Shown piece after piece: positions 1 to 64,000 of a stretch of DNA of 64,000 nt (position 1 is the stretch's first letter; the number at the start of each line of letters is the position of its first letter). The notes under the pieces are model-generated. The model was not told the DNA's origin. It did no database searches and saw only the letters and a list, made by a program, of their open reading frames with translations. The position numbers and the translations under genes were made by a program. This DNA comes from Halobacteriovorax sp. GB3 (lineage in GTDB: Bacteria; Bdellovibrionota; Bacteriovoracia; Bacteriovoracales; Bacteriovoracaceae): positions 310,001-374,000 of the forward strand of contig NZ_JAQSLN010000003.1 in NCBI RefSeq assembly GCF_028649655.1, written 5' to 3'.

Positions 1-474
1 AGTGAAAGTCACTTTTTTGTCGTTAGCAGAGAGCATGCGAGCTTTTGATTTTCCAAAACTCATGGCCTTTCCACCACCAGCTTGAATCTGTCGCATAAAG
101 AAGAAGAAAATAATAAGAAGAATGATCATCGGTCCCCAGTTCACAAGAAGTGATTGGAAAAGACCTGGTTTTTCATCTTCTTCGTATTCTGGGTAGATGC
201 TATTTTTTTCAAGAATCTTGAAGGTTTCATCCCCTGTGCTACCAGTTAAACGAAAACTTTTTCCACCTTCGTAACCTTCTTTGAACTTCCCTTCAATTTT
301 ATTGTCGCCACGGAAAGTTACACCTTCAACATGACCTTTTTGAACGGCCTGAATAAAGTCTGGGTATTTGATGGCCTTAACATTTTGTGGTTTCTCAGTA
401 GCGACTTTTGCCACTAGTGCCATCATGAGTACGAGAAAAATCCACAAGAGAACTGTTTTTTGTTGCTGTTTCAT
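1..474 (-). CDS. ftsH: FtsH ATP-dependent zinc metalloprotease, N-terminal part only
   Basis: Membrane-anchored AAA protease that degrades misfolded or regulatory membrane and cytosolic proteins. Only about 158 N-terminal residues are in the window; the gene runs off the left edge, so the AAA and HExxH protease domains are not seen. What is visible is the family's periplasmic region between two membrane helices, the first near residues 8-25 and the second ending at FFFFMRQ, then the hallmark linker QAGGGKAMSFGKSKARML just before the AAA domain. The ATG at 472-474 (complement) follows AAGGATAAT. tilS lies directly upstream on the same strand; tilS next to ftsH is a widely conserved bacterial gene order. 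Confidence 0.96.
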   Translation of the reverse strand, partial: MKQQQKTVLLWIFLVLMMALVAKVATEKPQNVKAIKYPDFIQAVQKGHVEGVTFRGDNKIEGKFKEGYEGGKSFRLTGSTGDETFKILEKNSIYPEYEEDEKPGLFQSLLVNWGPMIILLIIFFFFMRQIQAGGGKAMSFGKSKARMLSANDKKVTFT

Positions 475-599
475 TATTATCCTTAATTGATTAAAAAATC
501 TCTTCCTTAAATTTTAACCTGATTTAAACCACTATTGTAAGAATGGTTTCACGAACAATCAAGGTCTTCTCATTTAATTTGGTATCGGTTGAAAAAATG

Positions 600-1829
600 T
601 CAACCATGAGAAGTGTCGGTTTTTAAATAAAAGAAGGTTCTTTTTTCCACAGGGCCCAAGCCCCCTTGTAGATCACGTGATAGAGGAACCAGTTTTCCCG
701 ACAAATTTACACTTATTTTATTTTTATTCGACAATCGATCGAAGAATGGATGCTCTTTTATGGCACTTTTCTTGTTTTTTGCACTGCTCATGAAAAAAAG
801 CGGTTGTCCCTCAGGAATCTGCGAAGAAGCCAGAGAGTATGAGAATTCCTTCTTCAAAAGTACTATTGTACGGTGCATGACATAGAGCTCAACCCCACCA
901 CTAAAGAGCAGAGGTCCCTTTTTGCCATTTTTTATCATCACTTCAACTTTATTAATTTGGGCCCGCGTAGTGCCACGGCCTTTAGAAGAGAGTCTTTTAA
1001 TCTCATTTAAAAGCGAATATTTAAAGTTTTCATTAAAATTCGAGGCAACAAAGAAAGTGAAGTGATCGCCACGATGGAGATTCGAAAGATTCGTTGTATT
1101 ATTCTGAAGTCCTCTGTTCGCCCCTATCTTCGACTCTTCATTTAAAGAATCAATCTTTTGCAAAGACCTCTCAACATAGTGCTTTAAATATTTTGGATAT
1201 TTCGCCTTTATACGCTTAACAATTGTGTTACGAATGAAATTTCTATCGTAACTAATCGATCGGTTTGTTTCATCTTCAAACCACTCAAGCTGAGATTGGC
1301 GCGCGTATTTTAAAATATGATCCTTAGACAAGCACATAAGTGGCCTTCGATAAGGACCATTAATGATTGGAATACCCAAGGCCAAATTAGAAGAGCTTGA
1401 AAATTGCTGCATCAAAGACCACTCAAATGAATCATCCAGATGATGACCTGTTAAAATTTTTGTTGCAGATTTTTCCTTAGCTAGCTTTAAAAATATTTTA
1501 TAGCGCTCTTTTCGTGCGCTAAATTCGATATCGGTCTGCTTTTTAAAATTAAGCCTAAAACTATAGAATTCAAATCCGCGCTCTAGGACAAGTTTTTCTA
1601 ATTGAACTTGTTCGAGGTCTGCTTGTTCCCTAAGACCGTGATGAATATAGACAGCAGATAACTTCGAGAACACTTTTCTCTTTTTAAGAGCATCGAGAAT
1701 ATCCAAAAGAACAATTGAATCAACACCACCACTAAGGGCCAAAAGAAGATGATCATTCTCACAAAAGAGCTTATATTTTTGAATAAATTCAAAAACAAAT
1801 TCAATCACCTCATAGCGATAGCGTTTCAT
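600..1829 (-). CDS. tilS: tRNA(Ile)-lysidine synthase TilS
   Basis: Cytosolic PP-loop ATPase that converts C34 of the CAU-anticodon tRNA-Ile2 to lysidine, switching its identity from Met to Ile; essential in most bacteria. The 409-aa protein carries the P-loop SGGVDS at residues 33-38, a YIHHGLRE segment near 61-68 and the HHLDD motif at 129-133, all typical of the family, and its length is close to that of E. coli TilS. The start codon overlaps the stop of the upstream exporter gene in a TAATG junction, so the two are probably co-transcribed and translationally coupled. The C-terminal substrate-binding region (about residues 310-409) is more divergent. Confidence 0.95.
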   Translation of the reverse strand: MKRYRYEVIEFVFEFIQKYKLFCENDHLLLALSGGVDSIVLLDILDALKKRKVFSKLSAVYIHHGLREQADLEQVQLEKLVLERGFEFYSFRLNFKKQTDIEFSARKERYKIFLKLAKEKSATKILTGHHLDDSFEWSLMQQFSSSSNLALGIPIINGPYRRPLMCLSKDHILKYARQSQLEWFEDETNRSISYDRNFIRNTIVKRIKAKYPKYLKHYVERSLQKIDSLNEESKIGANRGLQNNTTNLSNLHRGDHFTFFVASNFNENFKYSLLNEIKRLSSKGRGTTRAQINKVEVMIKNGKKGPLLFSGGVELYVMHRTIVLLKKEFSYSLASSQIPEGQPLFFMSSAKNKKSAIKEHPFFDRLSNKNKISVNLSGKLVPLSRDLQGGLGPVEKRTFFYLKTDTSHG

Positions 1830-3820
1830 TAACTCACCTTCTCACTAAAAACCTCATTAACATCCTTAACAAGGAAACTTGGAAAAATGAAAAGATCAAA
1901 GATAGCGCCCAAAAAGATGATAATGGCCAGATTGAGTCCAAACTCGCCAATAGGAACAAAAGAATTAGAACCAATCAACAAGAAACAAAGTACCAAAACA
2001 AATGTACTTCCTAGAATGGGGCGAATAATGGCCTTTTTATACAGTTCTATTGAACGATCAGCCTTACTAAAAAAGTGAACCAAATGAAAGCTACTATCAA
2101 CAACGATTCCTAGGGCAATACTGTATGTCATCACAGTGGCAATATTATAACTTAGTCCCAAAGGAGAGCTAATGAGAAAAGAAAAGAGCACGGGGCCAAC
2201 ATTAACAATGGCAAAGGCCATAAATACTTTAATTGAACGATAGTAAACGAGGGCCAAAAAGGAAATGACTAATACTGAAAAGAGAAAGCTCTTAATCATT
2301 GTCTTAATCATTGATTTTTGTGAAATCATTAAGTGGTGATAAAGTCCGCCGGCCTTTATCTGCGTATTATTTTTCTCATAAAATTTGGTGATTTTTTCTA
2401 AATCCTTTTCATAAACATCAACATTAGTTGCATGGCCAATTAAAAAAAAGCGATACTTATTCTCAAGAGGAAATTGATCTTTAAAAAATACCGGTATTTT
2501 CGATCTCAAGGCGAGATAGGCCATTTCATTCACAGGAAGCGACTCACTCTCAGAGTACTCTCGATTAATCTCGCTTACTAATGAAGTCTCACTTACAAGC
2601 TTATATGACTTCATAAAAGACTTTTCTTGTAAACGTCTCTCCAGGCCTAGAAATTCGTTCAAACTCTCCATTGAACGATCTTTCAGATCAATTGTAATAT
2701 CAAAAAGTGGTTGGCCACCTACAGTCTCACTAACTTTATGCATGGATAACGCTCTTTGATCAGAGTCTGGAAAATACAAGTTTGCATCGGTAATCGTTGG
2801 CACAGTTTGTGACATAAAAAAGCTAATAGCAATTAAGGGAGGAAAGAGAAAAACAAAAACTAAACGATTTGGAAAGCTGGCACAAAGATCCAGTGCATTA
2901 GTAACGATAGAGCTCACCTTTGTTTCGACTTGCCTTTTCCCAATGAAATGAAATCTTGAAAAATAAAAGTAGGCCCAAGTAAAAGCACAACTTAAAACAA
3001 GAGACAGGGCCCCCATTCGCCCAAAGTCTCTAATTGCAGAGATCTCACTAAACTCTAATGATAAAAGCCCTAAGCATGTTGTAATTAACATTAAAACGAG
3101 GGGTTTAATTTTATCACTAAAAACAGCATCCCAATCTCTATATTCAATATAACTATAGTAGAGATGAAAAACCACAGAGAGATTGACTACAAAGACAAGC
3201 AGAGGAGAAATTGAATTTACCATACTCATACTGGAATAAAATATTTTCAAAAGAGACAAAGAGATAAGAGCACTTGATAAGCATGGAATAAAGAGTGTTA
3301 TTCCATCTTTTAATTTACGTGTTAAAAAGATTAAAAGAATAAGCGAAAAGATAAACATCAAAGGAAAAAGCTTTTTAGAAATATCTTTTGAATACTCATT
3401 TAATAGATAATTAGTATAAGGAACCCCTAAAAAGGAATAATCTTTAGTCGTTGTAAGTTCGACTAAATTGAAAAGATCTTGTTCGCTTTCACTACTAATA
3501 AAAACCGCTTCTTTTTGTTCTTGGTCTAGTTTCTTAGTTAGCTCATTTTTAATATCTAGTTCACTTGGATTAAATAGAGAACAGTCCTCACAATGACGAG
3601 TGACCAGAGTTGCAACTTCATTTCTCTTTTCTTTATCAACAAGAACAATGAGAGAGTTAAACTCGCCAAGATCTTTTACGCGTTCATTATAATGAGAAAT
3701 CTCTTGATCTGTGAGAAAAATTTTATTGTTATTTTTTGTCTCTAGATTTCTCGTAAACAGCCCAAGCCCAATTAAAAGAACGACAGAGACACTTAAAGTT
3801 ATGATTGCATTTTTTTTCAT
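1829..3820 (-). CDS. RND/MMPL-family membrane exporter
   Basis: Predicted inner-membrane transporter of the RND/MMPL superfamily, about 663 aa from the preferred start. It has one N-terminal helix, a large extracytoplasmic loop, five helices, a second large loop and a second group of helices near the C-terminus: the two-repeat RND layout in its short form, about half the size of an AcrB-type pump. The second repeat contains TYSIALGIVVDSSFHLVHFF, matching the helix-4 region with its acidic residue used for proton coupling. A longer frame runs to 3916 but adds non-membrane residues overlapping the LysR gene; the Met at 3820 puts a hydrophobic helix right at the N-terminus, although no strong ribosome-binding site precedes it. 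Stop overlaps the tilS start. Substrate unknown; lipids or hydrophobic compounds are the usual guess for this class. Confidence 0.85.
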   Translation of the reverse strand: MKKNAIITLSVSVVLLIGLGLFTRNLETKNNNKIFLTDQEISHYNERVKDLGEFNSLIVLVDKEKRNEVATLVTRHCEDCSLFNPSELDIKNELTKKLDQEQKEAVFISSESEQDLFNLVELTTTKDYSFLGVPYTNYLLNEYSKDISKKLFPLMFIFSLILLIFLTRKLKDGITLFIPCLSSALISLSLLKIFYSSMSMVNSISPLLVFVVNLSVVFHLYYSYIEYRDWDAVFSDKIKPLVLMLITTCLGLLSLEFSEISAIRDFGRMGALSLVLSCAFTWAYFYFSRFHFIGKRQVETKVSSIVTNALDLCASFPNRLVFVFLFPPLIAISFFMSQTVPTITDANLYFPDSDQRALSMHKVSETVGGQPLFDITIDLKDRSMESLNEFLGLERRLQEKSFMKSYKLVSETSLVSEINREYSESESLPVNEMAYLALRSKIPVFFKDQFPLENKYRFFLIGHATNVDVYEKDLEKITKFYEKNNTQIKAGGLYHHLMISQKSMIKTMIKSFLFSVLVISFLALVYYRSIKVFMAFAIVNVGPVLFSFLISSPLGLSYNIATVMTYSIALGIVVDSSFHLVHFFSKADRSIELYKKAIIRPILGSTFVLVLCFLLIGSNSFVPIGEFGLNLAIIIFLGAIFDLFIFPSFLVKDVNEVFSEKVS

Positions 3821-3864
3821 AACAATAGATTGCCACAGGCCTAAGTCAAAGTCGATTAAATGAG

Positions 3865-4776
3865 TTAACTTCCCATAAAACGGGGATAATTTTCTCGAAT
3901 TTGTGCGCGGAGCCATTGGTGTTCTTGCGCATTGTCTAAGCTCTTATGCCATACCATTTGATGATTAAAACTTGGAAGCTCGATAGGTGGAGTTAAAATA
4001 CTTAAAGGCAAATGGACCGCCATTTTTTTTGCAAAACTTAAAGGAACAATCGCCGCAAGATCCCTCTCAATAACAATCCATGGGATAGAGGTAAGATAAG
4101 GAGTCCTTGTATTGACCGTTCTTTTTTTACCAATTTTTGCCAACTCAGTATCCACAAGACTTCCCACTTTTTCAGTAGGTGTAAAGATAACGTGTTCATA
4201 TTCTAAATAGCGCTTCAAACTCATGCTCTTAAGGGATTTCTTTTGTTTTCTAACAATAAGACAAAGATCTTGCTCGCTTAGACTTTCGATATGAAAACCA
4301 CTGGCTTCTTTTAAATTGGCAGCAAAACTTAAATCAACTTGTGCCCCTTGCATACGCGCGAAAAACTGCTCTAAAACGATTGATCTAAAAGTAAAAGTCA
4401 TAAGTGGTGACTTCTCTTTAAGATCTTTTAATAGTTCGGGAAAAAGAATCGTTGAATCGAAGGCCGTACCTGATAGCGTAAATTCTTTTTTAGATGTCAT
4501 TGGTTCAAACTCTTCGTCATCAAAGAGACCACGGTTCAATTCGTTTAACTTCAAAGAAATAAAAGGACCAAGATCAAGTGCCTTTTGCGTTGGTATCATC
4601 ACTTTAGAGCTTCTGACAAAAAGCTCATCATCAAAAGTTTCTCTTAACCGCTTTAGGGCATGACTGATCGTTGGTTGAGTCAATCCTAATTCGTAGGCCG
4701 TATTAGAGAGATTTCTCGTCTCATATATTGACTTAAAGACAACGAGAAGATTGAGATCGATATTTGCAATATTCAT
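3865..4776 (-). CDS. LysR-family transcriptional regulator
   Basis: DNA-binding regulator of 303 aa, the normal LTTR length. The winged HTH covers about residues 6-65 (LNLLVVFKSIYETRNLSNTA, then TQPTISHALKRL), followed by a periplasmic-binding-protein-like effector domain. The style DLNLLVVFKSIYE resembles the NodD/LeuO/PnbR side of the family. It is transcribed divergently from the flavodoxin-fold oxidoreductase starting at 4855 with an AT-rich 78-bp gap, the classic LTTR arrangement, so it probably controls that gene and itself. The effector cannot be told from sequence. Confidence 0.93.
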   Translation of the reverse strand: MNIANIDLNLLVVFKSIYETRNLSNTAYELGLTQPTISHALKRLRETFDDELFVRSSKVMIPTQKALDLGPFISLKLNELNRGLFDDEEFEPMTSKKEFTLSGTAFDSTILFPELLKDLKEKSPLMTFTFRSIVLEQFFARMQGAQVDLSFAANLKEASGFHIESLSEQDLCLIVRKQKKSLKSMSLKRYLEYEHVIFTPTEKVGSLVDTELAKIGKKRTVNTRTPYLTSIPWIVIERDLAAIVPLSFAKKMAVHLPLSILTPPIELPSFNHQMVWHKSLDNAQEHQWLRAQIRENYPRFMGS

Positions 4777-4854
4777 TTTATCTATTTCTTTAATTTAAAT
4801 TATTCATTTCATTAATATATATTTTCACCCTATCCTCTTTAAAAAGGAGTGACA

Positions 4855-5400
4855 ATGAATGTTTTAATAATCGATGCAAACCCTAATAAAAAGAGTCTAA
4901 CAACTGCTATCGCCACAAGACTTTACGACAAATACCAACGAGAGCACCAATGTCGACTCATTCACTTAAGTGATCTCGATTTCGATCTTAGTTTCCAAGG
5001 TTATAGTGATAAAAAAGAGTTAGGGCCAGATCTTGTAAAAGCACAGTTGGCCATAAAAGAGGCCGACCATTTAATATTTGCAACACCAATTTGGTGGTCT
5101 TCTATCCCCGCTCTCTTTAAAGGCTTTCTCGATCGCTGCCTCACTCCGCACTTTGCTTTCTCCTACAAAGAGAATAGTCCCTTTCAAAATAAATTATTAA
5201 AAAATAAAACGGCCGATCTCTATCTTTTAAGTGATGCTCCTGCTTGGTATCGAAAATTTATACTTGGAGACCCTGCTGCAAAAATGCTCAAAAGAGATAC
5301 CCTTGAATTTTGTGGAATTAAAGTTAAGAAGGTTAAGAGAATTGGAAATGTTAGAAATTTAAATCGAGAACAAGCACAAAGAATTCTGGAATCATTATAA
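4855..5400 (+). CDS. Flavodoxin-fold NAD(P)H oxidoreductase (quinone reductase type)
   Basis: Probable FMN-dependent NAD(P)H:quinone or azo/nitro reductase of the NQO1/KefF/MdaB fold, 181 aa. Seen: an N-terminal beta strand and FMN phosphate-binding segment IIDANPNKKSLTTAI, and the family motif ATPIWWSSIPALFKGFLDR near residues 80-98. An in-frame GTG lies two codons upstream, but AAGGAG at 4844-4849 is correctly spaced only for the ATG at 4855. It is divergent from the LysR gene and ends in a shared bidirectional terminator. Likely role: detoxification of quinones or electrophiles, induced through the LysR protein (inference). Confidence 0.88.
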   Translation: MNVLIIDANPNKKSLTTAIATRLYDKYQREHQCRLIHLSDLDFDLSFQGYSDKKELGPDLVKAQLAIKEADHLIFATPIWWSSIPALFKGFLDRCLTPHFAFSYKENSPFQNKLLKNKTADLYLLSDAPAWYRKFILGDPAAKMLKRDTLEFCGIKVKKVKRIGNVRNLNREQAQRILESL

Positions 5401-5430
5401 AAAAGGCCCTCATTCAGAGGGCCTTCGTAT
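5397..5430. terminator. Bidirectional rho-independent terminator
   Basis: AAGGCCCT (5403-5410) pairs with AGGGCCTT (5418-5425) across a 7-nt loop. The A-run at 5397-5404 gives a strong U-tract for transcripts on the minus strand (the isocitrate dehydrogenase gene); the plus side has only a weak T-run. It sits between two convergent genes. Confidence 0.85.
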
Positions 5431-5432
5431 AA

Positions 5433-6437
5433 TTATAATCTTTCTAACACAGCTTCAGTGAAATCTGTTGTTCCAGCATTTCCACCGAGATCAGCCGTTG
5501 TACGATCTGCTGATTTGATAACATCTTTGATCGCATTTCTAATCTTATCGGCCTTATCGCTCATATCTAAGTGATCAAGCATAAGGGCCGCAGCGAGCAT
5601 TAAAGATGAAGGGTTTGCAAGGTTCTTTCCAGCAATATCAGGCGCTGAACCATGAACAGCTTCAAAGATAGCAACATCATCACCAATATTAGCACCAGGG
5701 GCCATTCCAAGACCGCCAACAAGTCCGGCGCAAAGATCAGAAACGATATCGCCAAAAAGGTTTGTCGTTACGATCATATCGAACTGGTTTGGATTCATTA
5801 CTAGTTGCATACAAGCGTTATCAACAATCATTTCTTTTGATTCAATATCAGTATTTTCACTAGCAGCTTTTCTAGCAAGCTCTAGAAATAGACCTGAAGT
5901 TGATTTTAAAATATTAGCTTTGTGAAAGGCGTGAATTTGCTTTCTCCCCTTTTTTCTCGCTAGATCATAAGCAAATTTTAAAACGCGCTCACAACCTTTC
6001 TTAGTCACAACAGACTTAGATTCAGCATACTCTCCGTCATTAAAAATTTCTTGTCCGGCCCCACAGTAAAGACCTTCAGTATTTTCACGAATAGTTAAAA
6101 TATCGATATTCTCGTAACGTGCTTTTGTCCCTTCAAAAGTTACAACAGGACGAACGTTAGCGTAGAGATCAAATTTCTTTCTAAGCGTTACGTTGATTGA
6201 AGTAAACCCGCCTCCACTTGGTGTTGTAAGAGGCCCTTTAAGAGCAATTTTATTTTTTGAAATAAGATCAAGAGTATCTTGTGGAAGAAGATCCCCGCCT
6301 TTATCAAGGGAAGTAATTCCCGCCTCGGCATATTCATATTCAAAGTCGCATCCCAATTTATCGAGTACTTTGATTGTTGCTTCTGTTAAGCTTGGTCCAA
6401 TCCCATCCCCAGGGATGACTGTAATCTTAGTTGCCAT
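5433..6437 (-). CDS. icd: NAD-type isocitrate dehydrogenase
   Basis: Decarboxylating beta-hydroxyacid dehydrogenase converting isocitrate to 2-oxoglutarate in the TCA cycle. The 334-aa length and N-terminal PGDGIGPSLTEA are family-typical. The segment GGGFTSINVTLRKKFDLYAN carries the Ser and Asn that contact isocitrate and resembles the short, NAD-linked bacterial and mitochondrial IDH forms rather than 3-isopropylmalate dehydrogenase. DMIVTTNLFGDIVSDLCAG (metal-binding Asp residues) and EAVHGSAPDIAGK are also present. Start is supported by AAGGAGA before the ATG. Isopropylmalate or homoisocitrate dehydrogenase are less likely alternatives; the Ser/Asn loop argues against them. Confidence 0.88.
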   Translation of the reverse strand: MATKITVIPGDGIGPSLTEATIKVLDKLGCDFEYEYAEAGITSLDKGGDLLPQDTLDLISKNKIALKGPLTTPSGGGFTSINVTLRKKFDLYANVRPVVTFEGTKARYENIDILTIRENTEGLYCGAGQEIFNDGEYAESKSVVTKKGCERVLKFAYDLARKKGRKQIHAFHKANILKSTSGLFLELARKAASENTDIESKEMIVDNACMQLVMNPNQFDMIVTTNLFGDIVSDLCAGLVGGLGMAPGANIGDDVAIFEAVHGSAPDIAGKNLANPSSLMLAAALMLDHLDMSDKADKIRNAIKDVIKSADRTTADLGGNAGTTDFTEAVLERL

Positions 6438-6519
6438 ATATCTCTCCTTAAAAAATAAAGATGATCTTAATTTAGAGCGCAGTATTTGGCAATTTCAACA
6501 ACATATCTTTAGGCCCTCG

Positions 6520-6975
6520 CTAGGATTCTCGAATATTCTCGTTAATGTAGTTCCAATAGATGATTTGATAGCAGAGGGTCTTAAAGCCTAGCCCAACATA
6601 GAGAACCTGAAACATCCAAAAGTTGGTATTGGTATGAAAGTAATTATTTTGCCATGATTCATAAAAGTTAAAAAGGATAATAGGATGAAGGACATACAAA
6701 GAAGCATGGACGAGACGTTCTTCTTTTTTTAGGCCCTGGTAAAAGAACTCATTCTTAATAATAGAGATCATCGAAAGTGCTGCGAGTGCTTTGTAAACAA
6801 CGATCATCTCTTGTGAGAAAGGTACAAATGTAGCAAAGAGAATGACCACAAAAAAGAGGGCCGCATCTATAATGATACTCCAAATCTCTTTAACGGAGTG
6901 AGCTCTTCCTTTGTTAAAGTAATGCTCGTCAATATTCATCAAGATCACATGAAGACACATTAAAAGCAAAGTCAT
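6520..6975 (-). CDS. Small integral membrane protein, unknown function
   Basis: Not recognised. About 151 aa with four predicted membrane helices (roughly residues 1-15, 32-60, 85-105 and 118-140) and few charged residues in them. A TTG-started form begins 12 bases upstream, but GGAG is well spaced for the ATG at 6973-6975. It lies alone between the isocitrate dehydrogenase gene and the prophage left end, on the same strand as icd. It is the last host gene before the insertion and does not look broken. Confidence 0.7.
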   Translation of the reverse strand: MTLLLMCLHVILMNIDEHYFNKGRAHSVKEIWSIIIDAALFFVVILFATFVPFSQEMIVVYKALAALSMISIIKNEFFYQGLKKEERLVHASLYVLHPIILFNFYESWQNNYFHTNTNFWMFQVLYVGLGFKTLCYQIIYWNYINENIRES

Positions 6976-7065
6976 AGGGAGCTCCAAAACTAAAATAGAT
7001 ATTGGATAAATGATCTCATAAAAATTTGTTGAATTAAAATTAAGAATAAATAAAGGGGGTGGTGT

Positions 7066-7098
7066 TAATGGTAGCTCGGGGCAGAGTTGAACTGCCGA
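7066..7098. other. attL, 33-bp prophage attachment repeat
   Basis: Identical to 46286-46318, beginning TAATGGTAGCTCGG and ending GAACTGCCGA. It copies only the 3' end of the tRNA-Met gene (CCA, acceptor 3' strand and most of the T arm on the minus strand); the following bases do not continue the tRNA, so no functional tRNA exists at this end. Consistent with integrase crossover in a tRNA 3' end, with the intact gene kept at the other end. Confidence 0.92.
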
Positions 7099-7140
7099 AT
7101 ATATCTATAACTAACTGTAATCTATGAACGCAAATATACT

Positions 7141-7177
7141 TGCACACAGAGTGCACACAACTTTTTGCACGCAACTT
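7141..7177. repeat. Left arm-type repeats, TGCACACAA family
   Basis: Three direct copies of a TGCACRCA-type 12-mer start at 7141 (TGCACACAGAG, divergent), 7152 (TGCACACAACTT) and 7166 (TGCACGCAACTT), about 45-80 bp inside attL. The same family occurs four times just inside the right end (46154-46208). Position and repetition suggest binding sites for the integrase N-terminal domain (arm sites). Confidence 0.7.
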
Positions 7178-7241
7178 GATGTTTCTTATTTATAAAGAAC
7201 GGCATTATTGATATGAACTCTTATTAATTTAGGAGAACGTA

Positions 7242-7940
7242 ATGCCGGTAAAAGCAGCAATAGAAGACAGATTAAAACACCCTATAATTGGAACGCTTGT
7301 GCTCTCATACACTGCACAGTGTTATGAGATTATACTTCAGCTTATGTCGACAACAATTACGGTTAATGACAAAATTCTTCTGGTCCAAAACTATTCTTTT
7401 CTTGACCCATGGAAAGTTGGGATATCAATTCTTTTTACTCTCGCTTGGATCGGGCTATCCCTCGCAGGAGACTCAATATCAGGGTATGTCTCAGGCTTAA
7501 GGTCTAAACATTTCGTTAACGCTAAGCTTAGAGGCAGTAGCTATCAAGACTTGAAGTCACAGGCCGCCAAATCAGTAATGTATGATAAAGTCAGCAATAC
7601 TTACGTGTACTATCTAAATCGAAGTAAAAGCTCTGGTCAAAAATCAACGAATGCGATTAACGAGCTTCAAAGAATAAGGGCAAAACTCGCATCAACAGTA
7701 AATTTAGACGTCGTTAATTCAATGCCCAGCAGAATCGACAATGTAATATCTGAAATTAAAGAATCTTACACACATGCTGAATATATTAAACAGTTACTTG
7801 AATTAAACAATGATGAGCAGCTGATAGTGAAACTGGATCGTCAGAGCGAGGTGATTAATTTTATTGATCATCAAAAGGTAACTAGAATACCTATTATTAA
7901 GAAAATTAAGAATAATCTATTCTTTAAAAAGAAAAAATAG
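7242..7940 (+). CDS. Membrane protein with RLKxP motif, possible superinfection-exclusion or defence protein
   Basis: Not recognised as a named family. 232 aa: a short cytoplasmic N-terminus with EDRLKHPIIGT at about residues 8-18, two membrane helices near 19-35 and 55-75 flanking a short loop, then a mostly helical soluble C-terminal part ending in a lysine-rich tail. The order RLKxP(I/L)(I/L)G, helix, loop, helix, soluble tail is shared with the 231-aa protein at 35098-35793, so the prophage carries two distant paralogues. The start follows TAGGAGAACGTA. As the first gene inside attL with its own promoter region it sits where lysogenic-conversion genes often lie; a role in blocking other phages is inference. 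Confidence 0.6.
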   Translation: MPVKAAIEDRLKHPIIGTLVLSYTAQCYEIILQLMSTTITVNDKILLVQNYSFLDPWKVGISILFTLAWIGLSLAGDSISGYVSGLRSKHFVNAKLRGSSYQDLKSQAAKSVMYDKVSNTYVYYLNRSKSSGQKSTNAINELQRIRAKLASTVNLDVVNSMPSRIDNVISEIKESYTHAEYIKQLLELNNDEQLIVKLDRQSEVINFIDHQKVTRIPIIKKIKNNLFFKKKK

Positions 7941-7965
7941 TTTGCTAATGGACATTTATAGCTCT

Positions 7966-7987
7966 TCAAGTACAGCTTGATTTTTCT
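7966..7987 (+). terminator. Weak intrinsic terminator
   Basis: TCAAG (7966-7970), loop TACAG, CTTGA (7976-7980), followed by TTTTTCTCTT. Stem of only 5 bp, but it lies 26 bp past the stop of the 7242-7940 gene and before a convergent gene. Confidence 0.5.
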
Positions 7988-8043
7988 CTTAACACTATCT
8001 AACAATTATTAATCATTCCCTTCTGAGGAGTTAGTAAAGTAAT

Positions 8044-8346
8044 TTAATATGGAGAGACGATATGTCTATTCCAAAGTTCCCATTTGTTCATACAGTTTTG
8101 ATTTGAAGGATTACAAACGATTAGGACGGGGCGGCATTTTTCCGAGAAGAGCCTCTTTTTACATTCCTTGTGCCAAAGACATAGGTTACCACTGAATGAA
8201 TATTTGGGCATATTTGGCAAATCATGCTCTTCTGTACACCACTTCCAAACTAATTTTTCTTTTGCTATTCCTTGCATTTTCCAAGATGAGCTATGAGAAC
8301 AAGAGCTGAAAAACAACAATAATAATAAAATTGCTTTTTTATACAT
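8044..8346 (-). CDS. Small phage lipoprotein, possible outer-membrane spanin subunit
   Basis: About 100 aa beginning with a lipoprotein signal: a short hydrophobic stretch then LLFFSSCSHSS, Cys being the predicted lipidated residue near position 16. The mature part has several Cys and Trp residues. The ATG at 8344-8346 overlaps the stop of the upstream gene and follows AAGGTGGTG; a GTG start four codons earlier is less likely. A small lipoprotein gene overlapping the preceding gene recalls Rz/Rz1 spanin pairs, but the mature region lacks the proline richness of classical Rz1, so this is only a hypothesis. Endolysin is at 9588 on the other strand. Confidence 0.6.
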   Translation of the reverse strand: MYKKAILLLLLFFSSCSHSSSWKMQGIAKEKLVWKWCTEEHDLPNMPKYSFSGNLCLWHKECKKRLFSEKCRPVLIVCNPSNQNCMNKWELWNRHIVSPY

Positions 8347-8590
8347 TTGATACACCACCTTTTTTGAGTTCCCCTACATATGCCTTTAGAAAGGTTTCAA
8401 GCTCTTCCTTAATTATCGCAACATCATAATCGGTGTATTCTCCAATGGGTCTATTTTCCGCATGGTTTAATCTTTTTAAAATGTCGTGATACTTATCTAG
8501 ATATCTCGTTCTTCTTTCTTCGTTCCATGCCTTGGTCCCTTCGACAAGTAATTCACCAATGATAGGCAAAAGTGTAGCTGACATTTTCAA
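8339..8590 (-). CDS. Small helical phage protein, unknown function
   Basis: Not recognised. 83 aa with a short apolar N-terminal stretch (ATLLPIIGELL) followed by charged, probably helical sequence rich in Lys, Glu and Arg. Its last codons overlap the start of the lipoprotein gene. AGGAG precedes the ATG. If the pair is a spanin, this would be the inner-membrane partner, but the N-terminal apolar segment is shorter than a normal membrane helix, which weighs against that. Confidence 0.55.
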   Translation of the reverse strand: MKMSATLLPIIGELLVEGTKAWNEERRTRYLDKYHDILKRLNHAENRPIGEYTDYDVAIIKEELETFLKAYVGELKKGGVSNV

Positions 8591-8595
8591 CTCCT

Positions 8596-8624
8596 AAAAA
8601 AGGCCCTCGAGCTAAGGGCCTTTT
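8596..8624 (-). terminator. Intrinsic terminator between small minus-strand genes
   Basis: AAAAGGCCCT (8598-8607), 7-nt loop, AGGGCCTTTT (8615-8624), with an A-run on the plus strand giving a U-tract on minus-strand transcripts. It lies between the 8640-8903 and 8339-8590 genes, so part of the upstream transcription should stop here. Confidence 0.75.
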
Positions 8625-8639
8625 GAAACTCGTAATTAA

Positions 8640-8903
8640 TTAAGACTCTACCGGAATTAAGGCTTCAGTCATTAGGTAGCCAGAATAGGCAGCTGTAGCA
8701 TTTCTAGTTCTGTGCTTCATTTCATCATCAATTTGATCATAGCCTTCTACGGCCCTCATAACATTAGGTAGGTTTTCAGCAGTAATCGTTGCAACGTCTT
8801 TTCCTTCTCGAATATCTTTAATTAATTCAGCAACAGCGACAGCAACTTCTTCAGACTCTTTTCCTACTTCGAGCTCAACTTTCTTTGTCTTTACCTCGGT
8901 CAT
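8640..8903 (-). CDS. Small acidic phage protein, unknown function
   Basis: Not recognised. 87 aa, acidic, mostly helical, with no membrane segment or Cys. AAGGAG precedes the ATG. It is divergent from the gpZ-like gene (about 90 bp between) and separated from the next minus-strand gene by a terminator, so it may be a single-gene unit expressed from the lysogen. Confidence 0.6.
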   Translation of the reverse strand: MTEVKTKKVELEVGKESEEVAVAVAELIKDIREGKDVATITAENLPNVMRAVEGYDQIDDEMKHRTRNATAAYSGYLMTEALIPVES

Positions 8904-8994
8904 AAAAACTCCTTATTTAGATTTTTTGATTTACAGAGTTTAAAAATATCCTTCTTGGAGAGTTAATTCCTTCTGACTGGAGTATTATAAATTT

Positions 8995-9528
8995 ATGCAC
9001 TACGAAACAGAGTCTAGAAGACTAACTCGACTTATAGATAATGCAAGTGAAGCAATTGTAAAAAAGGCCTCACGTAGAGCAATGTCTAGAACAGCTACCC
9101 ACCTAAGAAAAGAATCTAGCAAAAAAGTAAAAGAATCGATGCCTGGGGCAAAAGCAAAGGAAACAAAGTCAGCAATTGATCTTGTTAAGAAGCTCAGAGG
9201 CCCTTTAGAAACATTTGAAGCTGGAGTTGTAGTCGAACATAAGGACTCTCCAATTAGTAATTTCAAGCACAGACAAACTAAAAAAGGAGTATCTGTAAGG
9301 ATTAAAAACAAAGCTCTTTTAAAAGGTGCCTTTATCGCAACAATGAAGAATGGTCATGAAAGTATATTTAAGCGAGAAGGAAAAAAGAGGCTTGGAATTA
9401 AGAAGTTATTTACATCAACTATTAGAGAGGCAATAGGAGATAAAGAGGCTGAAATCTATAATTCTGGCTCTAAGTTCATGCGTAAGCAACTTACGAGTGC
9501 TCTCAAGTACTACTTATCCAAGATCTAA
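8995..9528 (+). CDS. Prophage minor tail protein Z-like (gpZ family)
   Basis: 177 aa, basic. An N-terminal helical region with many Arg and Lys is followed by the family signature RIKNKALLKGAFIATMKNGH and IFKREGKKRLGIKKLF (about residues 103-140), known from lambda gpZ-type tail completion proteins. In lambda the protein acts at the head-proximal end of the tail. Here the gene is outside the structural operon, about 3 kb before the terminase and next to the endolysin, which is unusual. The family call rests on the motif alone. Confidence 0.75.
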   Translation: MHYETESRRLTRLIDNASEAIVKKASRRAMSRTATHLRKESSKKVKESMPGAKAKETKSAIDLVKKLRGPLETFEAGVVVEHKDSPISNFKHRQTKKGVSVRIKNKALLKGAFIATMKNGHESIFKREGKKRLGIKKLFTSTIREAIGDKEAEIYNSGSKFMRKQLTSALKYYLSKI

Positions 9529-9587
9529 CCACTCACAAAGAATTCTAACGAGCGTTTTCGTAAAGTCTCTATATAAATGGAGGCTTT

Positions 9588-10256
9588 ATGTTAACAAAAT
9601 TAATCAAGGCAATTCGAAACTTTTTTAACCCTAAAGTAAAACAACAAATCCCACAGTCAGAGATTGATCAAATAACTATCCCTGAACTAAATCAAGGAAG
9701 CTCAATCAATGTAGAAGCTCCGAACTTACAGGATTTGTTACTTAAGAAATTTAAGGAAGATCTAAACAAGCTTAACACAAGCAACGAGGCGATAGAGCTC
9801 ATAAAAGAAAGAGAGGGTCTTTATTTGGACCCATATAAATGTTCCGCAGGAGTACCGACGATTGGATATGGAACAACATATTATCCAGATGGAAGTAAGG
9901 TGAAGATGAATGATCCTTCAATTTCAGAAATGCAAGCGTTGTACTTTTTAAAACATGAAATAATGGAAAAAGAAAAAGAAATTGAAACATTTTTCTATAA
10001 GAATAATATTCAATTTAACTGTAACGAATTCTCTGCTCTTGTCTCATTTGTTTATAACTTAGGAGCTGGCCCAGTTGTTAACAAAAGCAAATCTATGTCA
10101 AAAGCAATTCTGAGCCGAAACAAACTTAGAATTGCAGACACATTTCTTATATACAACAAGGCAAGAGTTGGTATTTTTAAACGATTGAAAGCACTGCGAG
10201 GCCTGACAATTCGAAGAGAAAAAGAAAGAGCTCTTTTCTTAAAGCCAATTAACTAA
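9588..10256 (+). CDS. Phage endolysin, GH24 lysozyme
   Basis: Muramidase that cuts peptidoglycan to release progeny. The catalytic region starts near residue 66 and has the GH24 pattern E-8aa-C-5aa-T (E76, C85, T91), then IGYGTT and EFSALVSFVYNLGAG. The Cys in place of the T4-type Asp is a known variant in this family. About 65 residues precede the catalytic domain; they begin MLTKLIKAIRNFF, an amphipathic or weakly apolar segment without a clear cleavable signal, so export probably needs a holin. Start follows AATGGAGGCTTT. Stop overlaps the end of a convergent gene by a few bases. Confidence 0.9.
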   Translation: MLTKLIKAIRNFFNPKVKQQIPQSEIDQITIPELNQGSSINVEAPNLQDLLLKKFKEDLNKLNTSNEAIELIKEREGLYLDPYKCSAGVPTIGYGTTYYPDGSKVKMNDPSISEMQALYFLKHEIMEKEKEIETFFYKNNIQFNCNEFSALVSFVYNLGAGPVVNKSKSMSKAILSRNKLRIADTFLIYNKARVGIFKRLKALRGLTIRREKERALFLKPIN

Positions 10257-10695
10257 TGATTTTTAGAATACCGTCTTTAATTAAGTGTAAAAGCTTACTT
10301 GCATGGATATGGGGGAAGGCAACATCCTCCCCCCCTCTGTTGACGACTAGCTTTAGGTATCCATCGTGATCACTAAGATCAATGATATTTACTCCGTCAC
10401 CTTTTTCAATTAATGTTTCTTTTTTATTAGAAGAAATTATTTTACTATTTTGAGTGACTTGATAAAAACGACTTGTAGAGAGTGGATTCAGTCCGGGCCA
10501 TAAGATCAGACAATCAATTGCAAAAATCTCGTCTTCTAAATATTCTTTTTTAGTGTGTCCGAAATTTTCTTGGCACAATTGTACTTTAACTTTGTCCTTG
10601 TTAATGCTCACAACCTTAGAAGGGCACTTATGAAGGGTGAAGTCAATTGAATCTTTTGGAATAACTAGAACAGTATCATTTACTTTTAAATTCAT
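10249..10695 (-). CDS. Hypothetical phage protein
   Basis: Not recognised. 148 aa, soluble, rich in beta strands, beginning MNLKVNDTVLVIPKDS, which resembles small barrel (SH3 or KOW-like) starts. It follows the secreted nuclease gene on the minus strand by 15 bp (AAGGAGATTATC before the ATG), making it the last gene of that operon. It converges on the endolysin gene with an 8-bp overlap. Confidence 0.6.
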   Translation of the reverse strand: MNLKVNDTVLVIPKDSIDFTLHKCPSKVVSINKDKVKVQLCQENFGHTKKEYLEDEIFAIDCLILWPGLNPLSTSRFYQVTQNSKIISSNKKETLIEKGDGVNIIDLSDHDGYLKLVVNRGGEDVAFPHIHASKLLHLIKDGILKIIS

Positions 10696-10710
10696 GATAA
10701 TCTCCTTTTT

Positions 10711-11145
10711 TTAATTACACCAATCAACCTTTTTTTTAGTTTTCCCTCTATAGGGATAAGCTAGTTTATTCTTTAATAGAATATCTGAAAGGTTTTTTCC
10801 ATCCACTTGAACATCTGCAACAATTCTAAAGTATTTTCCCTTTTTGACGTTGGTAAGATTTATTACTTTTCCATTCTTAAGGACAGATCTAACTAATTTC
10901 TTAGCCATTCTTCCCTTGCGTTTTTCACATTTATCTTTAGTTCTTAACTCTGGTGTATCAACTCCATTTACTCGTATCTTTGCCTTCTTTCCGAGCAATG
11001 GGTGAACATTTGGAATATTAACTGTTATTGTATCACCATCATAGTTATCAACATATTTCACGCATTTGAATTCTTTATTTGTGTGAACACAATCTGCCAT
11101 GCAAATGGAAGGAAGTACCAATATTAAGAAGATAATGTGTTTCAT
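10711..11145 (-). CDS. Secreted thermonuclease-family (SNase-like) nuclease
   Basis: 144 aa with a cleavable signal peptide (IIFLILVLPSICMA, cleavage near residue 17) and a staphylococcal-nuclease fold: DNYDGDTITVNI (metal-binding Asp region), KIRVNGVDTPEL with the catalytic Arg, and a later YFRIVADVQVDGKNLSDILL where the second catalytic Arg and the dimer of strands lie. Likely degrades DNA or RNA in the periplasm or outside. The start overlaps the stop of the RHH-like gene in an ATGA junction. A secreted nuclease carried by a prophage could be a lysogenic-conversion factor or act on incoming phage DNA; both are inference. Confidence 0.85.
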   Translation of the reverse strand: MKHIIFLILVLPSICMADCVHTNKEFKCVKYVDNYDGDTITVNIPNVHPLLGKKAKIRVNGVDTPELRTKDKCEKRKGRMAKKLVRSVLKNGKVINLTNVKKGKYFRIVADVQVDGKNLSDILLKNKLAYPYRGKTKKKVDWCN

Positions 11146-11318
11146 TTGTCCTTAACCTGTCTTAAAAACTCTTCCATTGCAAAGTCTAAAAACTCAGTAA
11201 ATTTACGACCCTTATCCTTTAATATTAGATTAACTTCTTCATACTTCTCCGGATCAACTTTAGTCGTAATCATTTTTGACTTATTGGAGCTTTCTTTAAT
11301 GAATGTATTAAAGTCCAT
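11142..11318 (-). CDS. Short ribbon-helix-helix-like protein
   Basis: A 58-codon frame not long enough for a usual ORF cut-off. It has SKMITTKVDPEKYEEV followed by two predicted helices ending EEFLRQVKDK, the strand-helix-helix pattern of CopG/Arc-type DNA-binding proteins. Both junctions support it: its start overlaps the upstream stop as TAATG at 11316-11320, and its stop overlaps the nuclease start as ATGA at 11142-11145. May autoregulate this small operon. Confidence 0.6.
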   Translation of the reverse strand: MDFNTFIKESSNKSKMITTKVDPEKYEEVNLILKDKGRKFTEFLDFAMEEFLRQVKDK

Positions 11319-11515
11319 TATGCTGCCTTATCTTTCTTGAGTAACATTTCTTTCAGGTCATTTAGAGACTTCTCAACATTGCTATCAATATCAGCTCCAA
11401 TTTCTTCTGCATCAGAAATAGCATTGTGAATGGTGTCACTTATTAGATCTTTTGCATCGTTCTTATTGAGTTCTCTTTTTAGTAAGCTATAAATTTCTGA
11501 GATACTTGCTTTCAT
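11318..11515 (-). CDS. Small helical protein, unknown function
   Basis: Not recognised. 65 aa, entirely helical by composition and acidic in the middle, with no membrane segment. AGGAGAAATAT precedes the ATG. Overlaps the RHH-like gene start, so it belongs to the same minus-strand operon with the nuclease. Confidence 0.55.
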   Translation of the reverse strand: MKASISEIYSLLKRELNKNDAKDLISDTIHNAISDAEEIGADIDSNVEKSLNDLKEMLLKKDKAA

Positions 11516-11558
11516 ATATTTCTCCTAGTTATGTTATCGGATAATCAGAGATGGCCCT

Positions 11559-11711
11559 TTAATTGGTGCCATCTCTTATCTTAATTAGTTGCCTCTTTAG
11601 TTTTTCCATCTCAGCTAAGTGATAGAAGTCAGTGTCTTCCTTGGCCCTAACGATTTGCTTATTACATTCCTTTATCGCCTCGTTAATGATCTCAACTTTT
11701 GATTTCTTCAT
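11559..11711 (-). CDS. Small charged helical protein, unknown function
   Basis: Not recognised. About 50 aa from the ATG at 11709-11711, which is preceded by AAGGAGTTAGCG. A longer frame reaches 11798 but lacks a ribosome-binding site and adds an apolar stretch. Rich in Lys and Glu, probably a helical hairpin. It is the first gene of the minus-strand operon that leads to the secreted nuclease. Confidence 0.5.
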   Translation of the reverse strand: MKKSKVEIINEAIKECNKQIVRAKEDTDFYHLAEMEKLKRQLIKIRDGTN

Positions 11712-11966
11712 CGCTAACTCCTTATATAAATAGTACAGTAAACGACACGCCACGTCAATATAAAATAAATACAAAATAAATACAATCTCGATAATCATTG
11801 TCTTTGCTTACACTTAGACACCACCCCCACCCCTTTGGGTCCTTCCTGTCTATATTTTAGACAGCGGGGCGGCAGAGTGCGGCACCTGAAAATTTTTTGG
11901 CCCAAAAATGTGTCGCCAGTCGCCACTCAAAACTCAAAGCAACCTTAAACTTGATAACTTGAGAAC
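11712..11966. other. Intergenic region with possible cos site
   Basis: A 255-bp gap between the minus-strand operon and the terminase small subunit, locally much richer in G and C than its surroundings. It holds a perfect dyad CTGTCTA-TATTT-TAGACAG (11846-11864), directly followed by CGGGGCGGC (11865-11873), which equals the bases spanning the left part of the lambda cohesive end as I remember it. The tandem 7-mer GTCGCCA GTCGCCA (11912-11925) follows. The position just before Nu1/GpA-type terminase genes is where lambda-like phages keep cos. The cleavage position cannot be fixed from sequence. Confidence 0.5.
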
Positions 11967-12563
11967 ATGGCTCCAAAGGAAATCGAGGGTGTATCTCAAA
12001 GAGACTATGCTCGAAGTCGAAACATTACACACAAATCAGTTCAAAATGCGATTAAGGATGGAAGACTTAAAAGAGCCCTTATTCCATTTCGTAACTCATT
12101 TAGAATCGATCCAGATATCGCAGATGAAGAATGGGCGACTAATACAATTCACGACAAAAGACCGAATGATGTTACTGGCAATAAGAATGCTAACGATTAT
12201 GTAGCTCCTCCAATAAGCCCTAGTCAGCAAGAAAAAATAGAGCAACTAAGAAGACTTGGAATTGATGAAGACATTCCTGAGCTTGCGATCAGTAGAAGAA
12301 TCAATGAACACTACACTGCTCAAATTAGAAGACTGGAATTTCAGGAAAAAGAAAAGTCACTAATTCCAGCAGAAGACATATCAGAAGTATGGGGGGAACT
12401 ATTAACAAATTTCGCCACAAAACTTAGAGCTCTCCCAGCTAAGCTTTCCCCATTGGTTACTTCAGTAAAAGACGAAGGTGAAAATCAAAAACACTTAGAA
12501 GATGCTGTCGATGAATGCTTAAGAGAACTCTCTGCTTATGAGTTTGAGGTTCATAGTGAGTAA
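11967..12563 (+). CDS. Terminase small subunit, Nu1-like
   Basis: 198 aa. N-terminal winged HTH (VSQRDYARSRNITHKSVQNA, about residues 9-28) for recognising the packaging site, a linker, then helical residues for contact with the large subunit. It ends 26 bp inside the large-subunit gene. Together with TerL it starts packaging, probably at the cos-like site immediately upstream. The start lies in GAGAACATGG with only a weak ribosome-binding site. Confidence 0.85.
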   Translation: MAPKEIEGVSQRDYARSRNITHKSVQNAIKDGRLKRALIPFRNSFRIDPDIADEEWATNTIHDKRPNDVTGNKNANDYVAPPISPSQQEKIEQLRRLGIDEDIPELAISRRINEHYTAQIRRLEFQEKEKSLIPAEDISEVWGELLTNFATKLRALPAKLSPLVTSVKDEGENQKHLEDAVDECLRELSAYEFEVHSE

Positions 12564-14448
12564 AGCTTATGGACTAGCAAAAATACTTTTAAAAAAGATT
12601 GCTCCACCACCAAGGCTTTCAGCATCTGAATGGGCAGATGAACACCGTTTTTTATCAGCTGAAGCGAGTTCAGAACCTGGAAGATGGAAAACATCAAGAA
12701 CCCCATATTTAAAGCTAATATTAGACTGTTTCTCAAATCCAAAAGTTAAAAAAATTGTTTTCATGGCCAGTGCACAAGTTGGAAAAACAGAGTGTCTTCT
12801 CAATGCAGCTGGGTACCACATGGACTATGACCCTTGTCCGATCTTATTAGTCCAGCCTACAGATGACATGGCGGAAGCTTTTTCAAAAGATCGACTATCT
12901 CCAATGATTCGAGATACACCGAAACTGAAAGAAAGAATAAATCCAACTAAAACAGGAAAAAAACGAGGAAAAAAAACACAAGACAATATTCTCCATAAAA
13001 AGTTTCCAGGTGGCCATATTACGATGATTGGTTCTAACTCACCTTCGAAACTTGCATCGAGGCCAATTAGAGTTGTCTTACTTGATGAAGTTGACAGGTT
13101 TCCTGCATCAGCAGGTGAAGAAGGTGATCCTTCTAAACTTGCAGAGAAAAGAACTAAGACTTTTTGGAATAAAAAAATCTTCATGGTTTCAACTCCAACA
13201 ATTAAAGGCTCGTCCAAAATTGAAAAGGAGTTCGAGCTTTCAAATAAGCATGAATATTATATTCCATGCATGCACTGTGGAGAATTCCAAACGCTAAAAT
13301 TTAAAAACATAAAATGGGATAAAGACAAACCTGAAACAGCTACTTACTTTTGTGAATGTTGTGGAGAGGCCTTTGACGAAAGTAAGAAGATCTCTTCTCT
13401 TCAAAATGGAGAGTGGCGTGGAGAAGAATCCTTAAGCGAAACAATGGGATTTCATATAAATGAGCTCTATTCCCCATGGGTTAAATTTAAAGAAATTGTA
13501 AAAGAATTTCTTGATGCAAAGAAGCAAGGAACTGAAGCATTAAAAACTTGGGTAAACACTTCTTTAGGTGAAACATGGAAAGAAAAAGAAGGAGATGTCC
13601 CAAAATGGAGAGAGCTATATGCAAGACGCGAAATCTATACTATTGGAAAAGTACCAAAGGGTGCTTACTTCTTAACGGCAGGCCTTGATGTTCAAAAAGG
13701 AAGAGTTGAATATGAGGTTGTGGGATGGGGAAAAAATTACGAATCATGGTCAGTAGAATATAAGGTTGAACATGTTAACACTGATGATCATAGAAAATTA
13801 AAAGAAACATTAGAAAAAATAATTAATAGAGAGTTTGTTGGAGAGAATTTTAATTCATATAAGATTGCAAAATTAGCAGTCGATACCGGATACAACACAC
13901 AAATTTGCTACAACTCGATTCGTGAACTAGGTGACCCTAGGGTAATAGCAGTTAAGGGATTTGATAATCAAATGAGTGCTATATCTCTACCGAGACAAGT
14001 TGATGTAAATTACAACGGTGAAAAAATCAGAAATGGAATGCGCTATTATGGCGTAGGATCCTCATTACTAAAACGTCAAATATACGGTTACTTACGATCA
14101 CAAGTTCCCACTGAAGCAGAAATATTGGAAAATGGTCACCCTTCTGGATTTATGCACTTCCCACAATATGATGAAGAATACTTCAAAATGCTTACAGCAG
14201 AAGTTTTAAAATCAAAAAGAAATAAAGCAGGTTTTACTAAATACTTCTGGGAAAAGATTAGAGATAGAAACGAAGCTTTAGATTGCCGTGTATATTCAAT
14301 CGCAGCACTTGAATCATTAACTTATTCACAATGGAAAGAAAGTAAATTTGAGCAATACGCCAAACTATTCCAGTCACCATGCGCACCAAAAACGAAAAAG
14401 GTAAAAAAGAAGAAGAAAAAAAGTAATTCCTTTTTAGATGGATTTTAA
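12538..14448 (+). CDS. Terminase large subunit, lambda GpA family
   Basis: ATP-driven DNA packaging motor and cos-cutting nuclease, 636 aa, close to lambda gpA (about 640). Walker A-like MASAQVGKTE at residues 76-85, Walker B LLDEVD at 181-186, a Cys cluster (C244, C247, C272, C274, C275) that may bind zinc, and the nuclease-domain start FLTAGLDVQKGRVEYEVVGW. A Lys-rich tail closes the protein. The start overlaps the small-subunit gene, implying coupling; the next gene begins at the stop (TAATG). GpA-type terminases make cohesive ends, which agrees with the cos-like sequence upstream. Confidence 0.95.
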   Translation: MSLRFIVSKAYGLAKILLKKIAPPPRLSASEWADEHRFLSAEASSEPGRWKTSRTPYLKLILDCFSNPKVKKIVFMASAQVGKTECLLNAAGYHMDYDPCPILLVQPTDDMAEAFSKDRLSPMIRDTPKLKERINPTKTGKKRGKKTQDNILHKKFPGGHITMIGSNSPSKLASRPIRVVLLDEVDRFPASAGEEGDPSKLAEKRTKTFWNKKIFMVSTPTIKGSSKIEKEFELSNKHEYYIPCMHCGEFQTLKFKNIKWDKDKPETATYFCECCGEAFDESKKISSLQNGEWRGEESLSETMGFHINELYSPWVKFKEIVKEFLDAKKQGTEALKTWVNTSLGETWKEKEGDVPKWRELYARREIYTIGKVPKGAYFLTAGLDVQKGRVEYEVVGWGKNYESWSVEYKVEHVNTDDHRKLKETLEKIINREFVGENFNSYKIAKLAVDTGYNTQICYNSIRELGDPRVIAVKGFDNQMSAISLPRQVDVNYNGEKIRNGMRYYGVGSSLLKRQIYGYLRSQVPTEAEILENGHPSGFMHFPQYDEEYFKMLTAEVLKSKRNKAGFTKYFWEKIRDRNEALDCRVYSIAALESLTYSQWKESKFEQYAKLFQSPCAPKTKKVKKKKKKSNSFLDGF

Positions 14449-14651
14449 TGAGTGCTGAAAAACAACAATATCTGAAGAAACTTGAAGAAGCTCTTTATAC
14501 AGGAGCTCAGAAGGTTAAATTTAAAGACCGTGAAATCGAGTTTCACTCACCAAATCAAATTAAAACACTCATAAATGAGCTTAAAGCAGAACTTGGCCTC
14601 TCTAAAAAGAAAAAGAAAACATACACTCCAAGTTACTCAAAAGGCCTTTAA
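14448..14651 (+). CDS. gpW-like head-tail joining protein
   Basis: 67 aa, almost the same length as lambda gpW (68). Basic and helical with a short hairpin region (VKFKDREIEFHSPNQI), then a Lys-rich C-terminus, matching the gpW fold that plugs under the portal. It sits between terminase and portal as in lambda, and overlaps both neighbours (TAATG at each junction). Confidence 0.85.
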   Translation: MSAEKQQYLKKLEEALYTGAQKVKFKDREIEFHSPNQIKTLINELKAELGLSKKKKKTYTPSYSKGL

Positions 14652-16111
14652 TGACAAAAAAAGAAACGAAGTTCAAAAATGTGAACGCGTTAGATAAAGT
14701 TATAGGTTACATCTCCCCTTCCGCAGGTCTTAGAAGAGCTAGAGCAAGGTCTAATTTTAATCAGATTAGAAGATATGACGGTGCTTCAAAAAAGAAACGA
14801 CTCAAGAATTGGCGATTACAAGAAATGACAATGAATCAAATTCTTGATGCTGATGCAGTTACTTTAAAAGAAAGAGCTCGCGACCTTACAAGAAACAATG
14901 CTTATGGAAAAGCTGCTTTAAGAGTGTTAACTCATAGTTTAGTTGGTCCAGGCTTTACACCCGATTTCTCAAATAAGATTGAAATAGAAGATTCTTTTCA
15001 GACATGGGCGAAAAAGGCTGATCAAGATGGAAAGCTTCAGTTTAACGGTCTAATGAATCTGGCAACAAAACATCTTGTAAGAGATGGAGAATTAATCATT
15101 AGGCGATATTATAAAAAATCTTCGCTAGGATTAAGTGTTCCATTACAAATTCAAGTTATTGATCCCGACTTACTTGCTCGTGATAAAAATGAAACGAAAA
15201 ATAATGGTAGTAGAATTGTTCATGGTATTGAATACGATAGTGAAAATAAACCTGAGTTCTATCATTTTTATAAAATGCATCCATCTGAAACAATATCGAG
15301 AGAGACTGTTAGAGTTCCGGCCAAAGATATAATTCATAAATACGATCTTGAGTACTCTGGTCAAGGTCGTGGTGTAAGTTGGTTCGCACCAGTCATTGTT
15401 AAGATATTTGACTTTGATGGTTGGGAAGATGGACAGCTTCTGAAAATGAAAATCTCATCTTGCTTTGCAGGTTTTTTAAAATCAGACAATGTAAGCTCCC
15501 TCCCTGGAGTAGACTCCGAAGAAGATTCAGAGTGGGATGAGACGCTCGTTCCTGGAACAATTAAAGAACTTCCACCAGGAAAGGACATAGACTTCACCAA
15601 CCCACCTCAAGTTGAAGGCCTTTCAGAGTTTAATAAACGTGTACTACATGCGATTGCGACAGGTCTTGGAATTACATATCACCAACTGACACAAGATCTT
15701 TCAGACACAAATTACTCATCTCTTAAAGCGGGTACAAATCAATTTAAAAGAGACATTAAGACTTGGAGAACGGATTTAGTTATTCCTGCACTAGACGAAG
15801 TCAGTGAGTGGTTTCTAGAGGCTTATGAGCTTTCTACTGCAAAAATTCCGAAAGAACTAAAAAGAAGCTGGACTCCTCCAAGAGATGAAATGATTGATCC
15901 AGTAAAAGAAATCCCTGCAACAATCAAAGAAGTACGAGCTGGCCTTGCATCATGGTCAGCTACAGTTAGGGCACGAGGTCTAGACCCACGAAAACTTCTA
16001 GAAGAATTAAAAGAAGATAAAAAAATGTTCACGAAATATGGACTAATTCTCGATTGTGACCCTGAAAAAGTTAGCCTTTCAGGAAATATACAATCAAATA
16101 CAGAGGAATAA
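14651..16111 (+). CDS. Portal protein, lambda gpB family
   Basis: 486 aa dodecameric ring through which DNA enters and leaves the head. N-terminal SAGLRRARARSNFNQIRRY and the region LTRNNAYGKAALRVLTHSLV are typical of lambda-type portals; VIDPDLLARDKN and GLGITYHQLTQDLSDTNYSS (about residues 340-360) are conserved core segments. The C-terminal 60 residues are charged. Translationally coupled to gpW. Four bases separate it from the protease/capsid gene. Confidence 0.93.
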   Translation: MTKKETKFKNVNALDKVIGYISPSAGLRRARARSNFNQIRRYDGASKKKRLKNWRLQEMTMNQILDADAVTLKERARDLTRNNAYGKAALRVLTHSLVGPGFTPDFSNKIEIEDSFQTWAKKADQDGKLQFNGLMNLATKHLVRDGELIIRRYYKKSSLGLSVPLQIQVIDPDLLARDKNETKNNGSRIVHGIEYDSENKPEFYHFYKMHPSETISRETVRVPAKDIIHKYDLEYSGQGRGVSWFAPVIVKIFDFDGWEDGQLLKMKISSCFAGFLKSDNVSSLPGVDSEEDSEWDETLVPGTIKELPPGKDIDFTNPPQVEGLSEFNKRVLHAIATGLGITYHQLTQDLSDTNYSSLKAGTNQFKRDIKTWRTDLVIPALDEVSEWFLEAYELSTAKIPKELKRSWTPPRDEMIDPVKEIPATIKEVRAGLASWSATVRARGLDPRKLLEELKEDKKMFTKYGLILDCDPEKVSLSGNIQSNTEE

Positions 16112-16114
16112 ATA

Positions 16115-18028
16115 ATGCCAAGTAAAATCATTACAAGAAGTGAAAAAGAAAGCCCATTAGTAATTACGGAATCTGAATTCTCTCCAGAATCGATTGATAT
16201 AGAAAACAGAACTGTAAAAACTGTTTTCACGACAGAGAGAAAGGTCTTGATTGATCCGTGGTTTGATGAGCCATATTACGAAATTTTGTCAACTGATCCA
16301 GAGCATATTCGACTTGAAAGAATAGATAAAGGAATTCCTGTTTTAGATGGGCATGACCGTTCTGGCTCAGTGTTAAAACAATTTGGTATTGCTGAAGGTC
16401 TAGATCTAGGAAATGAAAACCCTGAGACCCTGATGAGGTTCTCAAGAAAAGAAGAAGCTTTAAAAGCATTTCAAGATATTGCTGATGGGATTGTGAAAAC
16501 TACTTCAATCGGATACCGCGTTTATAAGTACGAAGATATTAGTGAAGATGACGATAAAATCCGCACTCTAAGAGCAATTGACTGGGAACCGTTTGAAATT
16601 TCTCTAGTCCCAATTCCTGCTGATATTGACGCACAAATTAGATCTAACGAGCCTGTCGTTGAGCTTAAAAAACCAGATAACGATACAAATAATAGAGATA
16701 TTCAGAAAGGAGATCCTCTCATGCCAAAAAAATTAGAAAATAAAAACCCAGAGACTGAAGTGGAAAAAGTAGATGTTGAACAAGTAAGAAAAGAAGCAAC
16801 AGAACAAGAAAGACTAAGATCATCAGAGATTAGAGCTCTAGTGAGTAAAGTCGGCCTTGATAGTGAAATCGCAGAAGACCTCATCAAAGAAGGAAAAAGT
16901 GTTGAGCAAGCGAGAGAGCTGATTATTGACAAAGTAGCAGAAAGATCTGAAGAAAAAGCTCCTTCTACACACACTCCACGTATTGAAGTAGATTCAGACA
17001 CGAACAGAAATGCCAAAGTTGAAGGTGCAGCTGAGGCAATTCTTCACAGAAACGGTATCGTTACCGAACTTTCTGACAAAGGTAAAATGTTTAGAGGTTT
17101 TTCATTCCTAGATATCGCACGAGAATTCACTCCAAATTTTGGACGTGGACTTGATCGTGTTGAAATTGCAGAGAGAGCCCTTGCCTCTAGTGATTTTAAA
17201 GCTATTACAGATAACGTAGCTACAAAAACACTTGAAAAAGGATACAAGGCACAGAAACAAACATTTTGGCCTTTTGTTAAAGAAGGTTTTTTACCAGATT
17301 TCAGAGAAGCAAAGCGTGTTAGATATGGAGAAGCTCCAAGCTTACTAGAAGTTAAAGAAGGTGGAGAATATAAAGATGCATCTTTTGGAGATAAGTCAGA
17401 GGGCGTGAAATTAAGTAAGCATGGTCGTGTACTTAAGATCACAGAAGAGACGATCTTAAATAGTGATTTTAATGTATTCGAAGATCTCGAAATGTTTGGA
17501 AGTGCATCAAGTAGACTAGAGTCAAATCTAGTGTATGACGTATTGACTTCGAATTCAAAAATGTCAGACGGTAAAGATCTTTTTATTCTTAACACAAACA
17601 AAGCTGCTGCCTCTGGAATTGAAGCTGGCCTTAAGAAAATGTTTGAGCTCTTTATGATGGCAAAAGGAATGGATGATAAAGACTTCCTAAATCTTACACC
17701 AGAATACCTAATGGTTGGGCCAGATAGAAGAGAAGAAGCAATGAAAGTCCTCAAGCAGATTGTTGCCTCTAAATCTTCAGATGTTAACATTTATTCTGAT
17801 GAACTAATGCCAATTGTTGAACCAAGACTAAATGGAAAAGGATGGTTTACTGCAACGTCAAAAGAGCAGGCCAAAACAATTGAGCTCAACTTCCTTGAAG
17901 GCAGACGTGGACCTTCGGTTAAGTCTAGCTTTGACGGTGATAGAGATCTCATCAAAATCAAAATCAAACATATTGTTTCTGCAAAATCTATTAACAGAGA
18001 AGGTCTATTCTGGAACCCAGGGAATTAA
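16115..18028 (+). CDS. Prohead protease / major capsid protein fusion
   Basis: 637 aa with three parts. Residues 1-185 are a prohead protease of the HK97/U35 type: GIPVLDGHDRSG (His80), TTSIGYRV (Ser131) and WEPFEISLVPIPAD. Residues about 200-300 are charged, helical and scaffold-like. Residues about 310-637 are a HK97-fold major capsid protein (VRYGEAPSLLEVKEGGEY, NLTPEYLMVGPDRREEAMKV, GWFTATSKEQAKTIELNFLE). Such fusions are known in Mu-like prophages. AAAGGAG at 16705-16711 with ATG at 16721 (Met203) would allow separate synthesis of the scaffold-capsid part, like nested capsid genes in lambda. Ends before a 37-bp gap and the decoration protein. Confidence 0.93.
   Translation: MPSKIITRSEKESPLVITESEFSPESIDIENRTVKTVFTTERKVLIDPWFDEPYYEILSTDPEHIRLERIDKGIPVLDGHDRSGSVLKQFGIAEGLDLGNENPETLMRFSRKEEALKAFQDIADGIVKTTSIGYRVYKYEDISEDDDKIRTLRAIDWEPFEISLVPIPADIDAQIRSNEPVVELKKPDNDTNNRDIQKGDPLMPKKLENKNPETEVEKVDVEQVRKEATEQERLRSSEIRALVSKVGLDSEIAEDLIKEGKSVEQARELIIDKVAERSEEKAPSTHTPRIEVDSDTNRNAKVEGAAEAILHRNGIVTELSDKGKMFRGFSFLDIAREFTPNFGRGLDRVEIAERALASSDFKAITDNVATKTLEKGYKAQKQTFWPFVKEGFLPDFREAKRVRYGEAPSLLEVKEGGEYKDASFGDKSEGVKLSKHGRVLKITEETILNSDFNVFEDLEMFGSASSRLESNLVYDVLTSNSKMSDGKDLFILNTNKAAASGIEAGLKKMFELFMMAKGMDDKDFLNLTPEYLMVGPDRREEAMKVLKQIVASKSSDVNIYSDELMPIVEPRLNGKGWFTATSKEQAKTIELNFLEGRRGPSVKSSFDGDRDLIKIKIKHIVSAKSINREGLFWNPGN
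16705..16723 (+). promoter_or_regulatory. Internal ribosome-binding site and in-frame start in the capsid gene
   Basis: AAAGGAG at 16705-16711, then ATCCTCTC of spacing... the ATG at 16721 is in frame with the fusion gene (codon 203) and begins MPKKLENKN, exactly at the protease-scaffold boundary. This is the strongest ribosome-binding site I see inside any coding region here. It would raise the ratio of capsid to protease. Confidence 0.65.
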
Positions 18029-18065
18029 TCCCTAGGTTCTAGATAACTTTCTTCAGGAGTTAAAA

Positions 18066-18389
18066 ATGAAAAATAAAATCACAGACGGAAAAGTAATTGA
18101 ATACGCACACAGTGCTGCCGTAACTTCAGGGCAAGCACTACTTGTTGGAGCGCTTATTGTAGTAGCACTAAAAGATTATGACGCAAATGAACTTGGTATT
18201 TACGAAAGAGTTGGTGTTTATGAACTCCCTTGCGTATCGACTGATGTAGTTGCCACTCCAGGTGTTTCTCTTTATTGGGATGATGCTGCAAAAAAGATCA
18301 CAGCAACATCAACTGATAATACATTTGCAGGTGTCTCTTACAAGGCTAAAGCAGATGGTGAAGAAACTATTCAAATCCTACTAAAGTAA
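18066..18389 (+). CDS. DUF2190 capsid decoration (cement) protein
   Basis: 107 aa beta-rich protein. ITDGKVIEYAHSAAVTSGQA and VSLYWDDAAKKITAT are typical of the DUF2190 family, members of which bind the outer capsid surface and stabilise it after expansion. It directly follows the capsid gene, with AGGAGTTAAAA before the ATG. Confidence 0.85.
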   Translation: MKNKITDGKVIEYAHSAAVTSGQALLVGALIVVALKDYDANELGIYERVGVYELPCVSTDVVATPGVSLYWDDAAKKITATSTDNTFAGVSYKAKADGEETIQILLK

Positions 18390-18396
18390 AACTCTA

Positions 18397-18422
18397 GGCA
18401 GTGGACTATCCCCCACTGCCTC
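18397..18422 (+). promoter_or_regulatory. 9-bp stem hairpin between decoration and connector genes
   Basis: AGGCAGTGG (18397-18405) pairs with CCACTGCCT (18414-18422). No U-tract follows, so it is probably not a simple terminator. The next gene starts 8 bases later without a recognisable ribosome-binding site. Could be an mRNA processing or stability element lowering expression after the abundant capsid genes. Confidence 0.5.
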
Positions 18423-18429
18423 TAAACCT

Positions 18430-18738
18430 ATGGACTTTTCAAACTTAGTTAATATCGTAAATAACATCGCCCTCCCTGTAACGGGAGACGATATTACACT
18501 ATTTTCAGAAGGATCAGAATATAAAATCAAAGGTCATGTAAACAGAGAGACAATCAATATTGATGAGTTTGGAAATGCATCATATTCAGAAAGTATCGGA
18601 TTAGAAATCTCAATGGAATTAGTAAGGCCCAAGGTTAATGATAGAGTCATTCTTTCTGACGGAGAATACGAAGTAAAAGAAGTTCGAGACACATCTTATA
18701 AAACAGTTGAGCTCACCCTGGGAAAAGTCTATGTCTAA
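18430..18738 (+). CDS. Head-tail connector / head closure protein
   Basis: 102 aa, beta-rich, soluble. Its position after the capsid and decoration genes and its pattern (VKEVRDTSYKTVELTLGKVY at the end) fit small head-completion proteins of the FII/gp-stopper type, but no named family is certain. The start has no obvious ribosome-binding site and follows a hairpin, so translation may depend on the leader structure. Its last codons overlap the next gene. Confidence 0.65.
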   Translation: MDFSNLVNIVNNIALPVTGDDITLFSEGSEYKIKGHVNRETINIDEFGNASYSESIGLEISMELVRPKVNDRVILSDGEYEVKEVRDTSYKTVELTLGKVYV

Positions 18739-19276
18739 AGTAAAGCAAATTAGAAAAAAGCTACAGACTAACTTTGAGCTTGCCCTACCAGAAGTAAATA
18801 TTCACGCTAATAGAATTACAAAAAGACTAAGTCCAAATGATATGCCGGCCCTATTTATTTTTGTTCTTGATGAAACAAAGAGGGATTCAAGTGTTGCTCC
18901 ATATGAAACGGATAAAAATGTAAGATTTGGCTTTGTCTATCAAAATCACGGAAAAGAAGATGAAATTGAAGATGAGCTTGATGACATAGCCGAAGTAATT
19001 GAAACAGTTATCGACTTTGACCCATTTCTAGATGAAGAGGATGACAATAGTTTGTTAACAGAAAGAGCCGAATTTTTAAAAAGTGAAAGAGATGTCGAGC
19101 AAAATGCTGCATATGGAATAGGAACTATCTCTTTAGAATATAAACTCACCTACATAAGGCAACATTTTTCAGACCTTTCAAACATTACAGAATTAAAAAA
19201 GATAACAGGAACAACGAATATTTATTCAGTTGATCATGAGCAAGAGATAGATCTTCCACAAGAGTCCCAGTCATAA
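18731..19276 (+). CDS. Tail completion / head-tail connector protein
   Basis: 181 aa from the ATG at 18731 (a longer frame from 18707 overlaps the previous gene more). Alternating helical N-terminus and beta segments, an acidic middle (EDELDDIAEVIETVIDFDPF) and a TISLEYKLTYIRQ strand typical of tail-terminator (gpU-like) folds. Its location just before the DUF2635 and sheath genes supports a role in joining tail to head. Exact family uncertain. Confidence 0.65.
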   Translation: MSKVKQIRKKLQTNFELALPEVNIHANRITKRLSPNDMPALFIFVLDETKRDSSVAPYETDKNVRFGFVYQNHGKEDEIEDELDDIAEVIETVIDFDPFLDEEDDNSLLTERAEFLKSERDVEQNAAYGIGTISLEYKLTYIRQHFSDLSNITELKKITGTTNIYSVDHEQEIDLPQESQS

Positions 19277-19282
19277 AGCAAG

Positions 19283-19328
19283 CCCCCCTGCATTGATATA
19301 TTCTTCAATAAGTATAAACCCTAGGGGG
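19283..19328 (+). promoter_or_regulatory. Possible long-range pairing over a ribosome-binding site
   Basis: CCCCCT (19284-19289) is complementary to AGGGGG (19323-19328), which is also the only ribosome-binding sequence for the GTG at 19333. The 33-nt loop is long, so the effect is uncertain. Confidence 0.35.
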
Positions 19329-19332
19329 AAAT

Positions 19333-19575
19333 GTGAAAAGCAAGTCACCATTCAGATTCATAGAAGTTATTCCAAGTAAAAATCTTAAAATTACAAATCC
19401 AGAAACAGGAGAAAGGCTTTCTGTAGAAAGTTCAACAAGAGTTCCCTTAAATGCCTACTGGACAAGAAAAATAGAGTCCGGAGACGTTTTAAAAGTATCT
19501 CCAGCTGAACAGAAGCATGAACCTGTAAACACAGAAAAAAATCAAAGAGTTTCAAATAAAATACTTACAAAATAA
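19333..19575 (+). CDS. DUF2635 protein (Mu gp38-like)
   Basis: 80 aa. The pattern NPETGERLSVESSTRVPLNA then YWTRKIESGDVLKV matches the small DUF2635 proteins that almost always precede the tail sheath gene in Mu-like phages. Function is not established. GTG start after TAGGGGGAAAT. Sheath gene follows after 11 bases. Confidence 0.8.
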   Translation: MKSKSPFRFIEVIPSKNLKITNPETGERLSVESSTRVPLNAYWTRKIESGDVLKVSPAEQKHEPVNTEKNQRVSNKILTK

Positions 19576-19586
19576 AAGGATAGTTT

Positions 19587-21050
19587 ATGTCTATTGGATT
19601 TAATGAAATACCGAATCAACTAGCTCCATGGGCCTTTCTTGAATTTGATAATTCAGGAGCAGGTGCAGATGGTGATCTACAGTATAAAGCCCTCATTGTC
19701 GGTCAAAGACTCACTAATGAAGGGACGCATAACTCACTTACTAAAGAAAGAGTGAACAGTGCAGATCAAGTTGCCAAAATGTATGGATATGGATCAATGA
19801 TTCACGCAATGGTTGATGGCTTTAGAAAAAACGATAGGCAAACAGAGCTATATGTAATCGCTCTTGATGACTTAGACGCTGGAGTAAAAGCAGTCAAAAC
19901 TGTTACGTTCTCTGCTCAATCAGTAAAAGCCGGAGTAATTCAGGCATTAGTTGGTGGAGTAAAAATTGTCTCAGCAGCAACAACAGATGCAACAGGTGCA
20001 GAAATTGCAACGGCTTTTGCTAATGCTGTGAATGCAGAAAAGCTTTGCCCTTTTGAAGCAGTAGCCACAGATGCAGCTGTAGCTCTTACAGCAAAACATA
20101 AAGGAGAGATCTTTAATGAGTTGGAAATCTCATTTAATCATTACTATGGAGAAGTTTTTCCTGAAGGTGTCTCTGTAGCTATTGCTGATACAGTTAATGG
20201 AGCAGGGAATCCAGATGTTCAAGATGCCATCAACAAAATGGGTGATGACCAATTTAACATAGCTATTTTTCCATATACAGACACAGCAAATTTAATTGCA
20301 GTTGAAGCTGAGTTAAGTTCAAGATTTGGCCCAACAAAACAAACAGAAGGGTCTAATTTTTGTGTTAAAAATGCGACACATGGAAATCTTGGAACTCTTG
20401 GAGACTCTAGGAATTCTCAATTAAACACTATTATGAATGGGTATAAAGTTCCTACACCTCCATATGTCTTTGCTGCTCAATTAGCAGGTGTTGTTTCAAA
20501 GTACGGACAAATTGATCCAGCAAGACCTTTTCAAACTCTAGAGATCGTCGGAACGATCCCTCCAAAACAAGAACATCAATTCATTAGAGAAGAAAGAAGT
20601 ATTCTTCTTGGTGATGGGATCTCAACTTTCATGGTTAGCCCCGGAGGAAAAGTCTTAGTTGAAAGATTGGTGACAACTTATAATGTTGGAGCATTCGGAC
20701 AACAAGACCTCTCCTATCAAAATTTAAATACAATACTGACTTTGTCATTTGTTAGATGGTCATTAAGAACTCGTTTATTGAATAAATACCCACGTCATAA
20801 ACTCGCTGACGATGGGACAAAATTCGGAACAGGTCAACCAATCGTAACTCCAAAGGTTATTAAAGGAGAACTTGTTGCTTTATTTAGAGAGTGGGAAGAT
20901 GCCGGTCTAGTTGAAAATATCGATCAATTTCTAGAAGACATAATTGTCGAAAGAAATAGCTCGAATAGAGATCGTATTGATTTTCGAATTAACCCAGACT
21001 TAATTAATCAAATGAGAATTTTTGGTGGTCAAATTCAATTTATTCTTTAG
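19587..21050 (+). CDS. Tail sheath protein
   Basis: 487 aa contractile sheath subunit, Mu gpL/FI-like in size. N-terminal region SIGFNEIPNQLAPWAFLEFD, variable outward domain around residues 100-210, then conserved core segments near SVVSKYGQIDPARPFQTLEI and a C-terminal LINQMRIFGGQIQFIL strand used for subunit linking. Start preceded by AAAGGATAGTTT. Its presence defines the phage as a myovirus. Confidence 0.92.
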   Translation: MSIGFNEIPNQLAPWAFLEFDNSGAGADGDLQYKALIVGQRLTNEGTHNSLTKERVNSADQVAKMYGYGSMIHAMVDGFRKNDRQTELYVIALDDLDAGVKAVKTVTFSAQSVKAGVIQALVGGVKIVSAATTDATGAEIATAFANAVNAEKLCPFEAVATDAAVALTAKHKGEIFNELEISFNHYYGEVFPEGVSVAIADTVNGAGNPDVQDAINKMGDDQFNIAIFPYTDTANLIAVEAELSSRFGPTKQTEGSNFCVKNATHGNLGTLGDSRNSQLNTIMNGYKVPTPPYVFAAQLAGVVSKYGQIDPARPFQTLEIVGTIPPKQEHQFIREERSILLGDGISTFMVSPGGKVLVERLVTTYNVGAFGQQDLSYQNLNTILTLSFVRWSLRTRLLNKYPRHKLADDGTKFGTGQPIVTPKVIKGELVALFREWEDAGLVENIDQFLEDIIVERNSSNRDRIDFRINPDLINQMRIFGGQIQFIL

Positions 21051-21058
21051 GAGAGTTT

Positions 21059-21427
21059 ATGAGTAATAAAAAATTAAGAGCTGGAACAGCTTACGTTAGA
21101 TCTTCATCAGGAATGTTAAAGGCCAAGGGTCATTTTACATATAACCTTGGTGGAAAAAATAAAAAAGCACAAAAAGGTGTTGATGGTGTGCATGGATATG
21201 GTTTCGAGGTCCAAGAAGCTTTCATTGAAGGAGAAATTACCGTTGATGGAAACACTGACGTAAAAAAAATTAAAGATGAAGAAGGTACGGTTCAACTCGA
21301 TTTAGAGAATGGCAAAACTATCGTACTAAGAGATGCATGGAACGAATCAGAAGGAACAGTAGAAACGGAAGAAAATAAGCTTCCAGTAAGATGGGTATCT
21401 GTTTCAGAGGGCGAGGAAATCAAATAA
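21059..21427 (+). CDS. Tail tube protein, Mu gpM-like
   Basis: 122 aa beta-rich protein directly after the sheath gene, as in Mu. GTAYVRSSSGMLKAKGHFTY at the N-terminus and VQEAFIEGEITVDGNTDV in the middle follow the family pattern. AGGAGAG precedes the ATG; its stop overlaps the chaperone start as TAATG. Confidence 0.88.
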   Translation: MSNKKLRAGTAYVRSSSGMLKAKGHFTYNLGGKNKKAQKGVDGVHGYGFEVQEAFIEGEITVDGNTDVKKIKDEEGTVQLDLENGKTIVLRDAWNESEGTVETEENKLPVRWVSVSEGEEIK

Positions 21428-21696
21428 TGAAAACCATAAATCTAGATGAGCCAATCGTTCATGGATCAGAACAGATAAGTGTACTAAGTTTTCCTTCAAT
21501 GAAAGCTAAACACATAATGGATATGGATCTAGAGAACATTAAAATGAGAGCAATGATTGAAATAGCCTCAGAGATGTGTTCGATTCCCCCTACAATTTTG
21601 GCTGAGTTAAGCATAAAGGATACTGGAAAAGTCATTGATTATGTTTCAAAGCAATTGGAGCTCTTGGAGATTGGAGAAGACTCTCAGGACTCCTAG
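21427..21696 (+). CDS. Tail assembly chaperone (short form)
   Basis: 89 aa, helical, from the ATG at 21427. Located between tube and tape measure genes where Mu gp41/P2 gpE-type chaperones lie. FPSMKAKHIMDMDLENIKMR is similar in style to that family. A second frame overlaps its end, so a longer frameshifted form is likely. A longer upstream frame from 21391 overlaps the tube gene and is not preferred. Confidence 0.82.
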   Translation: MKTINLDEPIVHGSEQISVLSFPSMKAKHIMDMDLENIKMRAMIEIASEMCSIPPTILAELSIKDTGKVIDYVSKQLELLEIGEDSQDS

Positions 21697-21812
21697 CCTA
21701 TCACTTCAACTTCTCCTCAAATGAAATATTAAATTTTGGTGCCAAAGAGTTTTCTTTTTGGCACCAACGACTAGAGGAAATTGCAAAAGATGTCGAACAA
21801 GTTTCCAGTTAA
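21639..21812 (+). CDS. Tail assembly chaperone extension read by -1 frameshift
   Basis: Frame -1 relative to the chaperone is open from 21639 (after TGA at 21636) to TAA at 21810-21812. It encodes GLLAYHFNFSSNEILNFGAK and WHQRLEEIAKDVEQ, the pattern of the second tail-chaperone module in P2 E' and Mu gp42. It has no start codon or ribosome-binding site of its own, so it should be made as a fusion by frameshifting inside 21639-21698. I see no canonical slippery heptamer there. The end overlaps the tape measure start by 23 bases. Confidence 0.7.
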   Translation, partial: LCFKAIGALGDWRRLSGLLAYHFNFSSNEILNFGAKEFSFWHQRLEEIAKDVEQVSS

Positions 21813-23595
21813 TCTCACCTTTAACGCCATTGATGGTACAGCAGGAACTTTAAAAAGAATTAACTCTAGGTTCCTAAAGCAGACTCAAGTTCTTCGTATA
21901 ACAAATATGAAACTGAAGAAGATGCGCGACCAAATGAAAGATATCGAGAAAGTTACTAAGAAGGTTTCTGGCAAAATGACCAGTTTTGGGAAAAGCATGA
22001 GTCTCAAGGCAACCTTACCGATTGCGGCATTTGGCGTCATGAGTTCGAAGGCATTTGGAGATTTTGAAGAGAAACTCTTAAATGTAAAAGGACTTCTTGA
22101 TAATAACTCATTTAAGGGCAAGACGATAAACGCCGGCTTCAAAGACATCTCAAAAAAAGCAAAAGAACTTGTTGGAGAACTACCAATAAAAGACATTAGC
22201 CAGATAGGTCAATCTATATTTGACTCGATTTCAGCTGGTGTTGACCCTGCTAACTTCAAAGGATTCGTAAAAGAGGCCGGAAAACTAGCTGTAGCAGGAG
22301 ACACAGAAATATCCAAATCAACAGACGGTATGACATCGGCCATGAATGCGTGGGCGATGAAAACAAAAGATGCATCGAGAATAGCATCAGTTTTCTTTGC
22401 TGCTCAAAAGCAAGGAAAAACAGACATTGCTCAATTGTCAGATGGAATCGGTAACCTTGCCTCCGTTGCAGCTGGAGCTGGATTAGGTTTCGAAGAGACT
22501 ATGGCCGCAGTATCAACAGCAACAACAGCTGGTATGAAAACAGCTAGTGCATACTCGAGTATTAAAGCTTTAATCTCTAACGTGCAAAAGCCTACAGCTG
22601 ATGCGAGGAAAGAAGCAAAGAGGCTTGGTATTCAATTCGATGCTACGGCCCTACAAACGATGGGACTTAAAAAGTTCTTAGATCAAATAAGTAATTCAGG
22701 AAAAGCAAACAACAGAACATTTGCAAAGCTATTCGGATCTGTTGAAGCTCTTGGTGTTGCTCAGTCTTTAGCTGGTAACCAAAGTGAACAATTTTCAGCT
22801 ACATTAAAAGTAATAAACCAGGATGCTAATGAAGCGACGAATGCACTAAAAGAAGGGCGTAAAGCAAATACGCTTTTTGCTAAAGGTTTTAATGACAACA
22901 TGAATGGTCAAAATAAAAAGCTGACTCTTGTCCTTAATAAAATAAAACTTCTTATGATAAATCTCGGTCAGAGACTAAAACCAATTGTTATATCAGTTGG
23001 AGAGAAAATAGCAAAAGCGCTCGACTTTCTAAATAATAATCCAAGATTAGCAAAATTTGTTGCTATATTTGCAGGTATTGTAGCTGTCATGGGTCCACTT
23101 ATCTCAATTGCGGGAGTTCTTATCGCACTACTTCCCTCTCTGACTATAGGATTTGCGATGTTTCAAGCATCTATTCTTCCTCTCTTACTTGTTGCAGGAA
23201 AGTTCTTACTTATTATTGGAGCTGTTGTAGCAGCTCTCTATGGTCTTTATAGAGTTGGTAAGTTTCTATATGAAAAGTTTAATCTTGGTGAAAAATTTGA
23301 TTCACTCATAAGCAAGGTTAAGAAATTCAAAGATCTCATAATGGGAATTGGAGCAAAGTATCTAAAGAAAATTGGGATTGATATAGAAAGTAATATTAAT
23401 AGCAATAACACGAAGCCAATTTCTAATAAACTAAAGTCAGTCACATCGACTTCAATAGTTGGAAAAAAAGAAGAGAAAACAATAAATCATGAAGTAACGA
23501 TTAAAGACACTAAGGGTAACCCCCTTCAAATGTTCAAAACTAGTGAATCATCAACATCGTCACTCGGTCTTGGTAGTGTAATGGGTGGGATTTAA
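21790..23595 (+). CDS. Tail tape measure protein
   Basis: About 601 aa from the ATG at 21790, preceded by AGAGGA; a TTG nine bases earlier is less likely. N-terminal coiled coil (residues 20-60), then the Ala/Gly-rich TP901-like core (GLGFEETMAAVSTATTAGMK, KPTADARKEAKRLGI), apolar membrane-like helices near residues 420-500, and a polar C-terminus. Tape measure length sets tail length: at about 0.15 nm per residue the tail would be near 90 nm, a known rule of thumb rather than a measurement. Its gene is followed directly by gpN. Confidence 0.92.
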   Translation: MSNKFPVNLTFNAIDGTAGTLKRINSRFLKQTQVLRITNMKLKKMRDQMKDIEKVTKKVSGKMTSFGKSMSLKATLPIAAFGVMSSKAFGDFEEKLLNVKGLLDNNSFKGKTINAGFKDISKKAKELVGELPIKDISQIGQSIFDSISAGVDPANFKGFVKEAGKLAVAGDTEISKSTDGMTSAMNAWAMKTKDASRIASVFFAAQKQGKTDIAQLSDGIGNLASVAAGAGLGFEETMAAVSTATTAGMKTASAYSSIKALISNVQKPTADARKEAKRLGIQFDATALQTMGLKKFLDQISNSGKANNRTFAKLFGSVEALGVAQSLAGNQSEQFSATLKVINQDANEATNALKEGRKANTLFAKGFNDNMNGQNKKLTLVLNKIKLLMINLGQRLKPIVISVGEKIAKALDFLNNNPRLAKFVAIFAGIVAVMGPLISIAGVLIALLPSLTIGFAMFQASILPLLLVAGKFLLIIGAVVAALYGLYRVGKFLYEKFNLGEKFDSLISKVKKFKDLIMGIGAKYLKKIGIDIESNINSNNTKPISNKLKSVTSTSIVGKKEEKTINHEVTIKDTKGNPLQMFKTSESSTSSLGLGSVMGGI

Positions 23596-24800
23596 TGAGT
23601 TGGGAAAAAGACTTAAGGCCAGCATCTTTATCCGGTATTCAATTTGGAGTGAAAGCTTCTAAAATTCAAGGCGGAAGAAAACTAAAGGATGGGCGTGATG
23701 GCGATGAGGAAGGTATTCCAGGAATACTAGATGAAGGTATTGAAATTAAAAAATTTGACATTCAAGCATTTATCTTAGGAAGTGATTACCTTAAAAAGAA
23801 AATAGATCTCATTAAAGAGATTGAAAAGCCTGGAGTAAAAGACCTTGTTCACCCTTTTTACGGTAGAGTAAAAGTAAAAGTTGGAAATATTGATATTTCT
23901 GAAACAGATTCAGAGCTCGGAATTTGTAGAATTAATTTTCAGGCGTGGCGTTTTTCCCCGTTAAAGTATCCATTTTCAGAGAATGACAAGGTAGGACAAA
24001 TTGAACTTACTCAAATCGAAGTAGATAATGCCATCAAAGAGGATTTTTCAAATAACTTTTCGATTAAAGGCTTACCGCAAAACTTAAAAGACTCTGCTCT
24101 TTCTATGATAAATGAAGCTGCTGATTTATATGAAGATATGACATCTTCAATAAAAGAATGGAGTGATACGATTGGCGAAGCTGTTCTTGCTGCTAGACAA
24201 ATCAAAGCAAAGGCAAAAGACTTAATAGAATCTCCCCTAGCATTGATTGAAAATATACAAAGAAATTTAGACTTGGCCAAAAACTTTTCTTTCTCAAGTA
24301 AAGAGCTCTTCGAAGCTTATCGCAATACGGACAAATATGGACGAAAAAAGAAAGAAGTATTGTCGGTTACACGAACAAGGGAGCAAGAAGAAGAGAATAC
24401 AAAGCAAATGACAATAGCCGTCAGATGCAGTGGTATATCGAGGGCATGTGTTCAGGCAGTAAAGATGGCTGAAGAAAACTCCATTGAAACAAGTCAAGAA
24501 GCTCGAAAGATGAAAGAGCAAGTAATGAGTTCCTTAGATGAAATAATGGAACAAACGACTAGCCCAATAGTATATTCTTCACTGCAAAAATTGAGAACAC
24601 AGTTTCTTGAAGCCGTACCAGGTAACTCTAACAGACTCCCCAATCTTTCAACATACGAACTTGAGCATACGACTAACTCAATCATGTTGTCTTATGAAAT
24701 ATATGGGACTACAGACCTTGAGCGAGATATCATTCAAAGAAATGAAATTGAAGATCCAATGTTTATAACACCAAAAGAATTGGAAATTAAAATTCTATGA
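23595..24800 (+). CDS. Mu gpN-like (DNA circularisation N-terminal family) tail protein
   Basis: 401 aa. The opening WEKDLRPASLSGIQFGVKAS and GRVKVKVGNIDISETDSELG are the conserved N-terminal domain of the Mu gpN family, a ring protein of the baseplate hub that joins to the tape measure. The C-terminal part is helical and variable. The tape measure stop overlaps its ATG (TTTAATGAG), and its own stop overlaps the gpP gene. Confidence 0.88.
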   Translation: MSWEKDLRPASLSGIQFGVKASKIQGGRKLKDGRDGDEEGIPGILDEGIEIKKFDIQAFILGSDYLKKKIDLIKEIEKPGVKDLVHPFYGRVKVKVGNIDISETDSELGICRINFQAWRFSPLKYPFSENDKVGQIELTQIEVDNAIKEDFSNNFSIKGLPQNLKDSALSMINEAADLYEDMTSSIKEWSDTIGEAVLAARQIKAKAKDLIESPLALIENIQRNLDLAKNFSFSSKELFEAYRNTDKYGRKKKEVLSVTRTREQEEENTKQMTIAVRCSGISRACVQAVKMAEENSIETSQEARKMKEQVMSSLDEIMEQTTSPIVYSSLQKLRTQFLEAVPGNSNRLPNLSTYELEHTTNSIMLSYEIYGTTDLERDIIQRNEIEDPMFITPKELEIKIL

Positions 24801-25777
24801 TTGAAGTATACTGTAATGGAAAGCTATATAAGAATTTTTCAGATTATAACTTGTATAAGTCGCTCAACTTTGTAGCCAGATCATTTGAATTTTCATTTTT
24901 CGTTGACAACGAATCCTTCAAAAATCTTCAAATAAAAGAAGATAGTAAAGTTAAAATCAAGATAAAGTCAACTCCATTCACAATTGGAAAGATCGATATT
25001 ATTGAAGATATATCCGACGAAACCGGCACACTAGTTAAAATAAAAGGCCGTTCAATAAGCTCGCTAATTATAGATTGTCCTTGCCCTATAAGCCCAGGAG
25101 AGTTTAAAAACATCTCTTTATTAAATCTATGTAAAACTCTATGTGGACCTTACAACATTCCAGTATATTCTGAAGTAATAATCAACGCTAAACTAGAGAA
25201 GTGGTCAATTATTCCGGGGGAAACTATTTGGGAGAATCTGGAAAGAGCATCTCGCAAGCTTGGACTACTTATTACAGGCTCTGACGATGGAGGCCTTGTC
25301 ATCACCAAAGTTAAGTCAACTCAGGAACGTACACAACTTATTGAAGGACAAAATGTTAAAAGATGTAGAAGAGTCAGAAACAGCTCTCTAAAGTATTCTG
25401 AATATAGAGTCGTAGGACAAGATATAGATGGACTTCATGATGCAGAAGGAATTGAGTATGACAGCTCTGTTAATTATCATAGGCCATTGTTAATAATCTC
25501 GGAAAATACTGAAAACAATGATTCAGCAAAAAGAAGAGCTCTTTGGGAAAAGAAAATAAGAGAACAAAGATCAACTTCAATCAGAATTGAAACAAACAAT
25601 ATCCTCACATCTGATAATGGTGATCCCTGGGAAACAAACAAGACGACAAAAGTAATATATCCAACATTTGGAATTAATGAAGTAATGCTTATTTCTTCTA
25701 CTAGATACATTAGAAAAAATGGTGGTTTCCCTTACACTGAGATCGATCTAGAAGAAAAAGATTCATATTCAATATAG
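24797..25777 (+). CDS. Mu gpP-like baseplate hub protein (gpD/gp27 type)
   Basis: 326 aa. Begins IEVYCNGKLYKNFSDYNLYK; contains IKGRSISSLIIDCPCPISPG and IIPGETIWENLERASRKLGL (about residue 140-160), the patterns of the gp27/gpD hub family. It forms the platform for the central spike. Overlaps gpN by 4 bases (ATGA) and precedes the spike protein by 7 bases. Confidence 0.88.
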   Translation: MIEVYCNGKLYKNFSDYNLYKSLNFVARSFEFSFFVDNESFKNLQIKEDSKVKIKIKSTPFTIGKIDIIEDISDETGTLVKIKGRSISSLIIDCPCPISPGEFKNISLLNLCKTLCGPYNIPVYSEVIINAKLEKWSIIPGETIWENLERASRKLGLLITGSDDGGLVITKVKSTQERTQLIEGQNVKRCRRVRNSSLKYSEYRVVGQDIDGLHDAEGIEYDSSVNYHRPLLIISENTENNDSAKRRALWEKKIREQRSTSIRIETNNILTSDNGDPWETNKTTKVIYPTFGINEVMLISSTRYIRKNGGFPYTEIDLEEKDSYSI

Positions 25778-25784
25778 GTGAATA

Positions 25785-26486
25785 ATGCAAATAATAAGAA
25801 GACTTTTATCAATGATTTCTCGATCAAAAGTAAATCTTGTTGATGATTCAACACCTATACAAAACCTTCAGCTATCACTTCTAAAAGGTGAAACAAAGTC
25901 CAAAATTGAAAGAATTCAAAACTATGGCTTCACTAGTGTACCACTCGAAGGAGCTGATGCGATTTGTGTTTCGATTGGAGGCAATAGAGACAACTCCATT
26001 GTGATTGCCGTTGATGATAAGAGATATAGACTTAAAACATTAAAAGATGGAGAAGTCGCAATATACACAGATGAGGGAGACTACATTCATTTTCAAAGAG
26101 AGAATAAAATTGAAATAAAAACTAAAGAGCTAACTGTTAACTCGGAAGTAAAAACTATAATCAATACAAAAGAAGCCCTTGTCGAGACTGAACAAGCAAC
26201 AATTAATGCCACAGCAAAAGTTGATTTAACGACACCTGAACTAAAAATTAACTCACTCACAAAAATAGAATGCACTACTCCGCTGATGGCGGTATCTGGC
26301 TTGATCCAATGTTCCGGAATAGCAGCTGGAGGAGCAGCTCCTACCCAAGGGAAAGTGACGATAACAGGAGATATCGAAGCATCTGGAGAAATAAAAGACA
26401 ATAAGGGAACAATGTCTCAAATCAGAACAAGCTACAACGGACATAAACACGTCCAGACAGATCCCCAACCGACACCACAGATGTAG
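25785..26486 (+). CDS. Baseplate spike protein, Mu gp45 / gpV family
   Basis: 233 aa. An OB-fold-like N-terminal region (LQLSLLKGETKSKIERIQNY) is followed by beta-helix repeats (KIEIKTKELTVNSEVKTIIN, VDLTTPELKINSLTKIE) and ends with NGHKHVQTDPQPTP, where a His-rich tip like HxH could bind iron as in known phage spikes. It pierces the outer membrane on contraction. Confidence 0.9.
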   Translation: MQIIRRLLSMISRSKVNLVDDSTPIQNLQLSLLKGETKSKIERIQNYGFTSVPLEGADAICVSIGGNRDNSIVIAVDDKRYRLKTLKDGEVAIYTDEGDYIHFQRENKIEIKTKELTVNSEVKTIINTKEALVETEQATINATAKVDLTTPELKINSLTKIECTTPLMAVSGLIQCSGIAAGGAAPTQGKVTITGDIEASGEIKDNKGTMSQIRTSYNGHKHVQTDPQPTPQM

Positions 26487-26510
26487 GACTTTTCAGATAT
26501 ATTGTAGGCT

Positions 26511-26954
26511 ATGGATATTGCCCTAGCGTTTCAAAATAACATTTTCGATATTTCTGAAGAACCTGAAAATGGCATAAGAACAGCCATAATTATTTCTTTA
26601 TTTACAGACAAAAGAATTAATGAAAATGAAAAGCCTTCAGACGAAAGCTCTCTTGCAGGTTTTTGGGGAGACGACTTTGAAGAAAGGCCATATGGCTCAA
26701 GGCTATGGCTCTTGCACAGAAATAAAATCAACAACGAAACGAGGCTTAATGCTATCGACTATGCGAAAGAAGCTCTTGAATGGTTAACAGAAGACAAAGT
26801 TGTTAAATCGGTAAATGTTGATGCTCAAATAATTGATAAAAAAATTGCACTTCTGATTGGTATAGAACTACCAGGTAACAAAGATTACAAATTTAGATTT
26901 ACAGATGTCACTAATTACGAAAGGAATCGAGATCAATGGAAAGACCAACTCTAA
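26511..26954 (+). CDS. Baseplate wedge protein, Mu gp46 family
   Basis: 147 aa. GFWGDDFEERPYGSRLWLL (about residues 47-66) is the clear signature of Mu gp46-type proteins, related to gp25/lysozyme-like wedge components. The end overlaps gp47 by 19 bases. Start has a weak ribosome-binding site (TAGGCT). Confidence 0.9.
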   Translation: MDIALAFQNNIFDISEEPENGIRTAIIISLFTDKRINENEKPSDESSLAGFWGDDFEERPYGSRLWLLHRNKINNETRLNAIDYAKEALEWLTEDKVVKSVNVDAQIIDKKIALLIGIELPGNKDYKFRFTDVTNYERNRDQWKDQL

Positions 26955-27985
26955 AAGAGCTCGTAACTCGAGTAAAATCTGATTTCAACTACAGACTCTC
27001 TGGTGAGTCGATTACACTTAGATATACACTTGCTACCGTCTTTAGTTATGTAATCGCTGGAGTAGCCCACTTGTTATACTCTTTCATAAGCTATCTTGCA
27101 GACATGCTAATGCCAGATAAAGCAAAAGGGATATGGCTTGAAAGGCATGGTTCAATATGGGGAATAAAGAAAAAGTCTGAAGATTATGCTACAGGAACAG
27201 CTATTTTTACAGGGTCCGAGAATGCAGGGGTCGGTGTTGATAAAGTTCTAAACGCAGGAACAGGTCTTCAATATCGAACAACATCAAGTGGCTTTATAAA
27301 AAATGGTGTTCTAGAACTTCCAATAATTTGTGAAGATCCTGGCGAACGTGGAAACCTCGAAGATTCAGATTTTTTAGAACTTAACTCCCCTATACCTGGA
27401 GTCAAAGATGAAGTTTCGATTGCCTCTCCAGGTATAACTAACGGCCTTAACCGAGAAACAGAAGAGTTTTATCAACAAAGAGTAGTAGAAAGAATTAGAA
27501 ACCCAATTGCGGGCGGGAATGATGGGGACTACGAGAGATGGGCAAAAGAAGTTTCAGGAATTACTAGAGCGTGGACTTTCCCAGAATACCTTGGTGGATG
27601 GACAGTAGGAGTTACTTTTGTTCAAGATGGACAAGAGGACATTGTGCCAAACGCAGCAAAAGTCCTAGAAGTACAAGAATACCTTAATGAAAGAAGATGC
27701 GTTGGCGCAGAGATATTTTGTTTTGCACCAGAGGCTAAACCGGTAGATGTCGAACTCGTAGTTGATCCGGACTCACCAGAGGTTCGAGCAGCTGTAGAAA
27801 GTGAACTCAGGGACCTCGTAATTAGAGAAGCACAACCAGGTAAAACAATTCCCCTTACACATATAAGAGAAGCAATCTCAGTGGCCACAGGAGAATATGA
27901 TCACACACTCATCTCTCCTACTGAAGATGTCACTTTTCAACAAAATGAAATTCCTGTACCAGGTAGTGTCGTATGGCCAAGCTAG
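26936..27985 (+). CDS. Baseplate J-like protein, Mu gp47 family
   Basis: 349 aa wedge protein of the baseplate. Shows YSFISYLADMLMPDKAKGIW, LERHGSIWGI, FYQQRVVERIRNPIAGGNDG and GVTFVQDGQEDIVP, all typical of the BaseplateJ family. Overlaps both neighbours. Confidence 0.93.
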   Translation: MERPTLKELVTRVKSDFNYRLSGESITLRYTLATVFSYVIAGVAHLLYSFISYLADMLMPDKAKGIWLERHGSIWGIKKKSEDYATGTAIFTGSENAGVGVDKVLNAGTGLQYRTTSSGFIKNGVLELPIICEDPGERGNLEDSDFLELNSPIPGVKDEVSIASPGITNGLNRETEEFYQQRVVERIRNPIAGGNDGDYERWAKEVSGITRAWTFPEYLGGWTVGVTFVQDGQEDIVPNAAKVLEVQEYLNERRCVGAEIFCFAPEAKPVDVELVVDPDSPEVRAAVESELRDLVIREAQPGKTIPLTHIREAISVATGEYDHTLISPTEDVTFQQNEIPVPGSVVWPS

Positions 27986-28578
27986 ACGAAAAGAGCTTTC
28001 TAGAATTAGCGAAGTCTCTTTTGCCTCCTGGTAGGGCTTGGTCTCGTGAAAGCGGAACTCGACTAGAGAAAATCCTTCTTGCCTGTACAGACGAGTTTCG
28101 CAGGATCAAGCTTCATGCTTATAAATTAGTAAACGAGACAGACCCTTCTCAAACTTCTGAAATGCTAGACGATTGGGAGAAGTTACTAGGATTTCCAGAT
28201 GAAAGATCAGGGCCTTTAGAACTACTGTCTCTACAAGCTCGTAAAAAGCTTGTTTACACTTACTATACTATGACTGGTGGTCTGACACCTCAGTACTATA
28301 TTGATCTATTAAAAAATTTCGGATTTGAAATAGAGATTGATGAACCAAGGCCATTTCGATGTGGAATGTCTTCATGTGGAGACGGACTGTATAACGGTAA
28401 CTGGTACAGAACATTTTTTGTAGTAATAAAAGATGTTCCCCGACTCTATTTTTCAGCTGGTCAATCGGTTTGTGGAGATCCTCTCAACGAGCCAGTAGAC
28501 AATCTAATTGAGAGCATTATCAATAGATCTAAACCTTCACACATGAAAGCACACTTTAGTTATATAGAGGGAGAGTAA
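27973..28578 (+). CDS. Tail protein I-like, Mu gp48 family (DUF2313)
   Basis: 201 aa. SLLPPGRAWSRESGTRLEKI near residues 15-34 and the Cys-containing region RPFRCGMSSCGDGLYNG fit the YmfQ/gp48 family, which links baseplate wedges to fibres. Overlaps gp47 by 13 bases; the next gene starts one base after its stop. Confidence 0.88.
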   Translation: MAKLDEKSFLELAKSLLPPGRAWSRESGTRLEKILLACTDEFRRIKLHAYKLVNETDPSQTSEMLDDWEKLLGFPDERSGPLELLSLQARKKLVYTYYTMTGGLTPQYYIDLLKNFGFEIEIDEPRPFRCGMSSCGDGLYNGNWYRTFFVVIKDVPRLYFSAGQSVCGDPLNEPVDNLIESIINRSKPSHMKAHFSYIEGE

Positions 28579-28579
28579 A

Positions 28580-29185
28580 ATGCAAAACCCAGATTCAATC
28601 GGAAGCGTTAATGGAAATTTTTCTGATGGCGATCCAAAACTAGGCCTGAAACCGACACATGTGCTGGCGAAATGGTTTAACAGTGTAAATAAAGAAATTG
28701 CTAATGTCATCCTTGCTGCGGGAATTGACTTAGTGCCAGCAGGTACAGAAGAAAGCGATGAAGACTTTGAAACTGATCAGCTGCTTAAGGCAGTAAAAAC
28801 TATCGCAGGATCAACATTCTTGTCTTGTTCAATTGAAAATAATGCCGCAGTCGATACCGCTTTTATGAATGGTCCGGACGAGCTCTTTATCTTTGACTCG
28901 AGCAAAACAACTAGCTTTGAAATATCTTACGAAGCATACAGAAAATCAGTTGATACAGAGACAATTGCAATAGGAAAAATTGCCTACGCCTACCTTCCTT
29001 CAGCAGATAAATATGTAAGACTGAAAAGAGATCAAAACCAACATTCAGAGATAGGCTTAGACTTTCCTGAAGAACTCGAAAAAATCGAAGAAACGACAAA
29101 CTTTATTCTTAAATACAAAACAAATGAGTTCACTGGCGGCTCATACGTTGGAAGATTTAAGTACAATTTATACAAATTTGACTAA
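28580..29185 (+). CDS. Probable tail fibre-region protein
   Basis: 201 aa. The N-terminus has NFSDGDPKLGLKPTHVLAKW and FNSVNKEIANVILAAGIDLV, resembling the head of phage fibre proteins (a GDP...T...W(L/F)N...E pattern) that attach to the gp48-type protein. The rest is not recognised. No receptor-binding repeat follows within this gene. AGGGAGAGTAAA precedes the ATG. Confidence 0.65.
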   Translation: MQNPDSIGSVNGNFSDGDPKLGLKPTHVLAKWFNSVNKEIANVILAAGIDLVPAGTEESDEDFETDQLLKAVKTIAGSTFLSCSIENNAAVDTAFMNGPDELFIFDSSKTTSFEISYEAYRKSVDTETIAIGKIAYAYLPSADKYVRLKRDQNQHSEIGLDFPEELEKIEETTNFILKYKTNEFTGGSYVGRFKYNLYKFD

Positions 29186-29195
29186 GGAGATTAAG

Positions 29196-30950
29196 GTGAA
29201 ATTATTTCTATTTCTTCTTTTGGCCTTTTCCTTAATTGCACACTCTTCTGAAAAACAGATCTATGAAGACACTGTTAAAGTTGGAAAATCGCAAACAAGG
29301 GCCATTAGATCAAACGAAACAAAACAAAAGCTTGAATTCACACACGATGGTACCAACTGGAAAACAATGGGATCTGGCTCTGGAGGTTCTGGTGGTGAGA
29401 ACTACGATAACGCATTAACAGATGATGATAATCCAAATGCAGAAAACGGAACAGAAAAATGGACTGGCTCAGGTGGAGTTTTTAATTATGACGATCAAGA
29501 TCCTCTTGAAGGAAGTCGCTCATTCGTTTTCACTCCGAGTGCACAAGGGGATGAAAGGTGTACTGCTTTTAAGAATTTCAACACAGATAGATTTAAAAGC
29601 CAATCTTGTGAAGCGCGTGTAACCTATGTCGGTGGAGACAAGAATCTTGATCTATTAGTAGTCGATGGAAACGGCGATATACTTAACCCGCAGGTAGATG
29701 GAGCGAATGAAGATTCCAATAATAGATCGCTCTCACCTTCAACAGTAAAAAGTTATCACAGCGTAAGCTTTCTTTGCCCGTCTCAGGCGAGCATTGTAGC
29801 TGATGCCAACAAGGGTAATATTAAAGTATGCCTAAAGAATACAGGGGCGACCTCAGCACCCTCTGTTAAGTTTGATAAGGTTTATGCTGGCACTTTATCT
29901 GGCTTAACAGAAGAGGTAACGCCAAGCTCATTTAGTTCTTTACTCGGTAGTGATGGCTCTATCACAAGTCAGTCGTCAACGTGGCTTAGTGGTTCTTGCA
30001 CCGTTGGGACTGGTGTCTATACGTGTCCCGTCGTTACTGGTCTTGTTTCTCAGAAGCTCGCTTGTCAAATGACGGTAGACACGGGGACTTATCAATACTG
30101 GGGAACTTATGACTCGTCAAATTCAAGCCCTACGCAAGTCGTCTTTAGAACTTCAAATGATGGCGTAGCCTCTAATGCAAAGTTATCGGTATTTTGCCAT
30201 AAGCAAGGGGCAGACTCTAACAATAAAGTAACCGCCTATAGAGCATTACCTAAAGCGGTTGAGTATTTTCCTATCCTTTGGGCGAAAACAAATAGAATTG
30301 GAGACTATCAAAACTCAAGCACTGGTTCAAAATGGTGGGACTCAGCATCTTGCTCAAGTGGCGTTGTAACTTTTAATTATGCTAGTCTAGGTCTACAGGC
30401 TCCCCCAGTTTTCTCGGTTAATGAGGCGATTCACTCACAAGTAAGAGTAACAAGCCCCTCAACAACAAACGTGCAATTCACTTTCTTTACAGAGGGCGGG
30501 GCTCTTGCGAGTTGTGGCTCTATAAACTCTATTCAAATATATTTAGGTAAGAGTGCTCTTGATTTTCAGTTGCCGACCTTGCGTCCTCTGTTAATTCCAA
30601 ACGCAGTTTTTTATGGGCCCTATGATTTAACAGTAAGCGGGACTAACTGGACAAGTAACTATACGAAGGGCGTTTTTTACACTGTAAATGGCGAATGGTT
30701 TGCGTCTCTTGTTATCGGTGGCGACCTTTCGCCCTCGGGCTCATCTTTTTCAAATACAATCGCGGGCGTTTCGTTTGAATCTGGCATAAATCAACCTTGC
30801 TCAGCACTTGGACAGTCTGGGACATATAACAATGCGTGGACAGGTGCGGGCACAGGTGTGGTTAACTTTCAATCAGGAGTAAATAGCACAGGCGTAAGAG
30901 TAAATTGCTCGAATGTGAAACTCCTCTCTAAACCAACATTTATACCTTAA
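29196..30950 (+). CDS. Exported protein in tail-fibre position, possible receptor-binding or lysogenic-conversion protein
   Basis: About 584 aa from the GTG at 29196, preceded by AAGGAG; a longer in-frame version from 29124 overlaps the previous gene and would bury the signal. The N-terminus LFLFLLLAFSLIAHSSEK is a clear signal peptide, cleavage near residue 18. The mature part is rich in Ser, Thr, Gly and Asn, with paired Cys residues, a Gly/Ser linker (GSGSGGSGG) and beta-strand segments such as GTNWTSNYTKGVFYTVNGEW. It looks like an adhesin or fibre, but a cleavable signal peptide is not normal for a virion protein. Next gene is also exported. Confidence 0.7.
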   Translation: MKLFLFLLLAFSLIAHSSEKQIYEDTVKVGKSQTRAIRSNETKQKLEFTHDGTNWKTMGSGSGGSGGENYDNALTDDDNPNAENGTEKWTGSGGVFNYDDQDPLEGSRSFVFTPSAQGDERCTAFKNFNTDRFKSQSCEARVTYVGGDKNLDLLVVDGNGDILNPQVDGANEDSNNRSLSPSTVKSYHSVSFLCPSQASIVADANKGNIKVCLKNTGATSAPSVKFDKVYAGTLSGLTEEVTPSSFSSLLGSDGSITSQSSTWLSGSCTVGTGVYTCPVVTGLVSQKLACQMTVDTGTYQYWGTYDSSNSSPTQVVFRTSNDGVASNAKLSVFCHKQGADSNNKVTAYRALPKAVEYFPILWAKTNRIGDYQNSSTGSKWWDSASCSSGVVTFNYASLGLQAPPVFSVNEAIHSQVRVTSPSTTNVQFTFFTEGGALASCGSINSIQIYLGKSALDFQLPTLRPLLIPNAVFYGPYDLTVSGTNWTSNYTKGVFYTVNGEWFASLVIGGDLSPSGSSFSNTIAGVSFESGINQPCSALGQSGTYNNAWTGAGTGVVNFQSGVNSTGVRVNCSNVKLLSKPTFIP

Positions 30951-30961
30951 GGAGAATCAGA

Positions 30962-31681
30962 ATGAGGTTTTTAATATTTTTACTATTGTCTTTTAACTGT
31001 TTTGCAATCGACCATTACATTCAAAAAAGTAGTGTTGCAGATTGTACCAAGTCGCAATCTGTATTCTCTGGGCCAATGGCATTTATTGAGTGTTCAAAAC
31101 TTGGGGAGTGTATAGAGGTAAAGGAAAATCCTTACAACTGTAATTACTCTCAAGTCGTTCCCGAAATGATTGAAGATAAAACTAAGCCTCAATATTCGAA
31201 GCGAGTCACTTATGAGTGTGGAGATAATTGTCAATCTCTTTGGGATCAGGGAGCACCATATACGAACTGTTTACCAGGGGAAAAAGAGGCTATTTTAAAT
31301 CTCGAGCTTGAGCAAATTTATTGTACGACCTTAACGGGTTATGCTCAGCTCGCATCTGGGCGTGAAATTGTAACAATCAACCCAGCGTTAAAAACAGCTT
31401 TCGACAATGCAATCGCTCAAAAACAAGCAATCAAAGACTCAATAGCGCGAGGTAAATTGATATCGTCAAAATGTCAGGATGCTTTGGCATATATTACTGA
31501 TTACAATAATCAGGCAGGACGAACTATTGAAGAGATCACAAATCTCCAAGCGACATACTCGACATTCATTGATGCTATTACTGTTAACAGAATAGACCTT
31601 GCTATCTCTGAGTTGAACAATGTTACAGCTCCTGAAATGCAAAGTCTTAAGACAGCTCTTCTTTCAATTCTTCAAAACTAA
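30962..31681 (+). CDS. Exported Cys-rich protein, unknown function
   Basis: Not recognised. 239 aa with signal peptide FLIFLLLSFNCFA (cleavage near residue 15), then a Cys-rich region (about 10 Cys in the first 130 residues) implying disulfides outside the cytoplasm, and a helical C-terminal half. AAGGAGAATCAG precedes the ATG, 12 bases after the previous stop, so the two exported genes are co-expressed at the end of the tail operon. Possible partner or chaperone of the preceding protein. Confidence 0.65.
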   Translation: MRFLIFLLLSFNCFAIDHYIQKSSVADCTKSQSVFSGPMAFIECSKLGECIEVKENPYNCNYSQVVPEMIEDKTKPQYSKRVTYECGDNCQSLWDQGAPYTNCLPGEKEAILNLELEQIYCTTLTGYAQLASGREIVTINPALKTAFDNAIAQKQAIKDSIARGKLISSKCQDALAYITDYNNQAGRTIEEITNLQATYSTFIDAITVNRIDLAISELNNVTAPEMQSLKTALLSILQN

Positions 31682-31719
31682 TAGTCGAAAAACTCTTAAG
31701 TTAATCTTTTGTTAAAATA

Positions 31720-31745
31720 GGTCCTAGATATTAACGTCTAGGGCC
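31720..31745 (+). promoter_or_regulatory. Hairpin covering a ribosome-binding site
   Basis: GGTCCTAGA (31720-31728), loop TATTAACG, TCTAGGGCC (31737-31745): nine pairs with one G-U. The 3' arm contains the only ribosome-binding sequence (TAGGG) of the ATG at 31750, so the hairpin would hold back translation of the following membrane protein. No U-tract follows, arguing against a plain terminator. Confidence 0.5.
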
Positions 31746-31749
31746 ATTT

Positions 31750-31998
31750 ATGTTAACGAAAGAAAAGACTCAATCACTGAAAGACTACATATTCATAGCA
31801 ACAACGGCCATAGGTGTCGTTCTTTATATGCATAGAACATTTGCAACTCAAGAGGCACTCAATCAAGCTCGATTACTGATTAAACAACAAGACGTTCAAA
31901 TCAAGTTTCAAAATAAGGTTCAGTGTTTGATTGCAAGAAGACTCGAAGTTGAAGAATCTAAATTAGATAAAATCTGCGATTTTACATTGGATAGATAA
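31750..31998 (+). CDS. Small membrane protein, possible spanin or lysis protein
   Basis: 82 aa with one N-terminal membrane helix (YIFIATTAIGVVLYMH, about residues 13-28) and a long polar helix outside it. This N-in, helix-out layout resembles inner-membrane spanin or antiholin proteins. It lies just after the tail operon and overlaps by one base a second small membrane protein. Its ribosome-binding site is inside a stable hairpin. Function inferred from layout only. Confidence 0.55.
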   Translation: MLTKEKTQSLKDYIFIATTAIGVVLYMHRTFATQEALNQARLLIKQQDVQIKFQNKVQCLIARRLEVEESKLDKICDFTLDR

Positions 31999-32198
31999 TG
32001 AAAAAGCCATTTTATTCATCAAAAGTGAATATTGTTAACTTGATCATATTAGGACTTCTCTGTATTCCAAAAGTAAATGAGATGGCCGAAAAGAATCCAA
32101 ATACAATTTTATTTTTAAGCTGCCTCTTGAATCTTGTTTTTAGAAACCTCAGAAGTAATACAAAGCTTATATCCTGCAAGGTTAAGGACGCGGATTAA
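31998..32198 (+). CDS. Small two-helix membrane protein, holin candidate
   Basis: 66 aa with two predicted membrane helices (INLIILGLLCIP-like at about residues 10-25 and TILFLSCLLNLVF at 37-50), a polar tight loop and basic C-terminus. This is the layout of class II holins. The overlap with the preceding single-helix protein fits a lysis gene pair. The endolysin, however, is 22 kb away at 9588. Its end overlaps the convergent HTH gene by 84 bp. Confidence 0.55.
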   Translation: MKKPFYSSKVNIVNLIILGLLCIPKVNEMAEKNPNTILFLSCLLNLVFRNLRSNTKLISCKVKDAD

Positions 32199-32600
32199 AA
32201 CATCTAGCTTGATTGTTCTCTTGTTCTTTTCCAGGAGACTTATATATGCCCTAGAGAATCCTAGTTCTTTTGCAAGTTTAGCCTTGGAACCATACTCTGA
32301 ATTTTTAGAGAGGTAGAGATTGATTAATCCCCTAGCCTTCAAAAATTCTACTTCGCGACATCCGTCAATGACAACATTCGGGCAAGTTTGAATGATTTCT
32401 TCGACAAGCTTAGGGTGCAGACCATTAAGAAAAAGTCTAAGATCACTCTTCTCTTCACTGCTTCCATATTTTTGAATTATTTCTAAATTCGTCGCAAAGG
32501 TTTTCGCTGCGACTTTTCGCATCTCTTTTCGAGACTCAATGAATCGTTCTTCGATCTCTAAATCAAATAATCTTTCAAGTGCTCTCTCTACGATTTCCAT
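32115..32600 (-). CDS. XRE-family HTH regulator with C-terminal HTH
   Basis: 161 aa. The first 100 residues are helical and unrecognised; the HTH is at about 103-150 (KLAKELGFSRAYISLLEKNK). HTH at the C-terminus is less usual than at the N-terminus. Overlaps the RusA gene upstream by 13 bases, so both are in one minus-strand unit downstream of the defence-like cassette. Confidence 0.75.
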   Translation of the reverse strand: MEIVERALERLFDLEIEERFIESRKEMRKVAAKTFATNLEIIQKYGSSEEKSDLRLFLNGLHPKLVEEIIQTCPNVVIDGCREVEFLKARGLINLYLSKNSEYGSKAKLAKELGFSRAYISLLEKNKRTIKLDVLIRVLNLAGYKLCITSEVSKNKIQEAA

Positions 32601-32983
32601 ATCTTTACCTCTTTCGATTCAATCACTTCAATTAGAAGCTTTTGTCCAAATTTCTTGTGTTGATACTGTTGATTGACCTTCCATGGTCCAGAGTAAAGCC
32701 ATTTATCATCCATGATAACGCCAGCCCGAGTGAGTCCATCCACAAATGGCTTTAGAGCTCCTACAAAACCATCGTAGTCGAGAGCTTTACTAGAATACCT
32801 GCAGATCTTTAAAGTGTAGTTTGTGAGAGGTCGAATTGGAAGAGAATTTCTTACTTTAAAATAAACTAAGTCATATATCTCATTGTTCGTTTTATTTCGC
32901 TTTTTATAGTGAGTCCTAATATCTCTATTAAGACTCTTGCCTTTGAATTGCTCTAGATCGATTTCAATTTTCAAGTGGTACAT
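32588..32983 (-). CDS. RusA-like Holliday junction resolvase
   Basis: 131 aa. ALDYDGFVGALKPFVDGLTR followed by AGVIMDDKWLYSG matches the catalytic Asp region of RusA-type endonucleases (usually D.DN..K...D.L...G...DD). Here the first motif reads DYDGF rather than DLDNL, but the spacing of acidic residues is kept. Likely resolves recombination or replication intermediates of the phage. Its position away from the early operon is unusual. Confidence 0.75.
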   Translation of the reverse strand: MYHLKIEIDLEQFKGKSLNRDIRTHYKKRNKTNNEIYDLVYFKVRNSLPIRPLTNYTLKICRYSSKALDYDGFVGALKPFVDGLTRAGVIMDDKWLYSGPWKVNQQYQHKKFGQKLLIEVIESKEVKIWKS

Positions 32984-33015
32984 ATTTTTAAAATACCACC
33001 TATTTAAGATCGGAA

Positions 33016-33840
33016 CTATTTGAAAAGGTCTATTTTTTTCTCTGCCAATTCCTTTCTATAAATTGCAGCTTGAATATATTCAAGCCTATTCTTAATGAGT
33101 GATGAAATTTTCATCTCTTCTGAAAAAATACGCTCCTGATTCTCATCAGCATCGTTACTTACATCCCATTTTGAATAAGACTTATTAAAATGATCAAGGT
33201 ACTTTGTAATTGAAACGTGAATAATGCTATAGTGTGGATTTATCAGGTTGAAGCAAATAATTATATCTTCATCTTCAAAATTTTCAACTGCATACTTCAT
33301 TGCATATGCTAATTGCTCAAGATAAAATTCAAAACTTAAAGCGTCTCCATTCTGAAGATTTACTTCACCAACATGATATCTCTCGTCCCCTTCTTTTATT
33401 CCATTGTCTAAATCAATGAGTCCGTTATCACCTTGATTATTATTAATGGTAATCCTGTCGCGAGCATACACTAGAGAGCCTAGAATTAACTGGAATATCT
33501 CAAGATCTTGATCACGCTTTCGATCTTCAGATTCTTTAATAAGTCTATCCTTGAGATCATTTTCTCTTTTTTTAGATTCTTTCTGCTCGAGTATAATAAA
33601 ATACAAAACAAAAAAGCTTAAAATGGGACTGAGAACACCGGAGACATATGAGCCATATTGACCAAGCAAGTCTGGCTTAATAATAAACTTATCAAAAAGT
33701 GATAGCTTTGGACCGTATAACGGAAGAATGATTAAAGGAAGTGTAAAAACAAAAATTAAAGCAAAAAAAGAAATCCATAAAATATTAACGTGTTCTAATT
33801 TCTTATAGACCAAAGTTTGAAAACGATTGAATTCAGACAT
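33016..33840 (-). CDS. AbiC-like membrane protein (putative phage abortive infection family)
   Basis: 274 aa. Two N-terminal membrane helices (about residues 20-40 and 65-87), the second preceded by GQYGSYVSGVLSPILSFFVL and followed by IILEQKESKKREND, which opens a charged coiled coil to about residue 115. This motif order closely resembles proteins annotated as putative phage abortive infection (G.FG...GG.LNP...F.....L..TI..Q). The C-terminal 150 residues are soluble, acidic and not recognised. Lies 69 bp downstream of the STAS-like gene on the same strand. A role in exclusion is inferred from family resemblance and context. Confidence 0.7.
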   Translation of the reverse strand: MSEFNRFQTLVYKKLEHVNILWISFFALIFVFTLPLIILPLYGPKLSLFDKFIIKPDLLGQYGSYVSGVLSPILSFFVLYFIILEQKESKKRENDLKDRLIKESEDRKRDQDLEIFQLILGSLVYARDRITINNNQGDNGLIDLDNGIKEGDERYHVGEVNLQNGDALSFEFYLEQLAYAMKYAVENFEDEDIIICFNLINPHYSIIHVSITKYLDHFNKSYSKWDVSNDADENQERIFSEEMKISSLIKNRLEYIQAAIYRKELAEKKIDLFK

Positions 33841-33908
33841 GAAAATAATCTCCCGATATACAATACAAAATATCGGATCAAGGAGGACCTTTCATAAATC
33901 AATTTATC

Positions 33909-34205
33909 TTAATGAGAAACCGTTTCTTTAGAATAAACTGACTTGACAAATTTATATTCTTTTTCAAATCGCTCTCTTATGCGATCAGACATGCAGTTAC
34001 TAACAAAAATATCAGCACGAGGATTGGTGCAATAAACAGACCTAACCAATTCATTCATAAAAGATTGGTTTACCATTTCAATATTATCAAAATCGAGTTC
34101 ATACTCATCGTACGCTTGGCCATCTAGTGCCTTTTCTACTAACGATTTTGCTAAGATTCTTCCTGAAAGCATTTTTTGATTTGCGACAAATAGTTTGATC
34201 TTCAT
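33909..34205 (-). CDS. STAS-like DUF4325 protein
   Basis: 98 aa. SGRILAKSLVEKAL near residues 14-27 and LDFDNIEMVNQSFMNELVRS near 42-61 are the DUF4325 pattern, a STAS-like fold related to anti-sigma antagonists; the segment resembles D.....I..SF..E. Start overlaps the ATPase stop by 4 bases (ATGA), so the two are coupled. In known partner-switching systems a GHKL kinase and a STAS protein bind each other, which is the obvious model here. Confidence 0.82.
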   Translation of the reverse strand: MKIKLFVANQKMLSGRILAKSLVEKALDGQAYDEYELDFDNIEMVNQSFMNELVRSVYCTNPRADIFVSNCMSDRIRERFEKEYKFVKSVYSKETVSH

Positions 34206-35023
34206 AATTTAATCCTAAAATCAAGAGACGTACCTACAAATGGATTCTCAGTATGGAGCCTCGATACAATTTTACCACTAGTTGGAATATGAAAATAGCC
34301 ATCATGGCTCTGGATCGTTATTTCCCCCTTATAAGCTCTAACAATATTACATACTTCATTAAGCCCGATACCTCGCATAGGGTCTATAATAGATGATACA
34401 TGTCTCTCCATCGCTTTTTCAATAAGTTTATTTGATGCAAGGCCTAAAAGCTTGAAAGTTCTATTAAAAGCTCCCCGAAATCCAATACCTAAATCACAAA
34501 AAGAGAATTCAAACGTCCTTATACTGGGATAAAACTGGGCAGAAAAGTAACCCCACCCTTCATTTTCGCGATTTCCAGAATGGTAAAAAACATTGTTCGC
34601 AACTTCTGTGATCGCTGTATGCAAATCATCTTTAATATGGTCAATTGGTAGCCCGTTCAACTTAAGCGACTCCAAAACTAGGCCTGCAATATAATCATTG
34701 TTTTCATTATCTATTTTTTGTAGTTCGACTAATGAACGATTTTGGCGAACGATGTTAGGGTATGTGTAACTAGGGATAAGGTTAAATAGTCCCATTCTTC
34801 CACAGTAGGATTTTACTTTTTCGCACCTTGGATAAATGACATCTTTATGAATGCAATTTGAACGTGCTAAAAGATCGATTAGACACATAATATGAGTCAT
34901 ATCACTTGGATGCACATTTCTAACATTATAAAGACTCAGAGTAACCTTGGTTGAACTGTTTATTGTAGAAGGTGCTAACTTTCTATCGACTAAACTAGCC
35001 ATATCAATTATTTTGATCTTCAT
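34202..35023 (-). CDS. GHKL (HATPase) protein with N-terminal STAS-like region
   Basis: About 273 aa from the ATG at 35021-35023, preceded by GGAG; a longer form from 35050 has no support. N-terminal 110 residues include TLSLYNVRNVHPSDMTHIMC, a STAS-like strand-helix, and the C-terminal half is an ATPase of the histidine kinase/Spo0F-anti-sigma type: N box ITEVANNVFYHSG, G1 DLGIGF, G2 RGIGLNEV, G3 FVGTSLDF. No phosphoacceptor-His domain is seen. It could phosphorylate or sequester the downstream STAS-like protein. Substrate unknown. Confidence 0.8.
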   Translation of the reverse strand: MKIKIIDMASLVDRKLAPSTINSSTKVTLSLYNVRNVHPSDMTHIMCLIDLLARSNCIHKDVIYPRCEKVKSYCGRMGLFNLIPSYTYPNIVRQNRSLVELQKIDNENNDYIAGLVLESLKLNGLPIDHIKDDLHTAITEVANNVFYHSGNRENEGWGYFSAQFYPSIRTFEFSFCDLGIGFRGAFNRTFKLLGLASNKLIEKAMERHVSSIIDPMRGIGLNEVCNIVRAYKGEITIQSHDGYFHIPTSGKIVSRLHTENPFVGTSLDFRIKL

Positions 35024-35097
35024 AATAACTCCAGCGAGAACATGTTTCAAAAGAGCGAAATTGAGCTATTCACCTCAACATCCATCCATAATTTATT

Positions 35098-35793
35098 CTA
35101 AGTCAACTTTTTTGGCTTAAACAATGATTCACTTTCTTCTTGCTTAACGGTCAGGAACAACAATAGTTCAGACAATTCTTTCTTTACAGTTTTTAAATCT
35201 GAATCAAGTTCATAAATTTGATCTGTAATCTCTCCATAGAGTTCAATACCGACATCCTCAGGGGCATAATATCTCAACTTATTACTGTGCCTATCAAAAT
35301 TCTCTAGTAATTTACTCATTCGACTCTCGGTTAAATTAAGACTAATAATTCTATTTATATGTTCATGAGTCTTTTCCTTTGCAAGTCCATTGTTTCGAAT
35401 AATTCTTTTCATACGTGAAGCCATTTTTTGGTCACTATCAATAGGCGCCATTAACCTATCAATCAAAGAGAGAGCTCCTTCTTTAAAATTCTCTAGCATT
35501 CTAAATACAACCTCTCCTAGAGAAGCCACTAGCGCCCACATAGCTGCTAGTAACAAAGGAAACAATACGGTTTTTACTCCTCCGAATGTATTGACATAAC
35601 TATTTATGGTTTCAATCTTCTGTATAGAAGACTGACTGGAAATAAGCGCCAAACTTATCGTGTAATGGAAAGAAAAGAAAATAATGACATAACTCCCTAA
35701 CAAAGGAGCTTTAAGTCTATAGTTTACAGCTCCTGCAACCTCTTTCCCGAGACTTTTGAATTCATGAACCGTTTCACTCACCTTATTTAACAT
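35098..35793 (-). CDS. Membrane protein with RLKxP motif, paralogue of 7242-7940
   Basis: 231 aa: NYRLKAPLLGSYVIIFFSFH at about residues 25-44, two membrane helices (about 33-50 and 75-95), then a soluble helical tail of about 130 residues. Order and motif equal those of the protein at 7242-7940. First gene of the minus-strand cassette, 75 bp before the GHKL ATPase. It may be the membrane effector of a partner-switching module, by analogy with defence systems that end in a two-helix membrane protein. This is inference; no family name is recognised. Confidence 0.6.
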   Translation of the reverse strand: MLNKVSETVHEFKSLGKEVAGAVNYRLKAPLLGSYVIIFFSFHYTISLALISSQSSIQKIETINSYVNTFGGVKTVLFPLLLAAMWALVASLGEVVFRMLENFKEGALSLIDRLMAPIDSDQKMASRMKRIIRNNGLAKEKTHEHINRIISLNLTESRMSKLLENFDRHSNKLRYYAPEDVGIELYGEITDQIYELDSDLKTVKKELSELLLFLTVKQEESESLFKPKKLT

Positions 35794-35887
35794 AACAACA
35801 ACCTTAATTTGTATAATTGGAAATTTTTAAATTTACTTTTGGTGACTAATTACACATTGAATTTATACATCTTTGTATTTTTCTGCT

Positions 35888-36268
35888 CTAGCTAGCCCAT
35901 AGAGCATCCATGAGCTCTTCTAAAACTGCGACTTCTTTTTCATCACGGCCCTGCTCATTTTGCATTAATTTTATTTGCTGAATAATTTCAAATTCTCTTT
36001 TTTCGACTCGGTTTAATTGAGCATAATCATATTTAAAGTCATCGTAATCTACAGCTTCTTCAAGCTCTACAAATTCGACATTTTCAAATAAGAATGTCTT
36101 TACTTTTTTAGTCTGATTACAAACGGCTCTAAAAAGACGGTCATCAACAATCTTGCGTGGTATGAGCTCTCTTACTGCACCTTTGTTACTACCACCGTGA
36201 TATTTTATCTTGATCACTTCACCACTTTTAATGGCCTCTTCAATTCTCTTCGTAACTGACATATTCAC
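35888..36268 (-). CDS. WYL-like domain protein
   Basis: 126 aa. Residues about 8-70 (VIKIKYHGGSNKGAVRELIP, LFRAVCNQTKKVKTFLFENV) resemble the SH3-like barrel of WYL domains that bind nucleic acid or nucleotides and regulate phage and defence genes. No HTH accompanies it. The C-terminal part is helical and acidic. It lies between the defence-like cassette and HTH genes; a regulator of that cassette is plausible. Confidence 0.6.
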   Translation of the reverse strand: MNMSVTKRIEEAIKSGEVIKIKYHGGSNKGAVRELIPRKIVDDRLFRAVCNQTKKVKTFLFENVEFVELEEAVDYDDFKYDYAQLNRVEKREFEIIQQIKLMQNEQGRDEKEVAVLEELMDALWAS

Positions 36269-36320
36269 TCCCTTGTTGTTTTTCTATATTCGGAGAGTGA
36301 AACAGAGTGATTGAGTCAAT

Positions 36321-36554
36321 TTATCTTAATGTGGATAGAATTCCGTATAGTACAAAGTCAGAGCTTGTTTCATAGTATGAAATAGCTCGACCTACAAAGG
36401 CCAGAAACTCACGTCCAGAAGCTCCACGAGTCTCGTACTTGTGTAAGGTCTTGATTGAGACTTGGAGATCATACGCAGCTTCTTTAATTGTGATTCTTCT
36501 TTTTTCTCTAAGATGCCTCAATCGAATGGCAGTTTGAGTTGGGCAGTACTTCAT
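36321..36554 (-). CDS. Small XRE-like HTH protein
   Basis: 77 aa. RLRHLREKRRITIKEAAYDL then SIKTLHKYETRGA form a clear HTH covering residues 11-50. Probably a phage regulator. Faces the same way as the WYL-like gene and follows the 36630-36854 HTH gene. Confidence 0.8.
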   Translation of the reverse strand: MKYCPTQTAIRLRHLREKRRITIKEAAYDLQVSIKTLHKYETRGASGREFLAFVGRAISYYETSSDFVLYGILSTLR

Positions 36555-36629
36555 TGAGAACTATTTTAGCCCAAGAAGATCAAGGAAACTTAATTAATCA
36601 ACAAAATAATTTCTACATTCCGTAGAAAA

Positions 36630-36854
36630 TTAAATTGTCACTTTTTTGATCAATTTCCAAAGCTCTACTTCATAAAATTCACATAGAGTTCTTAAATATG
36701 ACAAAGAGACTTGTTTCTCTCCAAGTTCTATTGCGGAAAGATAGCTGATTGAAATTCCAGAGTAATCTGAAACTTGTTTTAAAGTGAAATTATTTTTACT
36801 GCGAAGCTTTTTTAATTCGGTCCCGAGCAAAATAAAAAAGTCATTATCGTTCAT
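36630..36854 (-). CDS. XRE-family transcriptional regulator
   Basis: 74 aa. Typical XRE HTH: KKLRSKNNFTLKQVSDYSGI, SISYLSAIELGEKQVSLSYL. Ends in a short helical tail (FYEVELWKLIKKV). It is divergent from the receiver-domain gene with about 140 bp between, so it may control both directions. Confidence 0.85.
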   Translation of the reverse strand: MNDNDFFILLGTELKKLRSKNNFTLKQVSDYSGISISYLSAIELGEKQVSLSYLRTLCEFYEVELWKLIKKVTI

Positions 36855-36995
36855 TAATTTATGATTTTACGTTTAAAAAATAGACAAATTCCTCTCTCAG
36901 AGGAATTGTGCATACGAAAGTTTTTCTTAAGTTCTATTCGGCAACTGATAAGATTTATTCACAGTTGAATATTGCGTTGAAGGAGAAGAAGGAAG

Positions 36996-37361
36996 ATGAA
37001 AACCATTTTACTAGTTGATGATGAAGCGTTTATTAGAAAACTCATGAGGGAAGAAATTGAAGAACGATTCAAAGTTAACATCAAAGAGTTCGATTGCTTA
37101 AAGAAGGCCCTACTCTACTCAAAAAACAAAAGGCCTGATCTGATAATTACAGATTACAAATTTGAAAACTCAGATCTATTAGATGCAATTGAGCACAACG
37201 GAAAACCAGATTGCGAAATGGTTTTATTTACAGCAATGGGAATTTCAGATGTAAAAATAAAGGAGATTGGATTTAGCTTCACTGCTACGAAGCCATCTTT
37301 TCACAAGATGATTACTTTCTTAGGTACGGTCTGTACTAGTCACCAGAAGCTTTGCTCTTAG
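36996..37361 (+). CDS. Stand-alone response-regulator receiver domain protein
   Basis: 121 aa made of one receiver domain with all key residues: acidic pair D8/D9, phosphoacceptor D53 (LIITDYKF), T79 (VLFTAM) and K99 (TATKP). No output domain follows. GAAGGAGAAGAAGGAAG precedes the ATG. It overlaps the convergent repressor-like gene by 26 bp. As a CheY-like protein on a prophage it could link host phosphorelay signals to the lysogeny decision; no cognate kinase is seen, apart from the GHKL protein at 34.2-35.0 kb, which lacks a phosphoacceptor His domain. Confidence 0.85.
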   Translation: MKTILLVDDEAFIRKLMREEIEERFKVNIKEFDCLKKALLYSKNKRPDLIITDYKFENSDLLDAIEHNGKPDCEMVLFTAMGISDVKIKEIGFSFTATKPSFHKMITFLGTVCTSHQKLCS

Positions 37362-37908
37362 CTTTAACTTCTTTTGAAACATTCACAGGATCATCGTCTC
37401 TGGCCCAGTGTGCACGAACAAAGAATTTACCGGCCTTAGTGTACATATTTTCAAGGGCGATGATTCTGGCCCTATTATTTAAAGTCTCATTTCTAGTTAA
37501 GTAAGAGAACATTTCATCTTCATCATCAGGATCAATTGCGTGAGGATCTCTCAGGGCAAGATCAACAAGCTCAGCAATTCTCTGCTCAACTTCAAGAGCA
37601 TTAGATAGTTCACGCAAATAGTTCGGCAAAATGAGTTCTTGGATATCAACTGAAGAGATACTGTTGCTCGCATGAACAGCTTCATTCCTTTTTTCCCTAA
37701 AGTCGTCTGAGTCAAGCAGTTTTGCAACAGGTACTTCAAGAATGCTCGATAGACTTTCTAAAATTTCAGCAGAAGGAAAGCTAACGCAATTTTCATAACT
37801 TCTAATAGTAGAATGCGAGACATCACAAGCTTCTGCGAGAGAGGCTTGCGTAAATTTCCCCTTCCTGAGGGCTTTTAAATTTCGTGAAAATGTCTTTTTT
37901 ACATTCAT
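37336..37908 (-). CDS. CI-like repressor (XRE HTH)
   Basis: 190 aa. N-terminal HTH at about residues 8-60 (NLKALRKGKFTQASLAEACD, VSHSTIRSYENCVSFPS); the C-terminal part is helical, not a LexA-type peptidase, so it would not self-cleave on DNA damage by the usual route. Divergent from the Cro-like gene at 38001 with palindromes in the 90-bp gap. Position and size fit the lysogeny repressor. Confidence 0.75.
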   Translation of the reverse strand: MNVKKTFSRNLKALRKGKFTQASLAEACDVSHSTIRSYENCVSFPSAEILESLSSILEVPVAKLLDSDDFREKRNEAVHASNSISSVDIQELILPNYLRELSNALEVEQRIAELVDLALRDPHAIDPDDEDEMFSYLTRNETLNNRARIIALENMYTKAGKFFVRAHWARDDDPVNVSKEVKAKSKASGD

Positions 37909-37933
37909 AATGTAAGTTTAACCCATTAAAAAC

Positions 37934-37991
37934 ATTGTAAAATACAATTTAAATGTATTAACCTATTGCTCAATATACATTCTGCTTGTAT
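37934..37991. promoter_or_regulatory. Candidate operators between divergent repressor genes
   Basis: Perfect palindrome ATTGTA-AAA-TACAAT at 37934-37948 and a second dyad ATACA-ttctgct-TGTAT at 37975-37991, both containing a TACA/TGTA core, in the AT-rich gap between the CI-like and Cro-like genes. Likely binding sites for one or both products. Confidence 0.6.
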
Positions 37992-38000
37992 GTTAATTTC

Positions 38001-38240
38001 ATGAGTACACGAAACAGTAGAGCTACAAACGTAGCACTTTTTAAAGAATTGGTTGGGAAGCGCGAGTACGGAGAGTCCTATTTGGCGATTGGCACAGGAC
38101 TCGCTCCTTCCACGATTACTAGAATTTTGCATGGAGGCCATGTTCCTGGAAAGCAGACTAGGAAACTTATTTGTCTCTATTTTAAAGTTAGCGAGGACCA
38201 GCTTTTCCCACTTTCTACAACTCAGGGGGAAGCTGCCTAG
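38001..38240 (+). CDS. Cro-like small DNA-binding protein
   Basis: 79 aa from the ATG at 38001. LAIGTGLAPSTITRILHGGH (about residues 28-47) is an HTH of the phage type. Divergent from the CI-like gene. A longer frame from 37986 has no better start. Confidence 0.7.
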   Translation: MSTRNSRATNVALFKELVGKREYGESYLAIGTGLAPSTITRILHGGHVPGKQTRKLICLYFKVSEDQLFPLSTTQGEAA

Positions 38241-38840
38241 CTTACTTAATAATTGAAGAACATATTTTGCATTTACTACTTGTAAAACTTTCATAAAGCC
38301 ATTTAAGCAAATCTTTATGAAGCAAATATAAAAACAAAGTTTGGATAAAAAATTAATGACACGAATTTCAGCAATAGAAGAAGTTTTTCTTTTAAGGCAT
38401 TCGTGTAACTAAAATTTAAAAGAGGGGAAGTTTCTTAAAGTCGAAAGGTCCTGGTAATGGGTTACCTTCTTTCATTCGAATTGATTCCAATGATTGAAGA
38501 CCTAAAACCATTTCCAGTTCCGCAGCTTAAACTTCTAGAGGTATTAAAGTAACCTGTCTCTACAGCTTGAATCAGTGCTACTAACACATCGACAAGACAG
38601 TAGAACCTGCAATTGCATTAACCTCTATTTATTCCCTCAAAAACCCAAAAGATGCAGACCGCTTTGGTTAGTAGCCTAGCTAGGACTTAAGATTGGGTAA
38701 GTCAACATGCCGTTCAAGAAGTACCTCCTTGTTCAGGTTATTAACTTAGGCGGAATGTATGGGTAAATAGAATATTTTGAAACTTAAATTGGACGTATTT
38801 GTAAATATTTTATGCGCTACAGAATTTTAAAAGGATTTTA
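38241..38840. other. 600-bp gap, no confident gene
   Basis: No long reading frame on either strand. On the minus strand, 38416 to about 38525 is open and ends with NPLPGPFDFKKLPLF and stop; a second minus frame nearby also stays open over roughly 60 codons. This could be the remains of a gene or an untranslated RNA. It contains the palindrome CCTAGCTAGG (38675-38684) and the short hairpin GGTAA-TGGG-TTACC (38452-38465). It could hold a leader or origin-like region before the early operon. Confidence 0.4.
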
Positions 38841-39407
38841 ATGGATTTAGTTCACCCAGAACAAATTTCAGCATGGATCTTGGAAGGCCTTAAATCGCAA
38901 AGCTGGTCTAAAGAGATCCTTGCTAAAAAGTCTGGTCTAAAACTAACTGACATTAAAAAAATAATTGATTGTTCACTCGTTCCCAACAATGAGCATTTGA
39001 TTCGATTGGCAAAGGCCTTCGAATCAAAGCTTGTTGTGAAAAAAATCACTGATGAGAACAGAGAGATAAATCGATTACACGAACGTGTTGAAAAGCTTGA
39101 AGAGGTGATTTCATTTCTTCACTCAGAGCGAGACAGGTTAATTGACCTGGTTAAACTTGCAACAGAAGTTGGTGGTCTTAAGGATGATGAGCGGTTTAAT
39201 TCACCTGGAGTAAAAAGAGAAAGAGATGAATCCAAAAACGATACCACGAAAAGAGTTAGTCATAAGACTTCAAAAAAGAGTGAACGAACTAGAAGAAAAA
39301 CAACAAAAGAACCCGTGCCTTGCTACGGAGAAGTTCTTTACTTCAATTTTAATGCTGAACAAGATCATGCTAATGGGGATGAAATAGGAGTTAAAAATGC
39401 AAATTAA
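38841..39407 (+). CDS. HTH and coiled-coil regulatory protein
   Basis: 188 aa. N-terminal HTH-like segment (SWSKEILAKKSGLKLTDIKK) at about residues 21-40, a coiled coil (about 69-110, REINRLHERVEKLEEVISFL), then a very basic, disordered stretch (about 125-155) and a short final part. First gene of the rightward early operon; AAAGGATTTTA precedes the ATG. Overlaps the next HTH gene by 11 bp. Confidence 0.7.
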   Translation: MDLVHPEQISAWILEGLKSQSWSKEILAKKSGLKLTDIKKIIDCSLVPNNEHLIRLAKAFESKLVVKKITDENREINRLHERVEKLEEVISFLHSERDRLIDLVKLATEVGGLKDDERFNSPGVKRERDESKNDTTKRVSHKTSKKSERTRRKTTKEPVPCYGEVLYFNFNAEQDHANGDEIGVKNAN

Positions 39408-39669
39408 AGAAAAATATCAACACAAATACGTTGCTCAATTAATTAAATCAAAAAGAGAGCTCAATGAAATAAGCCAGAGTCAATTATCAACAACACTTGG
39501 ATACAAGAATGGGCAATTTATTTCAAATGTAGAGAGAGGGATTTGTGCGCTTCCAATAAAGCACCATGTTGGAGTATGCACCTTCTTGGATATTGAGCCA
39601 GGTGAACTAAAGGCCGCAACAGTTGCAGACTTTGAAGAACAATATGAACACAAAATAGCACATAGCTAA
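39397..39669 (+). CDS. XRE-like HTH protein
   Basis: 90 aa. ISQSQLSTTLGYKNGQFISN and VERGICALP give an HTH in residues 28-60. Second early gene; GGAGTTAAAA lies before its ATG. Regulator of early transcription is the simple reading. Confidence 0.78.
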   Translation: MQIKEKYQHKYVAQLIKSKRELNEISQSQLSTTLGYKNGQFISNVERGICALPIKHHVGVCTFLDIEPGELKAATVADFEEQYEHKIAHS

Positions 39670-39751
39670 TTAGATAAATTTTTACCAACAACAACTAGCT
39701 GTCCTCCCCTTTTTTAAGGGGAAGGGATTCGTACATTTAAAAGGGAACAAA

Positions 39752-40663
39752 ATGTCATCACAAGGATGGGTAAAAATTCATAGGGCGATTCGTGACAATT
39801 GGATTTGGACGGAAAAACCTTTCTCAAAAGGGCAAGCGTGGATTGACCTGGTAATTAATGCGAACTTTAAGCCGAATGAATTTGTCTTAAAAAACCACCT
39901 CTATATTTTAGAGAGGGGTCAACAAGCTCGTTCTGCAAAGACTCTTTCTGAGACTTGGGGATGGTCTCGTGGGAAAGTGCAGCGTTTTTTGAAAACTCTA
40001 AAAATGAGACATCAGATAGAAGTAGAAACGGACACACGCACAACTGTTATAACTATCTTAAATTATTCAGAATATCAGAGTACTGAAAAGCAGAGTGATA
40101 CAACACTCGATACAGCGACAGAACAACAGACGGACATCGGACGAGCAACAGACGAGCATCAAACGAGCACAAACAAGAATGATAAGAAAGAAAAGAATGA
40201 AAAAAATGAAAAGAAAAATTCTCTCACAAAAGCTCTTTTGGAATTGGAGAAAGGGAAGTTTCAATCTGACTCAGGGTTAAAGCTAGATGCTGTTATCAAG
40301 CTTTGGAATGAGACGATTGGATCTGAATCAAAACTAAACAAACCATGCATAATGATTTCTCCGAGAGATATCGAACTTTTCAAAGAGGCAGCTGGAAAAC
40401 TGACTAGCATTTCAGACTGGGAAAATCTTTTCAAGCAAGCTGAAAACTCTAAACTATTTCATGATAGACGTTTTTCTGGTTCATGGTTTTCATTTCCATG
40501 GATATTAAAGCTAGAAAATATCAGCGATATACTCAATGGAAAATATTCAATTGCTCACAGTGAAGAATCACGAGTTATTCAAATTGGCCGTGCAGAAAAT
40601 GAAACTGATGAAGAATATTACAACCGTTTAGATCAAGAATATGAGCAAAGGAACGCAGTATGA
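39752..40663 (+). CDS. Phage replication initiator / replisome organiser-like protein
   Basis: 303 aa. WVKIHRAIRDNWIWTEKPFS and KGQAWIDLVINANF are typical starts of phage replisome organisers with a winged HTH (LSETWGWSRGKVQRFLKTLK, about residues 70-90). The linker (100-160) is polar and low complexity; the C-terminal domain (170-260) includes the DnaD-like IMISPRDIELFKEAAGKLTS. Overlaps the next gene by 4 bases. Initiates DNA replication together with the loader-like gene. Confidence 0.85.
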   Translation: MSSQGWVKIHRAIRDNWIWTEKPFSKGQAWIDLVINANFKPNEFVLKNHLYILERGQQARSAKTLSETWGWSRGKVQRFLKTLKMRHQIEVETDTRTTVITILNYSEYQSTEKQSDTTLDTATEQQTDIGRATDEHQTSTNKNDKKEKNEKNEKKNSLTKALLELEKGKFQSDSGLKLDAVIKLWNETIGSESKLNKPCIMISPRDIELFKEAAGKLTSISDWENLFKQAENSKLFHDRRFSGSWFSFPWILKLENISDILNGKYSIAHSEESRVIQIGRAENETDEEYYNRLDQEYEQRNAV

Positions 40664-41208
40664 ATGATAAAATACTGGGCTTCGCAACAGATGCTCTAAG
40701 AGATCTTTCTTTGCACTATACGAAAGCTGTAGCAGAAAAAACAATATGCAATTATGCAAATATTCTTTCTCAAGATTTTTCACCGAGTGTAATCAAAAAA
40801 GCATGTGATTCAATCAAAGTAAATGCAGGATCTCACTTCCCTAGCATCGCTGAATTCAAATCTATTGCAATCAACTTCGTGCCAAAAGATAAGACACCAG
40901 AATATCAAAATGAAGTTACAAGATTGTCACAATGGAAAAAAGAAGAAATGGATCTTCAGAAGATTCGCAACATGCTCAAGAACAAGCTTGGAGATAAGTC
41001 ACAATCGTTTCTAAAAGATTACATGAGCTCATATTGTGAACATGTATTCAATCTTACTCCTGAATCATGCAAGGACTTAGGGATCTCTCTTTCTCTATTT
41101 GAAAAGCCGGCCCTAATAGATCTTAGAGATGCAAATTTCCAACCAAAAGAAGCAATAAAAATTGGAATAAAAAAACACCAGGAAAAATCAACGAAGGACA
41201 TCGCATGA
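40660..41208 (+). CDS. Probable helicase-loader protein
   Basis: 182 aa. The N-terminal 70 residues (AEKTICNYANILSQDFSPSV, HFPSIAEFKSIA) resemble the phage helicase loader family that follows the initiator gene (G39P-type). No P-loop is seen, so it is not a DnaC ATPase. Coupled to the initiator by an ATGA overlap and to the next gene the same way. Confidence 0.65.
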   Translation: MNDKILGFATDALRDLSLHYTKAVAEKTICNYANILSQDFSPSVIKKACDSIKVNAGSHFPSIAEFKSIAINFVPKDKTPEYQNEVTRLSQWKKEEMDLQKIRNMLKNKLGDKSQSFLKDYMSSYCEHVFNLTPESCKDLGISLSLFEKPALIDLRDANFQPKEAIKIGIKKHQEKSTKDIA

Positions 41209-41462
41209 ACACAGAACAAACGAACAAAGAAAGAATCAAGGGTGGATTGTCAGTCTCAGTTCCAAATGGAAAAGAAGTTGAATTTCATCTAGATGGAAAA
41301 CTTATAAGAGTAAGAAGAGACCGAGCAAAACTTCAGATTCTCGCACCTGAAGAAGTTACGATAATAGGTCCACGCTCAAGGAACTATATTAACAATCTCA
41401 GAAAAAGACTCACAGAAAACGGAATTGATTACAGTGACATCGATCGAGGAAAATGTGCATGA
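41205..41462 (+). CDS. Small early protein, unknown function
   Basis: Not recognised. 85 aa, basic, beta-rich N-terminus (LSVSVPNGKEVEFHLDGKLI) and helical end. Overlaps both neighbours by 4 bases, so it is part of the replication operon. Confidence 0.6.
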   Translation: MNTEQTNKERIKGGLSVSVPNGKEVEFHLDGKLIRVRRDRAKLQILAPEEVTIIGPRSRNYINNLRKRLTENGIDYSDIDRGKCA

Positions 41463-41668
41463 GTCAACAAGGGAAAGTGAACTGGTTAACAGTCTTTTTA
41501 CATTGGGGTGATTTTGCACAAAACATTTATAGCATTACGAAAATAATCGACATGGGTTTCTTACCACTAACTTACACTTGGACAGATGGAACGCATGCAA
41601 AACTGGTTGGTAATACTAAAAATGGCACAAGCATTTATAGAATCACAAAAATAACAAAGACTCGATAA
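41459..41668 (+). CDS. Small early protein, unknown function
   Basis: Not recognised. 69 aa from ATG at 41459 (ATGA overlap). Rich in aromatic residues (VNWLTVFLHWGDFAQN), not a clear membrane helix. Confidence 0.55.
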   Translation: MSQQGKVNWLTVFLHWGDFAQNIYSITKIIDMGFLPLTYTWTDGTHAKLVGNTKNGTSIYRITKITKTR

Positions 41669-41678
41669 AGGGGAAAAA

Positions 41679-41864
41679 GTGGAAGCAGACGAATTAATAA
41701 AAAGAGAACAAGTATTTCAAATGATTATTAATGAATTTTATTCAAATTTGGATAGTGAAACTCCATTTTGCCTAAAAACGATTAATAGCATTGTGGAAGA
41801 AAACGTAAAAAAGCAATTTCCTAAAAACTACAAAGAAATTTTGGGAATACAGGAACATGAATAA
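41679..41864 (+). CDS. Small helical early protein, unknown function
   Basis: Not recognised. 61 aa, acidic and helical. GTG start at 41679 with AAAGGGGAAA before it. Confidence 0.5.
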   Translation: MEADELIKREQVFQMIINEFYSNLDSETPFCLKTINSIVEENVKKQFPKNYKEILGIQEHE

Positions 41865-41871
41865 TTAAAAA

Positions 41872-42324
41872 ATGAAAGAACGAAATACTCATCAATATTT
41901 ACTTGAATCAAACTTAGAACATCGAATGAAGTTCGTTTATCTAAGATTTAATGTACCAGGTTCATTTGATGATTTCTTTCAAGAATACAGACTAACAATT
42001 TTAGATGGAAGGGCCAAATCTCAAACTCTTGATCAGTTTGCAATAGATTATTTGAGAAAAAAGCTTGGAAGAAATGGGGAACGACGCCAGGAAAGCATTG
42101 TTCTCGAATATTTCGATCAGCAATCAATTGAATTCCCACTTTCTTCCATAGAAACGAATAAGTTCATAAGTAGCTTAATCGGGACAGAAAGAGCTCTTTT
42201 TATTTTAAGATTTCAATTTGGATTTACAGAAGCTGAAATGGCCCACGTTTTTTCAATTACACCATCAAGGATTTCACAAGTTTTAAATCAAATTTTAAAG
42301 AAGGCAAGAAAATATGGAAGTTAG
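41872..42324 (+). CDS. Sigma-factor-like protein with region-4 HTH
   Basis: 150 aa. C-terminal FTEAEMAHVFSITPSRISQV then LNQILKKARK (about residues 116-146) matches sigma-70 region 4, which binds the -35 element. The N-terminal half is shorter than a full sigma region 2 but contains FDDFFQEYRLTIL. Could direct RNA polymerase to late promoters or act as an anti-termination or activator protein. No clear ribosome-binding site before the ATG. Overlaps the next gene by 11 bp. Confidence 0.75.
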   Translation: MKERNTHQYLLESNLEHRMKFVYLRFNVPGSFDDFFQEYRLTILDGRAKSQTLDQFAIDYLRKKLGRNGERRQESIVLEYFDQQSIEFPLSSIETNKFISSLIGTERALFILRFQFGFTEAEMAHVFSITPSRISQVLNQILKKARKYGS

Positions 42325-42796
42325 AAATTATATTGAAGCAAGGATGTACTTCAATAGCAATAGAAAGACATTAAACATCGAAAGACTCATTGAGCTGATA
42401 AAAAGCTTAAAAACACTTCTTAAGAGCTCTTTCTTTAGAGAAGAAAAAAACGAAATTCAAGATTTAATTGAAGATGTAGAAATTAGAATCACTGAGATAC
42501 GAAAGTTTCAGCAAGTTATGAAGCAAAAGAAAGAAGAAAAAGAGAGGATACGAAAAGAAAGCACTTATCAACTTCTCCCCTCTTCAAGAGTCACAGTAAT
42601 AAGAATGGCCCCAACGAATAGTCTTTTGTTTGATCTTGAATATGAAGCAATTAGTACAGCTCTTATCAAGACAAGAGGGAATAGAACTAAAGCAACTAAA
42701 GAGCTTGGAATATCAATTCGAACTCTAAGAAATAAACTTAATGAATATAAGAAGAAAGGACTTTGGCATGAGTATCACGTATCAAGAGTATGTTAA
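42314..42796 (+). CDS. Fis-type (HTH_8) DNA-binding protein
   Basis: 160 aa. Residues about 112-150 (YEAISTALIKTRGNRTKATK, LGISIRTLRNKLNEYKKKG) are the Fis/NtrC C-terminal HTH with the GNRTKATKELGIS core. The N-terminal 80 residues are helical and charged (coiled coil). No AAA domain, so it is not a full sigma-54 activator. Overlaps both neighbours. Possible activator of late genes together with the sigma-like protein. Confidence 0.82.
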   Translation: MEVRNYIEARMYFNSNRKTLNIERLIELIKSLKTLLKSSFFREEKNEIQDLIEDVEIRITEIRKFQQVMKQKKEEKERIRKESTYQLLPSSRVTVIRMAPTNSLLFDLEYEAISTALIKTRGNRTKATKELGISIRTLRNKLNEYKKKGLWHEYHVSRVC

Positions 42797-43355
42797 GGGA
42801 GCAAAAGAGCTCTTGAGTCAAATAGATTCATACCAATACAAAATTGCAGAAATGGCAATGGCCGTATGTCAAATAAGACATGGAGGAAGGTCAGAGGGTT
42901 ATTACACTCTGACAGAGTTCTCTAACGATATTGGGATGAACAGAAAAACACTCTCCGAGTGGGTTCATGCATACAGAGATATTTGTCTAAAAATCGATCT
43001 CAGAACACCAACACAAGAAGAATGGAGTAAGGCCAATAAAGTCTCACGTCTTCTAAAGAGTGAATTAGCTACAGAAAAAAGTAATAACAACACACAAAAG
43101 AGCAAAAGCAACTCAAGAAAAGATGTTTCAAAAGAAAGGATTCAAAAAATTTATAATGAGATTACAAATGACCCTTTTGACACGATATCTAAATTTGAAA
43201 GGATCTATGAATCTACACTCTTCGCAAGCAAAACAATTAACAAGATAGATCTTCATAAAATCTCAAATCAAAAATTAAGAAGAACACTCAAAAACATTGT
43301 CTCTATAAAAGAGCAGCTGGAGCAATTCCTTTCCAAAGAGAAGGTGGCCCAATGA
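42768..43355 (+). CDS. HTH-containing early protein
   Basis: 195 aa from the ATG at 42768 (GAAAGGACTTTGGC before it). LTEFSNDIGMNRKTLSEWVH (about residues 49-68) is an HTH; the middle is a Ser/Asn/Lys-rich linker, and the end is helical. DNA-binding regulator or replication accessory; family not recognised. Confidence 0.65.
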   Translation: MSITYQEYVKGAKELLSQIDSYQYKIAEMAMAVCQIRHGGRSEGYYTLTEFSNDIGMNRKTLSEWVHAYRDICLKIDLRTPTQEEWSKANKVSRLLKSELATEKSNNNTQKSKSNSRKDVSKERIQKIYNEITNDPFDTISKFERIYESTLFASKTINKIDLHKISNQKLRRTLKNIVSIKEQLEQFLSKEKVAQ

Positions 43356-43651
43356 CATGCACAACAGAAAACATGAGATACAAAGAAAGCAAAGAGCTCT
43401 TAATCCTAAAACTAAGAGAAAAAGGATTAAGCTACAGACAAATTGAAAAAGAGACAGGTGTTAGCTTTGCATCAGTCGGGAGAATTATTAGAGGTAGAAA
43501 AGAATACCCTGAAAAGTTTGAGGATAAGCACTTTAGAAAAGTAGTTTATGAAATTGAAAATCATTCTACCTCTCCATTCAGTGCATACCTACTTTGCTAT
43601 ATGGTTAAGCAATTATACGAAGAGAATTTAAAACTAAAGGAAAAACTATGA
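43352..43651 (+). CDS. HTH protein (resolvase-type helix-turn-helix)
   Basis: 99 aa. KLREKGLSYRQIEKETGVSF then ASVGRIIRGRKEYP is an HTH like those at resolvase C-termini. ATGA overlaps at the start, and 4 bp overlap at the end. Fourth DNA-binding-type protein in a row in this operon. Confidence 0.7.
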   Translation: MTCTTENMRYKESKELLILKLREKGLSYRQIEKETGVSFASVGRIIRGRKEYPEKFEDKHFRKVVYEIENHSTSPFSAYLLCYMVKQLYEENLKLKEKL

Positions 43652-44301
43652 GTTGTGTTGTTTGCTTCAATGACAAATGCACTTGCTTAAAAATCAAAGG
43701 AAAAAAAATGGGATCACTATTGAAAAAAAACGAAATGATAACTGTAGAAGATATAACGGATTCAGAAAGAGATTCTTGGATCGAGGAAATAGCATCTATT
43801 TGTGAATCATATGGAAAATTTCTCGCTCTTGATCCAATGTTAGTATTTGAAGCATTAGAATCAAAAAGAACCTTTTGGTATCCAAACTACTATCATAAAG
43901 CGAATTTCCCAGATCTAGAAGGTGTCTTTAAAGCACGTGATATAAACGACCTTTTGAAGAAAATAGATATATCCCAGGGATTTAGATGCCCATTCTGCAA
44001 AGCCGTGAGCAAGTCTCCATATAAGTGTGATTCAGGAATTGAGGTCGAAAGAGGGGGGGGAATCATTAAATGCAATTGGAAAAGCTATGGTTTATTCAAC
44101 ACTCTCGGTAGAGGACTGAGAATCATGTTAACGGATAATTTTTTAAATAACCCTTTTGTTGACGAGATCTTTTACCCTGTCTCATTAGAGACAAACAATG
44201 CTAGACCAAATCAGTTTCCGGGAAAAATTGATGCACAGAGAGCGAAAACTATCATCCTCAATGGCTTGTTTAGAAACAGAAGCCCCAAAACCTTGAAATA
44301 A
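43648..44301 (+). CDS. Cys-containing early protein, possible zinc-binding
   Basis: Not recognised. 217 aa. N-terminal CVVCFNDKCTC could bind a metal; a second CPFCKA is near residue 113. A later in-frame ATG at 43708 with AAAGGAAAAAA could give a shorter form without the first Cys cluster. Confidence 0.55.
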   Translation: MSCVVCFNDKCTCLKIKGKKMGSLLKKNEMITVEDITDSERDSWIEEIASICESYGKFLALDPMLVFEALESKRTFWYPNYYHKANFPDLEGVFKARDINDLLKKIDISQGFRCPFCKAVSKSPYKCDSGIEVERGGGIIKCNWKSYGLFNTLGRGLRIMLTDNFLNNPFVDEIFYPVSLETNNARPNQFPGKIDAQRAKTIILNGLFRNRSPKTLK

Positions 44302-44316
44302 GAAAAAGGACTATAA

Positions 44317-44733
44317 ATGAGAAAAGCGATTGCCTACAACTGGATGTACTTAAAAAAAATCAAGCTGTCTCCAAGAGGAGTTTATGTATTCTTTTTGGTT
44401 TTAAAAGATTCTTTAAAATGGTGCTTCACTATCAATATTGGAAACTTTTTAAAGCATGAAGGGAAGATAGTTTATGTGAACAATGGAACTAATCCTACGA
44501 ACTGGTCCTGCCTAGAGGTAAATAAATCATTTCAGATAATCTACCCCGATGGCAAATCGGCAATAAGCATTATGGTTCCAAAAAGTAATGCAAGGAAAGT
44601 CTATCAATTATCAACTCCAATTCAAGACTTTATGAGAGGGTTTCGTTTCTATATGGGCTACTGGTATGAAATCTGGGTCTTTGGAACAATTAAGTACGGG
44701 GATAGATCGCTAAAGAGAACAAAGAAGAAATAA
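44317..44733 (+). CDS. Hypothetical early protein
   Basis: Not recognised. 138 aa, basic, rich in aromatic residues (FRFYMGYWYEIWVFGTIKY near the end). AAAAAGGACTATAA before the ATG. Last gene before the integrase; an inverted repeat with T-run follows. Confidence 0.55.
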   Translation: MRKAIAYNWMYLKKIKLSPRGVYVFFLVLKDSLKWCFTINIGNFLKHEGKIVYVNNGTNPTNWSCLEVNKSFQIIYPDGKSAISIMVPKSNARKVYQLSTPIQDFMRGFRFYMGYWYEIWVFGTIKYGDRSLKRTKKK

Positions 44734-44787
44734 ATAATTTCCAATTAAAGGCCTAAGTAAAGGTTTTATAGAAATAGAAAAATAAAT

Positions 44788-44804
44788 AATGTCCGACATT
44801 TTTT
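44788..44804 (+). terminator. Short terminator-like repeat before the integrase
   Basis: AATGTC-C-GACATT (44788-44800) followed by TTTT. Stem short, but it separates the early operon from the integrase gene. Confidence 0.5.
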
Positions 44805-44905
44805 AATCACTTACTGCGCTGAGTCTCAACGCAAGGGATTGTTATATGCAAAAAAACAACCTACACTCCGGTTCGCCAATATTTTTAAAGAACAAGGAGT
44901 TCCAA

Positions 44906-46153
44906 ATGGACGGAAAAGTCTATCCGGACACTCGTGCACGTTGCACAGAGTGTGGGTCTTCTAGTTTCGAGAGCAAAGTCAAATTATCAGGTTTTACAAT
45001 CCCCTATTGTAAGTGTGGTGGGCATCCTAATAAATTTAGACTTACTTCTTACTTCCCAGACGCTTCAAAGAAGTCAGGGAGATCTCGAACAGAAGACATT
45101 AGATTCACAGACACAGGAGAACGAATAAGCGATCCTGGAACAGCGGTCTACATGTTGAAGCAGATTGAAAAAGAAATCGATCTAGGATCATTTAAGCCAG
45201 AGAAGTACACATCAACCAAAAACAGGGCAAAGTTTCTCATCTCCAACATTGCAGCTGAGTACATCAAATTCAATGAAGCAAGAAGAGAAGATCCTGACGA
45301 TAAAATCTCAAAGAGAACTCTCCGAGATAAAAAGACGATTATGAAAAAACATATCGTCCCTATTTATGGCCATCTAGATATTCAACAATTGAGTAAGAAA
45401 AACATTAAAGAACTCTTCTCAAAAGTTAAATCAAATAGAAGGAGAGTACACGAAGAACTGACTCAACTTTTAAAGTTTGCTAAACATGAAATGGAAATAG
45501 TCTTTACGATTCCTCCACTTCCAAAGAAGCCTTCAAGCTCTTATAGAGATGAAACAACAATTCCAGATATTGACTGTACCTGGAAGGTTATTGAGCACCT
45601 TGATGATCCTAGAGCTAAAGCAGTATCCATTATCTGTATGGTCTACCTCTTAAGGCCTTCCGATGTTCTGACAATCAAACCATGCGACATAGATAGAAAG
45701 TCTAGGACTCTGAAGATTCAAAGACATGATTCTGATGGAATTTGTGAAGAAGGTAGGAAGTCCGACAGTAAGAAGAAGCAGAGAGAGATTCATGTTCTGC
45801 CAATAGTAAACGAATTAGATATGGCTCTAGATTTGGTTGCAAGACCTCCATCGTCTGAAGATTTCTATTTCACAGGAACAAAAGAAGGAAGCTACTACCC
45901 TTACTCAACATTCAACAACGCATGGATAAGAGCGAGAAAAGCCGCTGGATACCCTGACCTTCCTTTTTATACATCTACTAAGCACGCAAGAGCTACAGAC
46001 CTCATAGCTAAAGGTTTTACTTCTGAGCAAGTAAGACGTGTTGCTGGAATTGGAGCAAAAGCATTCGAACATTACAGCAGATTAAAGGCCCACCAAGTTG
46101 AGAATGTTGTCATTGATTTTGATAGAGAACGATTCAAAAGAGCTATCGGATAG
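44906..46153 (+). CDS. Tyrosine-recombinase integrase
   Basis: 415 aa from the ATG at 44906 (AAGGAG at 44894-44899); a start at 44846 would add 20 residues. N-terminal Cys pairs (CTECG, CKCGG) may form a small zinc ribbon, followed by an arm/core-binding region and the catalytic domain: YLLRPSDVLTIK (Arg I), YTSTKHARATDLIAKG (box II) and the nucleophile Tyr in AFEHYSRLKAH. Box II carries Lys where most enzymes have Arg, unusual but maybe tolerated. It is adjacent to attR and reads toward it. Excises and integrates at the tRNA-Met 3' end. Confidence 0.93.
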   Translation: MDGKVYPDTRARCTECGSSSFESKVKLSGFTIPYCKCGGHPNKFRLTSYFPDASKKSGRSRTEDIRFTDTGERISDPGTAVYMLKQIEKEIDLGSFKPEKYTSTKNRAKFLISNIAAEYIKFNEARREDPDDKISKRTLRDKKTIMKKHIVPIYGHLDIQQLSKKNIKELFSKVKSNRRRVHEELTQLLKFAKHEMEIVFTIPPLPKKPSSSYRDETTIPDIDCTWKVIEHLDDPRAKAVSIICMVYLLRPSDVLTIKPCDIDRKSRTLKIQRHDSDGICEEGRKSDSKKKQREIHVLPIVNELDMALDLVARPPSSEDFYFTGTKEGSYYPYSTFNNAWIRARKAAGYPDLPFYTSTKHARATDLIAKGFTSEQVRRVAGIGAKAFEHYSRLKAHQVENVVIDFDRERFKRAIG

Positions 46154-46208
46154 TGCACACAAGTTCTGCACACAAGCTCAAAAACTGCACACAAGTTGCA
46201 CGCAAGTT
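46154..46208. repeat. Right arm-type repeats, TGCACACAAGTT family
   Basis: Four direct copies directly after the integrase stop: 46154-46165 (TGCACACAAGTT), 46167-46178 (TGCACACAAGCT), 46186-46197 (TGCACACAAGTT) and 46197-46208 (TGCACGCAAGTT). Same family as the three left-end copies. Likely integrase arm sites. Confidence 0.75.
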
Positions 46209-46215
46209 AGAAACA

Positions 46216-46244
46216 ACAAAGGCTCCGCTAGGAGCCTCTGTTTT
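46216..46244 (+). terminator. Intrinsic terminator of the integrase transcript
   Basis: AGGCTCC (46220-46226), loop GCTA, GGAGCCT (46231-46237), then CTGTTTT. Strong GC stem with moderate U-tract. Confidence 0.8.
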
Positions 46245-46285
46245 GCCAATATTTTTATATACTTAAGAAGTATTAAAAACTTCGA

Positions 46286-46318
46286 TAATGGTAGCTCGGG
46301 GCAGAGTTGAACTGCCGA
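46286..46318. other. attR, 33-bp attachment repeat within tRNA-Met
   Basis: Identical to 7066-7098; here it continues into the whole tRNA gene, which stays intact. Prophage right boundary. Confidence 0.92.
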
Positions 46319-46365
46319 CCTCCGGGTTATGAATCCGGCGCTCTCACCAACTGAGCTACCGAGCC
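46289..46365 (-). tRNA. tRNA-Met (CAU), prophage integration target
   Basis: 77 nt including encoded CCA. Minus-strand reading begins GGCTCGG and ends CGAGCTACCA; D arm with TAGCTCAGTTGG, anticodon loop TTCATAA (CAU), T arm with GTTCAACTC in place of the usual GTTCGAATC. A G1-U72 wobble is seen in the acceptor stem. Elongator Met is preferred; a lysidine-modified tRNA-Ile2 also has CAU in the gene, so a tRNA-Ile2 identity is not excluded. No -35/-10 pair was assigned. Confidence 0.9.
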
Positions 46366-46598
46366 ATCTTGAAGTGTCATTGTTTGACTAGTGTGAATGG
46401 GATAATAAAGACCTCTGCGATGTCTGTCAACAAAGTTTTTCAAGTTTTTTTACTTTTTCTTCAACGATTGCGAGAACTTATCACTAAATTCGATTTATCG
46501 CTTAAAAACGACATGACAAGAGTGGGAAGGATTTTTTTCGCTTTTTTCAAGGCCTCTCTCTTGGTAGGATAAGGCAACTGACCAATTAGGCATATATT

Positions 46599-47336
46599 AT
46601 GAAAAACCAATTAAAACTTTTAGTTGGGACGGCTTTTCTCGTCCTTAATATCTACTCTACGCAAGCTCAAAGCTACAAAGACAAGCCATTTCTCGATAGT
46701 GATTGGACTTTAATCTATGAAAAAGAAGGCATCACCGTCTCTGAGCATAAACCAAAAAACAGAGATCTCGTTGTGTTTAAAGCTGAAGGGGTTCTCAAGG
46801 CCCCTCTTAGACCGATTCTTTCTAATCTTAGAGAAGTTGAAAAGTCCACAGAGTGGACGCCAAAATTAAAAGAGAAATCCACTCTACTCGATGTCTCTGA
46901 CGTTGAGGCCATTACATATAATGACAACGATCTTCCATGGCCTGTCAAAGATCGCGACATGGTTTTAACCAATAAGCTTTACCTTGATAAAGAGGAGGCC
47001 TACCTTATCGTTGAGACTCATTCAGTTGACTTCCCATCTATGCCCGCACGCCCTGACAGAGTGAGAGCGACAATTGATTATGGTACGATGGCCTTTCGTC
47101 CGCTTCAAGAAGACCGCACTTGGGTTCAATTGATTATACTCGTTGATCCAAAAGGTGCGATTCCAAAGTGGCTTGTCAATATTCTTCAACGAAGTATGCC
47201 ATTTGATTTTTTAAAGGCACTAGAAAAGAGATCCCAAGACATTCGACCAGAGGTGAAACCTGGTATTCAAAAATTAGTTGATGGATTAAATGAAATTTTG
47301 AAAAAGAAAAAGGATCAAAAGACGACGGCCATGTAA
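46599..47336 (+). CDS. Exported START-domain lipid-binding-like protein
   Basis: 245 aa with signal peptide (LKLLVGTAFLVLNIYSTQA, cleavage near residue 24) and a START/SRPBCC fold: SDWTLIYEKEGITVSEHKPK, SNLREVEKSTEWTPKLKEKS, then LPWPVKDRDMVLTNKL, a very common START-domain signature. Probably binds a lipid or hydrophobic compound in the periplasm. Ends before a convergent phosphatase gene. Confidence 0.88.
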   Translation: MKNQLKLLVGTAFLVLNIYSTQAQSYKDKPFLDSDWTLIYEKEGITVSEHKPKNRDLVVFKAEGVLKAPLRPILSNLREVEKSTEWTPKLKEKSTLLDVSDVEAITYNDNDLPWPVKDRDMVLTNKLYLDKEEAYLIVETHSVDFPSMPARPDRVRATIDYGTMAFRPLQEDRTWVQLIILVDPKGAIPKWLVNILQRSMPFDFLKALEKRSQDIRPEVKPGIQKLVDGLNEILKKKKDQKTTAM

Positions 47337-47360
47337 TGCCATCGTCTTTGTATTTTGCAA

Positions 47361-48224
47361 TTAATCTTTGATTCTCTGGCAGAGACTTCTAACCGTATTC
47401 ATTGCAAGGTTAAAAGCATTTGTCGTCTGCACACTCATGGCCACGGCCGGTGTTTTATAATGCTTGAAAAATGCCTTACAGCGAGTCCACTCTGGAAGAA
47501 CCTTTTCATAAATATCTTCATCTCTTGAAAGGGCATATTTCGAAACTGTTTTTGAGGCCTCTAATACAACACCCTCATTAACAAGCCCTAGCTCATAAAG
47601 AGAAAGAGCAAGGTCGGCCGAAGTGAGATAAACTTTCTGTCCTTCATAAGGATTCACACCACGATCTTTTTCAAATATCCCTGTATTGTAAACCATATGG
47701 ATAAACGAATGGACTTTCTTATTAGGAAAGAGCTTTTCTATTTCATGATAAACTTTTGGATCGTGCTCACCATTATCGCCTATCATGACAATATAATCGT
47801 ATTCAGGAAGAAGTTTTAAGAGTTTTTTAATGGTTCTAAGTTTAAAGTCATGTGTAGACTCACGAGTACTCTCACGCCCTCTTACTACACCTACAGGAAA
47901 GCCACTCTCCTGCAAAAACTCTCGCCCCAGTAGACGTAGTTTTCCAGGTGCCCCTGTAACATAGTTTAACTGAACATCACGAGAGTGCATCATACCTTGA
48001 TTTTGAATACAAAATTCATAAGTCTCTTGATCTAAGTCATAGCAGGCAAGAGCATTATAAACTTTACTAAGACCAGCATATTGATTTGTAACACGAAGGC
48101 CTCCGAGTTTATTTCCAACGACATAGGTCTGCTTAAGCGTATCATCAATATCTGAGATAATTAATGTCTTCGCGCTTATATTGAAAGCGAAGATGACATT
48201 GAATAGCAGAAAAAGATTTTTCAT
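47361..48224 (-). CDS. Exported DUF2183 (App1-like) phosphatase
   Basis: About 287 aa from the ATG at 48222-48224; a longer frame to 48347 hides the signal peptide (LFLLFNVIFAFNISA). HAD-type motif I IISDIDDTLKQT (catalytic DxD), YVTGAPGKLR and IMIGDNGEHDPKVYHE-like motif IV define the App1/DUF2183 family, related to phosphatidate phosphatases. Likely periplasmic lipid phosphatase. Confidence 0.87.
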   Translation of the reverse strand: MKNLFLLFNVIFAFNISAKTLIISDIDDTLKQTYVVGNKLGGLRVTNQYAGLSKVYNALACYDLDQETYEFCIQNQGMMHSRDVQLNYVTGAPGKLRLLGREFLQESGFPVGVVRGRESTRESTHDFKLRTIKKLLKLLPEYDYIVMIGDNGEHDPKVYHEIEKLFPNKKVHSFIHMVYNTGIFEKDRGVNPYEGQKVYLTSADLALSLYELGLVNEGVVLEASKTVSKYALSRDEDIYEKVLPEWTRCKAFFKHYKTPAVAMSVQTTNAFNLAMNTVRSLCQRIKD

Positions 48225-48375
48225 TATAATTCCCTTGTTTAGAATTCCCTTTACTCTATAGCAAATAAAGAAATGTGCCACAGAGTCGATAAATTCTATA
48301 AATGGCCTAAAGTTTCGTCCAGAAAAATATTTGATGAAATCTCGCAAAATCTGTCAAATTATGGCATAAGCGCTT

Positions 48376-49083
48376 ATGGAAAATTTTAGCCCTGAAGACA
48401 TTGAAATTCTTTTTGAAGACGAGCGCTTTATCGTCGTTAATAAACCTGCTCACCTTGTTGTTCACCCCTATCGTGGCCGTGGCGTGCCAAAGACAAAACA
48501 AAGTCTTATGGCCCTTACGAGAGATAAAATTGACCAACTCGTCTACCCGATTCACCGCCTTGATGGTCCAGTTTCTGGCCCTGTTCTTTTTGCTAAAAAA
48601 GGCCGCTACGTCAAATTGGCCCAAGATGTATGGCACGCTGAAAGTACGAAGAAAGTGTATACGGCCCTTGTTAAAGGCATCCTTCCAGTTAGTGGAACTT
48701 ATGATTTTGCCCTAAAAGAAAAAGGGGGCTTTTTTAAAAAGGCCATTACAAATTTTGAACCCATTCGCCCTTATGGTGAAACGACTCTCGTTGAAGTAGA
48801 GATTTTAACGGGAAGAAAACATCAGATTCGTCGCCACTTTGCCAGAAGAAATCACAACTTATTAGGCGATGTTAAGCATGGAAGAGGCAATCTTAATACC
48901 TTCTTTAAAGAACACTACGGACTCGATCGCATTTTTCTTCACTGTCATCAATTGAGCCTTGAAATCGATGAACAAACCTCTATAAATATTTCATGCCCTA
49001 TGCCTTGTGAACTTCTTGAAGTTCTAGAAAAGCTTGAAAAAAATCCCTTCTCACTGTGTCAATTACCCCAATCTTTCAATTAA
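48376..49083 (+). CDS. truC: RluA-family pseudouridine synthase, TruC-like
   Basis: 235 aa RNA pseudouridine synthase. EDERFIVVNKPAHLVVHP, catalytic HRLDGPVSGPVLF (Asp in HRLD), ILTGRKHQIRRHFARRNH and GDVKHGRGN match TruC most closely (tRNA U65). No S4 domain, as in TruC. Confidence 0.88.
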   Translation: MENFSPEDIEILFEDERFIVVNKPAHLVVHPYRGRGVPKTKQSLMALTRDKIDQLVYPIHRLDGPVSGPVLFAKKGRYVKLAQDVWHAESTKKVYTALVKGILPVSGTYDFALKEKGGFFKKAITNFEPIRPYGETTLVEVEILTGRKHQIRRHFARRNHNLLGDVKHGRGNLNTFFKEHYGLDRIFLHCHQLSLEIDEQTSINISCPMPCELLEVLEKLEKNPFSLCQLPQSFN

Positions 49084-49190
49084 ATCAGGGAAATGGCCTG
49101 TAAATATTACTAGGTCTGTACGGAACTTAGCCATTCCCTGCTATAAAGCGTAGCTAATAGACAACATTAGATTCTTCTAAAGGGAATTTT

Positions 49191-50327
49191 GTGAAAAGAC
49201 ACCAACTGACTTTTCTTATGCTGCTTACGTTTATTTCAGGGGCCAATGCTCAAACGCTCACTGGAAAACTTGGTTCACCCAATAACTTTAATAAGGTAAT
49301 TGACTCGGCCAAAGTAAACTTCAAGATGATTGGAACTGAACAGAGTGGAGATTTAAACAAATCAAGCGTTTTAAATTCTTCATTGGGACTAAGTGCCAAG
49401 GGTTCAATCTTTCAAAATACTGAAGTCATTTTTGATGGAAGTCTTTACTTCTCTAGTGGAAGCACAAGTAGTGTTTACGACAACAATCGCCTGACAGAGA
49501 GAAATGGAACTTCACTTAAAAATGCCTACATCCACTACAACTACCAAGATCTCTTATCTCTGAAGGCAGGGGCCATCAATCAAAGAGAACAAGAAAATCT
49601 CATTGTAGTAGGAAGAAAAGCATTCTTAGGAGCAAAAGAAACTCTTTCATTTAATCTCTTTGATCTAAAAGTCACAATGAATGCCACTCAAACAAGAGCA
49701 AGATCAGAATCGTCAAAAGAGGGCCTTGGCAATCTAGATGAAGGATCACCTCTTTTTATGCGTGAATCCATCTCGCTTGAAACAATCAATGATTATATTG
49801 GATTAAAAGTAATCGTTGGACACTTTGCTTACGATAATCTCAGCAATGATGTGGCCTATAATTCACAATTTCATGGAAACACAGTTTCTGGTTATACAAA
49901 AACAAACTCAGAATTCGATTACAACTATGTCGGTTGGGATTACAAGTTAGAAGCTTCGGCTTCATTAAATCACAACCTATCAGTTGGTGCTGGCGTGAGT
50001 TACGTGATTAACCAAGGAGCACCGGATTCAAAAAATAGAGGATCTGCCCTGATTGGTTCAACCAAATATACATCGGGAGATTGGACTTATAAAGTTACCT
50101 ACAACAAACTCAATATCCAATCCGACACAGCTCCGGCCCTTTATCTCAACATGGCCCAAACTCCAAACACAACATCAGACTCTTTAGAATTAACAGCATT
50201 AAATATTAGTTCAGATTTTGAACTTCGTCTTTTCTATCAAAATAGCAAACCACTTGAACAAAACTTTTATCAAGACAATAACCAAATCATTCAACTTGAA
50301 TTAAGGAAGGGATATGAAATTTTCTAA
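49191..50327 (+). CDS. Exported beta-rich protein, possible outer-membrane barrel
   Basis: Not recognised. 378 aa; GTG start after AGGGAATTTT. Signal peptide LTFLMLLTFISGANAQ, cleavage near residue 21. The mature part alternates polar and apolar residues and ends in aromatic GYEIF, as in outer-membrane porin-like barrels. Overlaps the lipoprotein gene by 14 bp. Confidence 0.65.
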   Translation: MKRHQLTFLMLLTFISGANAQTLTGKLGSPNNFNKVIDSAKVNFKMIGTEQSGDLNKSSVLNSSLGLSAKGSIFQNTEVIFDGSLYFSSGSTSSVYDNNRLTERNGTSLKNAYIHYNYQDLLSLKAGAINQREQENLIVVGRKAFLGAKETLSFNLFDLKVTMNATQTRARSESSKEGLGNLDEGSPLFMRESISLETINDYIGLKVIVGHFAYDNLSNDVAYNSQFHGNTVSGYTKTNSEFDYNYVGWDYKLEASASLNHNLSVGAGVSYVINQGAPDSKNRGSALIGSTKYTSGDWTYKVTYNKLNIQSDTAPALYLNMAQTPNTTSDSLELTALNISSDFELRLFYQNSKPLEQNFYQDNNQIIQLELRKGYEIF

Positions 50328-52917
50328 ACTTCTAGGGTTTCTTTTAACTGCAGGTGCTCTTTATGGATGTTCTGCAAGCGTCGATGAAAACAAAGAAGAA
50401 TCAGTTAAAACAATTTCAAATCTTGTCCAAATGACGAGCTTAAGAATTGAATCAATTCAAAAAATCAGAGAATCAGAAACATCTCTGCACACCATCACAG
50501 CAAAATCTTATACAATGAAAGCCTGCTTCAAAGAAAAAGCTCTTGGTAAGAAAATCCAATTTAAAGATGTTATCCTTGAAGGAAAGAGTTTTCCAAAGTC
50601 ACTTAAAAGCACTGATGTTGAAGGGTGCGTAACTTGGGAAGAATTCACTGAAATGGACTACACTCGCTCTCGTGGTCTTATTGAATACACAAGAAAAATT
50701 TCAATTGCCGATACAAACCTTTCAAGAGAGATCAACTTTGGAATTGACCCTCTTGAAGATAAGCTTGTTCGCCTTGATCACTCAATCAATAGAACATCTA
50801 CTATCATGAGAAAAATGGACGCCTCTCAGATTATCGATATCGCGCAAATCAATGCCTATTTTAAGAGTTATACGACTCCTCAGTACGGATCGATTCCAGT
50901 TGTTGGTTTCAAGGCCAACATCAAAACATGTCTTCGTGTTGGGGCCAGTGCCGATCGTCTTCAAGGTGAAGAAGTTGAAGCAACCCTAACAAATTTAGAA
51001 ACTGGTGAAGAGATGACGATTCCACAAAAAACCGATAACTTCGGTTGTGTGGATTTAACTTTTGATTCATCTTATGAGAGATACTCTGTTCCAAGATACA
51101 TTCCTTACAATCTTTCATTTAAAGCCGTTAACCCATCTTTTATGGGAGTGACATCTGAAAGAGAAATTTGTCTTTCTCCGTGGCAACCAAATGGAATTTT
51201 TGGACACGATACAAGGTCAGGAGCTTGTCCGGAAAACCCAATCCAACGAGCCCCAAAACTCCACTTCAATGACGTACGTTATGTGTATATGGGAAATAAA
51301 GACGATGGCTTCAATGTAAATAAATACCTCGATATGGAAATGACAAAATCTTTTCTTATCCGACTTCATCCAGTAATTGACTATGGTCACAACTTTTCAA
51401 ATGAAAGACACTATAGTCAAATCTATTCGGGACGCTTTAAGCTGAATTTTATTTTGCTTTCACCTAAAGAAAATCATCTAGATATTACAGAAGAGAACAT
51501 CGATGACTGGCAAGTTCTTTCAGGAGACGAAAAAGAAGTTGAGATTGTTGATGGGGTTATTAAGCAAAGAATAGATCTACCACTTAGTTTTCACAATCTC
51601 TCACGAGCTGTTCATAGAACTTATGGTGTTATCATGCTCTCTCCTACAAGAGATTCTGAATATAGTGACCTTAAGCCAGTTATGGCCGCGGGACTTTTTG
51701 ATGCAGCGGCAAGACATTTTGGTACAGTTCTTCAGACATCAGTTGGGATTGGTGAAGAGTTTAAAACGAATTTTCTTTCTGAAAAGCTCTATGGAAAATT
51801 TAAAAATTTTAAACAGACACTTAAAAACAATAATCTGAAATCTAATTGGAAAGCTTCACCATTGGAAGTATTCTACGCCTTACATAATAAAACCGAAAAT
51901 TATGATGATCTGGACTCACTTGAACTAAAAATGTTCAATAAGATCTGGCAACATAGAGGTATTAAACTATCTGAGAAAGATTTTAAAGACCTAACAAGTG
52001 GACTTGCAACAAGAGAGCAAAAGAGAAATTTCTGCCAGATTTACTACATTGAGAATCTCAAGTCTCTTCGCGGTAGAGCTCTCACTGAAATGAAATCGCA
52101 ATTTAGAGACTGTACAATAGACCCTGATAAGTTTTTTAACTTCAAAAGTTTTGAACATATTATTGCGATTACTGGAAAAGCTGAAAAAAACGTTGGCGGG
52201 TATGGCTTCTCTGAAACTGATCGATTAAATGTTAATACAGGCTTTTGTATGAACTACAATAATTCAACAAGATTTTCGACATCCAAAAGAATTGGAACGG
52301 ATCTTGGGATTGGAATGAAAATACCACTCCCACTTGATGCGCTCTCGATTGGTGGCGGAATGAAGCTGGATTACTCTATGATGTGGGGTACAGACGAATC
52401 TACGGGAAGCAGCAATAGAGGGTGTGTAAACAGAAACAAAAACCTAAATGTTGATAAGTTAAGCCTAAGATTTAAGGCGAGAACAAAATCGTGTTTACTC
52501 GTACAAGTAAAAGAATACGACAAAGAAGAATACTCTCCATCTTGGTTTGATTCAAATACTCGCGCTCTAAGAAAAGTTGTTTCAACAACAGAAAAAGAGC
52601 GAATCCACCTTTGTGCTAACAAAGATGAAGATAAAGAAATTTCTGAGAACTGGTATTTCATTGGAGAGGAAGGACAGCATGTCCATCCTTTAAGAGACAA
52701 GTGGGATATTAGAGAAAATATGCTTCACAAAGTTATCCGCGGAGAGGCCAATTACACAAAGTGGATGAAAATTATGACAGATGAAACAAAGAAGATCTTT
52801 CTTGTTAAAAAAGATAAATTTGAAGATCCAATGAAGTACTTTGATAGCATTTATTCAAATGATATCAATGTTCCACTAATGTATGATTCAGCTATTCCTG
52901 GATCAATTTGGAAATAG
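50314..52917 (+). CDS. Large lipoprotein, unknown function
   Basis: Not recognised. 867 aa. Lipobox LYGCSAS (Cys19) after a short signal. Two similar modules seem to follow one another: around residues 60-120 (SYTMKACFKEKALGKKIQFK) and 185-245 (GFKANIKTCLRVGA), each with a CVTW/CVDL-type end, suggesting a duplicated beta domain. Many Cys residues follow. Overlaps the barrel-like gene before it, so the two may work together at the outer membrane. Ends 26 bp into the convergent oxidoreductase gene. Confidence 0.68.
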   Translation: MKFSKLLGFLLTAGALYGCSASVDENKEESVKTISNLVQMTSLRIESIQKIRESETSLHTITAKSYTMKACFKEKALGKKIQFKDVILEGKSFPKSLKSTDVEGCVTWEEFTEMDYTRSRGLIEYTRKISIADTNLSREINFGIDPLEDKLVRLDHSINRTSTIMRKMDASQIIDIAQINAYFKSYTTPQYGSIPVVGFKANIKTCLRVGASADRLQGEEVEATLTNLETGEEMTIPQKTDNFGCVDLTFDSSYERYSVPRYIPYNLSFKAVNPSFMGVTSEREICLSPWQPNGIFGHDTRSGACPENPIQRAPKLHFNDVRYVYMGNKDDGFNVNKYLDMEMTKSFLIRLHPVIDYGHNFSNERHYSQIYSGRFKLNFILLSPKENHLDITEENIDDWQVLSGDEKEVEIVDGVIKQRIDLPLSFHNLSRAVHRTYGVIMLSPTRDSEYSDLKPVMAAGLFDAAARHFGTVLQTSVGIGEEFKTNFLSEKLYGKFKNFKQTLKNNNLKSNWKASPLEVFYALHNKTENYDDLDSLELKMFNKIWQHRGIKLSEKDFKDLTSGLATREQKRNFCQIYYIENLKSLRGRALTEMKSQFRDCTIDPDKFFNFKSFEHIIAITGKAEKNVGGYGFSETDRLNVNTGFCMNYNNSTRFSTSKRIGTDLGIGMKIPLPLDALSIGGGMKLDYSMMWGTDESTGSSNRGCVNRNKNLNVDKLSLRFKARTKSCLLVQVKEYDKEEYSPSWFDSNTRALRKVVSTTEKERIHLCANKDEDKEISENWYFIGEEGQHVHPLRDKWDIRENMLHKVIRGEANYTKWMKIMTDETKKIFLVKKDKFEDPMKYFDSIYSNDINVPLMYDSAIPGSIWK

Positions 52918-53968
52918 CTTTTGCTCCTAAGAATGGAAAAGTAAAGCCGTTCTTATAGAGACCTGTCATTGAATAAATATTACCAAAAGGCCCTTTTTCC
53001 AATTCACCGAAAAAGGGCCTTCTTTTTTGCCCCTTATGACGAAGACCTGTTTTAATCGTGCCCGATTCAAAAGCAGGAAGAACAAGGTCACCTTTTAAAA
53101 GATCACGAAAAAAATTATACTGACTTTTCAACTCACTAACGCTAGCACAGAGAAGGTCTTCTTTTACAGTCGAACCACCAATCATAATTTGTCTGCTACG
53201 GCGGCGATATATGAGATTATAGTGACGATTAGCAAGAACAAAACTCTTATTACCAAAGTCACAATCATCAAAGACAATATAGCTGCCAGAAACAAATTTT
53301 GATTTCGTTAGAGATTCTTGTTTTAAGTTATTCTGAAAGAACTTTGAATAGGCTCCACTAGCAATGATAACTTTATTTGTAACAAACGATTCACAACCGC
53401 AATCTAACTGGAGATGGCCCTCTTTTTTTAAGACCTCACGGCATGTGAGCTTCTTAATCGTTACATCAAGTTTTTCTATATAAGCCTGCTCAAGTGCACT
53501 TAAGCACTTTGAAGGATCAATAAAATAGGCCTTAAAACTAACGCCTTCAAAACTCTCAGACAAAGAGAGGTCTCCAAGGGTATTTAAAGAATCACAATGG
53601 CCAAAGCGGCGAATAAAATCCTCACGCCCCTTAGGACTTTGATCTGTTAATGAATGTTGAAGGCCTTGCTCATGACACTCAGGATGAGATTCATAAAAAG
53701 AAATGGCCTCTTCATAAGAGTCGAAAATGAAATCACCTAGATCAGAGATTCCCTTTTGCACGCCACTTCTGCATACAATACTTGTTGTATTGAGACTACA
53801 TGGTGGAAAAACATCATCATTATAAACAACAAGTATTTTCTTTTTAGAAAAGTAATCAGATTTAGCGAACTCTCTTAGAAGACACCGGGCAGCAATCCCG
53901 TAACCTACAAGAATTATATCAAATTTTTCCACGTTGTTAGACTTTTTTAACGTATCACCCATTGCCAA
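52892..53968 (-). CDS. FAD-dependent oxidoreductase (DAO-like)
   Basis: 358 aa. FDIILVGYGIAARCLLREFA near residues 16-36 is the dinucleotide-binding motif (GxGxxx), KVIIASGAYSKFF the second FAD motif, and KTGLRHKGQKRRPFFGELEK plus SMTGLYKNGFTFPFLGAKAI resemble the C-terminal region of D-amino-acid oxidase-type flavoenzymes. Substrate unknown. Converges on the lipoprotein gene. Confidence 0.82.
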   Translation of the reverse strand: MAMGDTLKKSNNVEKFDIILVGYGIAARCLLREFAKSDYFSKKKILVVYNDDVFPPCSLNTTSIVCRSGVQKGISDLGDFIFDSYEEAISFYESHPECHEQGLQHSLTDQSPKGREDFIRRFGHCDSLNTLGDLSLSESFEGVSFKAYFIDPSKCLSALEQAYIEKLDVTIKKLTCREVLKKEGHLQLDCGCESFVTNKVIIASGAYSKFFQNNLKQESLTKSKFVSGSYIVFDDCDFGNKSFVLANRHYNLIYRRRSRQIMIGGSTVKEDLLCASVSELKSQYNFFRDLLKGDLVLPAFESGTIKTGLRHKGQKRRPFFGELEKGPFGNIYSMTGLYKNGFTFPFLGAKAISKLIQE

Positions 53969-54090
53969 AGGTACTCCAGCTCATTAACCTTATTAGTTCA
54001 TTATAGTATGCGATAATATTAATCAAGTATACCTAATAAAAGTCATTGAAGACGCTATAGATCGAATCATTTGCTAAGGAGAATTTTTCT

Positions 54091-56403
54091 ATGGCCATCG
54101 AATCAAACGCAGTTGTATTTGCTGCGACAGAAACTGGAATCAAAGCTGACCAGGCCATTGCCGTACTGACAATGCTTTATGAAGAAGATTGTACAGTGCC
54201 CTTTATCACTCGTTACCGTAAGGAAAAAACAGGCGGTCTGGACGAAGAACAAATTCGTGCCATACAAGAAGCCTACGATATGTATCTCGAAAGAGAAAAG
54301 AGACGCGCTTACATTTTAGAGACGATCACTAAAATGGAAATGATGACTCCTGAGCTTGAAAAACAAATCAAAGACGCTCAAACAATTAACCAACTAGAAG
54401 ACCTCTACGCCCCTTTTAAATCGAAGAAAAAGACTAAGGGACAAATCGCTAAAGACGCTGGTCTTGAGCCATTTGCCAAAATGATTCTTACAACGAAAAA
54501 AGGCATGGAAGAGCTCGCGGCCGAAGCTGTTAAATTTCTTAATCCAGAGAAGAAGATTAAAACATTTGAAGATGCCATCAAAGGTGCTTGCGATATTATT
54601 ATCGAAATGTTTGCTCACGATACTGAAATTAAAGAGCAACTTCGTAAAGACTACTGGGATAGTGCGACTTTAAAGTCTGAAAAGAAAAAGAATGCTGAAG
54701 AAGTTAAAGACTTTGACAAGTACAAAGACTATTTTGAATTTGAGCAAAAGGTTTCTGAACTAAAAGACAAAAGGGCCGCTCACAGATTTCTCGCCATGAG
54801 ACGTGGGATGACTCAAAAAGTTCTTAAAGTAGATGTGAACTACTCAGAAGAAGCCTGTCTTGGCCTCCTAGAGAAGAAATACTTTTCTGAACCAGGTCTA
54901 TCACTTGTTCACGTCATTAAAAACTGTGCGGAAAAGGCCATTAAAAATTACATCCACCCATCACTTGATCTTGAAATTAAAAGTGAATTGAAAAAGCTTT
55001 CAGATGAATCGGCCATTGAAGTATTTGGTGTGAATCTTAAAAACCTTCTTCTTCAACCATACCTTGGTCCTAAGGCCGTTATCGGTCTTGATCCAGGAGT
55101 TAGAACAGGTGTAAAAGTAGCTGTTGTTGATAATACAGGAAAGTTCCTCGTCGACACTGTTGTCTACCCTTTCCCACCACAGAATAATACAAAAGAATCA
55201 GCGCAAATAATCAGTGCAATCATCGCCCAATTTAACGTTGAATATATTGCTGTTGGTAACGGTACATACGGCAGAGAAACACTACAACTAGTTGAGTCTC
55301 TTGTCCCAGAAGTGAAAGATGGAAAGTGTAAGGCCACAATGATCTCAGAGGCCGGAGCTTCAATTTACTCAGCTTCAGCGATTGCAAAGGAAGAATTCCC
55401 AGATAAAGATGCCACTGTAAGAGGGGCCATCTCTATTGCAAGAAGATTCCAAGACCCACTAGCAGAACTTGTTAAGATTGATCCAAAGTCAATTGGTGTT
55501 GGACAATACCAACACGATGTTAACCAAACACGACTTAAGAAATCACTTAATGGCGTTGTTGAAAGCTGTGTAAACTTTGTTGGTGTTGATATCAACACAG
55601 CTTCAGCTCCACTTCTGTCGTTCATCTCAGGTATTGGACCAAGTGTTGCGAAGAATGTAGTCAAACACCGCGACAAAAACGGTCAATTTCAAACTCGTGA
55701 TGAACTTTTAAAAGTAACTCGACTAACAAATAAAGTTTATGAGCAGGCCGCAGGGTTCCTTAGAATTTACAATGGAAAAAATCCACTTGATGGGACTTTT
55801 ATTCACCCAGAGCAATACCCAACTCTTGAGAAGTGGTGTAGTGAAAATGGGACAACTCTAAAAGATCTCGTTGCCGATAAAGAGATTATTGCAAAATTAG
55901 AAAAAGATAGTGCCTTTAAAAATGAAATTGGTGATTTTACTTTCGCCGATATTGTTAAGTCACTTAAGGCCCCGTCGCAAGACCCGAGAACAGAGTTTAA
56001 AACAACTGAATTTAGAAAAGATATCTCGTCGATAAATGATCTAAAAGAAGGTGAATGGTATCCAGGAATCGTTACAAATATTACTCAATTTGGTGCCTTC
56101 GTTGATATTGGAGTAAAAGAAAATGGACTTGTTCACGTCTCGCAAATCTCTGATACATTCGTAGAAAATCCACTAGAGGTTCTAAAAGTTGGCCAAGAAG
56201 TAAAGGCCATGGTTCTCTCTGTCGATCTAGATAGAAAGAGAGTTGGTCTTACACTTAAAACAGGTCAAGATGCGCGAGCGCACCAGGCCCCTACAGGTTC
56301 TAGGCCTAGGCCAAATAGACAAGCAAAGAAGTCATTTGAAGATTCAAATGCACCTCTAAAAAACAAGGCATTTGCTGCCCTTGCTGGTTTAAAAATTAAA
56401 TAA
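54091..56403 (+). CDS. tex: Tex RNA-binding transcription accessory protein
   Basis: 770 aa, the usual Tex length. N-terminal TVPFITRYRKEKTGGLDEEQ, YqgF/RNaseH-like IGLDPGVRTGVKVAVVDNTG, HhH region FISGIGPSVAKNVVKHRDKN and C-terminal S1 domain WYPGIVTNITQFGAFVDIGV, VHVSQISDTF. Binds nucleic acid and influences transcription. AAGGAGAATTTTTCT precedes the ATG; a bidirectional terminator follows. Confidence 0.96.
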   Translation: MAIESNAVVFAATETGIKADQAIAVLTMLYEEDCTVPFITRYRKEKTGGLDEEQIRAIQEAYDMYLEREKRRAYILETITKMEMMTPELEKQIKDAQTINQLEDLYAPFKSKKKTKGQIAKDAGLEPFAKMILTTKKGMEELAAEAVKFLNPEKKIKTFEDAIKGACDIIIEMFAHDTEIKEQLRKDYWDSATLKSEKKKNAEEVKDFDKYKDYFEFEQKVSELKDKRAAHRFLAMRRGMTQKVLKVDVNYSEEACLGLLEKKYFSEPGLSLVHVIKNCAEKAIKNYIHPSLDLEIKSELKKLSDESAIEVFGVNLKNLLLQPYLGPKAVIGLDPGVRTGVKVAVVDNTGKFLVDTVVYPFPPQNNTKESAQIISAIIAQFNVEYIAVGNGTYGRETLQLVESLVPEVKDGKCKATMISEAGASIYSASAIAKEEFPDKDATVRGAISIARRFQDPLAELVKIDPKSIGVGQYQHDVNQTRLKKSLNGVVESCVNFVGVDINTASAPLLSFISGIGPSVAKNVVKHRDKNGQFQTRDELLKVTRLTNKVYEQAAGFLRIYNGKNPLDGTFIHPEQYPTLEKWCSENGTTLKDLVADKEIIAKLEKDSAFKNEIGDFTFADIVKSLKAPSQDPRTEFKTTEFRKDISSINDLKEGEWYPGIVTNITQFGAFVDIGVKENGLVHVSQISDTFVENPLEVLKVGQEVKAMVLSVDLDRKRVGLTLKTGQDARAHQAPTGSRPRPNRQAKKSFEDSNAPLKNKAFAALAGLKIK

Positions 56404-56430
56404 AAAAAGGCCCTTATCTGGGCCTTTTTT
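56402..56430. terminator. Bidirectional intrinsic terminator after tex
   Basis: AAAAAAGGCCC, loop TTATCT, GGGCCTTTTTT (arms ending at 56413 and starting at 56420). Serves both tex and the convergent gene. Confidence 0.9.
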
Positions 56431-56836
56431 ATTTCTCTTTATCTTTTAATCGACATAAATGCATTAGGACTATATAGCTTTCGCGAACCATGGGCGGAAG
56501 ATCTTTATAGGAATGATTCTCCGTGTGTCTCACTCCAAACTCACTAAAATGTGACATTTTCTTTGCTAGACAGCTATTTGTATCATAGAGTTCATCTTCT
56601 AACGTCATTCCAAGTGCGAGCTTAAAGGTCTCTCTATCAAAGCTCTTATCACTACTTTCTTTATACGAGTTAATTTTTGAATAAAAATTCATCGCCTCTT
56701 TATGTGCACTTTTAAAGTCTTTTGTCTTTGTTACGGATTGAAAAAAATCAAGTACCTTCACTTTGAAATTTTCTTTTTCAAGTGAGTAGGATTGATGACA
56801 AAAAACAAAGGATAAAATTAATATGATTGACCGCAT
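56429..56836 (-). CDS. Small exported protein, unknown function
   Basis: Not recognised. 135 aa with signal peptide IILILSFVFCHQSYS (cleavage near residue 18); mature part charged and helical. Overlaps the end of the transglycosylase-like gene by 19 bases, so co-transcribed and perhaps functionally linked. Confidence 0.65.
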   Translation of the reverse strand: MRSIILILSFVFCHQSYSLEKENFKVKVLDFFQSVTKTKDFKSAHKEAMNFYSKINSYKESSDKSFDRETFKLALGMTLEDELYDTNSCLAKKMSHFSEFGVRHTENHSYKDLPPMVRESYIVLMHLCRLKDKEK

Positions 56837-59382
56837 GTACCTGTTCCTTGTTTTTCTGTTTGCTTTAAATCACCATCTATTCCACCAGTTCCACCTACAC
56901 CTGGAACATACTTAGCAACTTCATTCTTTCTGGCCGAAGAGCGACTTGGATAATTGTATTTAACATAATGAGAGAAATATCTTTTTAAATCACTCGCAGA
57001 AAGATCTGAAAGATAGCGCGCCTTGATCGTATTAGATTTTTCTGAGCCATTACTTGTTAACTCTTTAACACGGCCGCTTTTTAAATCCCCTACAAACTTA
57101 GAGAGGACTTTTTGAATTCCAGCAAGACCACCATTATATGACCATCTCGCAAAGATAGTTGCAAAAGTATTGATTTGATCTTCACTCATTGCCTTTGGTT
57201 GAGCATCACTTAGACCTCTTACAAAATTTGTAAAATACTTTTTATTTTTTTGATAATAAATCATCGAAATAAAAAATCCCTCTTGTGGATTTCTCGGCTT
57301 ACAAAGCCTCTCATTCTCTCGCTTTCGAAGATAGTTAACAGCTTTTCTTGCACTCTTAGCTACATCGCGTGGAATAGGGACAGGGTTATTATAAAGATCT
57401 TTTAAACCAGAGCAATTAGGATCATTCCCCTTAACTTTATCAGCAATATCTGTAAGGAAATAGGCCGTATAACGATTAACAGGCCTTTTACTATTTAGAC
57501 TTTCAAATTTCTCATAACCGGCCGGGCCACGATACTGTTGCATTTTTTTATAAAGATTATGATTGCCTTCTATATAGTCTTTTGCCTGATTTAAACGAGA
57601 ATAAAAAGCGGTGTAATTATTTGCAACGATCTGACCTACTCCAAGAGCGTAGCTTGGACTAACGGCATTTGGCTGAAAGTGTGACTCGTGATTTAAAACA
57701 GGGAAAAACTCTTTTGGATCAAGCCCCAGGCACTTGGCCGCACTCAAATAACTTTTAGCAAGCCCTGTGGCAAGATTTTTTGAAGCACATGCTCTTGGAA
57801 CTGGATCTTTAAGTCTCCAGCCAATATGCTTCCCACTACTATTTTTCTTCGAAGTTCTTACAGAGTCCTTAATATGACGACCTTTAGCATCTTTAGAACA
57901 ACTAGGATTTGTATTTCTAGAAGTTCCATGTCTCATACTCTGACCAATACAAATGGCCATATTTCTCGTTTCATTATCATCGAGGGCCAAATCAGATTTC
58001 ACATCACTAAGACCAAGAACTTCTTCTAAGTAGTTATTTGGCTTAATCTTTTTTCCTGATTTAGAAGTAACAGTACGCTCACGACAACTTTCCCATCTCT
58101 CATCGAGAGGATTATCGTCACTCTCCTGATCTCCACCACACTCGACTTCTCGATCAACGACTTTTGTCGCTTCGTGAAAGCCATCGTCTTCAATAATTGT
58201 TGCTGCCGTTTTTTCAAGATCAAAATTGACAAGACCTAATTCATTATACTCATCAAGTGCACTCGCTGAAACTCGGTACTCATAAGGCTCACCATTTCTT
58301 TTAACAATATAGGAACCATTTTTGTGACGGCCCACAATTGAAATTTCATCGTTTGCATCAAAGGGATAAGACTTACCTGTTCTTCTACCAATGGCCGTTA
58401 ATTTAACGCCATTAGAAAGCTTAAAAGTCGAACCTTTCTCAAGGCCTACAACTTGACTTGGTTCATCAACTTCATGATAAGTTCCCTCTTTAAAATTTAT
58501 AGGATACGATCCAGCAAATTGAGGAAAATCAGAAAGAGATAAGGTAGAACCATTAGGAAGTTTTAAGATCTTAAAATAACAAGCACCCTTTTCTGTTTTG
58601 ATAACTTTTACGATACTGTCTTTAGGTACAGCATCAACTTTTCCGGCCATAGGTAAAATACTTATAGTGTGATCAAGCTTAATTGTCTTATTATTTGCAG
58701 GACAAGAATCTTTTTGTTCTGGCCTCGCGTCTTCTTCGGCCATTTCAAAAATTTCCTCATCATTTAAATCTTCATTATTATTTTTTTCTACATAGGATTT
58801 AATAAAAGCATCGAGATCATCATAATTCTTAATTTCTTTATGGGCCTTTGTTTCAATTTCTTCATAGATAGGAAGAACAATATCATCTTGTAAATAATTA
58901 CTATAAGTCGCATCCCCGATGAAACCATTAGCATCGTTAAAACCATTTGAAGGGCTATTAATTCTTATAGATCTTTTCCAACCATTTTTCATTCCAACAC
59001 TAAAAGTATCTCCAGCACTTAGAACATAAGTTTTATCATCGGGTCCAATGACTCGAATTGCTTTCGTTACACGATATGTTCTAGGCTCTTTAACAGCTTT
59101 TAAATGACCATCATTTCTTAAAACTTGATAGGTCTGATCTCCAATGACGGCAGGACCGATTTCGACATCAGGAGCACTGGTTTCTAAAATAACAATATTT
59201 CTCTTCCAGCTCTCTTGGTTTTTAATGTCAACGACATCACCTTTATTAAGATAAAACTCTTTGCCATCTCTCATAACACTGACGGCCTTATCACCGCCTA
59301 CGATCATGACAGCAGCAAGAGAACTTTTAATAAAAGAGAAAGACATTAACAGCAATAGTGAAACAGACAAACGATAATTCAT
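56818..59382 (-). CDS. Large exported protein with lytic-transglycosylase-like domain
   Basis: About 854 aa from the Met at 59380-59382, chosen because the signal peptide (YRLSVSLLLLMSFSFIKSSLA) then sits at the N-terminus; in-frame Mets at 59400 and 59415 also lack ribosome-binding sites. Residues about 30-410 contain repeated SH3-like segments. Residues about 550-800 hold an SLT-like domain: FFPVLNHESHFQPNAVS with catalytic-type Glu, then SYALGVGQI, and FARWSYNGG. It probably cleaves or binds peptidoglycan in the periplasm. Such enzymes fit a predatory lifestyle, but that is inference. Confidence 0.78.
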   Translation of the reverse strand: MNYRLSVSLLLLMSFSFIKSSLAAVMIVGGDKAVSVMRDGKEFYLNKGDVVDIKNQESWKRNIVILETSAPDVEIGPAVIGDQTYQVLRNDGHLKAVKEPRTYRVTKAIRVIGPDDKTYVLSAGDTFSVGMKNGWKRSIRINSPSNGFNDANGFIGDATYSNYLQDDIVLPIYEEIETKAHKEIKNYDDLDAFIKSYVEKNNNEDLNDEEIFEMAEEDARPEQKDSCPANNKTIKLDHTISILPMAGKVDAVPKDSIVKVIKTEKGACYFKILKLPNGSTLSLSDFPQFAGSYPINFKEGTYHEVDEPSQVVGLEKGSTFKLSNGVKLTAIGRRTGKSYPFDANDEISIVGRHKNGSYIVKRNGEPYEYRVSASALDEYNELGLVNFDLEKTAATIIEDDGFHEATKVVDREVECGGDQESDDNPLDERWESCRERTVTSKSGKKIKPNNYLEEVLGLSDVKSDLALDDNETRNMAICIGQSMRHGTSRNTNPSCSKDAKGRHIKDSVRTSKKNSSGKHIGWRLKDPVPRACASKNLATGLAKSYLSAAKCLGLDPKEFFPVLNHESHFQPNAVSPSYALGVGQIVANNYTAFYSRLNQAKDYIEGNHNLYKKMQQYRGPAGYEKFESLNSKRPVNRYTAYFLTDIADKVKGNDPNCSGLKDLYNNPVPIPRDVAKSARKAVNYLRKRENERLCKPRNPQEGFFISMIYYQKNKKYFTNFVRGLSDAQPKAMSEDQINTFATIFARWSYNGGLAGIQKVLSKFVGDLKSGRVKELTSNGSEKSNTIKARYLSDLSASDLKRYFSHYVKYNYPSRSSARKNEVAKYVPGVGGTGGIDGDLKQTEKQGTGTCGQSY

Positions 59383-59745
59383 AGTATTTTTATCGGTCAT
59401 AAAAGAGTTATCCATTAGAAAATTTTATGGACTAAATTTAACGTAAACTTTTGCTTAACGTTCTAAGGACCTTTAATAAGTAAGCTCTCTTTATTGAATC
59501 ATGCTATGAGATTTTTTCAAAAGCAATCAAAACGCTTTCTTTAAAAACGGTAAGTTATAACTTTTCCTCTATAAAAATCACTGACATAAAATACTGTCGG
59601 CCATCGTTTTAACCTGCTCTCAAAGTGCTACTTTTCTAACACCTTCTATAATCCTTACAAAGCTAAACAAAATAATTATTAAACCTGAGAGAATGTATAC
59701 AGACAAAGATTAAAAACCATTATTTAAACGAACAGGAGAATACAC
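59383..59745. promoter_or_regulatory. Intergenic region with shared promoter/leader block, copy 1
   Basis: Divergent region of about 360 bp. Block at 59622-59735: AAGTGCTACTTTTCTAACACC, then TATAAT at 59648-59653 as probable -10, CTAAACAAAATAA, and TTAAAAACCATTA before AGGAG. The same order recurs at 61041-61155 and 61805-61900. Nothing else recognised in the gap. Confidence 0.6.
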
Positions 59746-60096
59746 ATGAAAAAATTATTAGTAGGGCTTACTCTTTTAGCTTCTATGTCATCATTTGCGA
59801 ATATTGAAAACTATAAATGTGTTTCATCAACTAGTTCACTTGTTTGCTCTGATGTTATCGCAACAGAAGGTATGTTCCTTGGAGGATTGAATGTTAAGGA
59901 ACTTAAATGTGCCCAGGATATAGTCTTAGTTGGAGATTCAGGAAGGCTTTATTCGGAAACAATTGACTTAACGACACATATTGATGAAAAAGTAGCTGCA
60001 AATCCTTCTGACTTATCAATAGCTATTAATTCAATGACTATAAGAATTCAAGATGAAATTAATGAGCTTGTAGGTCAATACGGAAAATGTAAATAA
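59746..60096 (+). CDS. Small secreted protein, family with shared signal peptide
   Basis: Not recognised. 116 aa. Signal peptide KKLLVGLTLLASMSSFA, cleaved before NIENYKC. Mature part about 98 aa with 4 Cys. A segment DIVLVGDSGRLYSETIDL resembles QIIVRGDSASMIYESLIN in the 61969 protein, so they may be distant paralogues. GGAG precedes the ATG; upstream is promoter block copy 1. Confidence 0.7.
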   Translation: MKKLLVGLTLLASMSSFANIENYKCVSSTSSLVCSDVIATEGMFLGGLNVKELKCAQDIVLVGDSGRLYSETIDLTTHIDEKVAANPSDLSIAINSMTIRIQDEINELVGQYGKCK

Positions 60097-60338
60097 CTAA
60101 TTGTTTAGAATTTAGCTAAATAAGTAATGATCAAAACTACAAAAAACAATGAACTCAGTCTGTTCAATAAAGTTCAGACTTTATGAATGAAAAAATCAGT
60201 TTAGTCGAGAAAGTTGCGACTTAATGAATAAAAAGTTGGTCGGTAATTATGTCTTTTTCGGCGAGAAGAATAAAAAGACAAGAAAATATAAACGAGGTTT
60301 GAAATAAAACCATTAGGTTAAAGAACAAAGGAACTATT

Positions 60339-60695
60339 ATGAAACAAGTTATAATCTGGGTAACTTTAATTTTATCTTTCAATATTTTTGCAGATGTAAG
60401 TCTTAGAGAAGGAACAGTTGCGGTTCAAAAGATTTCGATTTATTCTTCTTTGCCGGAGTATAACATCGCTTCTGTATTTTCAGGTAAGTACGAAATGCCA
60501 GAAGCTTATGGTTCATTAACTTATGGATCTGAGGTAACAATTTTGGAGTCGTACTCATTAAAAGTTAATAATGGAAAAAATATTTATTATAAAGTTTTGT
60601 ACAAAGGAACAGAAGTAACAATGACGGGTTATATCTTCTCACATAACATTACTAATTCAGGGACTATAACTAGAACAAATGTCTCTTTACATTAA
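60339..60695 (+). CDS. Small secreted SH3-like protein
   Basis: Not recognised. 118 aa with signal peptide VIIWVTLILSFNIFA (cleavage near residue 18). Mature part (about 100 aa) is beta-rich with YGSEVTILESYSLKV and YYKVLYKGTEVTMTGYIFSH, an SH3b-like pattern. No promoter block of the neighbouring family was found upstream. AAAGGAACTATT before the ATG. Confidence 0.65.
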   Translation: MKQVIIWVTLILSFNIFADVSLREGTVAVQKISIYSSLPEYNIASVFSGKYEMPEAYGSLTYGSEVTILESYSLKVNNGKNIYYKVLYKGTEVTMTGYIFSHNITNSGTITRTNVSLH

Positions 60696-60748
60696 ACCCT
60701 AGTTTAAAATTCGATGACTGCTCGACAGAGCACAGAAATAAAAAACAT

Positions 60749-60777
60749 AAGACCTGTTCAAAAAACAGGTCTTTTTT
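60749..60777 (+). terminator. Intrinsic terminator
   Basis: AAGACCTGTT (60749-60758), loop CAAAA, AACAGGTCTT (60764-60773), then TTTT. Ten-base stem; ends the 60339-60695 gene. Confidence 0.9.
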
Positions 60778-61161
60778 GTATTCAAGAACACTCATGCAAT
60801 TCTTTGAGTGACTGGCCTTTTTAAAAAGGTTAATCTTTTCTACTCAAACGAAGCGTCTGTGCGACTTAAATAACTTTGAAATAATCTAATTCACCTACTC
60901 TACTTCCCTTCCCCTTTAACTTGACGCTGTGAAAAAGGCATAAAAATAAACACTACCAAATGAAGTGCATTTCAAAACAAGAACTAAGAAACTCAAGCGG
61001 ACTGGACACGTTCTAGCTTTATAAGAGACTACTCATTCATAGAGTGTACACTTTTTTACACCCTCTATATTGATTTCAAAACTAAACAAAATAAATAGCA
61101 AACTGAGAGGATGGGATTGTCGAACGATTAAAAACTATTAAGTTTAAAAAAGGAAATGAAA
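60778..61161. promoter_or_regulatory. Gene-free stretch with promoter/leader block, copy 2
   Basis: About 260 bp after the terminator show nothing recognisable. Block copy 2 is at 61041-61155: AGAGTGTACACTTTTTTACACC, TATATT at 61067-61072, CTAAACAAAATAAATAG, TTAAAAACTATTAAG, AAAGG. It directly precedes the interrupted gene. Confidence 0.55.
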
Positions 61162-61686
61162 ATGAAAAAAACATTATTAGGTTTATTTTTAATCACTAGT
61201 TTCTCTCAATAAGCTCTTGCTCATTCTATGCCAAAAACTGTAATAGCAGAGTCAGTTGAGTCCATTTTAATGGCACTATCTGAGAATTCGAGAAGCTTAA
61301 TGATTACACTTAAGGAAAGGCCTACTGAAAAAAACATTACATCTTACATTCCCTTTAAAGGAAGAGGTGGAGATCCACGTCTAGTTGATAATGTTATCTC
61401 TCATGGTGCAGATTATGACCTTTATAACTTGAATTTAAGAGTCAACAATCCCGAAGATGGGCAAGACTATAATTTAAATTGTACGATCGTAACGACTGAA
61501 TCAGACGAAATAGAACAAAGCTCAAATAAACTTAAATATACGACACGCCTATATGGTTGTTACATCGAGAGTGATTCTCCCGCGGCTGCTTTTAGTCATA
61601 TGAATATTAATACAAACTTTCATCAAATTAGCCCAAACTTTAGTGAGGGTGTTGGTATGATTGAGTGGACACACGAGGAATACTAG
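61162..61686 (+). pseudogene. Small secreted protein with in-frame stop in its signal peptide
   Basis: From the ATG at 61162 the reading KKTLLGLFLITSFSQ is stopped by TAA at 61210-61212 (codon 17); the same frame continues ALAHSMPK and runs 152 codons further to 61686 without another lesion. With CAA instead of TAA it would be an intact 174-residue exported protein with cleavage after ALA. The downstream ATG at 61228 has no ribosome-binding site and would make a protein without a signal. Either a recent nonsense mutation, a readthrough case or a base error. Mature part has 2 Cys and is not recognised. Confidence 0.8.
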
Positions 61687-61800
61687 TTTTTTACACCTCC
61701 TATATTGGTTTCTAAGCGAGATCAAAAAACTCTAGTTCTCAATCAATATATTGCTTATCAAGGCCGGCAATTTGTGAGCGGCTTTTGTATTTTTTAAGCC
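61686..61800. other. Partial promoter-like block and weak terminator
   Basis: TTTTTTACACCTCCTATATTGG (61688-61709) resembles the start of the leader block, followed by AGATCAAAAAAC; no gene start follows, so it may be a decayed copy. AAGGCCG (61760-61766) and CGGCTTT (61779-61785) with TTGTATTTTT form a weak terminator. Confidence 0.4.
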
Positions 61801-61804
61801 ACTC

Positions 61805-61900
61805 TTAGAGTGCACATTATTTAAACACCCCTTATATTTATTTCGAAATTAAACAAAAAGTTCAATAAAACAGGCAAAATCTGAAGATACGAAGATAAAG
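61805..61900 (+). promoter_or_regulatory. Shared promoter/leader block, copy 3
   Basis: TAGAGTGCACATTATTTAAACACC, TATATT near 61833-61838, then AAATTAAACAAAAAG. Same order as copies 1 and 2, upstream of the 61969 gene. Confidence 0.55.
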
Positions 61901-61968
61901 ACATATTAGATTTATAAGTAAAAATGCAAAAACAATTACGAAGAGAGCATGCCTCAAAGGAAATAATT

Positions 61969-62262
61969 ATGAAAAAACTATTGATTGGATTAACACTTTT
62001 AACTTCAATGTCTTCTTTTGCGAAAGTAAATTATATGGAGTCTAATGATCTTGTTGTTTTCGATGAAGACACTGGAAATGCTCGACAAATAATTGTAAGA
62101 GGAGATTCTGCGAGCATGATTTATGAGTCATTGATTAATCAGAATAACGAAGAAAGAAAGACAGACTCTGAATTAAACGTTTCCGGAGAAAAAATGAGTT
62201 GTACAAAGTTTTTAAGCGGTGGAGAGACGACAAAGACCCTTTGTTCAATTGCAATAAAATAA
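61969..62262 (+). CDS. Small secreted protein, shared signal peptide family
   Basis: Not recognised. 97 aa from the ATG at 61969 with AAAGGAAATAATT before it; a longer frame from 61924 would bury the signal. Signal peptide KKLLIGLTLLTSMSSFA is almost the same as in the 59746 protein, including at DNA level, whereas the mature parts share only a short GDS segment. Two Cys near the end. Confidence 0.7.
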   Translation: MKKLLIGLTLLTSMSSFAKVNYMESNDLVVFDEDTGNARQIIVRGDSASMIYESLINQNNEERKTDSELNVSGEKMSCTKFLSGGETTKTLCSIAIK

Positions 62263-62287
62263 TTAATCTTAAAATAAGAAGAAGGCA

Positions 62288-62320
62288 AAAAGGCCGGCAA
62301 TATACTACCGGCCTTTTTTT
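62288..62320 (+). terminator. Intrinsic terminator
   Basis: AAAGGCCGG (62289-62297), 10-nt loop, CCGGCCTTT (62308-62316), then TTTT. Ends the 61969 gene. Confidence 0.9.
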
Positions 62321-62592
62321 ATTTTCACGTTCACTTTTTTCTATCTAGTGAAGTATCACTACTCATTTGCGATGCAATGTGTTTCACAAAAGAGAATATT
62401 CTATTTTATAGAATTTTTTAAGAATTTCTAAAAGCTCACATCGACTGCTTAAAAGTCCAAAATTCTAATGAAAAAAATCACTTCCTAGACTTTATCTTTT
62501 TTTCAACTCTAAACAAAAGAATCTTATTTTATGCGAAGCTCACAAGATAAAAGATATAGAAAAACTTTCGATCACCAACGAGGAGAGAATTA
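62321..62592. other. Intergenic stretch with weak leader-block similarity
   Basis: TTTCAACTCTAAACAAAAGAA (62500-62520 area) resembles the CTAAACAAAATAA part of the leader block; a TACACC-like start and clear -10 are missing. Nothing else is seen. Confidence 0.35.
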
Positions 62593-63279
62593 ATGAAAAA
62601 TTTAAGCGCTATAGTTTTACTTACAATGTCAATTACATCTTTTGCAAGCAATGGATCAGCACCAATTGATACGTGCCTTATGCAAGAAGGAAAAAGCACA
62701 TTTTTTGGAAAATTAACAATGGAGTCAATGGAAAAAAGAATCCAAGTAGTTGACTCTTATGAAGGTAAAGAAGTCGATGGTTTAATTAAGGGAAAGAAAA
62801 CTTATTATATTAAACTCGATAATCCAAACTTTATCAGAAATGATCTCGCACCAGGACCAACATTTAAAAAACAAATACTAGACAATGGACTAGAAATTAA
62901 TAGAGGCACTACAAATAGCTTCTACAGAGTTGTGACTCAAGATGAAAGAGTAAAGGATGCTTTTGCGAGCAATAGCCTTACTTCATTTTGTACTCATGGT
63001 AGTGAGCTTTATGGGCACAATACAGTTACATCTGAAAATCATCCGTGGCTAAATAAAGCAAGAGGAGAAGAAGTTCTCAGAGACTTTGGAGTTCCAATGC
63101 TTTATCAAGTTGTTAAAAGTGCTGATGATATAGAGGCCCTAGAATGTAGAAGTGACTACGTCGTTGGATATACTCCAGAATCATTTGAGATGTATAATCT
63201 TTTTCACAAGAAAAGAAATTATGAAGCTTTATATTTTGATGGACAAAGAGTTGCTGCGACTTGTTCAAACGTACAATAA
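62593..63279 (+). CDS. Exported protein, unknown function
   Basis: Not recognised. 228 aa with signal peptide NLSAIVLLTMSITSFA (cleavage near residue 18). Mature part about 210 aa, mixed, with 4 Cys. GAGGAGAGAATTA precedes the ATG. Followed by another exported protein 21 bp later, so likely co-transcribed. Confidence 0.7.
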   Translation: MKNLSAIVLLTMSITSFASNGSAPIDTCLMQEGKSTFFGKLTMESMEKRIQVVDSYEGKEVDGLIKGKKTYYIKLDNPNFIRNDLAPGPTFKKQILDNGLEINRGTTNSFYRVVTQDERVKDAFASNSLTSFCTHGSELYGHNTVTSENHPWLNKARGEEVLRDFGVPMLYQVVKSADDIEALECRSDYVVGYTPESFEMYNLFHKKRNYEALYFDGQRVAATCSNVQ

Positions 63280-63299
63280 TCATAAAGAAGGAAATCCTT

Positions 63300-63998
63300 A
63301 TGAAAAAAATTGCACTCTCATTAGCTTTGATTACATCGTGTTCAGCTTTTGCAGCTGGTGAAAATAAAGCTATTGATAAACTATGCACCGAAAATAATAA
63401 AAGAGCAGAAGTGAATCTAGAAGACCAAGCGGTTATGGTTCTTAAAGAATGTAATCCTAATGGCGATGGAGCTTTTGGTTTTGGTTACGATCCAGAAAAC
63501 TGCGAAGATGCTAAAGATAGATTGGTAAAAATGCACAATGAAAAGCATCGTGTCTATCTTGCTTTCATTGATAAAGACGATGACAATACAGACGCATTTT
63601 ATTATGAATGTGAAAAAGATGTGTTCAAAATGAGAAGAACGACATTCACAGATGAACTTGACATTGAGGAAGATCATTCAGCGACATTAAAGTATCATTT
63701 AGAAAATGAAACAATGACGATGAAAAGTTCTAATGTAGAATACATCTTCAATTTAATGACAACGAAACACGAAGACAAGAACGTAGTTGTTTTTGCCAGA
63801 GATCTTTTTTCGGGAATCTATAAAGCGACTCTCATTGAAAATGGAATTGAAGAAGATCTAACAAAACATGCACGCACAAGCTTTTCCGATACTCTTTTTC
63901 AAGATGGTCATGAGCTTACTAATGAAAACGTGCTTGATACCTATCACAAACAGTATGTTGATTATCAAGCTTTACTCTCTGCTCTATCAAAAAAATAA
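63300..63998 (+). CDS. Exported protein, unknown function
   Basis: Not recognised. 232 aa from the ATG at 63300 (AAGAAGGAAATCCTT before it); a longer frame from 63261 overlaps the previous gene. Signal peptide KKIALSLALITSCSAFA, cleavage before AGENKA. Mature part acidic with CNPNGDGAFGFGYDPENC and DKDDDNTDAF stretches that could bind calcium. Stop lies at the window edge. Confidence 0.7.
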   Translation: MKKIALSLALITSCSAFAAGENKAIDKLCTENNKRAEVNLEDQAVMVLKECNPNGDGAFGFGYDPENCEDAKDRLVKMHNEKHRVYLAFIDKDDDNTDAFYYECEKDVFKMRRTTFTDELDIEEDHSATLKYHLENETMTMKSSNVEYIFNLMTTKHEDKNVVVFARDLFSGIYKATLIENGIEEDLTKHARTSFSDTLFQDGHELTNENVLDTYHKQYVDYQALLSALSKK

Positions 63999-64000
63999 CG

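Follow-up and report, generated by a model that had tools for sequence, protein, structure and literature searches.

A tail-fibre cassette with predicted signal peptides in a Halobacteriovorax prophage and its leaderless counterpart

In this work, we analysed a 64,000-nucleotide stretch of Halobacteriovorax DNA (the window) and found that the tail operon of its prophage ends in two genes, P0001 and P0002, whose products are very probably exported through the Sec pathway, as judged from their sequences. Comparison with two other phages, here called G022 and L126, indicates that one tail-fibre cassette occurs in leaderless and exported forms, because the pair is leaderless in G022 and bears signal peptides in the window and in L126. 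The reading that we favour, at a probability of roughly 0.4, is that the two proteins fold in the periplasm with disulfides and then dock on the fibre head of the virion at lysis.

The prophage is bounded by a perfect 33-bp direct repeat at 7066-7098 and 46286-46318. The second copy falls in a tRNA-Met gene (46289-46365), and an integrase gene lies nearby at 44846-46153. The repeats are the attL and attR sites of the prophage, which is about 39.2 kb in length. Because its gene set runs from terminase to Gp48, comprising terminase, portal, protease/major head protein, tail sheath, tape measure, a baseplate wedge protein of the gp47 type and Gp48 (family match, 4.7e-24), the element is a contractile-tailed prophage that looks intact, without obvious damage. 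Downstream of gp48 lie a fibre-head gene, P0001, P0002, a terminator-like hairpin and two small membrane ORFs, in that order, with P0001 and P0002 as the final two genes of the tail operon. The features are as follows.

28580..29185, + strand: P0003, leaderless tail-fibre head of 201 aa; N-terminal ~80-105 aa of tail-fibre type, then a short C-terminal domain
29184..29189, + strand: Shine-Dalgarno AAGGAG of P0001 (start GTG 29196); it overlaps the head-gene stop codon
29196..30950, + strand: P0001, predicted exported fibre protein of 584 aa (signal-peptide rule, Cys enrichment, homology to the L126 and G022 fibres)
29196..29246, + strand: predicted Sec signal peptide of P0001 (aa 1-17, with the cleavage site behind residue 15 or 17)
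30949..30954, + strand: Shine-Dalgarno AAGGAG of P0002 (start ATG 30962), arranged as in P0001
30962..31681, + strand: P0002, predicted exported Cys-rich partner of 239 aa (signal-peptide rule, Cys content, homology to the L126 partner)
30962..31006, + strand: predicted Sec signal peptide of P0002 (aa 1-15)
31720..31745, + strand: terminator-like hairpin of 10 bp, ending the tail operon

Residues 3-109 of P0003 match PHROG tail-fibre profiles, down to 3.5e-11, and the protein does not pass our signal-peptide rule. The position of P0001 and P0002, right after the baseplate gp47/gp48 genes and the fibre head in a late operon, is that of a phage tail fibre cassette, as is their sequence relation to the fibres of other phages (G022, with its near-identical contig L113, and L126). 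No other distal fibre was apparent among the prophage ORFs.

Signal peptides were called by a simple rule for the n-, h- and c-regions, a stand-in for SignalP that passes every host gene of the window that was tested and is clearly exported, as well as 31 of 1000 late proteins after shuffling. Three of the 24 late genes pass, namely P0001, P0002 and a 66-aa holin-like ORF at 31998. Both P0001 and P0002 have, by this rule, the positive n-region, hydrophobic core and permissible cleavage site of Sec-exported proteins; the predicted signal peptides are MKLFLFLLLAFSLIAHS, cleaved before SEKQ, in P0001 and MRFLIFLLLSFNCFA, cleaved before IDHY, in P0002. Neither protein has a lipobox, as a lipoprotein would, or a later transmembrane segment. 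None of the 20 genes downstream of gp48 in seven related contractile phages passes the rule; in phiKM1, a protein farther downstream of gp48 resembles a Tat lipoprotein, which the rule misses. The GTG at 29196 was borne out as the start codon of P0001 by the strong AAGGAG upstream of it, whereas the other in-frame starts nearby (TTG 29220, ATG 29367 and ATG 29124, the last within the preceding gene) have no comparable Shine-Dalgarno site.

The sequence-only reading had described two adjacent ORFs with Sec signal peptides after gp48 and the fibre head, and this was confirmed, the strongest support being the conservation of the pair and its signal peptides in L126. Its description of the mature parts as Cys-rich holds for P0002 (10 cysteines in 239 residues versus 41 in 5926 in the preceding phage genes; Fisher P 2e-5) and only moderately for P0001 (12 in 584 versus the same 41 in 5926; Fisher P 0.002). 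The spacing of the 12 cysteines of P0001 suggests intradomain disulfide pairing. The term adhesin-like gains indirect support only, from the relation to phage fibres and from weak CBM-like fold matches of a poor model.

Two relatives of the pair were found, giving three phages in total, two of which have the exported form. G022 is a prophage in a genome of the same family (contig C64, locus L004) and is near-identical to an IMG/VR contig (L113, IMGVR_UViG_3300000234_000027). L126 is the IMG/VR contig IMGVR_UViG_3300022221_000069 and surfaced solely with an alignment of the tip domain. The regions of P0001 and P0002 that these comparisons delimit are the following.

29247..29375, + strand: mature N-terminal stretch of P0001 (aa 18-60), related to the N-terminus of the G022 fibre, itself leaderless (SNETKQKLEFTHDG / SNETTHKLELSHDG; shuffle Z 8.6)
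29373..29915, + strand: beta-rich region of P0001 (aa 60-240), common to the L126 fibre (Z 6.0) and weakly to that of G022 (Z 3.6); weak jelly-roll/CBM-like fold matches
30573..30947, + strand: C-terminal tip domain of P0001 (aa 460-584), its most conserved part; 35% identity to the L126 fibre (Z 22) and to the G022 fibre (Z 14)
31007..31375, + strand: eight-cysteine domain of P0002 (aa 16-138), with all 8 Cys kept in the L126 partner
31379..31678, + strand: C-terminal domain of P0002 (aa 140-239), related to the G022 partner, which is leaderless (Z 5.4); helical by a low-confidence prediction

The G022 fibre (803 aa) is thus related to P0001 at the N-terminal stretch, the tip and, more weakly, the beta-rich region, and its partner (235 aa), encoded directly downstream, shares the C-terminal domain of P0002 (12 of 37 residues identical). 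Both lack signal peptides and are poor in cysteine (2/803 and 1/235), as expected for cytoplasmic fibre assembly. The G022 fibre differs from P0001 in its greater length, with an extra C-terminal domain, and in its tail gene neighbours. A short segment of it is 63% identical to the putative tail fibre of Roseobacter phage CRP-212, with a weak E-value of 0.07.

In L126, the gene order is baseplate J, a DUF2612 protein at the Gp48 position, a leaderless head of 206 aa, a signal-peptide fibre (744 aa; MKKIINYLIVYVLALNTAFGA), a signal-peptide partner (195 aa; MKIFNIIILLILSLNVFA) and lysis genes. The tip match to P0001 has an E-value of 1e-13, and P0002 and the L126 partner are 31% identical over 177 residues (4e-20), with 8 of 8 domain cysteines conserved. 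The two phages are alike in having a leaderless head of ~200 aa, an exported-type fibre and an eight-Cys partner with a signal peptide; they differ in baseplate lineage, which is of the DUF2612 type in L126 and of the Gp48 type in the window prophage, and their heads are unrelated (Z -0.5). Because the heads are unrelated and the tail lineages differ, fibre and partner appear to behave as an exchangeable module between tail types. The middle of the L126 fibre is closer to G022 than to P0001; its strong relation to the G022 fibre (35% identity across 281 residues) ties the exported fibres to a leaderless one. In each of the three phages, fibre and partner would share a compartment, the cytoplasm in G022 and, by prediction, the outside of it in the window prophage and L126, which suggests that the two act together, with the partner as chaperone or tip cap.

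Immediately downstream of the pair, at 31750-32198, are two short membrane ORFs that are holin-like by position; the endolysin gene is distant, at 9588-10256. P0002, which precedes these holin-like genes, was considered as a spanin or other lysis protein and rejected, since it is related to the fibre partner of G022, which points to a role in the fibre. In L126, a Cys-containing lipoprotein (6810-7184) encoded beside an amidase resembles the ORF in the corresponding position of L004 (10762-11055) and is possibly an outer-membrane spanin.

Searches of curated collections placed only one of the three adjacent proteins. P0003 alone among the head, P0001 and P0002 has a match, and no family in Pfam, NCBIfam or PHROG covers P0001 or P0002. 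A match to a curated fibre family is not strictly required, since fibre bodies mostly vary too much to be caught by profiles of this kind. P0002 matched no known profile of tail-fibre assembly proteins of the Tfa/gp38 chaperone type, and the fibre profile gave no sequence match in the PDB. The AlphaFold models (pLDDT 46 for P0002 and 39 for P0001) are too poor to decide a role; with the P0001 model, at that pLDDT of 39, Foldseek returned no more than weak matches to carbohydrate-binding jelly-rolls (E >= 0.07) and viral matches of low TM, which we did not count as evidence. Viral contigs scanned with the single sequences of P0001, P0002, P0003, gp48 and the sheath gave no matches, and two scans of genome contigs yielded no relatives. 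Among 369 genomes of the phylum, neither another gp48 prophage nor a host copy of the P0002 partner domain was found. Weak genome matches to the N-terminal 63 aa were rejected as chance signal-peptide similarity, and those weak matches to the P0002 C-terminus that were inspected are unrelated host proteins, for example regulators and chemotaxis receptors. The pair would work like a tail-fibre cassette, resembles an exported adhesin in its location signal and falls in no curated family.

In the model that we favour, P0001 would be the distal tail fibre and P0002 its dedicated partner, both re-addressed to the Sec pathway. The leaderless P0003 would be built onto the baseplate in the cytoplasm, while P0001 and P0002 would pass into the periplasm, where they would fold and acquire disulfides, P0002 serving as chaperone or tip cap; the fibre would then dock on the head once lysis mixes virions with periplasm. 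The analysis establishes the ORFs, their signal-peptide sequences, the cysteine enrichment, the place in the operon, the homology to fibres and partners of two further phages and the leaderless version in one of these; cleavage, disulfides, the chaperone or cap role and docking at lysis are the steps that we infer. A virion role is favoured because the pair occupies the fibre position of the late operon and the prophage has no other apparent distal fibre. Consistent with it are the tight Shine-Dalgarno coupling of the pair at that position, where no convincing promoter for the pair was seen and the hairpin follows it, and the recurrence of the order head, signal-peptide fibre, signal-peptide partner in L126, whose head is unrelated and whose baseplate protein is of another type. 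Contractile phages of the Mu/SfV type that encode Gp48 (such as Alteromonadaceae phage B23 and Bordetella phage PY223) have the same baseplate genes and fibre-head type, but in them the head is fused to the fibre body and no signal peptides follow gp48, whereas in the window prophage the polypeptide is split where export would begin. In a prophage of Silvanigrella aquatica (L117, 6531-8431), too, the fibre head is separate and very short (119 aa), and the genes after it are likewise separate and leaderless, so that fibres of the split kind may be common in hosts of this group.

It is chemically feasible for fibres or spikes to be joined to particles after lysis, as in vitro complementation with T4 fibres and P22 tailspikes illustrates. 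Against docking, we know of no tailed-phage virion protein that is exported by Sec, and the open-access literature yielded no report of such a protein or of a Sec-exported distal tail fibre. Dilution at lysis would also disfavour docking; no conserved docking interface is visible, because P0003 has no relation to the head of L126; just two phages have the exported form; and the structure models are poor (see above).

The main rival to docking is that the pair, once exported, is retained by the infected or lysogenic cell as a tail-fibre-derived factor for surface adhesion or superinfection exclusion, leaving the 201-aa head alone as the virion fibre. We regard this as possible but doubtful. The signal peptides and Cys-rich ectodomains would suit it, the prophage encodes other exported proteins, such as the SNase homologue described below, and precedents make it credible. 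Bdellovibrio displays exported, phage-fibre-like adhesins (mosaic adhesive trimers, MATs) on its surface, and the MAT fibres of Bdellovibrio bacteriovorus (PMC10769870) share with P0001 a fibre-like character, phage-fibre ancestry, a predatory lineage and, by prediction for P0001, export. The lambda gene lom, located between those for the tail spike and the fibre, is active in lysogens; like our pair, Lom is a signal-peptide protein encoded among the spike and fibre genes of a temperate phage (PMC12309495). The host genome also has a MAT-like S74 fibre of its own.

Unlike the MATs, however, P0001 has no S74 domain, is encoded within the tail operon of a prophage and is accompanied by a partner that is likewise predicted to be exported. 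The conserved ~130-aa beta-rich domain that directly follows the signal peptide in MATs was not found in P0001 (best BLASTP E-value against the host MAT-like fibre 0.84, with no match at the N-terminus), nor was a C-terminal S74 or known NS74 tip at the sequence level (no Pfam family, no PDB sequence match), and assignment of P0001 to the Bdellovibrio MAT adhesins was rejected on these grounds. Lom is an outer-membrane beta-barrel unrelated to fibres, whereas P0001 and P0002 match, at the sequence level, no OmpX-like barrel or other outer-membrane protein family. More generally, the pair shows no lipobox and no barrel, autotransporter or MAT N-terminal match, lies in a late tail operon with no convincing promoter of its own seen, and has a partner domain with no host copy in the phylum set; surface retention would moreover leave the virion with a fibre of 201 aa. 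The host fibre itself (G000:C3:1043112-1047323, L124) is a 1403-aa exported S74 protein that matches Bdellovibrio Bd2133 (4e-8), as would fit a predatory Bdellovibrionota lineage for the host, and is a MAT-type adhesin unrelated to P0001; it and a second S74 protein of the genome were rejected as relatives of P0001.

A receptor-masking decoy is considerably less likely: a fibre tip made late would bind the host receptor from the periplasm or from outside and keep progeny off debris or neighbouring lysed cells, following the logic of T5 Llp. Late expression, as inferred from operon position, would fit, and the tip, probably the receptor-binding end, is the part most conserved across the three phages while heads and N-termini differ; yet the entire fibre body is retained rather than the tip alone, and no receptor is known. 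It is more improbable still that nothing is exported, the hydrophobic N-termini being left uncleaved or a downstream start used in an ordinary cytoplasmic fibre and chaperone, as the fibre position and the leaderless homologous pair of G022 might suggest, since adjacent genes carry two independent signal peptides, both conserved in L126, cysteines are enriched with eight of them conserved, and no competing ribosome-binding site lies downstream.

The sequence-only reading had the two proteins either exposed on the lysogen surface, for exclusion or prey attachment, or assembled on virions outside the cytoplasm after lysis, and this is supported in part. Export of two adjacent fibre-position proteins is now backed by sequence, cysteines and recurrence in L126, and fibre identity by the leaderless G022 pair; no sign of prey attachment emerged. 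Tailed-phage virions are taken to be assembled wholly in the cytoplasm. If docking and virion use hold true, a conserved signal-peptide fibre cassette would break this rule, and we propose, tentatively and as less than an even chance, that some tailed phages finish their tails extracytoplasmically, with a Sec-exported distal fibre and a disulfide-rich partner that undergo oxidation in the periplasm and meet a leaderless head on the virion only when the cell lyses; the cassette would be exchangeable from one type of tail to another. Otherwise, the tail operon of a phage would harbour a tail fibre converted to a secreted adhesin or receptor blocker, and predator adhesins such as the MATs may have arisen from phage fibres along this path. 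Since one cassette exists both with and without export signals, the question can be put directly to the test.

Three further loci of the prophage were recorded. On the opposite strand to the late operon, an SNase homologue with a signal peptide (10711-11145, - strand; Pfam 2e-10) is a candidate exported nuclease of the phage. Near the left prophage end, a small lipoprotein-like ORF (8044-8358, - strand) has a lipobox-like SSC behind its hydrophobic core and belongs to no Pfam family. At 33909-35050 (- strand), a STAS-like DUF4325 protein (3e-8) adjoins a GHKL-ATPase-like protein, forming a kinase/anti-sigma-like pair.

What the first reader, a model, noticed from the sequence alone, without database searches (positions are those of the whole stretch)
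36996..37361. Stand-alone CheY-like receiver beside the lysogeny switch
All phosphorylation residues are present (D8/D9, D53, T79, K99) but no output domain. It lies between HTH genes and overlaps the repressor gene tail-to-tail. It could connect host signals, for instance the predatory cycle, to prophage induction.
Basis: inference. Interest (0 to 1): 0.5.

Follow-up and report, generated by a model that had tools for sequence, protein, structure and literature searches.

The report
Lone signal receiver in a prophage
A dormant bacterial virus carries one small gene for a bacterial signal-receiver protein next to the genes that seem to keep it dormant; the gene looks real and able to take up the signal, but nothing yet shows that it controls the virus's awakening.

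Summary
ORF 36996-37361 (+) encodes a 121-aa receiver (PF00072, 38 bits against a cut-off of 30.2) with all five catalytic residues (D8, D9, D53, T79, K99) and a complete predicted (beta-alpha)5 fold, without output domain. It lies in a myovirus-like prophage (33-bp repeats at 7066 and 46286) between two HTH genes and overlaps the repressor-like gene tail-to-tail by 26 bp. The overlap carries little weight: it covers the end of the last helix and the tail, and a host ORF pair in the window overlaps by the same 26 bp. The host genome has 88 receiver matches, 29 of the other 87 in frames of 160 aa or less, and 50 HisKA matches, none in the prophage. Stand-alone receivers are known in Alteromonas phages. 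The sequence is unusual: nothing above 37% identity was found, and it lacks D+4 Pro, D+8 Gly and K-3 aromatic together, as 2 of 79 canonical host receivers do. I favour an accessory gene that diverts host kinase signalling (0.4). A direct effect on the repressor stays possible (0.2) but rests on adjacency. New member of a known kind.

The parts
36996..37361 (+). stand-alone CheY-like receiver, 121 aa
36980..36995 (+). purine-rich Shine-Dalgarno-like stretch before the receiver
   Evidence: read from the sequence
36887..36907 (.). perfect 9-3-9 palindrome AATTCCTCTCTCAGAGGAATT between HTH74 and the receiver; candidate operator, or terminator of leftward transcripts (-11.4 kcal/mol, z -2.87 on the - strand)
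   Evidence: nine palindromes with arms of 9 or more in the window against 3-9 in 8 Markov-chain sequences, so not significant by itself
36630..36854 (-). 74-aa HTH_3 regulator (HTH74), divergent from the receiver
36321..36554 (-). 77-aa HTH_31 regulator (HTH77)
35888..36268 (-). 126-aa WYL-like protein (WYL126), PHROG 8498
   Evidence: (Pfam WYL below cut-off)
37336..37908 (-). 190-aa repressor-like protein, N-terminal HTH_3, resembles RstR, TrbA and DicA below their cut-offs, no S24 peptidase match
37336..37361 (.). 26-bp tail-to-tail overlap of receiver and repressor genes
37899..37915 (.). perfect palindrome TTACATTCATAATGTAA over the repressor start codon, candidate operator
38001..38240 (+). 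79-aa Cro-like candidate; weak HTH matches on the longer frame 37986-38240
   Evidence: no NCBIfam match
7066..7098 (.). left 33-bp attachment repeat
46286..46318 (.). right 33-bp attachment repeat over the tRNA-Met 3' end

Best explanation
An accessory (moron-type) prophage gene. Shown: an intact receiver with the residues needed for phosphorylation, without output domain, on the strand opposite to the repressor, inside a complete-looking prophage in which no HisKA kinase was found. Inferred: it is made in the lysogen or early in infection, is phosphorylated at D53 by one or more host histidine kinases, and works by occupying those kinases and draining or relaying their phosphoryl groups, so that a host pathway is dampened or redirected in the phage's favour. 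On this reading it is beside the lysogeny switch but not part of it.
For: All five catalytic residues and the full fold. 50 HisKA matches in the host genome (46 over the cut-off), none in the prophage interval C3:317066-356318, so a donor is probably a host kinase or a small-molecule donor. It lacks the K-3 aromatic, D+4 Pro and D+8 Gly together; PMC12632262 (passages read) describes the K-3 aromatic as part of the coupling of phosphorylation to the alpha4-beta5-alpha5 surface, and a sink or shuttle would not need that coupling (inference). Own ribosome-binding stretch and orientation opposite to the repressor. Analogies: phage protein PIT4 binds several host histidine kinases (PMC10714779, abstract and conclusion read); the single-domain regulator MrrA is phosphorylated by at least six kinases (PMC5964349, abstract read).
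Against: No partner kinase is identified: over the presumed kinase-contact surface the best match to a host receiver scores 40, which equals the median best score among host receivers (45 of 89 score no higher). Lack of Tyr/Phe at K-3 alone is not rare in this host (58 of 79 canonical receivers have it), and the loss of three positions also fits decay. The kinetics cannot be predicted: D+2 is Lys and T+2 Met; [quoted passage not shown] No expression data. Accessory status is inferred from orientation and lack of relatives.
Confidence: 0.4

Rival explanations
1. One reading: the receiver binds the adjacent repressor (or HTH74) in a phosphorylation-dependent way and so ties prophage induction to a host signal.
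For: Adjacency; the repressor has no S24 peptidase match, so an antirepressor-type inducer would make sense; a stand-alone receiver binding a DNA-binding regulator is known: VemR with HrpG (PMC9923393, abstract read).
Against: The overlap is uninformative; conservation of the pair could not be tested, because no close relative of either protein was found; K-3 is Thr; no match of the repressor palindrome at the receiver promoter region.
Confidence: 0.2
2. A passenger: a captured chromosomal receiver no longer under strong selection.
For: Fifth lowest of 88 PF00072 scores in the genome (37.4 bits); D+4, D+8 and K-3 positions all lost; D-to-T distance 26 against 28-30 in most host receivers and T-to-K 20 against mostly 22; tip branch 1.83 against a median of 1.20, though not among the six longest.
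Against: Frame open, all five catalytic residues intact, ribosome-binding stretch, confident fold.
Confidence: 0.22
3. The DNA arrangement matters rather than the protein: the leftward repressor transcript runs antisense through the receiver gene, so repressor and receiver expression exclude one another.
For: The first leftward terminator-like site after the repressor gene is at 36907-36887, beyond the receiver; rightward, the sites before the far end of the repressor gene lie inside the receiver gene (37276) or inside the repressor gene (37859). The leftward hairpin folds better than 198 of 200 shuffles (the site was picked before the test).
Against: The scan is a consensus scan; the hairpin is equally a candidate operator of HTH74, about 33 bp from its start; no RNA data.
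Confidence: 0.1
4. Split response regulator: the receiver is the input half, and a separate prophage DNA-binding protein, for instance the Fis-type HTH protein 42314-42796 or HTH74, is the output half.
For: The prophage encodes a Fis-type HTH like the C-terminus of NtrC/FlbD regulators (HTH_8 3.1e-12; FlbD model positions 395-443, 1e-11).
Against: The Fis-type gene lies 5 kb away; no relative was found that shows the two fused or paired; no central AAA+ domain match in the Fis-type protein.
Confidence: 0.08

Closest known systems
Single-domain response regulators (CheY, Spo0F, DivK, MrrA, VemR)
   Same: receiver only, five catalytic residues, (beta-alpha)5 fold; query TM-scores 0.69-0.83 in the 50 PDB rows shown, which include CheY, Spo0F, DivK and KdpE
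   Different: phage-borne; lacks D+4 Pro, D+8 Gly and the K-3 aromatic; no identified kinase
Stand-alone receivers of Alteromonas phages V22 (gp30, 149 aa) and vB_AspP-H4/4 (gp44, 153 aa)
   Same: phage-encoded receiver, no other Pfam family over its cut-off, all five residues; V22 gp30 also lacks D+4 Pro; V22's gene is listed as a class II auxiliary metabolic gene in PMC7289586 (passages read)
   Different: 19.5% and 17.5% identity; both keep D+8 Gly and K-3 Tyr; they sit beside tail-fibre genes (V22) or holin and terminase genes (H4/4), not beside a repressor; PMC7289586 reports no integrase or other lysogeny gene in V22
Prophage two-component pair of Mycobacterium prophiGD05-1 (genes 75 and 76)
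   Same: prophage-borne receiver
   Different: there the receiver protein is 225 aa, annotated as DNA-binding, beside an annotated histidine kinase gene; here neither
Phage kinase-binding protein PIT4
   Same: proposed way of working: a phage protein acting on host histidine kinases (PMC10714779)
   Different: function analogy only; sequences not compared
Phage VP882 VqmA (quorum-sensing control of lysis)
   Same: idea of a temperate phage reading a host signal; seen only in a search listing with the start of the abstract (PMC10426928)
   Different: a receptor-transcription factor for an autoinducer, not a receiver; not compared here

Membership tests
Receiver domain (PF00072) | score over the curated cut-off | tested here: met
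   38 bits against 30.2
Receiver domain (PF00072) | five conserved residues DD, D, T/S, K (definition in PMC12632262) | tested here: met
   D8, D9, D53, T79, K99
Receiver domain (PF00072) | (beta-alpha)5 fold | tested here: met
   model pLDDT 89.3, built with receivers in its alignment; PDB receivers at query TM 0.69-0.83 in the rows shown
Receiver domain (PF00072) | usual but not defining: Pro D+4, Gly D+8, aromatic K-3 | tested here: not met
   Glu57, Leu61, Thr96; of 79 canonical host receivers 46 keep all three, 31 lack one or two, 2 lack all three
Pseudo-receiver | lacks at least one of the five residues | tested here: not met
   all present
Single-domain response regulator | no output domain | tested here: met
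   121 aa, last helix 102-115; one Pfam family only
Single-domain response regulator | phosphorylation by a histidine kinase | not testable with these tools
   needs biochemistry
Alteromonas-phage stand-alone receivers | close relationship in sequence | tested here: not met
   17.5-19.5% identity
Phage two-component pair | kinase gene in the same prophage | tested here: not met
   0 of 50 HisKA matches lie in the prophage interval; other kinase dimerisation families were not searched; the GHKL protein 34205-35023 has one short HATPase_c_5 match just over the cut-off (22.2 against 22 bits, residues 214-245)
Component of the lysogeny switch / antirepressor | binds or inactivates the repressor | not testable with these tools
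   adjacency only
SOS-cleavable (S24) repressor, for the neighbour 37336-37908 | S24 peptidase domain | tested here: not met
   no S24 match in Pfam at E 0.1 or NCBIfam at 0.05; the structure model is too poor to judge

The most novel reading that the evidence does not exclude
A lysogeny switch wired to host two-component signalling: phosphorylation of this single receiver by a host kinase relieves (or reinforces) a repressor that lacks self-cleavage, so that the prophage reads the host's own sensory network in place of, or in addition to, DNA damage.
Probability: 0.15. Interest if true: 0.75.

Novelty: new member of a known kind. Interest (0 to 1): 0.3.

Why it matters
If the receiver acts on the repressor, it would be a minimal route from a host sensor kinase to prophage induction. 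If it acts on host kinases, it is another case of a phage tapping two-component signalling, in a host rich in such systems (88 receiver and 50 HisKA matches). Either way one small gene with a single presumed phosphorylation site makes the question easy to test.

Tried and rejected
Search for relatives of the receiver: none confirmed in viral contigs (this scan finds close relatives only); one 28% match in genome contigs, by my reading a two-domain regulator next to a kinase-like gene; one 33.7% match in phages; 0 of 96 other genomes at E 1e-8; 8 of 289 other genomes at E 1e-6, 30-37% identity. I read the neighbours of 5 of those 8 loci: by my reading NtrC-, flagellar-, CheB- and glutaredoxin-side genes, no phage genes; no family search was run on them. 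Repressor, WYL126, GHKL and HTH74 proteins: no relative confirmed in viral contigs; repressor 0 of 96 other genomes at E 1e-5. DNA 36000-39000: no match in phages.

Related prophage: the terminase has a match in 1 of 58 other genomes; that contig was read and none of its frames came up with my receiver profile at E 1e-3, so it gives no comparison for the switch region.

phrog_731 as a sign of a phage-specific family: rejected. It matches in 39 of 39 genomes searched (own one included), and the listed matches run over nearly its whole length in frames of about 220-275 aa, by my reading two-domain regulators. Receiver hits in the phage collection (160 records; 220): I looked at 7 of these records (frames). 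MT835480, the one record that P0001 itself hit, has by my reading motor-switch and export genes around the receiver, so it looks like bacterial DNA; OQ658365 likewise reads as bacterial.

Tree placement: inconclusive, supports 0.735, 0.741 and 0.834 on very long branches, then 0.278 and 0. Kinase-contact surface match to one host receiver: chance level. Repressor structure: unusable, pLDDT 54.8 without alignment. A looser repressor half-site pattern gave 3 hits against 1.9 expected, none in the prophage. Papers: 10 searches; among the titles and abstract openings listed (lists were capped, e.g. 20 of 55 and 20 of 71) I saw no paper on a stand-alone receiver acting on a prophage repressor; only open-licence PMC papers are held, so this is no proof of absence. 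The search for Spo0F K56 found no paper, so that remark is recall.

Rows dropped or doubled before counts: the receiver profile was built only from loci whose unreversed translation had no stop; 106 domain hits were collapsed to 90 including the query; 3 of 89 host receivers lacked an aligned landmark and 7 of the remaining 86 lacked a catalytic residue, leaving 79. In alignment A1 the rows L006 and L017 are the same host receiver. The frame-length count printed is not used, because fetched stretches cut the frames; 29 of 87 comes from the open-frame column, counted by hand. The 88 are domain matches, some of them two in one protein.

Full report
What is there. The frame 36996-37361 (+) gives a 121-residue protein with one Pfam match, Response_reg, E 2.1e-9 and 38 bits against a cut-off of 30.2. 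The five residues that define a receiver in PMC12632262 (passages read) are all present: D8, D9, D53, T79, K99. AlphaFold2 with a 36-row alignment of the window protein and host receivers gives mean pLDDT 89.3 and alternating strands and helices, five of each, the last helix 102-115. Foldseek finds 434 PDB chains at E 0.001 or better, and the top rows shown are receivers.

The element. The window holds a myovirus-like prophage: terminase, portal, head, tail sheath, tape measure, baseplate, endolysin, helicase loader and integrase matches, bounded by an exact 33-bp repeat at 7066 and 46286 that overlaps the 3' end of a tRNA-Met gene, about 39.2 kb apart. Of 88 PF00072 matches of the genome only this one lies in the interval, and of 50 HisKA matches none does.

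The neighbourhood. To the right, 37336-37908 (-) is a 190-aa HTH_3 protein resembling RstR, TrbA and DicA below their cut-offs, without an S24 peptidase match. It diverges from a small gene 38001-38240 (+) across a gap with a perfect 7-3-7 palindrome over its start codon. That is a typical repressor/Cro layout, inferred from anatomy; the HTH matches of the small gene are weak. To the left, a run of genes on the minus strand starts with two small HTH proteins and a WYL-like protein. The receiver has its own purine-rich ribosome-binding stretch and points at the 3' end of the repressor gene.

Weight of the overlap. The 26 shared bases fall in codons 114-121 and the stop of the receiver, i.e. the end of the last helix and the tail, and in the end of the repressor. 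In the same window the host ORFs 50314-52917 (+) and 52892-53968 (-) also overlap tail-to-tail by 26 bp, and the prophage ORFs 9588-10256 (+) and 10249-10695 (-) by 8 bp. The overlap is therefore no evidence of a functional link. What it does allow is transcripts running into each other: the first leftward terminator-like site past the repressor is at 36907-36887, on the far side of the receiver.

How unusual is a stand-alone receiver here? Not very. Of the 87 other receiver matches in the genome, 29 lie in open frames of 160 aa or less. In phages, stand-alone receivers are known: Alteromonas phage V22 gp30 (149 aa) and vB_AspP-H4/4 gp44 (153 aa) have PF00072 as their only Pfam family over its cut-off, and the V22 paper lists its gene as a class II auxiliary metabolic gene (PMC7289586, passages read). 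The viral structure library lists further receiver-like proteins of phages and giant viruses, among them a 143-aa one of an uncultured Caudovirales phage named CheY-like. A Mycobacterium prophage carries a two-domain response regulator next to a kinase gene.

How unusual is this sequence? More so. No relative above 37% identity was found in the searches made with it. It has Glu at D+4, Leu at D+8 and Thr at K-3, where receivers usually have Pro, Gly and Tyr/Phe; of 79 host receivers with all five catalytic residues, 46 keep all three positions, 19 lack one, 12 lack two and 2 lack all three. Lack of Tyr/Phe at K-3 alone is not rare here: 58 of the 79 have it. The D-to-T and T-to-K distances are 26 and 20 residues against mostly 28-30 and 22 in the host. 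PMC12632262 names the K-3 aromatic as part of the coupling of phosphorylation to the alpha4-beta5-alpha5 surface. So the chemistry looks kept while the usual output route looks lost. This leans, without proof, to a sink, shuttle or kinase-binding role, or to decay, rather than to a classical phosphorylation-switched contact with the repressor.

Mechanism. I commit to host-signalling interception (0.4): phosphorylation by host kinases with diversion of the phosphoryl group or occupation of the kinase. The residues and fold are shown; everything from the kinase onward is inferred. PIT4 shows that a phage protein can bind several host kinases (PMC10714779, abstract and conclusion read), and MrrA shows that one single-domain receiver can serve at least six kinases (PMC5964349, abstract read); these are analogies. 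A try to spot a mimicked host receiver by the presumed kinase-contact surface gave a chance-level result.

Verdict. A real gene of a known kind in an interesting place, with an unusual sequence. The link to lysogeny is untested rather than refuted.

Noticed in passing
33909-35023 (-): STAS-like DUF4325 protein (98 aa) next to a GHKL-type ATPase (273 aa; DrmA-like region in PADLOC), resembling partner-switching pairs (recall).
   Followed up: partly
41872-42796 (+): Sigma-70 region-4-like protein followed by a Fis-type HTH protein resembling the tail of FlbD/NtrC, both in the prophage's right arm.
   Followed up: partly
7242-7940 (+) and 35098-35793 (-): Two hydrophobic proteins, one near the prophage's left end and one left of the switch, share a weakly similar N-terminal stretch (27% over 79 aa, E 9e-5); function unknown.
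   Followed up: partly
35888-36268 (-): Short WYL-like protein (PHROG 8498) without a recognised HTH, behind two small HTH genes.
   Followed up: partly
38743-38807: Two 27-bp imperfect direct repeats 38 bp apart (70% identical) just upstream of gene 38841-39407; possible operator pair.
   Followed up: no
MT835480.1 and OQ658365.1 in the phage collection: Public 'phage' records whose receiver genes sit among what read as bacterial chromosomal genes; receiver counts in phage collections may be inflated.
   Followed up: partly
G079:C22 (L014-L016): 49.9-kb contig whose two ends share one gene, so possibly a circular phage genome, with a terminase 44% identical to that of this prophage.
   Followed up: partly
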